A stretch of DNA of 39,278 bases from a bacterium (lineage in GTDB: Bacteria > UBP14 > UBA6098 > JAFGQG01): assembly GCA_016930435.1 (NCBI GenBank), contig JAFGGQ010000038.1, forward strand, positions 1 to 39,278, in the 5' to 3' direction. How positions within the stretch are numbered: the first letter of the stretch is position 1; each line of letters begins with the position of its first letter. Shown here in pieces: positions 1-39,278 of the stretch. The position numbers and the translations under genes are program-made. The notes below the pieces were generated by a model. The model searched no databases, was not told where the DNA came from, and saw only the letters and a program-made list of their open reading frames with translations.

Positions 1-2843
1 ATATTTATCTGGAAAGTGCAACGTTCCCTGCATAGTATCCAGTATCCGTATCCCATATTAATGAAATCAGATGCAATATAACCAGTTAGCGGGTTAAAAT
101 AGAATAGTGAATTCGGGAAGATCGAGCCCTCAGGATCGACAACAGCGTTTTCTAATATAAATCCTGAAGTATCCCAAATTGAACCTATATGATTCCAACC
201 TCTTTTAAGGTCAATGGTGTAATTGTATAATGGAGCGCCTATAAAAGATATGGTAGTATCGTTGTTGGAAAACAGAAAGAAACCGTGTGGAGATGGGTAT
301 CTATCAGGGGTTTGATAAGAATTTATATCGGGATTATAGACGTAAATATTCGAGGGGGAGAAGGAAAAGAGTTCAGAAATATCATATTCTCTGGGGCAAA
401 TAGGAAGGGAAATCAGGTTCCAACCGGCAAGAAGTACAAGATCGAATCTCTTAAGGGGCCGCCAGTTAAATTGAATTGAAATTGTATCACCTTGATTATA
501 AAAATAATGGCTGTTAGCCTTCATATCAAGATGGTCCTGCAGGATAAATAATCCTTCAGGAAAAGCCTCCGGATCCCATTGCATCATTGCCGGTTGATCT
601 CCAATGGTATAGATTTTCCAGATTATATTAGTATCATTAATATCTCGGTAGTCGTTGTTAAGCCAGATTATATGTGGAAATTCAGGATCATTGCAGATGA
701 GCCGAGCATCGGTTCTGGTATTAGGCGGTGGAGGTATTAAAGGGATATCTATACCGATATCATAAGAATCAGAGGCTAATTGATACTGACCAATGATCAG
801 CCTTGTAGGGTTTAGACCGGCTTGCTCGAATATTAGTTCTGCCTGCCAGTACAGGTTTACTTTTATATAATTGCAAAAAGGCAAATCGGTGTTTTGGTTG
901 GGGTCACAATAGTCGGGGGAGTCCTGTAGCAACTCCAAACATACCTGAAAAGAGTCGTTATGCACAAGATTAAAACCCTCGGCAATAGGTGAAAACACTA
1001 ACCATTCTCCGTCAAGGAAAAGCGAACTATCTCCCCAAACAGCGGTTTCTGTAGCGTAAGATACCATTATACTAGTGAAGTCAACTCCGGAAAGATTATC
1101 GGTCAAGCGGTATCGAAACTCGGGTTGACGGCCAAACCAGGTTGCCCCTGATGCCGGCCAGCATTCTTCAATCTGTGGTGGTGAAAGGTCCACCCGAAAA
1201 TAGCTGCACAATGGATATGGAATGGAAATCCCGGTTATAGAACTTAAATTATTAAGACAGAAGAATACCGAATCTTCATCATCAAAATTAAATGAAGGTG
1301 TAAAAATCAGCATAGAATCCTCATAGGATAGTTCGGAATCGGATATACGGTATAATTCTTCATTGACCTGGAATTCAATGGAGCTGGTATCGATTTGGCC
1401 TTGCGGGGTAAGCAGAAGGTAAACAGCCTGGTCGGGACAGGAGGTAATAGCCCCTTCGAAAGGCTGGATTATTTCGGCCCTTGGCGGTCCAGATGCAAAG
1501 CCCAGGTAAACATATACCTTTCCCATGTTCAAACCGGCTTCGTCATTATTGGGCGCGGATACTGCGATATCGGGTAAGCCATCGCCGTTAATATCACCCA
1601 ATGATTCGAGTGACCAACCGAAGCGGTCGCCTTCTCCTTCACCAGTTAAAATAATATCGGTAATGGTATCCGGAACGCTGCCTCCATAAAAGATATAAAT
1701 TAATCCGGTATGCTCTTCTGTAGCGCGGTTAATAGATGCTCCAACTGCGAGATCTCCATAACCATCGCCATTTATATCACCGGGATCGGCGACCACGTCC
1801 CCAAATGTTTCGTTAACAAGATAGCCATTTAAATAAAGAAAGGGTTCTGTAGAGGGGCTGGTGCCACCAAGGTAAATGTATGCCCGGCCGGCGACGGTAT
1901 CGATACCTGAATAATGGTAGGCACCAACAGCAAAATCGTCATATCCGTCATTGTTAAAATCCTGGATGCCTGTCACCGTACCACCGAAAAAGTCCATGGG
2001 ATTTTCTCCGTTAACGACTATGTCTTCGATATTGTCCAGTAGTTCCGGTCCCCCAAAGAATAGGATGGCTTCACCGGGCCGTACCAGTGAATCGGGTACG
2101 AATGAGGATGCCCATCCCGCCTGGACCGCACCGGCAAAAATATCAGGATAGCCATCATTATTGAAATCATAATTGCCATCTACGTGGCAGGCAAAATCGT
2201 CCAGGCTGTCCCGCCCTGTAAATATCAAATCGGGCAGTGAGTCCATATCCTCTCCGCCAAAATAAAGATATGCTCTTCCTGTACGGGGTCCCCTCTCATC
2301 ATTGTAAAGGGCTCCAACCAGAACATCACTGTAACCGTCGTCATTGATATCTCCCACCCCGGTCACCGAATAACCGTAATTATCTACCCGTTCTTCACCC
2401 ATCATCACTACGTCGGGATGCTCGTCAAGAAGGCTTCCACCATAGAAAATATAGGCACCGCCGATATCAGAGGTAACATTACCCCCTACAATAAGATCAT
2501 CGGCACCATCTCCGTTAAGATCGCCGGCATTCGATACGGCTATTCCGAATTGCTCTCTAACCATCGTACCATCGAGGATCAGGTCCGGTATCGTATCCAT
2601 AGAAGGGCCTCCAAAGAAAACATAGACACGGCCCTGGCTGGACCCAATAGAACCCGAGTACATTGGCGCCCCGGCTACAAGGTCGGGAAAGCCATCCGCG
2701 TTCAGGTCCGCCCCGCATAATGACCAACCAAAATAACCTCCCTCACCATAAAATTCCCTGAAAATTTCCAATTCATCTGCATTAACTATAATGACGCATA
2801 AAGAAAATAAAATTAGAATCACCAGGCAGAACACTTTTTTCAT
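1..2843 (-). CDS. Secreted FG-GAP repeat (integrin-alpha-like beta-propeller) protein, 3' end cut by the window edge
   Basis: Open reading frame of about 947 codons that runs off the left edge with no stop. It starts at ATG 2843, preceded by a strong ribosome site (AAGGAGGG). Residues 1-22 form a signal peptide (MKKVFCLVILILFSLCVIIV). Residues from about 25 to 450 are consecutive FG-GAP repeats: FGWSL, then D-N-G-D-G calcium loops such as DLNADGFPDL and DINGDGYGDL, then the VGA/YIFYGG strand. Seven or so repeats fit a seven-bladed propeller. An Ig-like module follows near 450-560 (PFEGAITSCPDQAVY), then further beta modules, a stretch with SDSYDIGID near 690, and two GWNLISLP-type repeats near 806 and 875. 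The last modules are homologous in order to those of the protein at 16325. A surface or secreted binding protein is inferred; the ligand is unknown. Confidence 0.85.
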   Translation of the reverse strand, partial: MKKVFCLVILILFSLCVIIVNADELEIFREFYGEGGYFGWSLCGADLNADGFPDLVAGAPMYSGSIGSSQGRVYVFFGGPSMDTIPDLILDGTMVREQFGIAVSNAGDLNGDGADDLIVGGNVTSDIGGAYIFYGGSLLDEHPDVVMMGEERVDNYGYSVTGVGDINDDGYSDVLVGALYNDERGPRTGRAYLYFGGEDMDSLPDLIFTGRDSLDDFACHVDGNYDFNNDGYPDIFAGAVQAGWASSFVPDSLVRPGEAILFFGGPELLDNIEDIVVNGENPMDFFGGTVTGIQDFNNDGYDDFAVGAYHYSGIDTVAGRAYIYLGGTSPSTEPFLYLNGYLVNETFGDVVADPGDINGDGYGDLAVGASINRATEEHTGLIYIFYGGSVPDTITDIILTGEGEGDRFGWSLESLGDINGDGLPDIAVSAPNNDEAGLNMGKVYVYLGFASGPPRAEIIQPFEGAITSCPDQAVYLLLTPQGQIDTSSIEFQVNEELYRISDSELSYEDSMLIFTPSFNFDDEDSVFFCLNNLSSITGISIPYPLCSYFRVDLSPPQIEECWPASGATWFGRQPEFRYRLTDNLSGVDFTSIMVSYATETAVWGDSSLFLDGEWLVFSPIAEGFNLVHNDSFQVCLELLQDSPDYCDPNQNTDLPFCNYIKVNLYWQAELIFEQAGLNPTRLIIGQYQLASDSYDIGIDIPLIPPPPNTRTDARLICNDPEFPHIIWLNNDYRDINDTNIIWKIYTIGDQPAMMQWDPEAFPEGLFILQDHLDMKANSHYFYNQGDTISIQFNWRPLKRFDLVLLAGWNLISLPICPREYDISELFSFSPSNIYVYNPDINSYQTPDRYPSPHGFFLFSNNDTTISFIGAPLYNYTIDLKRGWNHIGSIWDTSGFILENAVVDPEGSIFPNSLFYFNPLTGYIASDFINMGYGYWILCRERCTFQIN

Positions 2844-2881
2844 GGTAAACCCTCCTTGAAGAATATTTTCGCTATATTATT

Positions 2882-2910
2882 AAAATAGCATAGTGGACTG
2901 CACAGGTCAA
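2882..2910 (-). promoter_or_regulatory. Putative sigma70-type promoter of the FG-GAP gene
   Basis: On the minus strand TTGACC (2910-2905) is followed after 17 nt by TATTTT (2887-2882), about 40 nt upstream of the ATG at 2843. Assigned by eye only. Confidence 0.45.
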
Positions 2911-2948
2911 ATATTTTAATAATATATTTAAGTAAACAAAAAAAATGC

Positions 2949-2975
2949 TTGAATAAAATAAAGCCTTTATATAAT
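2949..2975 (+). promoter_or_regulatory. Putative promoter of the TPR lipoprotein-priA operon
   Basis: TTGAAT (2949-2954) and a perfect TATAAT (2970-2975), 15 nt apart, which is slightly short. Transcription would start near 2982, so the ATG at 2981 would lie at or before the transcript start. That supports the GTG at 3020 as the real start codon. Confidence 0.45.
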
Positions 2976-3019
2976 ATAGTATGAATAAAAAAATAGAATT
3001 CTCTCATCAAGGAGGAGAA

Positions 3020-4201
3020 GTGAAGAGGTATTGGTTTTTGTTAATAAGCATTCTGGCGGTTTTAGTGATATCCTGCGGCAGTCCTTATGTAGAGGGTGCC
3101 AAGGTTTATATTCAGCAGAAGGAATGGGCCCGTGCCAAGGAGCAGTTGAATCAGGAGCTCAGTATAAACCCGGTAAACGGTGATGCCTATTATCTTTTGG
3201 GCCAGGTTTATGCTGAGATGGACAGTCTGCAGGAGATGGCTGTAGCTTTTGAAAAGGCCCTTGAATACAAGCCGGAGTTGGCGCCGGAGATTAAACGCTG
3301 GCGGGAATCAAAATGGGCACAGGCTTTTAACCGTGGGATCAATGCCGGCAAGAAGGGGGATATTGAAGAAGCATTGAAATGGACCGAAACAGCGATATTT
3401 ATTGATTCAACCAATGCGGATGGCTACAAAAACCTGGGCTATTTTTACAGTCAAAGCGACCAGGACCAGAAGGCGAAAGAGGCCTATGGGAAAGCCTATA
3501 AAAGGGACGATACAGATGTTGAAACAGGGCTGGTTTATGTTTCCTATATGATGGGTGACGACGAATACGAAAAAGCCCTGGATGTTCTTACTTATCTGCG
3601 GTCAAAGGATTCGATGAATACCGATATACTGATTCAGATAGGGATAATACACAGTAATAATAAGGATTGGGAAAAAGCCCTTTCGGCATTCGAAAAGGCT
3701 GCTGAATTAAGCCCTGACGATCTGGAGCTTCTCTTTGAGATAGGCCGGATTTACATTATTAGCGAGATGCCGGATAAGGCAATTGAAAACTTCAAGATGG
3801 TGGTTGAAAAATCTACCGTGCAAGATGAGCTCTATAAAAATGCCTTGCTTGGCTGGGGTGGTGCTTTAAAGGAAATGGAAAAATACGAGGAAGCTATTGA
3901 AAAGTTTAAAGCGGTCATTGAAGTGGACGGTGATTACCGGAATGCCTGGGAACACCTGGGTCTGAGTTACGGCAAAATGGGCAAGACAAGGGAGGGCACC
4001 GTGGCCTTTTTCCACAGCAAGGGACTGGGTTTTATGGAAAACGGGGAATGGGAAGAGGCCCGTAAGGCATTCGAGGACGTTCTTGAAGTGAATCCAACCC
4101 ATCTTCCCACCTGGGAAAAGATCAAGACCGTTTATGACCAGTTAGGCGATAAGACAAACCTGGAAAATGCGGAAAAGAAGATACAGGAATTAATGGAATA
4201 A
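3020..4201 (+). CDS. TPR-repeat lipoprotein
   Basis: A 393-residue tetratricopeptide repeat protein, predicted to be lipid-anchored. The frame is open from ATG 2981, but GTG 3020 is preferred: AAGGAGGAG lies just upstream at the right distance, and translation then begins with a clean lipoprotein signal (MKRYWFLLISILAVLVIS-C, lipobox VISC with Cys19). The rest is TPR units with the usual A-x(2)-G-x(2)-Y and P-x-x-A spacing, for example DAYYLLGQVYAEMD, WEKALSAFEKAAELSPDD and YEEAIEKFKAVIEVDGDY, which suggests a protein-protein scaffold in the periplasm or at the outer membrane. The stop is separated from priA by a single base, so the two are probably co-transcribed and translationally coupled. 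The partner proteins cannot be told from sequence. Confidence 0.85.
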   Translation: MKRYWFLLISILAVLVISCGSPYVEGAKVYIQQKEWARAKEQLNQELSINPVNGDAYYLLGQVYAEMDSLQEMAVAFEKALEYKPELAPEIKRWRESKWAQAFNRGINAGKKGDIEEALKWTETAIFIDSTNADGYKNLGYFYSQSDQDQKAKEAYGKAYKRDDTDVETGLVYVSYMMGDDEYEKALDVLTYLRSKDSMNTDILIQIGIIHSNNKDWEKALSAFEKAAELSPDDLELLFEIGRIYIISEMPDKAIENFKMVVEKSTVQDELYKNALLGWGGALKEMEKYEEAIEKFKAVIEVDGDYRNAWEHLGLSYGKMGKTREGTVAFFHSKGLGFMENGEWEEARKAFEDVLEVNPTHLPTWEKIKTVYDQLGDKTNLENAEKKIQELME

Positions 4202-4202
4202 A

Positions 4203-6626
4203 ATGGCTGAATATGCTCACGTAGCAATACCGATACCCTACAGTAAGCCATTTACTTATAGAATACCGGAAAAGTTCGAATCAGTTGTAAAAGTGGGAAG
4301 CAGGGTAGTAGTTCCCCTGCTCCGGGGTGGTAGAATAGGGTTCGTTGTTAAACTCCTGGATATCCCCGATTATGATTCCCCCAAGCCGATTTGGGACGTT
4401 GTGGACAATACGCCCCTGTTTGATGAATCGATACTTTCGCTTTACCAGGAAGTGGCAGAAGAATACTTTTGCTCTTTGGGAGAGGTTATTAAAGCGGCAA
4501 TTCCTTCGGGCACCCAGGTTGGCCTGCGGAAAAAGATCACCCTTTTGAAATTACCAGACCAGAAATTCGACAAAATAACCGACCGTATCCTGCAGGTACT
4601 GAAGGACGAAAGCTGTTTATACTTGACAAGTCTCCAGAAAAAAGTCAATAAAAGCTATATAAACTATTACCTGAATCTGCTTGAAGAAGAAGGGATAATC
4701 AGAACGGAGGTTGAGTTCGAAAAAAAGATAAAACCCAAAACCAAGAGGTATCTTCGTCTGAAGGAAAATACCGATAATTTCCTGTCCCGCTTGAAAGAAG
4801 AGGGAGAAAGATTAAAATCTGTTAAACAGAAGGAGATCATTTCCTACTTTTTAAAGGAACCAGATAGAGAGGTTGGTTATACCCTTCTGGGAAAGCTATT
4901 CGGTTATTCTGTTGTTAGGGCTCTGATAGATAAGGGTTATCTTGGGGATTACGAGGAGGGTATTTACCGCGATGTGGAGAAGGGTTGGTTAGAGGAGGAG
5001 CTTAAGAGTGTAGTATTAACAAAGGCACAGCAGGGCGCGTTGAAGATGTTAAACGATTCTCTAAAGGGCAATGAAGGCGATGTTATTTTACTGCATGGGG
5101 TATCCGCCAGCGGGAAAACCAGGATATATATGCAGGCTGCGGAAGATGCTTTAAGGCTCGGAAAGGGGGTTTTGATATTGGTTCCGGAGATCTCCCTGAC
5201 CCCGCAGGTATGGGGCCGTTTCAAGTCCAAATTTGGGGACCAGGTCGCGGTTCTGCACAGCCAGTTATCAATGGGACAGCGCTACGACAACTGGAGGCAG
5301 CTTAGGAAGGGAGAACGCAGTATCGCCCTGGGTGTACGTTCAGCGGTATTTGCTCCGGTAAAAAATCTTGGGTTAATCGTTGTTGATGAGGAACAGGACA
5401 GTTCCTACAAACAGGATGAACCATCTCCCAGTTACCATGCCCGTGATGTGGCAATTATGAGGGCAAAATTGGAAAAGGCTACGGTAGTCCTGGGTAGTGC
5501 AACACCCAGTATGGAATCTTATTACAAAGCCCGGCAGGGAGAGTACAAGCTTTTTGAAATGCCACTCAGGGTTACAGGCGGTACACTCCCCCAGATAAAG
5601 CTGATCGACCTCCGGGAAGAACGGAAGAAAAAGAATTTCACATCTTTTTCATACTATTTAAGGGATAAATTTTCAGAACAGTCGGAACGGGGACAACAAA
5701 CCATTCTGCTTTTGAACCGACGGGGGTATGCCAGTTATTTACAGTGTCCGGAATGCGGTTATATCGCCCAGTGCCCTGATTGTGATATTCAAATGACCTA
5801 TCATATAAATGATTTAAAATTGAGGTGTCATTACTGCGGTCATGAGGAGCCGGCCCCGGATGTATGCCCACGGTGCCAATCTACCAAAATCCGCTATAAA
5901 GGACGGGGAACACAGCGTATCGAACAGGATTTGCTGGACTACTTTGGGGACGAGCGGATTATCAGAATGGACCAGGATGTTACCGCCGGTGGCAGGTCGG
6001 CAGCGGAATTACTGGATGATTTCTCGGGATCACCGGGTACGGTTCTGGTGGGAACACAGATGATAGCCAAGGGACTGGATTTCCCCGGGGTTACACTGGT
6101 GGGGGTGATCAACGCCGATATTGGACTTTCACTGCCCGATTTCCGTTCGGCGGAACGCATTTTTCAGCTTCTCATGCAGGTTTCAGGCCGCGCTGGCAGG
6201 GGAAAGGAGCCCGGCGAGGTAGTGATCCAAACATATAATCCCAATTCCTATGCACTTGAACTGGCCCTCCGGCATGATTATAAGGCATTTTTCGAAAAGG
6301 AATTAATGCTCCGCAAGGAAAAGAGTTACCCCCCATTCACCAGAATGTTGCTGATAACCGCAGTTGGCGACAAAAAGGACAGCGTGGTGACCAGGATAAC
6401 AGCCCTTGCCAGGGACCTTAAAGAAGTTACTAACGATATGTCCGGAATTGAGATCATGGGACCTGCTCCGGCACCATTTGAGCGGATAAAGGGGAAATTC
6501 CGCTGGCAATTGATAATTAAAGGCAACTGTCTAAAGGGGATATACCCAATACTAAAGGTACTGGTAAGGGGAGTAAAAAAGGGGGTCAGACTGAACGTGA
6601 ATGTGGACCCTTATAATATCCTTTAG
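4203..6626 (+). CDS. priA: Primosomal protein N' (replication restart helicase PriA)
   Basis: Length 807 aa, normal for PriA, a 3'-to-5' superfamily 2 helicase that recognises stalled forks and reloads the replisome. An N-terminal 3'-BD-like region (residues 1-105, YAHVAIPIPYSKPFTYRIP) is followed by a winged-helix region. The Walker A is GVSASGKT (299-306), motif II is DEEQ (395-398), motif III is GSATPS (431-436), and eight Cys in four CxxC pairs (515/518, 524/527, 542/545, 555/558) form the two zinc sites. GTQMIAKGLDFPGVTLVG and QVSGRAGR are motifs V and VI. Motif II is normally DEEH in PriA, so the Gln is unusual. The start ATG lies one base after the TPR gene stop. Identification is secure; the effect of the Gln is not known. 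Confidence 0.95.
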   Translation: MAEYAHVAIPIPYSKPFTYRIPEKFESVVKVGSRVVVPLLRGGRIGFVVKLLDIPDYDSPKPIWDVVDNTPLFDESILSLYQEVAEEYFCSLGEVIKAAIPSGTQVGLRKKITLLKLPDQKFDKITDRILQVLKDESCLYLTSLQKKVNKSYINYYLNLLEEEGIIRTEVEFEKKIKPKTKRYLRLKENTDNFLSRLKEEGERLKSVKQKEIISYFLKEPDREVGYTLLGKLFGYSVVRALIDKGYLGDYEEGIYRDVEKGWLEEELKSVVLTKAQQGALKMLNDSLKGNEGDVILLHGVSASGKTRIYMQAAEDALRLGKGVLILVPEISLTPQVWGRFKSKFGDQVAVLHSQLSMGQRYDNWRQLRKGERSIALGVRSAVFAPVKNLGLIVVDEEQDSSYKQDEPSPSYHARDVAIMRAKLEKATVVLGSATPSMESYYKARQGEYKLFEMPLRVTGGTLPQIKLIDLREERKKKNFTSFSYYLRDKFSEQSERGQQTILLLNRRGYASYLQCPECGYIAQCPDCDIQMTYHINDLKLRCHYCGHEEPAPDVCPRCQSTKIRYKGRGTQRIEQDLLDYFGDERIIRMDQDVTAGGRSAAELLDDFSGSPGTVLVGTQMIAKGLDFPGVTLVGVINADIGLSLPDFRSAERIFQLLMQVSGRAGRGKEPGEVVIQTYNPNSYALELALRHDYKAFFEKELMLRKEKSYPPFTRMLLITAVGDKKDSVVTRITALARDLKEVTNDMSGIEIMGPAPAPFERIKGKFRWQLIIKGNCLKGIYPILKVLVRGVKKGVRLNVNVDPYNIL

Positions 6627-6740
6627 GCGTCCTTATGGATATAACCCAATGTTTCCTGGAATAATCAATATTTTATTGTTTCCTTTTTAGAATAGGTGTA
6701 TCTTAAAAAAAAACAAGGCTACGAATAGAGAGGGAGTAAG

Positions 6741-9305
6741 GTGAAAGTATTAATATTTATATGTACATTTTTAGTTATTTTTATTGGCTTTTCAATGGCC
6801 TTACCGGTTGTTACTGAGGTCTATTCGGATTCGCTTGGTGGTACGGTAGGGATAAAGGTCTATGACCCAATAGGAGGTGGGCGGCATTTTGCACTATCCC
6901 CCGTAATAATAAATCTGCCAGGAGGCTGGGATGCCGGTGGATTCAGCGCACCAAACTTGAAACTTGTGGAGAATGGGATGGTTTACATTACCTTTCTTAT
7001 GCCCGGAATAACATTTGAAGGCGTTAGTACTGAAGGGGTATATGATCTCCGGGGGAAAAATTGTCTCTTTGCGCTTAAGGAGGTTATTCGATTTGCAGCC
7101 GGCAAGATAGCTGATACCGAAGGCGACTATATTACCGACCTCTTCCCGGGTGTGGTGGTTGATACTTCCAATGTGGGCATGACAATGGTTTCCAATGGGG
7201 GTAACATGGGGGTGGTCGCATTATCGATGTTCGGTCCAGAGACAGGAGGCCTGGTCGATTATATGGTAGGGAAAGAAAATCCAACCTCACCGCAGACATG
7301 CCTGCCCGATCTGGGTTTTCACGAAAGCTTTTTAGAGATAGATGGTGATGGAAACGGTTTCCCTAATGATGATTACAAGAACCCATGGTATATTGCTTAT
7401 GGTGATACACAATCAGAGATAGACCTCTCCCGTATCGCTTACGATCCGACTGCGGAAACCGATGAGTTTGGAACCAATGTGCCATGGGCGGTATTTCTGG
7501 ACGGGAACGGTAATGGATTATATGATGAAACCAGCGTTGGTGAACTCACCACTCCTGACCTTAACGGCAACGGGATCATCGATACCACAGAGGATTTTAT
7601 ATTCACCTGTCTGCAAGGCAGCAATGGTCTTTACTACTACTCTGTGCCGGTAACCAATGCACTATATTTGGAACTGGGTTCAGGAGCATGGCCGGATAGT
7701 ATCGCCACGCCCGATTCCGCGGAAGCCTTCTGGTTCCTGCGTTCCGCAGTATATCATTACGACAGTATGGCATTTTATTCTCCCAGCCTTGCTATTATGC
7801 AGGTCTTCTCAGAGGATGATCATGTTCAGGTCAGTCCGGATAAGGTGCATATTCATAATGCTTATAATGGATTCCGGCGCAATAATTTGTGGGCGAGACT
7901 TAATCCGGACAGGGCTTATATACAGGAATATTTCCCATCTATCATTGAATACCCCGATAATCCGGCGAACATTGCGCCTCTGAACTGGTTAAATATTAAT
8001 GCATGGGCAGAGCCGGAAACCACCAATGGCCAGGCGGGGACGGTAGCCGGAATACTGGAGATGGCCGACCGCACCTTTTTCAATGTCTGGGAGGACCGGA
8101 ATCTGGAACGGGTGCTCCTTATACGGCCTCCGGGCTTGCCCCCAATATATGTCAGTCTGGTGAGTCATAACGAGGAGCCACCCGGCGACCCGGATTATGC
8201 CGCTTCTCCGATTGCATTCCTGGATAACCGCTCTGAACTTCTGAACTTCGCAGATATGCTCCATGAATATAACCTGAGACTGAACTGGCAAACCGACTGG
8301 AATTTTGCAAGGGCGGTTGCGCTTTTCGATACCGGAGAGGGAACATGTGGCCTTAATATCGTTCAATATATGAAAGACTCCCTTCAATTCGAGATAGACC
8401 CACATGCCCACGAGTCCCGCTTTAACTACGCCGATGTAGCCCATTTTATCGAAGGGCTGGGAGTAATGCCTTCCCGTATAGCAGGCGGTTTTATCGCCTG
8501 GCCCTATGAAAACTCGGTCTATGATAACTTTCTATTCCCTATTATAGCAGATTCATTCCCTGGTTATAGCTGGACCTCCCTGGCACTCTGGGGAGCGGCT
8601 ACTTCACTACATATCGATGAAGATACACTGTGGGTCTCCGGAATCTGGAAACCAGCGGAGCGATACGATTTCTTCACACACAATGATGCAGCGCCATTAC
8701 CTCATATAGGGGGCTATCGAAGCACATGGACAGGAGTGAGAGATTTGCTTAACAAATCGATAAGCGGTTTACTGGAGTCGGGAAAGATCTATACGGCTAC
8801 CGTTTTCATCGCCCAGCAAGCCTTAAGTACTGAATATACTAATACCTTCAAAGAAACCCTTAATGATCTGCAGGAATTCTCCCAAACCGGATGGCTGCAA
8901 TTCAGAACGCTGGGAGAGATGTTAGACATTTGGCGGGATGAATACGACTCTATTCCCAATCTTTACTGGTTTAGCTCAGCAACCGGAGCGCCCGGACCCC
9001 TACCGTTAATGCCTGACAAAATAAATATTACATGCTATCCGAATCCATTCAATTATTCAACGGTTATCAAGCTTGAATATGGGGATTTATTTAAACCCGG
9101 AATCCTGCATGGAAGCAAAGTACTCATCAAAATATACAATCTGAATGGAAAGGTTGTTTATGAGTACTTAGATGCATACCGGTCATCAACTTTACAATAC
9201 AGTTTTATCTGGTCTCCTGATCCAGCGCTGCCCTCCGGGGTCTATCTGATAAGAGCCTCAATTAAGGATATCCAAATAAATAATAAGTTGGTGTTTTTAA
9301 AATAA
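6741..9305 (+). CDS. Secreted multidomain protein: alpha/beta-hydrolase-like + deacetylase-like domain + type IX sorting tail
   Basis: 854 aa starting at GTG 6741, with GAGAGGGAG upstream and a signal peptide (residues 1-20). Residues about 30-390 look like an alpha/beta hydrolase: an oxyanion-type NLPGGWDAGG (59-68), an elbow-like VSNGGNMG (150-157, Ser151 a candidate nucleophile), and DDHVQVSPDKVHIHN (359-373), which could carry the acid and His. Between them lie Asp/Asn/Gly-rich calcium-loop-like stretches (DGDGNGFPNDD 201-211, DGNGNGLYDE 254-263, DLNGNGIID 273-281). Residues about 450-740 resemble a polysaccharide-deacetylase (NodB-like) fold, with SLVSHNEEP (472-480) and DPHAHES (553-559). 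Residues 765-854 are a sorting tail beginning CYPNPFN and ending SGVYLIRASIKDIQINNKL. The fold calls are by motif only; substrate and true activity are unknown. Confidence 0.65.
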   Translation: MKVLIFICTFLVIFIGFSMALPVVTEVYSDSLGGTVGIKVYDPIGGGRHFALSPVIINLPGGWDAGGFSAPNLKLVENGMVYITFLMPGITFEGVSTEGVYDLRGKNCLFALKEVIRFAAGKIADTEGDYITDLFPGVVVDTSNVGMTMVSNGGNMGVVALSMFGPETGGLVDYMVGKENPTSPQTCLPDLGFHESFLEIDGDGNGFPNDDYKNPWYIAYGDTQSEIDLSRIAYDPTAETDEFGTNVPWAVFLDGNGNGLYDETSVGELTTPDLNGNGIIDTTEDFIFTCLQGSNGLYYYSVPVTNALYLELGSGAWPDSIATPDSAEAFWFLRSAVYHYDSMAFYSPSLAIMQVFSEDDHVQVSPDKVHIHNAYNGFRRNNLWARLNPDRAYIQEYFPSIIEYPDNPANIAPLNWLNINAWAEPETTNGQAGTVAGILEMADRTFFNVWEDRNLERVLLIRPPGLPPIYVSLVSHNEEPPGDPDYAASPIAFLDNRSELLNFADMLHEYNLRLNWQTDWNFARAVALFDTGEGTCGLNIVQYMKDSLQFEIDPHAHESRFNYADVAHFIEGLGVMPSRIAGGFIAWPYENSVYDNFLFPIIADSFPGYSWTSLALWGAATSLHIDEDTLWVSGIWKPAERYDFFTHNDAAPLPHIGGYRSTWTGVRDLLNKSISGLLESGKIYTATVFIAQQALSTEYTNTFKETLNDLQEFSQTGWLQFRTLGEMLDIWRDEYDSIPNLYWFSSATGAPGPLPLMPDKINITCYPNPFNYSTVIKLEYGDLFKPGILHGSKVLIKIYNLNGKVVYEYLDAYRSSTLQYSFIWSPDPALPSGVYLIRASIKDIQINNKLVFLK

Positions 9306-9337
9306 AAAAAGCCACCGGTTTTTGGCCGGTGGCTTTT
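9305..9337. terminator. Bidirectional rho-independent terminator
   Basis: GC-rich 8-bp stem GCCACCGG (9311-9318) / CCGGTGGC (9326-9333) with a 7-nt loop, flanked by A-tract 9305-9310 and T-tract 9334-9337. It works in both directions and sits between two convergent genes, ending the gene at 6741 and the minus-strand gene at 9358. Confidence 0.9.
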
Positions 9338-9357
9338 AATTTTCCTCAGGTATTAAC

Positions 9358-11874
9358 TTATTTTAATAACAGCATTTTATCTGTAGCTTCGAACTTATCC
9401 GTGGAAAGATGGTAGAGGTAAACGCCGGCAGGTAAAGATTCGCCACGGTCATTGTTCCCTTCCCACATAACCCGGTATGCGCCGGCCCCTTGAGCCTCAT
9501 TTACCAGGGAACATACCTTTTTACCGAGAACATCGTATATATCAAGGGTTACAAGGCAATTTTCAGCGAGGGAATAGGATATGGTGGTAACCGCATTGAA
9601 AGGATTGGGGTAATTTTCCCTGAGAGAGAAAGAGTAAGGGATCTGCGGTTTCTCGCCAATCGCTGTATAGTGCATAAAGGTATCGGGATGCCAGAAGGTA
9701 TTCAGGGATGCTTCGTATGTGAAGTCGAAATGCCACCATCCGGCTTCGCCATCCTCAAATTCGGTGAAGTACAATGTGTCTTCATCTATCATGGGGTGGA
9801 AAGTCCTTATTCGGAGCAGGTTGGAGGGGTCTTTTGGCCCCCGGAATAATTCGCAATGAGAGAGGGGTCTCTCTTCCCGTGGTTCAGAAAAGGCATAACG
9901 GGTTGCGCCCGTGGTAACAACTGCCCGGATCATAAAATCTATAGTACCAAGGTTATAGAGATCGGGGGAGGAATTTAGCCAGGAGCGTTCGTCGATGGGG
10001 GAAGAGGTGTCCGCGTAAACGGCGAAGCCGGTACTCTCTTCAAACGCGGAGAAGGCGATAAAGAAATCCGTTTCGTCAATTTCGAATGGGCCTATATCCG
10101 CAGTCTGCCAGCCACCTGGTACTGGATCATAAATGGAATCTGCGGCGATAAGATCACCGGGAGTATCGTCGATTGAGGAAAGTATCTGAACCAGAATGGG
10201 AACGGAACTGGTACAGTACCATTTAACCTGCATTATCGAATAACTATGAAAAGGAGAGGTGCAATGAACCGCGGCATAATCAAATCCGCCCAAGTCCGAC
10301 CCGATCAAATAAGCCACGTGTCCCTCATCATCGAAAGCATTGTATTCACCATCGTCATAACCGATCTCCACGGTATCCTCGGAGTAAACATTAAAGACGT
10401 ATTCCATGGTGTCATTTTCGTGAACCTCGTCAGAGCCTAAGGCTGAGTAGCTGACGAAATGGTATTCTCCTGGTACGTCGCTGGTCCATGTAGTTCGCAG
10501 GGTTTTGTGTTCGCCGGGGGAAAGGGATGGGAAAGGACTGAACAGGCCACTTGCGTCAAGGACCAGGGAGTCCCCATCGGGATCATAATAATAGATTTTG
10601 AAGAATGTGGGGATGCTGGCAATGGGATCAAGGCCATTGTTGTAGATCTGGACGGCGAAGGTGATGTCTGTGTCAAAATTAGTGGGTGTGGACCCAATGG
10701 AGCTAACCATGATATCCTGGTGAACGGCCATAGATTTTATCACCCTGAAGTCGTCAATAAAGATTCCCTCTCCAACGCCCATATCGTCATTATCATCGGT
10801 ATAAACGATGAAGTAGAACTGGAGTTGTCCGGAACTTCGGATCGAGTCTGCCACTTCAGCGGTTCCATAGATAGTACGTGAATCAACGGTACGAATGATA
10901 TTGCCGGCGTATTCCTGGTTAACGATGGAAAATGTATCTACCTCGTAGATTCCGGATTTACAGACCCCGTTAAGCCAGTAAAAGGTTTCGCCGCTGTCGG
11001 GTGATACGAACATCATCATATAGTCATCAAGTCCCTCTCCGGAACCGGAAAGGTCTTCGAAATCGCAGAGTACCATGTATTCGACAACAACCAGCGAATC
11101 GGAAGCGGTAGGGACCTCGATCACGGGGGAGACCAGTGCGCACCAAAGGTTGGGATGACCGGCCTCGCAATTCCAGCTGTGTGTAGGGGAATAAGCCTCT
11201 TCGGTTGTCATGGCCCAGTAGTCGCCATAAGCGATCAAGGCATTTGAGATATACATTGCGGATGTATCCCCGGCAGCATTAAAAAAGAAAATATCATCAT
11301 CGTCGCGCACGGTGATGTCGTCTATAACCCAGCCGAACATATCGGGGTCCCAGGTACCAGGACCATCACCATAATTAATGGTGCAATAAGCCGGGTCTGA
11401 ACCAAAGGCAAAGCGAATATTGACCGTTTGGCCGATAAAATCGTTGAGAATGAAGATGGGATTTTCCCAGCCGTCACTTTCTCCGCCCCAACCGGGCACC
11501 CCGATTCCTTCACCGTTATAACCAAAGCCATACATGCTTTCATAGGGATAACCGCCAACCGGTTCAATGATTTGAAAGGTACCTCCCCCATCGGTGGAGA
11601 TCCTTACGTTCATCCCATCCCATGAATCATAATCCTCATATTCCGCTGCGGGTTCAACATTATAAAAGGATTGGAAGGATAGTATCAGGTTCCCGGATGG
11701 ACTGGAAGGAAGGTCTATTTCCTCGGTTGTTAAGAATTGCAACCACTGGTTATCATATCCCTCAACCGCGGGATCCCCACACCACCAGGAATAAAGTTCC
11801 GGGTCCAGTTGGGCATAAAGGTTTACTGACAATGCCAGGCTCAGGGCAAGAATAACCCATAGAATCTTTTTCAT
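9358..11874 (-). CDS. Secreted MAM/choice-of-anchor-like and CARDB-like protein with type IX sorting tail
   Basis: 838 aa on the minus strand. ATG 11874 follows GAGGAGG, and residues 1-21 are a signal peptide ending LYA-Q. Residues about 45-190 look like a jelly-roll of the choice-of-anchor/MAM type (LILSFQSFYN, VRISTDGGGTF, WVIDDITVRDD). A second copy of this pattern follows at about 190-385 (SDSLVVVEYMVLCDFED, GIFIDDFRVI). Residues about 390-505 resemble a CARDB/Ig adhesion module (VQIYNNGLDPIAS, LSPGEHKTLRTTW). The tail from 754 begins NYPNPFN and ends with PAGVYLYHL and KMLLLK, typical of type IX secretion C-terminal sorting domains. No catalytic motif was found. A cell-surface or released adhesin-like protein is likely, but the ligand cannot be told. 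It is convergent with the preceding gene and divergent from recN. Confidence 0.75.
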   Translation of the reverse strand: MKKILWVILALSLALSVNLYAQLDPELYSWWCGDPAVEGYDNQWLQFLTTEEIDLPSSPSGNLILSFQSFYNVEPAAEYEDYDSWDGMNVRISTDGGGTFQIIEPVGGYPYESMYGFGYNGEGIGVPGWGGESDGWENPIFILNDFIGQTVNIRFAFGSDPAYCTINYGDGPGTWDPDMFGWVIDDITVRDDDDIFFFNAAGDTSAMYISNALIAYGDYWAMTTEEAYSPTHSWNCEAGHPNLWCALVSPVIEVPTASDSLVVVEYMVLCDFEDLSGSGEGLDDYMMMFVSPDSGETFYWLNGVCKSGIYEVDTFSIVNQEYAGNIIRTVDSRTIYGTAEVADSIRSSGQLQFYFIVYTDDNDDMGVGEGIFIDDFRVIKSMAVHQDIMVSSIGSTPTNFDTDITFAVQIYNNGLDPIASIPTFFKIYYYDPDGDSLVLDASGLFSPFPSLSPGEHKTLRTTWTSDVPGEYHFVSYSALGSDEVHENDTMEYVFNVYSEDTVEIGYDDGEYNAFDDEGHVAYLIGSDLGGFDYAAVHCTSPFHSYSIMQVKWYCTSSVPILVQILSSIDDTPGDLIAADSIYDPVPGGWQTADIGPFEIDETDFFIAFSAFEESTGFAVYADTSSPIDERSWLNSSPDLYNLGTIDFMIRAVVTTGATRYAFSEPREERPLSHCELFRGPKDPSNLLRIRTFHPMIDEDTLYFTEFEDGEAGWWHFDFTYEASLNTFWHPDTFMHYTAIGEKPQIPYSFSLRENYPNPFNAVTTISYSLAENCLVTLDIYDVLGKKVCSLVNEAQGAGAYRVMWEGNNDRGESLPAGVYLYHLSTDKFEATDKMLLLK

Positions 11875-11933
11875 TTACAAACCTCCTCTTCTTTTATCTT
11901 TTTATTTGCTTTTTGAGTATCTTTTAAAGTATT

Positions 11934-11963
11934 AAAATAAAAGGCTTTATTGATTATTGTCAA
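11934..11963 (-). promoter_or_regulatory. Putative sigma70-type promoter of the minus-strand adhesin gene
   Basis: Minus-strand TTGACA (11963-11958) followed after 17-18 nt by TTATTT/TATTTT (11940-11934), about 60 nt upstream of ATG 11874. The spacer includes an 11-mer, ATAAAGCCTTT, that also occurs between the promoter elements at 2958-2968. Confidence 0.5.
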
Positions 11964-12080
11964 GGTTTTTTATCAAATCAAAAGGTGGGATGTAAAAGTG
12001 GTAATAAAGAAGAATTTTATTTACTTGACGTAGTCTGGCAATCCATTAAATTTACAATAATAACCGGAGTTTCCAATATC

Positions 12081-13775
12081 ATGCTTAAGTGGCTGAAGAT
12101 TAAAAATCTGGCCGTGATCGAGGACTTGGAGATCGAATTCCGGGAGGGTTTCAACGTGCTAACCGGGGAGACCGGCGCCGGAAAATCCCTGATAATCGGG
12201 GCGATAGAAACCCTTCTGGGAGAACGGTCGGACCCCGCCTTTATCCGTAGCGGAAAGGGAGAAATGATGATCAGCGCCTCTTTTCGCCTGGATAAACACC
12301 TTCAAAAAGCTTTCAGTAAGTATGGCATTGATGGAGATGAATTGGTAATCCACCGTATTATTAAGAAAAATGCCAACAATCAGACCCGCATAAATAATGA
12401 GATTGCCTCTGTTTCCACCGCACAGCAGATCGGGAAGCGCCTGGTGGACATCCTGGGACAGCATCAGCATCAAAGCCTCCTGGAACCGGATTTTCACCTG
12501 GAGGTGCTTGATGCCTTCGCAGGGATAACCGGCAAGGTAGAAGACTTCAGGGAGAGTTACAGGGAATACCGCGAGATTTCTCAGAAACTTCAATCCCTGG
12601 AGCGCCAGAAAAAAAGAATGGAGGAATTAGCAGAATTAAGGACATTCCAAATGGAGGAAATAACCCGGGCCGGCCTGCGACCAGAGGAAGAAGAAGAACT
12701 AAAGGAGAAAATCCGAATAATGGATAATCTGGAACAACTCATTCAGGTTTCAAACACCGCCCTTTCAGGTTTATATGAAGAGGATTATTCGGCCTATAAT
12801 CAGCTTTCGGAGATAAATAAACAATTGACTAAACTTATTAATATTGATGCAAAATTAAAGGAACCCACTGAGTATCTGGATACCGCCTGCAATGCGATTA
12901 ACGAATGTATAAGCTTTCTTAACCGTTATACTGGGACCCTGGAGTACGACCCCGGCGCCGCCGAAGAAGCCCGTTCGCGGCTGGCTTATTTGGGCGACCT
13001 CAAGATGAAGTACAAGCGAAGCATTCCTGAGCTAATAGATTTCTGCCAGGGTCTTTGCCGGGAGGAGGAGGACTTCTCCAGACTGAACAAGGAAATCGAG
13101 ACAGTCTTTCTGGAGAAGGAAAAAAGACGGACGGGGCTTCAAGAGGGCGCGGAAGCCATATCTGAACATCGTCTTAAAGCAGCTAATGAGATCACCTCTG
13201 CACTATCAGGGGAATTGAGTGAACTGGCCCTGGAAAATTTAAAGTTTAAGGTGAATTTCACTTATGAGAAAAAGGAAAACAGCGATTTTTCCTTTGAAAA
13301 TGAGCCTACGGAGCTTTTTCCGGATGGATTTGATAGGGTCGAATTTCTGATCTCGCTAAACGTCGGAGAAGAGTTGCGTCCACTGCATAAGATAGTTTCA
13401 GGCGGCGAACTTTCCCGGATAATGCTGGGTTTTAAAAGTATTCTGGCTGAACGCGATCATCTACCGGTGCTTATTTTCGACGAAATTGATGCCGGAGTAG
13501 GTGGAATTACTGCCTCCCGGATCGGTGCGAAGCTGAAAAAGCTCGAAAAGTCACATCAGATCATAGTTATCTCCCATCTACATCAGATAGCCTCACAGGC
13601 CGGAACACATTTTATGATCGAAAAATATGAGACCGGTGACCGAACTCAGGTAAAAGTTTACCAGGTTAATGGCGAAGCCCGGGTGAACGAACTTACCCGA
13701 ATGATCGGCCTGGAAAAGGATAAAAAATATGCCAGAGAAGTTGCAGCAGACCTGCTCAAATCAACCAGTAGCTGA
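12081..13775 (+). CDS. recN: DNA repair protein RecN
   Basis: SMC-like ATPase acting early in double-strand-break repair. The frame is open from 11985, but the family start MLKWLKIKNLAVIEDLEIEF fits ATG 12081 exactly and gives 564 aa, the normal RecN length; an additional 32 residues upstream would be non-homologous. Walker A is GETGAGKS (29-36), the ABC signature SGGELS is at about 440-445, Walker B VLIFDEIDAGVGG at about 464-476, and the switch region is VISHLHQIASQAG. A coiled-coil-rich middle (about 150-370) rich in Glu, Lys and Leu separates the two ATPase halves, as expected. A weak ribosome site (CCGGAG) lies 11 nt upstream. The 3' end overlaps the next gene by 47 nt. Confidence 0.95.
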   Translation: MLKWLKIKNLAVIEDLEIEFREGFNVLTGETGAGKSLIIGAIETLLGERSDPAFIRSGKGEMMISASFRLDKHLQKAFSKYGIDGDELVIHRIIKKNANNQTRINNEIASVSTAQQIGKRLVDILGQHQHQSLLEPDFHLEVLDAFAGITGKVEDFRESYREYREISQKLQSLERQKKRMEELAELRTFQMEEITRAGLRPEEEEELKEKIRIMDNLEQLIQVSNTALSGLYEEDYSAYNQLSEINKQLTKLINIDAKLKEPTEYLDTACNAINECISFLNRYTGTLEYDPGAAEEARSRLAYLGDLKMKYKRSIPELIDFCQGLCREEEDFSRLNKEIETVFLEKEKRRTGLQEGAEAISEHRLKAANEITSALSGELSELALENLKFKVNFTYEKKENSDFSFENEPTELFPDGFDRVEFLISLNVGEELRPLHKIVSGGELSRIMLGFKSILAERDHLPVLIFDEIDAGVGGITASRIGAKLKKLEKSHQIIVISHLHQIASQAGTHFMIEKYETGDRTQVKVYQVNGEARVNELTRMIGLEKDKKYAREVAADLLKSTSS

Positions 13776-14349
13776 GTCGCAGGTAACTAGGAAAATATTC
13801 ACCGTTAGCAATATCCTGACCCTGTCCAGAATCCTCATGCTTCCTTTGACGGTGTTCTTCCTGGTTCGCATCCCAACTTTAGGCCGTTGGCCGGCTATTA
13901 TAGTCGGAACAGTAATGGTCATTACCGATATATTGGATGGCATGCTGGCCCGAAAATTGAACCAGATATCTTATTACGGTATGCTCGCCGATCCCATTGT
14001 GGATAAAATAATAATATTGACTTTTGCCATTACTCTTATCGTTCTTAAAATAATGTCGCCATGGTTTATTCTCCTTATCGGAACACGGTATCTCCTGATG
14101 TTGCTTGTTTCCTCGAGGGCCTTATTAAAATATGGAGTGGTCACGCGCTCCAACTTTATAGGCCGGTTGAGTCCGCTTTCCTGGAGCATAGCTTTTATTG
14201 TTTCCGTCGCTGAATGGCGTAGCGGGATCCAGGTATTGTCCATTATTAAGTATGTGTTTTTAAGCATTGCCACTGTTTTAACAGTGGTAACGACGATTGC
14301 TTTCGTGTTAAAGTATAAAAATTTAACTATAAAACCGGTAAATACTTAG
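13729..14349 (+). CDS. pgsA: CDP-alcohol phosphatidyltransferase, probable phosphatidylglycerophosphate synthase
   Basis: 206-aa integral membrane protein with about five hydrophobic segments. It contains the complete CDP-alcohol phosphotransferase signature D-G-x2-A-R-x8-G-x3-D-x3-D at residues 70-92 (Asp70, Gly71, Ala74, Arg75, Gly84, Asp88, Asp92), the metal and CDP-diacylglycerol site. The PgsA-like context (FTVSNILTLSRILMLPL at 24-40, TDILDG) points to synthesis of phosphatidylglycerophosphate from CDP-diacylglycerol and glycerol-3-phosphate. Other members of the family (PssA, cardiolipin synthase type) cannot be fully excluded. The start at ATG 13729 lies inside recN in another frame; no other ATG, GTG or TTG was found before the conserved region, so the overlap of 47 nt appears real and implies coupling with recN. 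Confidence 0.8.
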   Translation: MPEKLQQTCSNQPVAESQVTRKIFTVSNILTLSRILMLPLTVFFLVRIPTLGRWPAIIVGTVMVITDILDGMLARKLNQISYYGMLADPIVDKIIILTFAITLIVLKIMSPWFILLIGTRYLLMLLVSSRALLKYGVVTRSNFIGRLSPLSWSIAFIVSVAEWRSGIQVLSIIKYVFLSIATVLTVVTTIAFVLKYKNLTIKPVNT

Positions 14350-14391
14350 GATATTTTGAACCATTGTCCAACATAAAAGAGCAGTAATCCC

Positions 14392-16188
14392 ATGAAAGAG
14401 TATAAAATCGCATTAATCCTTTTTGCGTTTACCAGCCTCCTTGTGGGCGGGCAATTCCCCACAGAATACATTACCGTCTCCCACCGGGGAACCGGCCAAC
14501 CGGGCTACTTTGAAACGGATATAGCGAGATCGCCAATTGAGAATCTTACGGGTTTTGCCCTGCGGCTTACCGGCGAAATGCCCCCGGGTACTAAAATTAC
14601 AGCCAGTATTTACTGGTCAGGCGATGGCAAGAGTTGGGAGGGTCCCCTGATCGATGATGAGATAGGTCCCAATGATGAAGAAGGGCCGAAAGACGGATAC
14701 CTTTACGGCGACTTTTTTTTCCCGGGGGATACACCTGCTCACAATTATAGGGCAGAGTTCCGGCTGAAAGCCTCGGGGAACCTGACACCGCGGATCGACA
14801 GGGTAGAATTCGTTTTTATGGATTGTGGTACCACCGAATATCCTCTGTATAATTCCTATGCCGCGGTGCTGGATTACCCCATGCCTCCCTATATCAGCCG
14901 CTACGCCTGGAGTTGTCCAATCCCCGATACCTTCGCATCCGGGGTTCCCTACTATGTGAATGCTCATCATATTGTGACCCACCATACCGCCGGGGCAACA
15001 TCTACCCCCTCCGACCCGGCTGCAACCGTCCGGGGTATCTGGAATTACCACGTCAATACCCGGGGGTGGAATGATATCGGCTATAATTTTCTGTTGGATC
15101 ACCTTGGCAATATTTACGAGGGGCGCTACTGTGCCGATCTGGCTAACCTGGACGTGCAGGGCGCTCACGTTAGCGGTCATAATACAGGAGCAATGGGCTA
15201 CTCCGTACTGGGTAATTTCGAGGTTGACACCATCCTCCATGCTACCCTGCCGGCAATCTATTCGCTGTTAGCCTGGAAATGCGACCAGCGCGAACTGGAC
15301 CCACACGGAACCGGCTGGCACGTGGACGGAACATATAACATCATCTGTGGTCACCGGGATATGGACGATACCGACTGCCCCGGCGCAAACTTCTACCCCA
15401 TGTTACCCATGATCCGGGACTCCGTGGCTAACCGGTTAAGCTATATCCCTGAAGGCACCGACTCCTTCATTGTGGATAATGGGAACACGGGCTTTCGTGA
15501 TTCCGGCGAATGGATCGAGGGATCATGGGACACAACGTATGGCTGGGATAATGATTATCAGTATTGCAATGCTGGTGGCGCGCCTGACTGGGCGACCTGG
15601 ACGCCTACCCTGCCCTCCTATGCGGCATACAACCTCTATATGTGGTGGTACGCCGGCGACAACCGCTGCAATAACGTGTTCGTTATGATCAGCGGTGAAG
15701 AGCCGGATACTATTTTGGTCTCTCAACGGGGAAGCGGCGCGGGTTGGCATCTCCTGGGAAACTACCTCTTCCTCCCCGGCGATGAAGGCTACGTGGAGAT
15801 CAGGGACCATACCGCCACCGACGGTTCCGTAATCATCGCCGACGCCGTAAAGTGGGTACTCACCGAAGAACTGGGAACGGAATCCGGGGACGCGTACAAC
15901 TTACCGGAATGCTTAAGGCTGTATTGTTATCCAAACCCGTTCAACTCAAAACTGCAAATTGAAATTAGTAATCCAACCCTTGACAATCTGACCCCTATAA
16001 AAATTCAAATACACGATCTAAGGGGTCGGACAATAGCCTCTTTATGCCATACAGACCAAACTTCCACGCCCTCCCCGGAAAACACTTTCGAATGGGAGCC
16101 TAATGCTTCAATAAGTTCCGGAGTCTATTTGATCAATGTAAATTGGGGATTTCATAATCTGACCGGACGGGTAGTCTATCTAAAGTAA
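14392..16188 (+). CDS. Secreted N-acetylmuramoyl-L-alanine amidase (Amidase_2/PGRP fold) with golvesin-like module and type IX sorting tail
   Basis: 598 aa with an N-terminal signal peptide (KIALILFAFTSLLVGG). After a beta-rich N-terminal module (20-145), residues about 188-350 form a zinc amidase domain of the PGRP/T7-lysozyme fold: THHTAG (196-201, His197 or His198), GWNDIGYNFLLDHLGNIYEGR (225-245), CGHRDMDDTDCPG (319-331). His197, His321 and Cys329 are the probable zinc ligands, and Tyr231 matches the conserved catalytic-region Tyr. It should cut the amide between muramic acid and L-alanine. Residues about 355-495 resemble the golvesin/Xly-type carbohydrate-binding domain (FIVDNGNTGF, VIIADAVKWVL). 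The tail from 512 begins CYPNPFN. A type IX cargo amidase acting outside the outer membrane would target other cells' peptidoglycan or shed wall; this is inference. Confidence 0.85.
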   Translation: MKEYKIALILFAFTSLLVGGQFPTEYITVSHRGTGQPGYFETDIARSPIENLTGFALRLTGEMPPGTKITASIYWSGDGKSWEGPLIDDEIGPNDEEGPKDGYLYGDFFFPGDTPAHNYRAEFRLKASGNLTPRIDRVEFVFMDCGTTEYPLYNSYAAVLDYPMPPYISRYAWSCPIPDTFASGVPYYVNAHHIVTHHTAGATSTPSDPAATVRGIWNYHVNTRGWNDIGYNFLLDHLGNIYEGRYCADLANLDVQGAHVSGHNTGAMGYSVLGNFEVDTILHATLPAIYSLLAWKCDQRELDPHGTGWHVDGTYNIICGHRDMDDTDCPGANFYPMLPMIRDSVANRLSYIPEGTDSFIVDNGNTGFRDSGEWIEGSWDTTYGWDNDYQYCNAGGAPDWATWTPTLPSYAAYNLYMWWYAGDNRCNNVFVMISGEEPDTILVSQRGSGAGWHLLGNYLFLPGDEGYVEIRDHTATDGSVIIADAVKWVLTEELGTESGDAYNLPECLRLYCYPNPFNSKLQIEISNPTLDNLTPIKIQIHDLRGRTIASLCHTDQTSTPSPENTFEWEPNASISSGVYLINVNWGFHNLTGRVVYLK

Positions 16189-16255
16189 ATAGAAGATTCG
16201 GAGCTTTTTTATTGGTTCACCTTATTGAGGCTAAAAACAAAAGCCAATATTTTAT

Positions 16256-16283
16256 TTGACTTGTATATAATTTTGTTTATAAT
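16256..16283 (+). promoter_or_regulatory. Sigma70-type promoter upstream of the 1068-aa secreted protein
   Basis: TTGACT (16256-16261), 16-nt spacer, perfect TATAAT (16278-16283), about 40 nt upstream of the GTG start at 16325. One of the clearest promoters in the window. Confidence 0.65.
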
Positions 16284-16324
16284 AAGTATCTATAATATTT
16301 AAACTTATTTCAAGGAGGAATGAA

Positions 16325-19300
16325 GTGCGCAGAATAACCACAGCAATGCTTTTGGTTTTGCTGATAACCAGCTTTATTTATGCTTTCGACCGGGAGGAGA
16401 TCCCCACTGATCCGGTAGCCTACCAGAGTTGGAAGGCCCGTGTAATGGATGAGGAAAGCGGTTCCCGGCGTTCTTTGTCCCCGATGAGTCTTTCGGTGGA
16501 TAATGATTACGTTGATGTGGTCATGGACGAGTTAACCGGCGCTTTTGAACAGGGCGGCGATCCTGCCGGACGGAGTTCATTCATGAAGTTAACCTACTAT
16601 TATCCCAGTGTTCCCTGGTCATATTCTATCTACAAGATTGATAGTCATACCCCGGAACAGCAGAACCGGGTGGGACCCGACTGTGCGGCTCTTCCGTCCC
16701 CGGATTCTACATATTATGCCCCGGGTAATATTATCAGGACCATCTGGAACAACCGCCATGGAGTCAAAATCGTTCAGGACCTGCAGTGTGTCAGTTTGGG
16801 CAGTGTGCCCGGCGATAACGAACAGGTACAGTATGAGACCTTTTTTATCCCGGTGGATGGCGATTCGCATAATTGTGGCTGTTTACTTTATTACGACACC
16901 AAACTGAATTCAAATGATGGGGCTCCGATCTCCACCTCCTACGGCTATTCCGGTTTTGCGGAGATCTTTTTTGCAGATTCAGTTCCCAGCGTGTGGCGCG
17001 CCTATGAATATGGTTATCCCCCAAGTCCCGGGCATCTTCAGGCGCTTGGGATACTTCGGGGCTTTTCCGCGGTCTTCCCGGATGTCTTCTGGTGTGGCCA
17101 ATGGCCACTCTCGTACGGCAACGGCTGGGCTGACTCTTACTGGATTGCCGACGCTACAGGTGATTTCGGATGGGATACAGCCACAATGGTCAAATGGTAC
17201 CCCCGCTGGGTCGCACCCGGGGACACACTCCGATATTGCACATATTACGGAATCGGCGAACTATCAGAGTTCCTGACCATGGATCATACACCCCCAACAT
17301 TTGTGTCCGATTGCGCAGGCGTTCATCCCAATCCCTTTACCATCGATGCACTGATCACAAATGGAGGGGCAACTGCAGCCTCAGGCGTTCAGGTGATTAC
17401 CAATATCGAGGAACTCGGCCTGGAATTTGCCGAAGGTTATGAAGCCCTGATTGATATCGGGGATTTGGCCGGTTACGGCGGCAGTGTAGCACCCGCATGG
17501 CAGATAATCATTCCCGAAGATATGTTCGGCGAAACGGTATGCTATACCATAGCGGTGATCTTCGACGGCGGCGATCCTATCATTGATACGTTCTGCATAG
17601 ACATTCCCGAATTAGCACCCGGGCCATACGGGGAACTGATCGAACCACTTCCCGGAACCCGTTCCGCGTGCCCCGACCAGGAGATTATCATTTTCTTCCA
17701 CACCGACAACGCCATCGATGAAACATCCGTTGAATTTATGGTCAACGGCGAGATCTACGGGCTCGATGACCCCGAACTCCGGGTGGAGGACAGCTTTTTA
17801 ATCTACCAACCGGTTTACGGGTTCCAGAATAATGTAAGCTATGAATGGGAACTGGTGGGGTTCCTGGATACTATCGCATGCCCCCTGGAAAATTTTACCG
17901 GTGACTTCATTATGGACCTCGAAGGCCCAGCAGCTTACAACGAATACCCACCGGATGATATCGTACTCTCCGAAACCGAAATCCCCGAATTTACGGTTGA
18001 CCTTACCGAGGTTCAGACCGAGGTGGACGATGCCTCCATTGAATTCGAGGTCAATGAGGTTATTTACAATACAACCGATGCGGCACTTGAATGGGATGGA
18101 GCGACCCTCCATTTCTATCCGTCTGTGGCCGAAATCGTTATTGAAGAGGGTGACAGCTTCCACCTCTGCGTTAATAGGGCCGATGACCTGATGCCCGATT
18201 ATTGCGAGCCAAACGGCCTCCAGGATGCTCCATATTGCTGGGACTTCATGGTTAATGTGATAGACCTGTACATCCCCGATACCGCCGCATACCTGGGCGA
18301 TAACATCCTTATACCGATCATGATAGAGGATGTGGATCAGTTTAATATAACATCATTTACTATCGTTATAGATCTGGATTCAAGGGTATTGACCCCCTCC
18401 GGAATTTACGCCGGAAGCACGGTTTGCGGCCCATGGGAAAGCAGTATGGAGGTTACCATAGAAGGCGATCTGGTGACCATTACGGGAAGCGGCCCAGCCC
18501 TTACCGGCGGCCCGGTATTTCTATACCTTGACTGCATTGTGAACCCCGCCGGATCCGAGGGCGCCTTCTCAAGGATGAACTTCCGGGAAGCCACTTTTAA
18601 TGAGGGGATCATCTCATCCCGCCCCGTGGATGGCTTTATGATCGTGCTCTGGACTAACCCGGAGTGGCTGGTGGACATGCTTTTCAGCTCGTTCTATACC
18701 CCCACAACAGTAACGCTTACCTTCGGCGTATCCTCCAGGGGCACCGACAATTATGACCCGGGCCTGGACCTTATCTCCCTCCCCTCCGCATGGCAATTGA
18801 TAACCTACTTCCCTCTCAACGATTATATGCGCCCCCATATAACAAAACTGCAAAGGGATATACGCCATTCCGAAGGCCTACCCATTACCTGGGAAGCAAT
18901 GGTGAATGTCTCCCCCGAAGGCAGCCCCTGGACGGTCAGGTGGTTCCCCGAATACCTCCCCGACGGGAAATTCGAGTTCTTCGAGGAAGGTGGACCCATA
19001 ATTGATATGAATAACAATAATACTTATTCTTCGGAAGGGGATGCCAGCATCTATATACGCTATTCCCATCCGGATATCGGCATCGAAGAGATCAGCCTGC
19101 AGGAAGGATGGAATCTAATCTCCCTGCCATTTATTCCACCTGGGGATTGGACCTTCCAGAACCTTCTGCCCGGGGTCATTTCATGCGGATTCTGGTATAA
19201 CCCGGAAACCCGTACCTATTTGGCCACCGACTATCCGGAGGCCGGGAAGGGATACTGGGTCTATGCCGATGGCGAGATCAATACCCGTATCGCCGGGATG

Positions 19301-19531
19301 CCGGTTTATGAATACTCCATCTTCGCATACGCGGGTTGGAACCTCATCGGAGTACCTTACTCCACCTCCGGTAGCGTTCCCGGAACCGGAACCTTTTTCG
19401 GGTTTAATCCGGAAACAAGAATGTATGAAAGTCCGGCAGGCGACCAGTTATTGATGAACCATGGCTATTGGTATTTCGCCCCCAGTAGCGGGGTTCTGAA
19501 TGCCAATGGTGAATCCCTGCCATCCGAATAA
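16325..19531 (+). CDS. Large secreted protein with Ig-like repeats, cohesin-like domain and tandem GWNLISLP repeats
   Basis: 1068 aa beginning at GTG 16325; AGGAGG is 6 nt upstream, and the overlapping ATG at 16320 hits a stop after five codons. Residues 1-20 are a signal peptide. Residues 60-325 are an unrecognised beta-rich domain. About 330-430 is CARDB-like. About 433-533 and 535-645 are two Ig-like repeats, the first with PGTRSACPDQEIIIFF. About 647-775 closely follows the cohesin pattern: GDNILIPIMIEDVDQF, TSFTIVIDLDSRVLTP, YAGSTV and GPVFLYLDCIVNP. About 795-915 has GTDNYDPGLD, and the end carries two GWNLISLP/GWNLIGVP repeats, each followed by an NPETR-x-Y strand and GYWxY. There is no PNPFN tail, unlike its neighbours. 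The module order matches the FG-GAP protein at the left edge. It is probably a surface scaffold or adhesin; the binding partner is unknown. Confidence 0.75.
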   Translation: MRRITTAMLLVLLITSFIYAFDREEIPTDPVAYQSWKARVMDEESGSRRSLSPMSLSVDNDYVDVVMDELTGAFEQGGDPAGRSSFMKLTYYYPSVPWSYSIYKIDSHTPEQQNRVGPDCAALPSPDSTYYAPGNIIRTIWNNRHGVKIVQDLQCVSLGSVPGDNEQVQYETFFIPVDGDSHNCGCLLYYDTKLNSNDGAPISTSYGYSGFAEIFFADSVPSVWRAYEYGYPPSPGHLQALGILRGFSAVFPDVFWCGQWPLSYGNGWADSYWIADATGDFGWDTATMVKWYPRWVAPGDTLRYCTYYGIGELSEFLTMDHTPPTFVSDCAGVHPNPFTIDALITNGGATAASGVQVITNIEELGLEFAEGYEALIDIGDLAGYGGSVAPAWQIIIPEDMFGETVCYTIAVIFDGGDPIIDTFCIDIPELAPGPYGELIEPLPGTRSACPDQEIIIFFHTDNAIDETSVEFMVNGEIYGLDDPELRVEDSFLIYQPVYGFQNNVSYEWELVGFLDTIACPLENFTGDFIMDLEGPAAYNEYPPDDIVLSETEIPEFTVDLTEVQTEVDDASIEFEVNEVIYNTTDAALEWDGATLHFYPSVAEIVIEEGDSFHLCVNRADDLMPDYCEPNGLQDAPYCWDFMVNVIDLYIPDTAAYLGDNILIPIMIEDVDQFNITSFTIVIDLDSRVLTPSGIYAGSTVCGPWESSMEVTIEGDLVTITGSGPALTGGPVFLYLDCIVNPAGSEGAFSRMNFREATFNEGIISSRPVDGFMIVLWTNPEWLVDMLFSSFYTPTTVTLTFGVSSRGTDNYDPGLDLISLPSAWQLITYFPLNDYMRPHITKLQRDIRHSEGLPITWEAMVNVSPEGSPWTVRWFPEYLPDGKFEFFEEGGPIIDMNNNNTYSSEGDASIYIRYSHPDIGIEEISLQEGWNLISLPFIPPGDWTFQNLLPGVISCGFWYNPETRTYLATDYPEAGKGYWVYADGEINTRIAGMPVYEYSIFAYAGWNLIGVPYSTSGSVPGTGTFFGFNPETRMYESPAGDQLLMNHGYWYFAPSSGVLNANGESLPSE

Positions 19532-19552
19532 TGGGCTTTTTGGCATAAATTG

Positions 19553-19591
19553 AAAAAACTCCCGGGGGCCTGCAAACCTCGGGAGTTTTTT
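19553..19591 (+). terminator. Rho-independent terminator after the cohesin-domain gene
   Basis: Stem CTCCCG (19559-19564) / CGGGAG (19580-19585), extended inward by GGG/CCT pairing and outward by A6 (19553-19558) against T6 (19586-19591). It lies 22 nt after the stop of the 16325 gene and separates it from the peptidase gene. Confidence 0.9.
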
Positions 19592-19664
19592 TAAAAAAAT
19601 ATATAAAAAATCACTATCATCCCCATGGGAAACCTCGCTATGGAAAACAATAAAGGAGGATTGG

Positions 19665-22600
19665 ATGTCTTTCAGGTTTATAAGAAGCAAATGGATTTTT
19701 CAAATTGCATTGTCAAGTTTGATAATACTGTGCGGGAATTCCGTTCGGGGGGAATCTATTGACGGAATCAATATTAAGGTGCTCAGTTCAAGTTATAATC
19801 AGACCATACTGGAGCTGCAAATTCCCGAACCGGAAATTGAGCCTGTTGAAATCCAGGGTGAGACATACCATCGATTATCCATTCCCGGATGCCGTACAAG
19901 TTCCAATGACGGGCTTCCTGAATTACCATTCATATCTGAATTTATTGCTATTGACCATTTCGGAAGACCCGATTATGAAATATTAGAGAGTGATGAGCGC
20001 TGGTTACCCGGTCTTCGGCCTTATCCCTTCCGGGATGAAGGGGGGGACGAGCCCTGGGTGGATTCAGATGTCTATAATGGTTTAACAGTTTATCCCCCTC
20101 AAAATATAACACTTTCCAGGCCATCTGTCTTCAGGGATTTCAGGGTCACCAATCTCGTCTTTTACCCCTTATGCTATGATCCTCAAGAAGGTGTAAGTTA
20201 CACTCGCCGTATCAAACTGAAAATATTTACCGATGGATGGGGTGAAAATCCAAAGCTTAACTCACGGGATTATATTTCCGGTTCATTTGAACCGATTTAC
20301 CGTACTAATATCCTGAATTACGATATTCTTGCCGGGGGAGAAAATAGCCGGCCCGGACGTTATCTCATGATCACCAGAGACCCATTTAATGAGCAGGTAC
20401 AGGAACTTTTCCACTGGAAGCAGAGGATGGGCTATGATCCTCTTCTGGTCAACCTGTATGAGGAAATTGGAGGTGGCAGTCAACCTACCTCCCAGCAGAT
20501 ACGCAACTATATTCGGAACGCCTATAATACCTGGGAGGTGCCCCCCGACTATGTGATTCTGGTGGGGGATGTAGAAATGGGAACCTACGGCAACTTCCCG
20601 GATTACCCATATTACAGCTACTTTGAGGGTGACGAGTTCACATCCGACCATAAGTATTCACTCCTGGAGGGCGACGATTACCTTCCGGATGTCATGGTTG
20701 GTCGGATTTCGGTGGATTCTCCTGCGGAATGTGCTACTGCGATATCCAAGATTACAAAATATGAGATGAGTCCTTATATGGTCGAAACCGATTGGTACAA
20801 GAAGGCAGCCTGCATAGCGGCCAATTGCTGTGCTACCCCTCAGCCCGTCACCCCGAGGCTGGTCGCACTCCGTAATCATGAACTTTTTCTGGAACACGGA
20901 TATACCTCTGCGGATACCATTTTTTGTTACGGTTATACCGGCTGTACGCATACTTCCGCAGAGATATCTGCGTTGTTCAACGAGGGTGTAGGGGTAATCA
21001 GCTACCGGGGCTGGGGGGGCGGCTTGGGTTGGACTTACCCTACCTGGGGGGTCTCGAACATACTGGGATTGTCCAACGGCTGGAAATTGCCCCTGATGAC
21101 AAGCATTGTCTGCGGCTCCGGGAATTACAATCATCCCACGTATGATCCCTGCTTTGGAGAAGCCTGGATCCGCGCCGGGACCCCATCCAGCCCCAAGGGC
21201 GGAGTAGCTTTCTATGGCGCATCCGATCCATATACACATACCAAATGGAATAATCCCAACGATGAAGGATTCTACTGGGCCTTCTTTAAATATGAGGAGT
21301 ACTCCACGGTGGGACAATGTATGATCAATGCCAAACTTAATATTTATAAAAGTTTCCCCGATGCAGTGGATACCACCCAGGGCGTGCCTCATTATTTCCA
21401 TGTGTACAACATTCTGGGTGATCCATCTACTATGATCTGGACCGATATCCCCGCCGAACTCGCCGTAAACCACCCGGATACGGTTCTGATCGGGGACAAT
21501 TCCATCAGCGTTGAGGCACAGGGGGCTATCGGACCGCTGACCGGCGCTCTGGTCTGCCTGTTTGCCAATGACAGCCTGCAGGCTACCGGGCTTACCGACA
21601 GACTGGGATACCTAAGCCTGACCCTGAATACCGCGTATCTGAGCCCCTACGATTCCCTCCTCCTGACCGTAACCAAACACAATTCGCAACCCTACCTCGG
21701 AATCATTCGTTTAATCGAAGGGGGGCGGGTAGTCCAACTGGCGGGTTATAACCTGAACGACGATCACCCGGGCAATTCCGATCGGAATATAAGCCCCGGG
21801 GAGGGCATCGACATGGGAATATTACTTATTAACCGTGGATTAACCCTGCCAGAAGCCTGGGTTAAATTGTTCATTTCTGAACCGGAAATAGTGATCACTG
21901 ACTCTATCGTGGAGTATGGTGATATCAATGAAGGAGATTCCACATGGGGCCATGCGAACTTCTCATTCAATGTAGGTTATGATATCTACCAGGAGGAATT
22001 GCGCTTTAAGGTGGAGGTTCACACCGGACCCCATGCCATTATTGACACCCTTAATCTGGATATGAGGCTCTATTCACCCGCCATCAGCCTGACCGAACTT
22101 GGCGAGCCGGAAGGCGACGGTATCTTTCCCCCCGGAGAAATATCCTTCCTTAATCTCGAATTGGGCAATAGCGGCTCCCTTCCCGCCGCCGGACTGGAGG
22201 CAACACTCAGCGCAGAGGGCACCATAGGCATAACAATCCTGGAAGAAACCGCATCCTATCCCACCATCGCCCCCGGTGAATCCCTGGTGAATACATCCCC
22301 ATTCTCCATTCAAATATCCGGTGAATACCAGGAAGGGGTCGTTGAATACCTCCAATTGTTCCTGACAGGGGATTGGTATCGACGCGAACTTGTCGTCCCC
22401 CTGATGATCGGAAATCCTGTGCCAACGGTCTATACCGGACCAGATGATTACGGTTATTATTGTTATGATAATTACGATGCAGGGTTCCATCACCATGTAA
22501 ATTTTCACTGGGTGGAGATCGACACCGCTTACGGTGGTTCGGGAACTTGCCTGCCCATGGCCGAGGAAACAAATTTTCATATTCCATTACCCTTCACGTT

Positions 22601-23375
22601 CACCTATTATGGCCAGAATTACGATACGATTACAATCTGCGAGAACGGTTGGCTTTCCATGGGGCCCTCCTCGGCAGTCGATTTTTACAACCGCAACATC
22701 CCCAATCCCTCATCGGCTCCCGCACAGGTTTCTGTTTTTTGGGACGACCTTTCACCGGGAGGGGTATTTTATTATGAAGATACCGGTAACCATTTATTCG
22801 TAGTGGAATGGAGCCGGATGGGAGGCAGGAGGGATAGTATCCAGACCGTGGAAGCAATCCTCTATGACCCGGCCTACTACCCCACTCCGACGGGTGACGG
22901 GGAGATTAAGATGCAGTATTATCATGTAGTGAACAATGATGATGTTCATGAATATGCGACGGTGGGCATTGAATCACCGGGCCAGGAAGATGGTCTGGAA
23001 TACACATACGCGAACTTTTACCCCTATTCTGCCCGGGAATTGCAACCAGGACTGGCTTTGATTTTCACAACGGTCGCGCCGGTAGTTGCCATTGGTGAAC
23101 ACCCTCCACTGCCCCCTCAACGGGCCCAACTGCTTTCAACCTTCCCCAACCCCTTTAATTCCGCTGTGTCCATATATGCGGCGCGGGGTAGCCAGATTGA
23201 GGTCTATAATCTGAACGGTCAGAAGGTTTACTCCAGGGAGATTCAACCTCAACCATCAAAACCGGTAAGGATACTCTGGCAGCCCCGGGATGAACTGACC
23301 AGCGGGATCTACTTTGTGCGCCTGAAGGAGAATGGCCAGACCCTGGAAACCAACCGGCTGATGCTGTTGAGATAA
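19665..23375 (+). CDS. Secreted C25 (gingipain-like) family peptidase with type IX sorting tail
   Basis: 1236 aa; ATG 19665 after AAAGGAGGA. There is a signal peptide within residues 1-30. Residues about 40-215 resemble the gingipain propeptide (ISEFIAIDHFG, PSVFRDFRVTNLVFYPL). The caspase-like C25 catalytic domain spans about 228-590: RYLMITRDPF, PPDYVILVGDVE, PDVMVGRISVDS, GVGVISYRGWGGGLGW (441-456) and LMTSIVCGSGNYNHP (477-491). Cys483 is the expected nucleophile. The position that carries the catalytic His in gingipains (GHG) is Trp450 here (GWG). After the peptidase come Ig-like domains, a domain at about 930-1150 with ENGWLSMG and VSVFWDDLSPGG, and a tail from 1159 starting TFPNPFN and ending with TSGIYFVRL and RLMLLR. 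A secreted or surface peptidase is likely if the Trp variant is active; otherwise a binding protein. Confidence 0.85.
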   Translation: MSFRFIRSKWIFQIALSSLIILCGNSVRGESIDGINIKVLSSSYNQTILELQIPEPEIEPVEIQGETYHRLSIPGCRTSSNDGLPELPFISEFIAIDHFGRPDYEILESDERWLPGLRPYPFRDEGGDEPWVDSDVYNGLTVYPPQNITLSRPSVFRDFRVTNLVFYPLCYDPQEGVSYTRRIKLKIFTDGWGENPKLNSRDYISGSFEPIYRTNILNYDILAGGENSRPGRYLMITRDPFNEQVQELFHWKQRMGYDPLLVNLYEEIGGGSQPTSQQIRNYIRNAYNTWEVPPDYVILVGDVEMGTYGNFPDYPYYSYFEGDEFTSDHKYSLLEGDDYLPDVMVGRISVDSPAECATAISKITKYEMSPYMVETDWYKKAACIAANCCATPQPVTPRLVALRNHELFLEHGYTSADTIFCYGYTGCTHTSAEISALFNEGVGVISYRGWGGGLGWTYPTWGVSNILGLSNGWKLPLMTSIVCGSGNYNHPTYDPCFGEAWIRAGTPSSPKGGVAFYGASDPYTHTKWNNPNDEGFYWAFFKYEEYSTVGQCMINAKLNIYKSFPDAVDTTQGVPHYFHVYNILGDPSTMIWTDIPAELAVNHPDTVLIGDNSISVEAQGAIGPLTGALVCLFANDSLQATGLTDRLGYLSLTLNTAYLSPYDSLLLTVTKHNSQPYLGIIRLIEGGRVVQLAGYNLNDDHPGNSDRNISPGEGIDMGILLINRGLTLPEAWVKLFISEPEIVITDSIVEYGDINEGDSTWGHANFSFNVGYDIYQEELRFKVEVHTGPHAIIDTLNLDMRLYSPAISLTELGEPEGDGIFPPGEISFLNLELGNSGSLPAAGLEATLSAEGTIGITILEETASYPTIAPGESLVNTSPFSIQISGEYQEGVVEYLQLFLTGDWYRRELVVPLMIGNPVPTVYTGPDDYGYYCYDNYDAGFHHHVNFHWVEIDTAYGGSGTCLPMAEETNFHIPLPFTFTYYGQNYDTITICENGWLSMGPSSAVDFYNRNIPNPSSAPAQVSVFWDDLSPGGVFYYEDTGNHLFVVEWSRMGGRRDSIQTVEAILYDPAYYPTPTGDGEIKMQYYHVVNNDDVHEYATVGIESPGQEDGLEYTYANFYPYSARELQPGLALIFTTVAPVVAIGEHPPLPPQRAQLLSTFPNPFNSAVSIYAARGSQIEVYNLNGQKVYSREIQPQPSKPVRILWQPRDELTSGIYFVRLKENGQTLETNRLMLLR

Positions 23376-23406
23376 AGGTTTATTAACCCGGGCCCCGATT
23401 AACAAT

Positions 23407-23447
23407 ATAATGATAACGCTATTCATGGTGCATTGTTCCATCATTAT
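23407..23447. repeat. Inverted repeat downstream of the C25 gene
   Basis: ATAATGAT (23407-23414) and ATCATTAT (23440-23447) form an 8-bp stem with a nested ATGG/CCAT. No T-tract follows, so terminator function is uncertain. Confidence 0.35.
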
Positions 23448-23503
23448 CAGACCCGATAAATCAAGGTAGTCTTAGGCGGTCCAGGCCATTCCGGTTCCAC
23501 GGC

Positions 23504-23546
23504 TTGACTTATTTGCCTTGACTTTTAATATTATTAATAATAATTT
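23504..23546 (+). promoter_or_regulatory. Putative tandem promoters of secA
   Basis: Two TTGACT hexamers. One at 23504-23509 has TAATAT (23526-23531) 16 nt later; one at 23518-23523 has TAATTT (23541-23546) 17 nt later. The secA ribosome site and ATG follow within 30 nt. Confidence 0.5.
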
Positions 23547-23575
23547 GGGTAAGAATTTTAAAAAGGTGATTGTCG

Positions 23576-26500
23576 ATGTTAGGAAATTTTTTGAAAAAAA
23601 TATTCGGGACGGCCTCTGACCGGGAGATAAAGAAATTATTTCCCCTTGTAGATGAGATAAACCAAATATATGAAACACTTCATGATCTGAGCGACGATGC
23701 TCTTAGGGCAAAAACAGAGGAGTTCCGCGGCCGACTGGATGAATTTACCCGGGATTTAAAATCCGAGCTGAAAGAAGTAAAGGAACTGTTGAGGGGTGAA
23801 ATGGACCCTTCTGAGCGTGAGGGAGCGGCTACCCGGAAGGACGATCTGGAGGAAGAGATTTATCAGCGGGAGCAGGAGGTAGTTGATGAATTACTACCGG
23901 AGGCTTTTGCGGTTGTCAAGGAGGCTTGCCGGCGGCACGTAGGAAAATCCTGGAAGGTTACAGGCCAGGAGATTACATGGAATATGGTTCCCTATGATGT
24001 TCAGCTCATTGGCGGTATAGTCCTGCATCAGGGAAAGATTTCGGAGATGGCTACCGGCGAGGGGAAAACCCTGGTTGCCACAATGCCCGTTTATCTGAAT
24101 GCCCTTACCGGGCGGGGGGTACACCTGATCACCGTAAATGATTATCTGGCACAGCGCGATGCCCAGTGGATGGGAGAGATCTACCGCTTCCTGGGGCTTA
24201 CCGTGGGCTGCATTCAGAATGCAATGGACCCTCCCCAAAGAAGGGCTCAGTACAATTGTGACATCGTTTACGGCACTAATAATGAATTCGGATTTGATTA
24301 CCTCAGGGACAATATGGCAGTACGGCCTGAGGACGTAGTCCAAAACGGGCATTTCTTCGCCATCGTGGATGAAGTCGATTCCCTGCTGATCGACGAGGCG
24401 CGCACTCCTTTGATCATCTCCGGTCCATCTGCGTCCTCATCATCCTCGGAAATATACAAGAAGTATAAGCCCAATGTGGAGCAATTGGTTCATCGCCAGA
24501 TCGTATTATCCAACCGCAAGATGACCGAGGCGGAAAAATTGATGGAAGAGGGCAAGGAATATGAGGCTGGTGAACTTCTGCTGCAGGTCCAGAAAAGTAC
24601 CCCTAAAAATTCCCGTTTTCTGAAGATTATCAAGGAACCCGGGATAAAAAAGCTTATCGACCGAATCGAGCTTGACTACTTACGGGAGAAGAAGACCCAG
24701 GAGTTTGAGGAAGAGCTTTTCTTTGCCAAGGATGAGCATGCCAATACCATAAATTTAACGGATAAGGGCAGAAATTCCCTTTCCTCCAATCCGGACATTT
24801 TCACCTTGCCGGACCTGGCAGACGAGTATTCCCAGATCGAGGGCCGGGAGGATCTGAGCCTGTCACAAAAGATAGCCGAAAAAGAGAAGCTTTCAAAGCT
24901 CTATAATGAGCGTAGCGAGATTAATCATGCTATCTCCCAGCTCCTGAAGGCATATACCATGTTTGAGAAGGAAGTAGAATACGTGGTCAACGATGGGCAG
25001 ATTATGATCGTGGACGAATTTACTGGCCGTTTGATGCCCGGGCGGCGATACTCAGATGGACTCCATGAAGCCATAGAGGCAAAGGAGGGTGTAACTGTTC
25101 AGCGGCCTACTCAGACGCTGGCGACAATAACCATTCAGAATTATTTCCGGATGTACCGCAAGCTGGCTGGGATGACCGGTACGGCTGAAACCGAAGCCCC
25201 TGAGTTCTGGGAGATTTATAAACTGGACGTAGTCGTTATTCCTACCAATGAGCCCATTCGTCGGATCAATATTAACGATGTGATACACCGGAGCAAGCGG
25301 GAGAAATACAATGCGGTGATTGAGGAGATCATTGCCAAGCATGAGGGGGGCCGCCCTGTGCTGGTGGGTACCGTATCGGTGGACGTTTCGGAGACCATCT
25401 CCCGAATGCTGAAGAGGATGGGTATCCCCCATTCGGTACTGAATGCGAAGTATCATCAGCAGGAGGCGGAGATCGTCAGCCGGGCGGGTTTGACTGGGAC
25501 GGTAACCATTGCTACCAATATGGCGGGTCGGGGCACCGATATCAAGCTGGGGCCCGGGGTGGTCAACGAGGAATGCAGCCGGATCCGTGAAAGTAAGCGT
25601 AAAGATTACAAATATTCTTCTGAGATACCCTGGTGCTGTCTGGCCTGCGAGCTTTATGATGATTGTAAAAAGGGGGATCAACCCCTATGCGGGAAATCGC
25701 GCCAGATGTTCGAGTGCCGTGAGACTATCCCATGCGGTCTGCACATAATCGGCACAGAGCGGCATGAGGCACGGCGTATAGATCGGCAGCTCCGGGGCAG
25801 ATGCGCCAGACAGGGAGACCCGGGAAGCTCGAAATTCTTCCTGTCCCTTGAAGATGACCTGATGAGACTCTTCGCTTCCGATAAGATCGCTATGATAATG
25901 GACCGCTTCGGCATCGAAGAGGGTGAAGTTATGCAGCATAAAATGGTTACCGGAGCCATATCCCGGGCCCAACAAAGGGTAGAAGCTCAGAATTTTGCCA
26001 TTCGTAAAAGACTCCTGGAATACGACGATGTGATGAACAAGCAAAGGGAAGTAATATACTCGCGCAGGCAGAAAATCCTGGAGGGAAGCAACCTCAAAGA
26101 TGAGTTCCGGCAGATCATACGGGAATATATAGAAGTGCTTCTCGATACTTACACCGACCCCAAGATTCCACCCGAGGAATGGGACTGGGATGCCCTGGAA
26201 AAGGAACTCCTTAAAACCTTCCTTGTTGAGCCCCACCTTACTACCGGAAAATCTGAAAGGGGTTCCACGGCTACCCTGGAGGAAGAGCTGTATAATCTTG
26301 CCGAGAAGGCATACCATCTTCGTGAGCAAAGCCTGGGTTATGACCTGATGCGCGGTCTGGAGCGATTTGTACTGCTGAGCAATATCGATGAAAAATGGAA
26401 GGAACACCTTTACGCCATGGATGATCTTAAGGAGGGCATCAACCTGATGGCCTATGCCCAGAAAGACCCCTTGATCGAATATAAAAGGGAGGGTTATAAT

Positions 26501-26809
26501 GCTTTTATCGGGCTTCTGGATGAGATCAATCAGTCGGCTTTAGAGCGGTTATTCAATACCCGTGTGGTTGCCAGGGGCCAGGAACCGCCGCCGGACCGGA
26601 TAAAGGCAGTGCATGGCGAGGTAGCCCCCCTGAAGAACCGGGCTCAACCGGATCTTAGCGGTTTGCCGGAAAACCAGTCGGAAGGTGGCCGTATCGCCGC
26701 TCAACGGGGCAAACAGCAACCGGCTAAGGTTGAGAAAGTAGGCCGGAACGATCCATGCCCTTGCGGGAGCGGGAAAAAATATAAAAAATGTTGCGGGGCT
26801 AAAAAATAA
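23576..26809 (+). CDS. secA: Protein translocase ATPase SecA, with a Cys-rich insertion
   Basis: Motor of the Sec translocon; drives preproteins through SecYEG, needed here for the many signal-peptide proteins nearby. ATG 23576 is chosen over an in-frame TTG at 23570 because AAGGTGA (23563-23569) is correctly spaced for it and MLGNFLKKIFG is the family start; length 1077 aa. Walker A is MATGEGKT (158-165), motif II DEVDSLLIDEART begins near 265, motif VI region is RQLRGRCARQGDPGSS, and the C-terminal zinc SEC-C motif GRNDPCPCGSGKKYKKCCG is at 1056-1074. An extra stretch of about 60 residues (about 660-720) sits between AGRGTDIKLGPG and GLHIIGTERHEARR and has eight Cys (first at 667, last at 720). 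Most SecA proteins join these motifs with only a short linker. An additional insert near 300-400 fits the long SecA forms of FCB bacteria. Confidence 0.97.
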   Translation: MLGNFLKKIFGTASDREIKKLFPLVDEINQIYETLHDLSDDALRAKTEEFRGRLDEFTRDLKSELKEVKELLRGEMDPSEREGAATRKDDLEEEIYQREQEVVDELLPEAFAVVKEACRRHVGKSWKVTGQEITWNMVPYDVQLIGGIVLHQGKISEMATGEGKTLVATMPVYLNALTGRGVHLITVNDYLAQRDAQWMGEIYRFLGLTVGCIQNAMDPPQRRAQYNCDIVYGTNNEFGFDYLRDNMAVRPEDVVQNGHFFAIVDEVDSLLIDEARTPLIISGPSASSSSSEIYKKYKPNVEQLVHRQIVLSNRKMTEAEKLMEEGKEYEAGELLLQVQKSTPKNSRFLKIIKEPGIKKLIDRIELDYLREKKTQEFEEELFFAKDEHANTINLTDKGRNSLSSNPDIFTLPDLADEYSQIEGREDLSLSQKIAEKEKLSKLYNERSEINHAISQLLKAYTMFEKEVEYVVNDGQIMIVDEFTGRLMPGRRYSDGLHEAIEAKEGVTVQRPTQTLATITIQNYFRMYRKLAGMTGTAETEAPEFWEIYKLDVVVIPTNEPIRRININDVIHRSKREKYNAVIEEIIAKHEGGRPVLVGTVSVDVSETISRMLKRMGIPHSVLNAKYHQQEAEIVSRAGLTGTVTIATNMAGRGTDIKLGPGVVNEECSRIRESKRKDYKYSSEIPWCCLACELYDDCKKGDQPLCGKSRQMFECRETIPCGLHIIGTERHEARRIDRQLRGRCARQGDPGSSKFFLSLEDDLMRLFASDKIAMIMDRFGIEEGEVMQHKMVTGAISRAQQRVEAQNFAIRKRLLEYDDVMNKQREVIYSRRQKILEGSNLKDEFRQIIREYIEVLLDTYTDPKIPPEEWDWDALEKELLKTFLVEPHLTTGKSERGSTATLEEELYNLAEKAYHLREQSLGYDLMRGLERFVLLSNIDEKWKEHLYAMDDLKEGINLMAYAQKDPLIEYKREGYNAFIGLLDEINQSALERLFNTRVVARGQEPPPDRIKAVHGEVAPLKNRAQPDLSGLPENQSEGGRIAAQRGKQQPAKVEKVGRNDPCPCGSGKKYKKCCGAKK

Positions 26810-26818
26810 GGAGATTAA

Positions 26819-28003
26819 ATGGCGGGGCTTTTGGATAAGTGCTATTCCTATAATGTGCCCGATGAAGTTAAAAGAATGGGGCTCTACCCATACTTCCGGC
26901 CCATTGAGTCAAAACAATCCACAGAAGTAATTATGAATGGCCGAAGGGTGCTGATGCTGGGCTCCAACAGTTATATGGGGCTTACCGACGACCCCCGTAT
27001 AATCGAAGCGGTTAAAAAAGCAGTGGAGACTTACGGTTCGGGGACCGCCGGCTCACGATTCCTGAACGGAACCCTTTCAATTCATCTGGAATTAGAACAA
27101 AAACTTGCCGATTTTATGAGTAAAGAGGCTTGCCTTTTGTTCAGCACGGGTTTCCAGGCTAACCTGGGGGTGATATCTGCCCTGGTAGGCCGTTCCGATT
27201 ATGTTATCACCGATAGGCTGGACCATGCTTCGATCATCGATGGCTGCCGGCTGGCCTTCGGAAAGATGGTCAAGTTCATGCATAATGACATGGAGGACCT
27301 CGAGCGGTGTCTAAAATCCCTTCCAATGGATGCGGGTAAGCTGATCGTTGTCGATGGCGTTTTCAGCATGGATGGAGATATCGCCAAGCTCCCCGGCATC
27401 GTGACCCTTGCCCGAAAATACAATTCTGAAGTGATGTCCGATGATGCTCATTCAATAGGAGTATTGGGGAAAACCGGGAATGGCACCCCCTCCCATTTCG
27501 ACCTGGAAGAAGATGTGGCACTGGTTATGGGTACCTTCAGTAAATCCCTGGCATCGGTAGGCGGGTTTGTGGTGGGTGACCGCGAGATAATCGAATATTT
27601 AAAGCATAATTCCCGTCCCTTGATCTTCAGCGCTTCCCCGCCCCCGACAACAGTCGCCGCTGTGTCAACCGCCCTGGACATAATCAAGGAGGAGCCGGAA
27701 CGCCGGGAGAAATTATGGTATAATACCCATAAAATGCTGAATGGCTTTCGGGAAATGGGATATAACACAGGACTGAGCGAAACACCCATTATCCCCCTCC
27801 TGATCGGAGATATGATGAAGACCTTCAAGATGTGTAAGAGGCTGGAGGAAGAAGGTGTGTTCATCAACCCCGTAGTCCCCCCGGCGGTTCCCCCCAACGA
27901 AAGCCTTATAAGGGTCTCTTTTATGGCTACCCATTCCGATGCTCAGCTCGATTTCGCCCTGGATAAATTCAAAAAAGTTGGAAAAGAGCTCGGAATACTA
28001 TAA
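26819..28003 (+). CDS. spt: Serine palmitoyltransferase-type alpha-oxoamine synthase
   Basis: 394-aa fold-type I PLP enzyme. The family includes KBL, BioF, HemA and SPT. The overall pattern ([11 protein letters not shown] at 21-31, GSNSYMGLT 48-56, [15 protein letters not shown] 71-85, DHASIIDG 135-142, [13 protein letters not shown] 238-250, and the C-terminal [12 protein letters not shown]) matches what I know of Bacteroidetes serine palmitoyltransferases much better than BioF or Kbl. Lys242 should bind PLP; His136 stacks on the ring; Asp209-Ala-His211 contacts the cofactor. It would condense L-serine with a long-chain acyl-CoA to 3-ketosphinganine, the first step of sphingolipid synthesis. 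It begins 9 nt after the secA stop with AAGGAG upstream, so probably co-transcribed. Lack of other sphingolipid genes here means the acyl donor remains inference. Confidence 0.82.
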
Positions 28004-28076
28004 GGAGTATGGGTATTTTTTAAACCGAATTTCCAAATCAATACCAAGATTATTTTCCCATCATTTATTTTTAGGC

Positions 28077-28105
28077 TTGACTTTAAGATAAAGTTGTGCT
28101 TTATT
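28077..28105 (+). promoter_or_regulatory. Possible sigma70-type promoter for the radical SAM gene
   Basis: TTGACT (28077-28082), 17-nt spacer, TTTATT (28100-28105), leaving a long leader of about 300 nt before ATG 28412. A second TTGACA occurs at 28130-28135 without a good -10 partner. Confidence 0.35.
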
Positions 28106-28134
28106 TAAAATGAATCCATTCAGTCCGGTTTGAC

Positions 28135-28154
28135 AACCTGTATTATATCAGGTT
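28135..28154. repeat. Inverted repeat AACCTG-N8-CAGGTT in the leader, possible operator
   Basis: Perfect 6-bp arms (28135-28140 and 28149-28154) around an AT-only 8-nt centre, a layout typical of a dimeric regulator site. Function not shown. Confidence 0.35.
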
Positions 28155-28411
28155 TAGCTGGTTTCAAGGAATTACGGAATTCGTTTTGAATAATGTTCAT
28201 GGTTTATGTGCATTTATTTGTTTCTTTTTCCATTTTGTTGTTTGCGGGATCTTTGGAGATGTGATCAGTTCAGATACCTCGTTTAATTGTCCCTCAAAAA
28301 CTTAGCGGCCTGAATGGCGTGTAATCCGGAATAGGGTAATTCTGGCTTTAAAAATCCAGGATACCTTTTCAACGCGGAGGTCATTACTTAGTTACTGAGA
28401 AAGGAGCAGCC

Positions 28412-30319
28412 ATGTCAAAGAAGCTTTATAACACAATAATAAACGGGGGGAATGGGGATATCAAATTATTTTCAAATCGTTTCCAGGTGGAATTTGAGTG
28501 CTGGGATGATTTTGAGAATAGTGACCTTAGGGACCTATGGCATTCCAATCCTGACATTCACCGTATTCTTCGGGACAGCATTTCCCTTGATGAAGCCCGG
28601 GATTTTCTTTATGATTATCTTGCCCGGCGTGAACGCTGGATATTCGAGGTGGACAACAAGCTTCACCCACTGGAAAAGGCAAATATTAGGGAGTGCATTC
28701 GCGTATTCAGGAGTATTCTTGCCCCCATAAATGAACTGCGTACAGGTCATAGTTCATTGTATTATTTATGGAAATTGGCCGTTGAAAACGAGAACGCTCT
28801 TCCCCAACCCATCTCCCGTGGGTTCATTCTGGAGTTTATTCATCTTTTCCGAGGGGTTGTGGGTTTATCCCATATTTACAGCCCAACGGGTATTTGCAAG
28901 GAGGACCTCCCTCATTTTTCGCGCCATAAGGGCCGAAAGGCCGCTATTTTGCGCTCCGAGGTGCTGGACCGGGAGGGTGAAATCATCGAGAGTTATATAA
29001 ATCGCTATCCCTCGGGCATGGAACCGGCAGTAGTCCGGAAAAGAAAAGATAATAGAGACCGTATATTAAGGTATTTCGATAGCACTATTGAAAGCTGGAA
29101 TAATTATCACTGGCATCTGGAGCATGTTATCAGGGAGGAAAAAACTCTATCTAACCTGGTGGATCTGACCGATATTGAAAAGGAGGGGATACGCATAGCC
29201 GTTCAAAATAAGATACCCTTTGGAGTTACTCCCTATTACGCTTCCCTTATGGACAAGGAATCCAGTCGGATTTGGGACCATCAAATCCGCTCTCAGGTTA
29301 TTCCTCCCCTGGATTATTCCCGGATAATGGCTGAGCATAAGGCTGATCGCACCAGCGCTTTCGATTTCATGGGGGAGGTGGATACATCGCCGGTTGACCT
29401 GGTCACGCGCCGTTACCCCAAGATAGCAATCTTTAAACCTTATAACACCTGCTCACAGATCTGCGTTTATTGTCAGCGGAACTGGGAGGTTCAGGAGGTA
29501 CTGTCGCCCGGAGCGCTCGCACCTCCCGATCAGCAGGATGCTGCTTTGACTTGGTTCGAAGAACATCCCACCATTACCGAGGTACTGATCACCGGCGGCG
29601 ACCCCGCACTGATGGAAGATTCACAGATAGATTACATTTTGTCGAGATTCGCTGCGATAGAGCATATAAAGCGTATTCGTTTTGCCACCCGCACACCCGT
29701 GGTCCTGCCCTTCAGGATCACAGATGATTTTGTGGATATATTAGCCAGGTATCATCAGCCGGGCCGGCGGGAAGTAGCAGTAGTTACCCATATAGAGCAC
29801 GTTTATGAGGCAACACCGGAGGCGATGGCGGCGGTTCAGCGGATTCGCCGGAAGGGCCTGGCGGTATATAACCAGGTGGTATTCACCATGGAGAACAGCC
29901 GCCGGTTTGAGCTGGTAGCTCTGCGCCGGCTATTGCGACTGATCGGGGTGGAATCATACTACACCTTCAACACCAAGGGCAAGGCGGAAACCCGCGCTTA
30001 CCGGGTACCAATCGCCAGATTGCTGCAGGAACGCAAGGAAGAAGCCCGGTTAATGCCCGGTTTGACCAGAACGGACGAAGCCGTATTCAACGTCCCGCGA
30101 ATGGGAAAGAACCACCTGAGAGCCGCCCAGGACCGAAGGCTGGTTATGATACGACCCGACGGCCGGCGGATCTACGAATTCCACCCCTGGGAAAAAAACC
30201 TGCTGCCAGTCGATATTTACTTTAATTATGTGGATGTCTCTATATGGGATTATCTCAAGGAACTGGACCGCCGCGGGGAGGATATCACCAAATATAGGAC
30301 AATATGGTATTACTTTTGA
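28412..30319 (+). CDS. KamA-family (lysine 2,3-aminomutase-like) radical SAM protein with long N-terminal region
   Basis: 635 aa; ATG 28412 after AAAGGAG. The C-terminal half holds a radical SAM domain: C-x3-C-x2-C at Cys347, Cys351, Cys354 (TCSQICVYCQRNWEV) for a [4Fe-4S] cluster, and ITGGDPALM (393-401) for SAM contact. Downstream segments (RIRFATRTPVVLP, VVTHIEHVYEATPEA, VYNQVVFT) match lysine/glutamate 2,3-aminomutases. The usual PLP loop of aminomutases is Gly-rich with one Lys (PGGGGK); here the equivalent stretch reads VFNVPRMGKNHLR (559-571), so Lys566 may bind PLP but the glycines are gone. The N-terminal 330 residues are far longer than in KamA and helical, without recognised motif. 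A 2,3-aminomutase activity is possible but a different reaction is as likely. It stands alone between non-coding gaps. Confidence 0.75.
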   Translation: MSKKLYNTIINGGNGDIKLFSNRFQVEFECWDDFENSDLRDLWHSNPDIHRILRDSISLDEARDFLYDYLARRERWIFEVDNKLHPLEKANIRECIRVFRSILAPINELRTGHSSLYYLWKLAVENENALPQPISRGFILEFIHLFRGVVGLSHIYSPTGICKEDLPHFSRHKGRKAAILRSEVLDREGEIIESYINRYPSGMEPAVVRKRKDNRDRILRYFDSTIESWNNYHWHLEHVIREEKTLSNLVDLTDIEKEGIRIAVQNKIPFGVTPYYASLMDKESSRIWDHQIRSQVIPPLDYSRIMAEHKADRTSAFDFMGEVDTSPVDLVTRRYPKIAIFKPYNTCSQICVYCQRNWEVQEVLSPGALAPPDQQDAALTWFEEHPTITEVLITGGDPALMEDSQIDYILSRFAAIEHIKRIRFATRTPVVLPFRITDDFVDILARYHQPGRREVAVVTHIEHVYEATPEAMAAVQRIRRKGLAVYNQVVFTMENSRRFELVALRRLLRLIGVESYYTFNTKGKAETRAYRVPIARLLQERKEEARLMPGLTRTDEAVFNVPRMGKNHLRAAQDRRLVMIRPDGRRIYEFHPWEKNLLPVDIYFNYVDVSIWDYLKELDRRGEDITKYRTIWYYF

Positions 30320-30440
30320 AAAACGCTGGGAATCAGGACCTGAATAATCTCTATATTTCTATCTCATTTAACCCAAGTTTCACAATAGTTATTTCCAAAT
30401 AACCGTGAATCGTTTTTCTACACGTTCACCGGGGGGAACT

Positions 30441-30456
30441 CTCCACGCCGGTGGAG
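30441..30456. repeat. Small perfect hairpin between convergent genes
   Basis: CTCCAC / GTGGAG stem with GCCG loop in the gap between the radical SAM gene and the convergent hydrolase gene. Neither side has a T-tract, so it is not a standard terminator. Confidence 0.35.
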
Positions 30457-30503
30457 TAAAGGGGGAAAACACCATAAATAAAAACCGAAAAATTAGCCCT
30501 TTT

Positions 30504-31358
30504 TTAAAACTTAATGGTATCGAATTCAAAATCCCGCTCGCTCTGCTTGATGCGAATAGCACGGTGGTTGGGGTCATGCTCCAGAATTACCATCCAATCC
30601 TCGGCGATAGCGCGCTTATATAGCTTTTTTCGCTGTTGCATGATTTCCACGGGGTATTGGTCGAATGCCATGGTATAAGCCAGTTTGACATGGTTCACGG
30701 ATGATACAATGCCTCCGAAATAAACTGCGGTCTGACCACCCGAGCGGATGAAAATAATCTGATGGGCACGGGTATGACCCCCCGTTACCTCCACACTGAT
30801 ACCCGGGAGTATCTCTTTGTTACCCTCTATCAGCTTAATTAGAGCATTTTCCTGAAGGGGCAAATAATTTTCCGGGAAATAGGTACCCTTAGTGCGTTCA
30901 TCGGGGTGCGTAGCGTCCTCCCACTCTGCTTTCTGTATATAATGGATAGCGTTAGGAAAAACGGGAACCGCTTTCCCATCTTTATCCCAGCGGGTACATG
31001 ATCCCACATGGTCAAAATGGAGGTGAGTAGCCACCACAACATCGATATCCTCCGGGGTTAATCCAAGCGCATTAAGAGATTCGATTACAGAAGCCTGGTT
31101 CTTGATTTTCCAGATCTTGACCTGGCGATCGTTATATTTACCGCCCAGCCCCGGATCTATTAGCACATTATGTTCACCGTTGCAAACAAGAAGTGGATTA
31201 GACTTGAGTACGGTGCGGTTAAGTTCATCGGTTTCCACGAGCTTCTGCCAGATTACCTTGGGGATCACCCCAAAATATCCGCCGGCATCGAGCCAGAACT
31301 CACCATCATGCAAGAAAAAAAGATCAAACTCCCCTACTTTTGTACTTTCTATTTTCAT
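30504..31358 (-). CDS. Metallo-beta-lactamase-fold hydrolase (lactonase-like)
   Basis: 284 aa on the minus strand. The frame is open from 31415, but ATG 31358 has AAAGGAG in place and begins MKIESTKVGEFDLFFLHDGE. The zinc motif THLHFDH (111-117) and a further metal His at GGHT (His195) are intact. The usual metal-bridging Asp of this family (in YFGDL-type sequences) is replaced: residues 213-220 read YFGGIVSS. A C-terminal LEHDPNH supplies the final His. The sequence around VNHVKLAYTMAFDQYP is of the COG0491 hydrolase type that includes lactonases and many enzymes of unknown substrate. No signal peptide, so cytoplasmic. It is divergent from the asparaginase-domain gene. Substrate unknown. Confidence 0.8.
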   Translation of the reverse strand: MKIESTKVGEFDLFFLHDGEFWLDAGGYFGVIPKVIWQKLVETDELNRTVLKSNPLLVCNGEHNVLIDPGLGGKYNDRQVKIWKIKNQASVIESLNALGLTPEDIDVVVATHLHFDHVGSCTRWDKDGKAVPVFPNAIHYIQKAEWEDATHPDERTKGTYFPENYLPLQENALIKLIEGNKEILPGISVEVTGGHTRAHQIIFIRSGGQTAVYFGGIVSSVNHVKLAYTMAFDQYPVEIMQQRKKLYKRAIAEDWMVILEHDPNHRAIRIKQSERDFEFDTIKF

Positions 31359-31729
31359 TAACGCTCCTTTCCTGCCACCATAAAACAAGGGGCAATTATT
31401 AAAAATGGTTTTCAAAAATAATCAAAAACCAGGATCTGGTCAAGTATATTCTGGCAAGTATCATTCACAAAGTATCACAATCTGCTGAACAAGTTACGGA
31501 GATTGTTGCCGGACTTAAATCCTATTTTAGGAGCGTTATAACTTCATAATTCTTTAAGGTTCATAAAAAATTTCAGTTAATAGAAAACATCAACCTACTT
31601 ATTTTTCATAAGATTGATTAACTTCTTTTATTGACCAGGGTTTTTACAGTAAATATTTGGAGATTCCACTTGAATATTTTGAGAATATATTTATATTTAT
31701 AGCTTTATAAATAAAATATCAGAGAGGAT
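31359..31729. other. 371-nt divergent intergenic region
   Basis: AT-rich, no convincing gene. It contains a plausible rightward promoter at 31631-31659; nothing else recognised. Confidence 0.55.
31631..31659 (+). promoter_or_regulatory. Putative promoter of the asparaginase-domain gene
   Basis: TTGACC (31631-31636), 17-nt spacer, TATTTG (31654-31659), about 70 nt upstream of ATG 31730. Confidence 0.4.
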
Positions 31730-32221
31730 ATGAGATTGAAAATTCGGATCATAATAACCGGTGGGACATTCGATAAGCATTATGATGAATTACAGGGCAG
31801 CCTTACCTTTAAAGACACCTTTCTGCCGGAAATACTGAATAATGCTCGCTGTACCGTTCCCCTTAAGCTCGAAATCAACGAATTATTGGATAGTCTGGAG
31901 ATGGGTGAGGATGATCGTCAGAGTATTCTGCTTTCCTGCCGGAATGCCGAAGAGGACCACATCGTGATAACCCATGGGACGGACACCATGACCGAAACCG
32001 CGGCGGTACTGGGTAAAGCCGGTTTAAACAAGACCATCGTTCTCACCGGTGCTATGAGGCCTTATATCCTAACCAATTCCGATGCTGTTTTTAACCTGGG
32101 GGGCAGCATAACCGCGGTGCAGCTCCTTCCGCCCGGAGTTTACATTGTGATCAACGGGAGGGTCTTCAGCTGGAATGAGGTTCGCAAAAACCGACAAAAG
32201 GGGGTCTTTGAGGAGGTCTGA
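31730..32221 (+). CDS. Short asparaginase N-domain protein
   Basis: 163 aa, matching only the N-terminal domain of L-asparaginases (normally about 330 aa). Both catalytic triads are present: TGGTFD (10-15) with Thr13 as likely nucleophile, and THGTDT (81-86); LTGAMRP (106-111) follows as in full-length enzymes. The C-terminal domain that completes the dimer interface and active site is absent, and the next 160 nt contain no remnant of it, so this looks like a true single-domain family member and not a recent truncation. ATG 31730 is only 2 nt from AGAGAGG; the in-frame TTG at 31736 has better spacing and may be the real start (161 aa). Whether it hydrolyses asparagine is uncertain. Confidence 0.75.
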   Translation: MRLKIRIIITGGTFDKHYDELQGSLTFKDTFLPEILNNARCTVPLKLEINELLDSLEMGEDDRQSILLSCRNAEEDHIVITHGTDTMTETAAVLGKAGLNKTIVLTGAMRPYILTNSDAVFNLGGSITAVQLLPPGVYIVINGRVFSWNEVRKNRQKGVFEEV

Positions 32222-32382
32222 AAGTATTTCCAGGCGTTATGGAATATGTGTTAAATAATACTAAGGGGTTCTTTGGAAACTGAAAGAAGAGTTTTGCAAC
32301 GCGGTGCTTGTGCGTCATTATAGGGGCGGGAGATGTCTTTTTGTGTACTGGAACCGTGGATTTATAAATTGAGGAGGGTAAT

Positions 32383-34167
32383 ATGTCATCTACAACGGGA
32401 AAGATACCCAGCGATCTTAAGATCGCGCAAGCGGCGAAGCTTACACCGATAATGGAAATTGCGGAAAAGGCGGGTCTTCTTAAATCGGAATTAATACCCT
32501 ATGGTTGGTACAAGGCGAAGGTGGACCTTGGTGTATTGGATCGTTTGAAGGGCGCTTCAAACGGCAAATATATCGAGGTAACTGCGATCACTCCTACTCC
32601 CTTGGGTGAGGGTAAGACCACTACACTGGTGGGTTTAACCCAGGCAATGGGTTCTGTTTTGGGGCAAAGGGTAATTTGTTGTATTCGGCAGCCCAGCATG
32701 GGTCCCACCTTTAACATCAAGGGTGGAGCGGCCGGCGGGGGATTCAGCCAGATCATCCCTATGGAGGACTTCAACCTCCATCTCACCGGTGATATTCATG
32801 CGGTGGCGATCGCTCATAATCTGGCAGCGGCGGCGCTGGATACACGAATGTACCATGAAAGCCGTCAGACAGACGAGGCGCTGTTTCGCAGAGGGGTAAA
32901 ACGCAGGCTCGATATCGACCCGGATACCATCACCTGGAATCGGGTAGTTGATGTTTGCGACCGTTCCCTTCGCGAGATAACGGTTGGACTGGAGGATAGT
33001 GCTCAGGCGGATGGGTCGCCCAGTCCTGTATTTCCGCGGAAAACCGGGTTTGACATAACAGTCGCCAGCGAATTAATGGCGATCTTGGCTTTAGCTACGA
33101 GCTTAAAGGACCTCCGGGAACGGGTGGGGAGAGTTATTATAGGTTCCAACCGGCAGGGAAAACCGGTTAGTCTGGATGACCTTGAGGTTGCCGGCGCGGT
33201 TACCGTACTCCTGAAGGATGCCCTCCTGCCTACCCTTATGCAAACCCTGGAGGGCCAGGCAGCATTCGTCCATACCGGGCCATTTGCTAATATTGCTCAT
33301 GGCAACTCATCGATCATTGCGGACAAGATAGCCTTAAAACTGGCCGATTATGTTATTACGGAGAGCGGGTTCGGGTCCGATGTCGGGATGGAAAAATTTT
33401 TCAACATCAAGTGTCGTTATTCGGGTCTGGTTCCGGATGCAGTTGTGCTGGTGGCTACTGTCAGGGCATTGAAGATGCATGGCGGAGGGCCAAGGGTTTC
33501 TCCCGGAGCGCCCCTTGACAAGGTTTACAAGAAAGAAGACCTGACCCTACTGGAGGCAGGACTTCCAAATTTGGGAGCACATATAAAGAACGCCATTCGC
33601 TTCGGGATTCCGGTTGTTGTTGCCGTGAACGCCTTTACCCAGGATACCCCTGCCGAATTAAGGCTGATTAGGGATTATGCTCTCTCCCAGGGGGCCGAAG
33701 AGGCAGCTATCTCAAAGCATTTCACCGAGGGGGGGAGGGGCGCTGCCGAATTGGCCGAAGCGGTATGCTCTGCTGCGCGGAAAAAAGCAAAGTTCAAATA
33801 TCTCTATCCCCTAAAGTGGCCATTAAAGAAGAAGATCGAGACAATTGCCCGGGAGATATACGGGGCTAAAGGGGTTTCATACGAGCCCCTGGCGGAGGAA
33901 CAGCTTCATGATTACCAGTCCATGGGTTTCGGGGATCTCCCCATCTGTATGGTAAAGACCCCCTTGAGCCTGAGCCATGATCCTGATTTAAAAGGGGTTC
34001 CACGGGATTTCATATTGCCTATTAAGGAGGCCCGGGCAAGTCTGGGCGCCGGGTTTATTTACCCGCTGGCCGGAGAGATAAATACTATGCCCGGTTTGGC
34101 TACTTATCCAGCATTTACCAGGATAGATATCGACCCCAGAACAGGCAGGATAAAGGGATTATCGTAA
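32383..34167 (+). CDS. fhs: Formate-tetrahydrofolate ligase
   Basis: 594 aa; ATG 32383 after GAGGAGG. It makes 10-formyl-tetrahydrofolate from formate, THF and ATP, feeding purine synthesis or the methyl branch of the Wood-Ljungdahl pathway. The P-loop PTPLGEGKTT (71-80), RQPSMGPTFNIKGGAAGGG (102-120), FNLHLTGDIHA and the HTGPFANIAHGNSS stretch are diagnostic. Slightly longer than the common bacterial form of about 555 residues. No other one-carbon genes adjoin it, so a folate cycle role is all that can be said. Upstream 32222-32382 has no gene and no recognised THF riboswitch. Confidence 0.95.
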   Translation: MSSTTGKIPSDLKIAQAAKLTPIMEIAEKAGLLKSELIPYGWYKAKVDLGVLDRLKGASNGKYIEVTAITPTPLGEGKTTTLVGLTQAMGSVLGQRVICCIRQPSMGPTFNIKGGAAGGGFSQIIPMEDFNLHLTGDIHAVAIAHNLAAAALDTRMYHESRQTDEALFRRGVKRRLDIDPDTITWNRVVDVCDRSLREITVGLEDSAQADGSPSPVFPRKTGFDITVASELMAILALATSLKDLRERVGRVIIGSNRQGKPVSLDDLEVAGAVTVLLKDALLPTLMQTLEGQAAFVHTGPFANIAHGNSSIIADKIALKLADYVITESGFGSDVGMEKFFNIKCRYSGLVPDAVVLVATVRALKMHGGGPRVSPGAPLDKVYKKEDLTLLEAGLPNLGAHIKNAIRFGIPVVVAVNAFTQDTPAELRLIRDYALSQGAEEAAISKHFTEGGRGAAELAEAVCSAARKKAKFKYLYPLKWPLKKKIETIAREIYGAKGVSYEPLAEEQLHDYQSMGFGDLPICMVKTPLSLSHDPDLKGVPRDFILPIKEARASLGAGFIYPLAGEINTMPGLATYPAFTRIDIDPRTGRIKGLS

Positions 34168-34172
34168 ATAAA

Positions 34173-34223
34173 AATCCCCAATATTGATACTATATTCCTT
34201 ATCCCGGTTAATGGGGATTAAGG
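34173..34223. repeat. Overlapping hairpins between convergent fhs and malic enzyme genes
   Basis: AATCCCCA (34173-34180) pairs with TGGGGATT (34212-34219). Alternatively CCTTATCCC (34197-34205) pairs with GGGATTAAGG (34214-34223) with one bulged T. The two pairings exclude each other. The position suggests a convergent terminator, but T-tracts are poor. Confidence 0.45.
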
Positions 34224-34243
34224 AGCGAATAAAAATCCTTCTT

Positions 34244-35599
34244 TCAATCCTCAAGCAGCCCTTTGGGAACGGGTTTTATAAACCCATCCTCCATCATGCT
34301 ATGAACCTGGTCCCGGGCATGTTTGATCTTTGTTTCAGCCATGTTCATAAGCTCCTGAGGAGTAAGTTTCAACCGGGCAACTCCCTGTTCGATGGCCTTC
34401 ATCCCCACGGCAACGGCTTCACGGGGAAATACTTCCCATTCATCCATGGTCGGGATAATATAGTCGTCCCGCAGTCCTTTGTCCTCGGCTACTTTAGCCA
34501 GTTCAAATGCTGCGGCTAAACACATCTCGTCGGTAATGGTGAGCGCTCTGACATCCAGGGTCCCCCGGAATATGCCCGGGAAGCCCAATGAATTATTCAC
34601 CTGGTTGGGGAAATCGCTTCTTCCGGTTGCAACTATACGGGCACCGGCTTCAAGCGCATCCCATGGGAATATCTCGGGAACCGGATTGGCGCATGTAAAT
34701 AGAATGGCATCTTTAGCCATGTCCGATACCCACTGGGGTTCGATAACACCCGGGCCGGATTTAGATAGCGCGATTACGACATCAGCGCCCTTCATTGCAG
34801 CCGGTATGCCACCCTTGATATTCCCGGGATTGGTCATTTCACAGAGCTCCCATTTTTCAATCTGAATGGTATCCCTGCGGATATCGTCGCGGTATGGGCC
34901 CAGTGTATCCCTGGAGTCGGCGATTATGCACTTCTTGGGATCAATACCCGCTTTAAAACAGAGATGAGCGATCTTGACATTGCTGGCTCCGGAACCGATA
35001 AAGCCCACTTTAACCTGGTCCAACTTTTTGCCCACCACCTTTAGGGCGTTTATCAATCCCGCAACGGTAACCGTTGCCGTGCCCTGCTGATCGTCGTGCC
35101 AGACCGGAATGCGTGCCTTCTGGCGCAGTTCCTCCAGTATGCGGAAACATTTGGGTTTCTCGATGTCCTCCAGGTTGAATCCCCCGAATGCCGGCTGGAG
35201 GAGAAGGGCAGTGCGAATGAATTCCTGGGGATCTTTAGTGTCTAAAGCAAGGGGAAAAGCATCCACTCCACCCAGATATTTGAATAGAATGGCTTTCCCC
35301 TCCATGACCGGCATGGATGCCTCGGGCCCGATATCGCCCAGTCCGAGCACCCTCGTGCCGTCGGTAAGCACCGCTATCATGTTGGCCTTATTGGTATGTT
35401 CGTACACAGTCTCCGGGTGAGCCTGGATGTCGAGGCAGGGCTTCGCTACCCCAGGAGTGTACCAGATTGCGAAATCATTAAAGTCGCGAATAATGCACTT
35501 GACACCCAACTCTATCTTTCCCTTATAGAAAGGGTGCAGTTTCATGGCCTCTTTGCCGGGTTTCTCGCTTTTCTCAATTAGCTCTTCTCGGGTGGACAT
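34244..35599 (-). CDS. NAD(P)-dependent malic enzyme (oxaloacetate-decarboxylating)
   Basis: 451 aa on the minus strand. ATG 35599 is preferred to the in-frame GTG at 35605, which overlaps the ribosome site AAGGAG itself. It converts malate to pyruvate, CO2 and NAD(P)H. Catalytic Tyr47 lies in WYTPGVA, Lys102 in EGKAILFK; metal ligands are Glu145-Asp146 (FNLEDI) and Asp170 (WHDDQQGTA). The Rossmann loop is GSGASN (202-207), and ALSKSGPGVI and FTCANPVPEI follow. Size and motifs are of the short bacterial type without a phosphotransacetylase domain. Cofactor preference cannot be told. It is convergent with fhs. Confidence 0.93.
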   Translation of the reverse strand: MSTREELIEKSEKPGKEAMKLHPFYKGKIELGVKCIIRDFNDFAIWYTPGVAKPCLDIQAHPETVYEHTNKANMIAVLTDGTRVLGLGDIGPEASMPVMEGKAILFKYLGGVDAFPLALDTKDPQEFIRTALLLQPAFGGFNLEDIEKPKCFRILEELRQKARIPVWHDDQQGTATVTVAGLINALKVVGKKLDQVKVGFIGSGASNVKIAHLCFKAGIDPKKCIIADSRDTLGPYRDDIRRDTIQIEKWELCEMTNPGNIKGGIPAAMKGADVVIALSKSGPGVIEPQWVSDMAKDAILFTCANPVPEIFPWDALEAGARIVATGRSDFPNQVNNSLGFPGIFRGTLDVRALTITDEMCLAAAFELAKVAEDKGLRDDYIIPTMDEWEVFPREAVAVGMKAIEQGVARLKLTPQELMNMAETKIKHARDQVHSMMEDGFIKPVPKGLLED

Positions 35600-35605
35600 C
35601 CTCAC

Positions 35606-35917
35606 TCCTTGTTAAATTATGGTCTTCATAAACTTCGGTGTAGCAGAGTTATGTTCAATAATACATTTATTATCACGGATGGGGATGGAAATGGGTTATA
35701 ATCTCCTTCTACTATTATCGGATAACGAGATTTTGTAATGGACAATGCCGGTTCCGATAAAAAACTATCCTAATATAATACCTTCAAAATCTTTTGCAAT
35801 TAGAATCTGAACATAATGGAATTTGAACTTGTTTCGAATAGAAGAAAAATCCGGCTGGTTTTTATGAGCAACCACTCAACAGATGAACAGTTGACCTTAA
35901 GCAAGGCAGGTTCGGCG
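35606..35917. other. Non-coding gap left of the CRISPR-like remnant
   Basis: 312 nt upstream of the malic enzyme gene. AT-rich, no gene seen. The rest of the gap (to 36540) holds the features listed next. Confidence 0.5.
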
Positions 35918-36028
35918 ATGAAGGATTTTATCCTTCATAAGCCAACCCACGCACCCGCGAAGGGTATTGCGACTTAATCTCGGTGCAGTTGCCCCGAGCT
36001 TTTAGGAGTTTGCCGTTCGTCAAACTCC
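35918..36028. repeat. Row of hairpins in the malic enzyme-mutase gap
   Basis: Perfect hairpin ATGAAGGA/TCCTTCAT (35918-35925, 35931-35938; loop TTTTA). Then the CRISPR-repeat-like sequence (35943-35973), itself with ACCC/GGGT dyad symmetry. Then CTCGG/CCGAG (about 35979-35999). Then GGAGTTTG/CAAACTCC (36005-36012, 36021-36028; loop of 8). Four hairpins in 111 nt is far above what the rest of the window shows. Confidence 0.7.
35943..35973 (-). CRISPR. Solitary, degenerate type I-C-like CRISPR repeat (remnant)
   Basis: Read on the minus strand it starts GTCGCAATACCC at 35973, continues TTCGCGGGTGCGTGG and ends GTTG at 35943. Type I-C repeats begin GTCGC, have a short G/C dyad in the middle, and end GTGGATTGAAAC or similar. 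The match breaks at the 3' end (GGC in place of AAAC), as in many leader-distal terminal repeats. Only one copy is convincing and no regular spacers are present, so this is a relic and not an array. It lies on the same strand and 92 nt beyond the Cas3-like fragment. Confidence 0.5.
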
Positions 36029-36064
36029 CCTACTGGAATTTTTGTTAGTTTCAAACCTGCCGCG

Positions 36065-36235
36065 TTAGTAATACTGTGTCAGCCTGGCAAGCCTTTCAAG
36101 TTCAGTGACAGGCTTATCCCGTTTAAAAAAGCGTAATACGAATTCAGCCGTTCCGTCTAAATGTTGTTTTATGGACTGTTTCCGATCCGAATTGTCTTTG
36201 GAAACATGGGCGAGATAATCATTAAATTTGGCCAT
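36065..36235 (-). pseudogene. cas3: Truncated Cas3-like HD nuclease N-terminus
   Basis: 56 codons from ATG 36235 (an in-frame TTG at 36262 is possible). The peptide begins MAKFNDYLAHVSKDNSDRK and continues QSIKQHLDGTAEFVLRFF. This resembles the start of Cas3'' HD domains, which read roughly Y-x-AH, polar turn, Q-S/T-[LIV]-x-x-HL-x-G-T/V-A. His and the following helix are present, but the frame stops after LERLARLTQYY, just before the place where the HD dyad (LLHDIGK-type) should come. A complete Cas3 is 700-800 residues. No other cas gene follows. Taken with the adjacent I-C-like repeat it is best read as the 5' stub of a deleted type I-C locus. A short unrelated ORF cannot be excluded. Confidence 0.5.
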
Positions 36236-36262
36236 TACTTCGCACCCCCGATTTCTTACCAA

Positions 36263-36540
36263 ATATGTTTTAAGGATTTATTCTCAATAAAACCCCAAAA
36301 TAGGTGATGTCAAGTAGTAATATACTCCTAATTCCTACCAAAAATTACGGGCTGCTTGAATCTTAATGCCATCGCTATACTTCTATACGGCTTATCATTT
36401 TTTCTTGATTAATATTCGGTACTATATATATTTGATGTTAAACTGAATGATCGGCTTAAATTTTGGGCAAAAAATGGCATTCATATCAATACAATATATA
36501 TTAAAATATTCCGGTTTATATTCAGGGAAGGGAGTTAATC
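36263..36540. other. Non-coding region upstream of the acyl-CoA mutase
   Basis: AT-rich, 278 nt. I see the ribosome site AAGGGAG near 36526-36532 but no clear promoter, terminator or cobalamin riboswitch. Confidence 0.45.
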
Positions 36541-38208
36541 ATGTTCGATCCCCAAAGCATAGATAAGATAAAAAAGGCCCGGGATGCCTGGGCGAAGGAA
36601 TTTGATGGTACCCGTCAGCAGAAGATGAAATTTATTACGGTTTCCGGAGAACCTATCGATCCGCTCTATACTCCGCTGGAGCTTCAGGGTCACGATTTCA
36701 TGGAGAAGATTGGTTTCCCCGGTCAATACCCATACACCCGGGGCGTCTATCCCAGCATGTACCGTGGCCGCCACTGGACTATGCGCCAGTTCTCCGGGAT
36801 GGGGTCTGCCAAAGACACCAATCAGCGTTACCATTATCTCCTTAAGCATGGCCAAACAGGGCTGTCCGTCGCCTTCGATATGCCCACCCTGATGGGCTAT
36901 GACTCCGACCATGTCTTCTCACACGGGGAAGTAGGCAAATGCGGGGTTACGGTGGATTCCCTGAAGGATATGGAAATCATCTTCGACGGCATCCCGCTCG
37001 ATAAAATATCCACCTCCATGACCATTAACGCCCCCGCCTCTATTCTGTTGGCAATGTATATCGTGGTAGGCGAGAAGCAGGGATTAGATCAAAATATATT
37101 GACGGGTACGCTTCAAAATGATATACTAAAAGAGTATATCGCACAGAAAGAATGGATATATCCGCCGGAACCATCAATGCGTCTGATTGTAGATACTATC
37201 GAATACTGTACTAATTACGTTCCCAAGTGGAACACAATATCCATATCGGGTTATCATATCCGGGAGGCAGGTGCCACCGCCGTTCAGGAACTTGCTTTCA
37301 CGCTCGCCGACGGATTCGCGTATGTTGAGGCGGGAATAGAGCGGGGGCTCGATGTGGACGATTTTGCGCCCCGCCTTTCGCATTTTTTCAACTCGCACCT
37401 CGATTTTTTCGAGGAGATCGCTAAATATCGCGCTGCCAGAAGGATTTGGGCCAGAAGGATGAAGGAAAAATACGGGGCAAAAAATCCAAAATCGTTGCTT
37501 ATGCGTTTCCATACCCAGACCGCAGGGTGCAGTCTTACCGCCCAGCAACCATATAATAATATCGTACGCACCGCTATACAGGGCCTCGCTGCGGCGATCG
37601 GCGGAACACAAAGCCTGCATACAAACTCGATGGACGAAACATACGCACTTCCATCCGAGGAAGCGGTAAAGATCGCCCTCCGCACCCAGCAGTTGATCGC
37701 TTACGAGACCGGGGTTACCAATACCATTGACCCACTGGCGGGTTCCTACTTCGTAGAAAAGCTCACCGACCGTATGGAAGAAGAAGCTGAGGCTTATTTT
37801 GAAGAGATCGATAAGAGGGGGGGAGTAATCCCGGCGATCGAGGAGGGTTATTTTCAACGTGAGATCGCCAGGGCCGCCTACCGCTATCAGCAGGCTATCG
37901 AGACCGGAGATCGTACCGTGGTGGGAGTGAACCGCTTTGCGGAAGAGGAAGAAAATGTAAAGATCCCCCTGCTCAAAATCGACGAGTCCGTGGAGTTGGA
38001 CCAGGTCGAAGCGCTGGAGAAAATCCGGAAAGCTCGGGATAATGATGCGGTTAAAAGGAGTCTGGATAAACTAAGGTTGATCGCTGAGGGCACCGAAAAC
38101 ACCATGCCGGCTACTATTGAATGCGTCCGGAATTACTGCACCGAGGGCGAAATTTGCGATATATTCCGTGAAGTTTTTGGTGAATACCAGGAAAAAAGCA
38201 TTATTTAA
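36541..38208 (+). CDS. B12-dependent acyl-CoA mutase large subunit (methylmalonyl-CoA mutase family, isobutyryl-CoA-mutase-like active site)
   Basis: 555 aa, the catalytic TIM-barrel subunit of a split mutase; the B12 domain is the separate gene at 38377. Family motifs: [16 protein letters not shown] (75-90), [15 protein letters not shown] (109-123), NGTL-type [17 protein letters not shown] (189-205), [18 protein letters not shown] and [13 protein letters not shown]. Methylmalonyl-CoA mutase has Tyr89 and Arg207 (Propionibacterium numbering) contacting the carboxylate; isobutyryl-CoA mutase has Phe80 and Gln198. Here the equivalent positions are Phe84 and Gln202, the same 118 residues apart. 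Size (about 560 plus 132) also fits IcmA/IcmB. Substrate may thus be isobutyryl-CoA/butyryl-CoA; methylmalonyl-CoA cannot be excluded, as automatic annotation would suggest. No meaB or epimerase gene follows in the window. Confidence 0.88.
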
Positions 38209-38361
38209 TTGATGATTGACGATTGTGGGAAGTAAAAATATAGTATGGATTACTACAATCGTGTTCTTTGAAAAACTCAACATTTTCATTTAAATCAGCT
38301 TATTCTTTTCTGTCTTTTGTTTTTGTCAATCGCTAATCATCTGTTGTCATTCGTCAATTAA
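38205..38361. repeat. 157-nt element with imperfect inverted ends between the two mutase genes
   Basis: It starts TTAATTGA (38205-38212), overlapping the stop of the large-subunit gene, and ends TCAATTAA (38354-38361). Inside, GATTGAC-like words on the left (ATGATTGACGATTG) face CAATCGCTAATCAT on the right with 12 of 14 matches as an inverted pair. A nested GATTGT (38221-38226) / ACAATC (38255-38260) can also pair. No coding potential. It resembles a small non-autonomous repeat or a degenerate heptamer repeat. Confidence 0.45.
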
Positions 38362-38376
38362 AACCTGGAGTATAAA

Positions 38377-38775
38377 ATGAAAAGAAAAATCAGAATATTG
38401 TTGGCAAAGCCCGGCTTGGATGGGCATGACCGGGGGATCAAAGTTATTGCAAATGCTTTACGAGATGCAGGTATGGAGATCATCTATTCGGGCCTCCGTC
38501 AAACCCCTGAAGCCATCGTAAAGGCCGCTATTCAGGAGGATGTGGACGCTATAGGAATGAGTATTCTATCAGGCGCTCACATGACCCTCTTCCCGGCTGT
38601 CCTGAAAATCCTTAAGGAAATGGGAGCGGATGACATAGTGCTATTCGGCGGGGGGATTATTCCCGAGGAGGATATTCAGACCTTAAAGGAAATGGGTGTA
38701 GGCGCACTATTTACACCGGGTACATCTACACAGGAGATTGTAAAATATATCCGGGAATCCATTATGAAGGAATAG
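38377..38775 (+). CDS. Cobalamin-binding small subunit of acyl-CoA mutase
   Basis: 132 aa Rossmann-like B12 domain. [11 protein letters not shown] (10-20) is the base-off/His-on motif DxHxxG, with His17 as the lower cobalt ligand; SILSGAH (about 63-69) and FGGGIIP (about 85-91) bind the nucleotide tail. Together with the 36541 product it forms an alpha2beta2-type split mutase, as in isobutyryl-CoA mutase and archaeal/other methylmalonyl-CoA mutases. Separated from the large subunit by 168 nt that contain the repeat at 38205. Ribosome site CCTGGAG precedes ATG 38377. Start is clear from homology ([15 protein letters not shown]). Confidence 0.93.
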
Positions 38776-39170
38776 CCTCTAATTTCATGCCCCGTCTGTT
38801 TAGATTCTCACGGCATCTTTCCCCTGCTATAAGGCGCAAGACTGCTCCAGAAACCAATATATAATTCCGTAAAATGCAGTTGATAATGTTGAATATAAGT
38901 TATATTTGATGAACATGTATTTATGAGTATTACGAATTGTGCAAAAAAATCCAAATTTTATTCTGAAGTTTATATTCTAATATCCTGTTTTTCGATATTT
39001 CAGGCATTATAGATAATTGCAACTGCATTAAACGGGATAATATTGTTAATCCGGTTACCCTTCATTTCATCGCTGTTATATACTTTGAATGGGGGTGCTC
39101 TCGATTGCTTTGAAGTGAATGGATGGGCATAAACATAGAACTAATATAAAAGATTAAACATAGTTTGTTA
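38776..39170. other. 395-nt non-coding region
   Basis: AT-rich, no gene, tRNA or hairpin terminator convincing by eye after the mutase small-subunit gene. Confidence 0.5.
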
Positions 39171-39198
39171 TTGACAATCATTTTCAATATACTATATT
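39171..39198 (+). promoter_or_regulatory. Sigma70-type promoter near the right edge
   Basis: Perfect TTGACA (39171-39176) and TATATT (39193-39198), 16 nt apart, or TATTAT at 18 nt. Points to the gene starting at 39250. Confidence 0.65.
39172..39186. promoter_or_regulatory. Fur-box-like operator overlapping the -35 element
   Basis: TGACAAT-C-ATTTTCA matches the 7-1-7 Fur consensus TGATAAT-N-ATTATCA in 12 of 14 positions. Overlap with the -35 is the usual arrangement for iron-dependent repression. Confidence 0.5.
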
Positions 39199-39249
39199 AT
39201 ACTGAATGAATTCTATAATAAATATGTAGGTTGATGTTATGGAAATAAG

Positions 39250-39278
39250 ATGAATGATAAACTCACTAAATTTTACAA
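39250..39278 (+). CDS. Start of an unidentified gene cut by the right edge
   Basis: ATG 39250 opens MNDKLTKFY before the window ends; a GGA lies about 7 nt upstream. Too short to identify. A Fur-type site in its promoter suggests iron uptake or regulation, but this is inference. Confidence 0.3.

Follow-up and report, generated by a model that had tools for sequence, protein, structure and literature searches.

The gap between a malic enzyme gene (34244-35605, minus strand) and a gene for a methylmalonyl-CoA mutase subunit (36541-38208, plus strand) most likely holds the decayed remains of a lost type I-C CRISPR-Cas locus, namely the 5' end of a cas3 gene followed on the same strand by a single damaged repeat. 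This reading is well supported because it combines Cas3c identity, a type I-C repeat, the canonical order and strand of the two pieces and the lack of detectable cas genes elsewhere in the genome. The window, i.e. the whole stretch of 39,278 nt that was analysed, is contig C66 of a MAG of 2.85 Mb in 180 contigs that is 90% complete. Among named sequences, the mutase is best matched in MAGs that carry the labels Candidatus Zixiibacteriota and neighbouring FCB phyla, so that the host, an uncultured bacterium, is probably Zixiibacteria-like.

The first piece is a 56-codon ORF (36068-36235, minus strand; stop codon TAA at 36065-36067) that encodes MAKFNDYLAHVSKDNSDRKQSIKQHLDGTAEFVLRFFKRDKPVTELERLARLTQYY. 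In the 61 genomes searched, the highest-ranking matches are Cas3c proteins of two same-class genomes, G004 (50% identity across residues 4-53, with E 4.7e-10) and G013 (43% identity, E 2.7e-6). Both targets are assigned to Cas3c by PADLOC (E 3.2e-99 and 4.9e-145, respectively) and both possess the NCBIfam Cas3 HD domain. The HMM search of the peptide that the first-pass annotation had proposed gives PADLOC Cas3c as the sole profile match (E 0.0099), with an alignment that is collinear with those of genuine Cas3c N-termini, all of which begin at profile position 325; Pfam and NCBIfam profiles give no match to this peptide of only 56 aa. Homology to Cas3 extends from the start codon, which is kept, to about residue 53 and is followed by a stop codon. 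Beyond this point, the relatives read AAARWHDLGKF and AAAKLHDIGKF, which contain the HD dyad, whereas the window reads LTQYY and then the stop. The ORF ends about 8 residues short of the aligned HD dyad, no continuation of Cas3 is present in any frame of 35900-36240, and the HD nuclease motif and the helicase core are missing from the piece. These data agree with the initial description of the ORF as the very start of Cas3, ending just before the HD dyad. Judged from the alignments, the ORF encodes the N-terminal part of a Cas3 of type I-C (Cas3c), and it is a fragment that is non-functional as Cas3. A stand-alone conserved gene, the case that had been named as fatal to a CRISPR origin, was rejected, as the sole clear homologues of the peptide in the 61 genomes are starts of Cas3 proteins. 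G009 also gives a weak hit (E 0.04), which on inspection is not cas3 and corresponds to an unrelated frame containing a stop.

The second piece, at 35943-35973 on the minus strand, reads GTCGCAATACCCTTCGCGGGTGCGTGGGTTG and can be written GTCGC[AAT]ACCCTTCGCGGGTGCGTGGGTTG, with a 3-nt insertion (in brackets) and loss of the 3' AAAC. When it is aligned to GTCGCACCCTTCGCGGGTGCGTGGATTG, which we take to be the canonical type I-C repeat and which served as the alignment reference, 27 of 28 positions agree, with one mismatch and the 3-nt insertion, the last four bases being missing. The sequence displays the GTCGC...GCGTGGATTGAAAC arrangement of type I-C repeats together with their internal complementary stem. 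The statistics are based on repeats from arrays of the same class, GTCGCACCCTTTGCGCGTGCGTGGATTGAAAC (G015, nine copies) and GTCGCACCTTTCACGGGTGCGTGGATTGAAAC (G003). The gap scores 16.5 against each of them, a value reached by none of 5000 dinucleotide-preserving shuffles of the gap and by none of 2148 gap-sized segments drawn from other bacterial DNA totalling 0.97 Mb, among which the best score is 15. The piece is accordingly classified, on its letters, as a degenerate type I-C-like CRISPR repeat lying on the strand of the cas3 fragment, in keeping with what had first been noticed.

This repeat stands alone. No second copy was found elsewhere in the genome (about 90% complete), and no second significant repeat was found in the gap or one spacer length upstream of 35943-35973; the two or more repeats with spacers of about 35 nt that define an array are not present. 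The sequence TTTGAAAC at 36048-36057, considered as a second degenerate repeat, was rejected, as its score is not above chance. The 37 and 40 nt that flank the repeat have no protospacer match among the phages searched, and the canonical repeat was not found in viral contigs.

Complete or partial type I-C loci of other genomes of the same class provide the reference for the arrangement of the two pieces. On contig C179 of G015, the order is cas3-cas5-cas8c-cas7-cas4-cas1-cas2-array, all on one strand, which bears out the earlier statement that intact I-C loci start with cas3 and end with the array. Contig C45 of G003 carries cas5 to cas2 plus the first repeat; in these two loci, cas1 and cas8c were identified by profile and the remaining cas genes were named from their position and sequence. 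G013 carries a Cas3c gene followed by cas5 and cas8c. The window shares with such loci (e.g. G015 C179 and G003 C45) the Cas3c N-terminus, the type of repeat, the strand and the order. Unlike the loci of G015 and G003, it has no effector genes, no adaptation genes and no array, and all that is left is the very beginning of cas3 plus a single damaged repeat. Elsewhere in its genome (about 90% complete), neither Cas1, Csd1/Cas8c and Cas5d nor a convincing Cas3 has a match, so that the cas5d, cas8c/Csd1 and cas1 genes of a complete I-C system are not found in this assembly, from which about 10% is missing. As for other same-class genomes, the Cas3c gene of G004 (contig C35) is cut by the contig end, and Cas1 and Cas8c were not found elsewhere in this genome (98% complete). 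In G003, a segment of array whose repeats carry several substitutions lies at 38000-41340 of contig C30, i.e. on a contig that differs from that of the cas genes.

The history of the gap can be proposed as follows. A full I-C locus would once have been present between the malic enzyme and mutase genes, transcribed from the minus strand and with the gene order seen in the same-class relatives. Internal deletion, whether in a single step or in several, would then have removed the region from about codon 54 of cas3 to the surviving repeat, and this deletion, not the import of a fragment, would have produced the association of the cas3 start with the repeat. The remnant, devoid of nuclease, effector, adaptation machinery and spacer set, would have no immune function. 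According to the first-pass annotation, one deletion had run from early cas3 to the final repeat. Both pieces have the order and strand of an intact locus, which is compatible with this proposal. However, a one-deletion model predicts that the sequence between the pieces comes from the array, the leader or a cas gene. This presumed deletion-junction region (35974-36064, minus strand) is 91 nt long when counted from the stop codon, not 92 nt as first given, and has no match to cas proteins, I-C leaders of the relatives, array units or phages. The data are therefore compatible with a single deletion as one possibility among several, and the surviving repeat may have been the last one of its array.

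Most of this intervening sequence, together with the repeat, belongs to a strongly foldable stretch of 167 nt (35897-36063, both strands). In the predicted fold, a closing stem of 10 bp (GGCAGGTTTG/CGAACCTGCC) encloses four hairpins, and the repeat lies in one of them. The folding z is about -4.8 as RNA and about -5.5 as DNA, and the nearest scanning window has the third strongest fold among the 652 scanned. The closing stem starts at 36063, adjoining the cas3 stop, i.e. the fold begins where the homology to cas3 ends, and given this position an inserted element could form the right-hand part of the remnant. The stretch is single-copy in the genome, and no homologue was detected in 145 genomes, plasmids and phages, either by blastn or with a single-sequence covariance model; its identification as a tRNA, a tmRNA or a member of an Rfam family was rejected, as no match was obtained. 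It may be a flank of the former array, a later insertion or a chance build-up of hairpins. In the same scan, two other stretches on the minus strand, 15601-15770 and 29761-29930, have a folding z below -4, both being located opposite long plus-strand ORFs.

These features could also be explained if the cas3 fragment were real and the 167-nt stretch were an independent structured element, mobile or RNA, one hairpin of which would be I-C-like by chance. The strength of the fold, the start of its closing stem right beside the cas3 stop and the occupation of the whole stretch by hairpins all speak for this rather unlikely explanation. However, the repeat outscores every background segment and every shuffle when real I-C repeats of the same class are used for comparison, and it is found on the correct strand and on the correct side of the Cas3c fragment. 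Furthermore, an active mobile element is argued against by the absence of copies in the genome and of homologues among the 145 genomes, plasmids or phages.

It is likewise unlikely that the cas3 start and the repeat were imported already broken by horizontal transfer into a lineage where an I-C system was never functional at this place. Such an import would fit with the same-family genome G001, in which no Cas1, Cas8c or Cas3 fragment was found, and with the malic enzyme-mutase neighbourhood, which is not conserved in the class, no close relative carrying an intact locus here. However, the fragment is most closely related to same-class Cas3c genes, complete I-C loci are present in the class, and the arrival of an intact locus followed by its decay is simpler. 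The comparison of the syntenic gap suggested earlier as a way to find an intact locus gave no such locus, as the neighbourhood is not kept in any relative examined. For the same reason, the gap does not reveal its ancestral arrangement, and the remnant does not date the loss of immunity in this lineage, as had first been proposed that it would.

An assembly artefact, in which a join between strain variants would have placed the cas3 start near the repeat, is very unlikely: the MAG is made of 180 contigs and contig ends interrupt CRISPR loci in the relatives as well, but the junction contains no run of N and no long repeat is common to both of its sides. There is scarcely any likelihood that the 167-nt stretch is being maintained as a small RNA or DNA element, having taken over the CRISPR repeat after the loss of the cas genes. 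Degenerate-repeat RNAs that guide Cascade in gene regulation exist, and a degenerate repeat that has a structured flank and a strong predicted fold and lies beside the start of a cas gene recalls them; however, a functional small RNA derived from the CRISPR repeat and its surrounding hairpins is the least probable explanation of all, since no Cas8c, Cas5d or other Cas3 that could use it was detected in the genome, there is no Rfam match, and the 145 genomes provide no homologue from which conservation could be judged.

A lost type I-C locus, the explanation retained here, has precedents. It is common to find isolated cas genes and orphan CRISPRs (Zhang and Ye 2017, PMC5294841), which likewise are cas or CRISPR pieces found outside a complete system; in contrast to these cases, a cas fragment and a repeat both survive here within 300 nt, each being too small for usual annotation. 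In Staphylococcus epidermidis, CRISPR-Cas is lost under selection by partial or complete deletion (PMC3784566), which similarly abolishes immunity by removing part or all of the locus. However, that work concerns laboratory selection and the csm genes of a type III system, whereas here a natural event is only inferred. CRISPR remnants are thus of an already known kind, of which the pair in the window is a clean new example, and the remnant alone alters no mechanism. The pair forms a compact and two-ended trace of lost adaptive immunity, both pieces of which fall below the usual annotation size. It assigns a former I-C system to a family in which neither of the two genomes examined shows one today. 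It also suggests that losses of CRISPR could be counted through paired remnants made of a cas start and a repeat.

Another short coding sequence was observed in the window. A 163-aa ORF (31730-32221, plus strand) has a match that is restricted to the N-terminal domain of asparaginase, and it could represent a short form of this enzyme or a truncated one.

Follow-up and report, generated by a model that had tools for sequence, protein, structure and literature searches.

The window, by which we mean the whole 39,278-nucleotide stretch of DNA analysed here, carries a gene pair for a two-subunit, AdoCbl-dependent acyl-CoA mutase of the Phe/Gln type, which probably interconverts isobutyryl-CoA and butyryl-CoA; both the substrate and the direction of the reaction are what we infer. 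That the enzyme is not a methylmalonyl-CoA mutase (MCM) is well supported by four lines of evidence, namely its diagnostic residues, its position in a tree, the distribution of methylmalonyl-CoA epimerase and the neighbours of related genes. The initial annotation, which had read the enzyme as isobutyryl-CoA-type rather than as an MCM, is supported. The chemistry of the reaction is already known, and the result is a corrected annotation together with a clean genomic rule, in an uncultured lineage. The features of the gene pair are listed in Table 1.

Table 1. Features of the mutase gene pair, with positions in the window.
Feature	Position	Strand	Basis
Large (substrate-binding) subunit, AdoCbl-dependent acyl-CoA mutase, IcmA-like, 555 aa	36541..38208	+	ORF; TIGR00641; PDB relatives HCM, MCM, IcmF; tree
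Small B12-binding subunit, IcmB-like, 132 aa	38377..38775	+	ORF; TIGR00640
Phe84 codon, place of MCM Tyr89	36790..36792	+	sequence; alignment
Gln202 codon, place of MCM Arg207	37144..37146	+	sequence; alignment
Leu117 codon, third position separating F/Q from Y/R	36889..36891	+	F/Q and Y/R sequence comparison

The small-subunit gene lies 168 bp downstream of the large-subunit gene. The large subunit matches TIGR00641 with 783 bits (cut-off 303.8) and PF01642 with 765 bits, the small subunit TIGR00640 with 177 bits (cut-off 57.45) and PF02310 with 89 bits, and the presence of both a mutase barrel and a B12-binding domain places the pair among the AdoCbl-dependent acyl-CoA mutases of the MCM superfamily. 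The fold is not in doubt, since the window protein is about 50% identical to solved structures. TIGR00641 and TIGR00640 are subfamily models, and no equivalog model scored the gene pair above its cut-off. The fused IcmF form was not matched, the window having two separate ORFs and a score of 367 bits with the IcmF equivalog (cut-off 1500). The split into 555 and 132 residues had been offered as evidence for an IcmA/IcmB pair, an argument that does not hold because MCM-type enzymes with Tyr and Arg are split as well (that of Ilyobacter, and one with a 514-residue large subunit on contig C31 of the window's own genome), so that the architecture does not discriminate. Neither a MeaB nor an adenosyltransferase gene adjoins the mutase locus, and around the mutase gene in the window there is no β-oxidation gene and no valine gene. 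A search of the window against Rfam for a B12 riboswitch returned nothing at the gathering threshold. The stretch of about 0.9 kb upstream of the mutase (window positions 35606-36540) holds no convincing gene and no Rfam match.

In MCM, Tyr89 and Arg207 bind the free carboxylate of the substrate. This pair is not found in the window protein, where direct reading and alignment to the Propionibacterium shermanii MCM place Phe84 and Gln202 at the two positions, exactly as had been proposed. The IcmF structure in the PDB (4xc6) has Phe and Gln at the equivalent places (chain positions 618 and 762) and Leu at the place of 117, and the window protein thus has the residue pair of an isobutyryl-CoA mutase. 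We refer to enzymes with Phe and Gln at positions 84 and 202 (window numbering) as F/Q and to those with Tyr and Arg at the same places as Y/R. Among the 80 nearest genome homologues 77 are F/Q and three are Y/R, proportions that mean little because the sample was chosen by similarity. When 28 F/Q and 31 Y/R sequences were compared, the two sets had no residue in common at only five of about 500 positions (84, 117, 202, 203 and 204), and position 117 is Leu or Ile in the F/Q enzymes versus Gln or His in the Y/R enzymes. Judged from these sequences, the F/Q pair is a class marker and not a product of chance. By itself the pair is no proof, because simple replacement of these residues gave no active converted enzymes (review PMC2847961). 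The 118-residue spacing between the two residues, also cited in the initial annotation, is present, but it says nothing about the substrate because it is identical in MCM (207-89).

A tree was computed with columns 84, 111, 117 and 202 removed. In this tree, whose bootstrap was not fully settled, the 28 F/Q rows cluster as a single group (93/88) close to 2-hydroxyisobutyryl-CoA mutase (HCM), Xaut_5043 and one Ile/Gln row (wider group 80/78). The window protein joins the F/Q mutase of genome G008 (100/98) and sequences of the Zixiibacteriota type (100/99), while P. shermanii MCM, human MCM and the Y/R rows stand elsewhere, apart from the F/Q clade. A placement among two-subunit MCMs that share Phe and Gln, named beforehand as the outcome that would count against an isobutyryl-CoA-type enzyme, was looked for in this way, and the F/Q enzymes came out as a separate clade. 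Xaut_5043, which we take to be a likely dedicated pivalyl-CoA mutase (PcmA), is 41% identical to the window protein and has Leu and Asn at the two diagnostic places, a pair that the window protein does not share. No characterised enzyme lies inside the F/Q clade in this tree, whose reference sequences include P. shermanii and human MCM, HCM, IcmF and Xaut_5043, and the nearest characterised enzyme is HCM. In a quick tree, HCM and a Haloterrigena F/Q row fell inside the F/Q group (99 SH-aLRT); HCM is either sister to this group or nested within it.

That the window enzyme is itself a 2-hydroxyisobutyryl-CoA mutase is nevertheless scarcely credible. HCM is its best match in the PDB (4r3u) and HCMs branch beside the F/Q clade, but in the HCMs of our set position 84 is Ile (or Val) and position 111 is Asp (Ile90 and Asp117 in HCM numbering), against Phe and Ala in the window protein, which lies outside the HCM clade.

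The branch leading to IcmF is very long, uncertain in its placement and far from the window protein, and the F/Q pair of IcmF may for this reason have arisen independently. The Streptomyces plasmids that we examined for a characterised IcmA carry Y/R mutases and one IcmF-like gene. A search of 29 genomes with the IcmF model gave no match, but neither did the controls, so that this result is no evidence of absence. The F/Q clade occurs in many bacterial phyla, where its members are mostly labelled MCM. We suggest only tentatively that it could be an ancient non-fused acyl-CoA mutase lineage from which, or beside which, HCM arose, with Phe/Gln having evolved independently of IcmF and with some members perhaps using acyl-CoAs beyond the mutase substrates recognised so far.

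Several mutases with other residues were encountered. A Clostridiales genome holds two extra mutases with Leu and Ser (L223, G031:C79:5662-7293, and L224, G031:C96:10597-12225; motifs TVRQLAGFGG and LMETVGSGPE), which form a fully supported pair of their own in the tree. On a plasmid of Sphingobium TomTYG71 (L231:3971-7085), a mutase with Val at both places and Glu at 111 is followed by a B12 subunit and MeaB and has a cytochrome P450 gene upstream; from its sequence it is a candidate for a further acyl-CoA mutase subtype. A plasmid of Sinorhizobium sp. K101 (L230:2533-5686) encodes an HCM-like mutase in which Val replaces Ile at 84 and position 111 is Asp, in an operon with a B12 subunit, MeaB, an enoyl-CoA hydratase and an AMP-binding enzyme. 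An Ile/Gln mutase (L222, G039:C16:17705-19357) is otherwise unlike HCM, with an HPTLT motif and a long branch.

The distribution of methylmalonyl-CoA epimerase was analysed across 50 genomes of many phyla, the presence of an F/Q mutase being the sole criterion of choice; a Y/R profile served to find the mutases and TIGR03081 to find the epimerase, and the diagnostic residues were read from the DNA. The epimerase is present in all 42 genomes that have a full Y/R mutase versus one of the eight that do not (Fisher p = 8e-8, genomes being treated as independent in this and the other epimerase tests of this paragraph, which is only roughly true). One of these eight, G047, carries a partial mutase whose residue 84 is Tyr; if it is classed as Y/R, p becomes 3e-6. 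The exception, G025, has an epimerase without a full Y/R mutase, and its assembly may be incomplete. At closer range, 25 of 46 Y/R mutases have an epimerase gene no more than 3 kb away, versus none of 52 F/Q mutases (p = 5e-11).

For 39 F/Q and 19 Y/R loci from the same genome set, one Y/R locus being shortened by its contig, we compared the 6 kb to either side of the mutase. β-Oxidation genes are found in 15 of the 39 F/Q flanks and in none of the 19 Y/R flanks (Fisher p = 0.001), versus the reverse for the epimerase (0/39 and 11/19; Fisher p = 3e-7) and, nearly so, for a carboxylase (1/39 and 8/19; Fisher p = 3e-4). The clearest cases of β-oxidation neighbours are L029, L023 and L017; at L029 the row reads thiolase, hydroxybutyryl-CoA dehydrogenase, crotonase, two acyl-CoA dehydrogenases, adenosyltransferase, F/Q mutase, B12 subunit and a thiolase-like gene. 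VorB makes isobutyryl-CoA from 2-ketoisovalerate. In Carboxydothermus islandicus (L012) the F/Q mutase lies beside VorB (NF005507, 549 bits, cut-off 399) and a Glu/Leu/Phe/Val-type dehydrogenase; VorB also occurs near two Y/R mutases, however, so it is suggestive but not specific, and we dropped it as an F/Q marker. A number of loci (L014, L018, L019, L021, L022, L025 and others from Bacteroidota/Ignavibacteria) have the F/Q mutase near a MutL-like gene and show no metabolic neighbours.

The window's own genome holds exactly two PF01642 genes in a profile search. The second is a Y/R mutase (C31:2412-3956), and its gene row comprises biotin carboxylase, biotin carrier, Y/R mutase and methylmalonyl-CoA epimerase. 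Epimerase and MeaB genes, suggested at the outset as something to look for elsewhere in the genome, were each found once: the single epimerase adjoins the C31 mutase and not the window mutase, and the one MeaB gene is on contig C131, with the gene of a second B12-binding subunit directly after it and the two flanked by Etf/NADH-dehydrogenase-type genes on one side and an Rnf operon on the other (L102, C131:10000-29000; 7563-8959). The C131 B12 subunit may serve the C31 mutase, since the latter has no adjacent B12 subunit. The genome already has a separate, complete methylmalonyl-CoA module. An ordinary MCM, present as a second isozyme in spite of Phe/Gln, is the likely outcome of automatic annotation, and it accords with about 50% identity to MCM and with the best generic family names; we nonetheless consider it very unlikely, given that the Tyr/Arg pair is absent, that the protein stands apart from the MCMs in the tree and that the window mutase has no genomic link to an epimerase or a propionyl-CoA carboxylase, both of which go with the C31 mutase in this genome.

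The same arrangement is seen in the window's phylum, a small one, which we sampled with 12 genomes at least 85% complete. A mutase occurs in six of the 12, and an epimerase in exactly those six. Each of the Y/R mutases of G000, G007, G009, G010 and G011 adjoins an epimerase. In G008 an F/Q pair is 82% and 81% identical to the window subunits, with one extra gene between its two genes and no epimerase beside it; the epimerase adjoins a second mutase, which is cut off by the contig end. No epimerase lies next to an F/Q mutase in this phylum.

On the preferred reading, the 555-residue subunit would form the substrate barrel and the 132-residue subunit would hold B12, with the single MeaB on C131 presumably loading the cofactor. 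Homolysis of the Co-C bond would generate a radical, upon which the carbonyl of the CoA thioester would shift between neighbouring carbons. With Phe84 and Gln202 replacing the carboxylate-binding Tyr and Arg, the pocket would be expected to take a methyl group rather than a carboxylate. Isobutyryl-CoA and butyryl-CoA are our best guess as the most economical substrate pair, other short branched acyl-CoAs being possible, and their interconversion would link the breakdown of valine or isobutyrate to straight-chain β-oxidation. In the 325 kb of the window's own genome that were looked over for metabolic genes, C15 encodes VorB- and VorA-like proteins, and C131 carries four acyl-CoA dehydrogenases together with Etf and Rnf. 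Also on C131 is a cluster (L103:4416-10882) of thiolase, a DUF35-like gene, acyl-CoA carboxylase beta, enoyl-CoA hydratase, biotin carboxylase and biotin carrier, which looks like a cluster for leucine/isovalerate degradation.

A Phe/Gln mutase acting on a different non-dicarboxylic acyl-CoA, such as isovaleryl- or pivalyl-CoA, a 2-methyl-branched or a longer acyl-CoA, appears unlikely to us. The leucine-type carboxylase cluster on C131 would suit it, as would the breadth of an F/Q clade without a characterised member in the tree and the activity of IcmF on pivalyl- and isovaleryl-CoA (PMC10481361). Against it stand the short-chain β-oxidation genes, including hydroxybutyryl-CoA dehydrogenase, that often flank F/Q mutases, as well as the Leu/Asn pair of Xaut_5043, the likely PcmA. 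An isobutyryl-CoA/butyryl-CoA mutase would move the window gene from propionate metabolism, to which automatic annotation would assign it, to what is probably butyrate, isobutyrate and valine metabolism. Positions 84 and 202 (with 117) and the epimerase neighbour provide a simple rule that separates the two enzymes across many phyla, and should assays bear this out, many genes now labelled 'methylmalonyl-CoA mutase', and the carbon flows deduced from such labels, would need correcting, including those in uncultured anaerobes.

Misannotation as MCM is a known problem for isobutyryl-CoA mutases of the IcmF form (PMC7764203). A putative isobutyryl-CoA mutase cluster of large and small mutase subunits, adenosyltransferase and MeaB occurs in Syntrophothermus lipocalidus, a syntrophic isobutyrate degrader that isomerises this acid (Slip_0757-0760; PMC5017805). 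Compared by gene make-up, this cluster contains the same parts as the F/Q loci L035 and L037, whereas the window locus has no MeaB or adenosyltransferase beside the mutase. IcmF of Cupriavidus metallidurans (4xc6) resembles the window enzyme in its Phe/Gln pair, Leu at 117, fold family and cofactor, but unites B12 domain, G domain and mutase in a single fused chain where the window enzyme has two subunits. HcmA (4r3u; Methylibium, L085) is the closest solved structure and shares the two-subunit split, Gln at 202 and a neighbouring branch; it differs in having Ile rather than Phe at 84 and Asp rather than Ala at 111, HCM having Ile, Leu and Gln at 84, 117 and 202. The MCMs (P. shermanii 1req, human 2xij and the genome's own C31 enzyme) share the superfamily, about 50% identity and TIGR00641 with the window enzyme, but carry Tyr/Arg, belong to a different clade and are tied to epimerase and acyl-CoA carboxylase.
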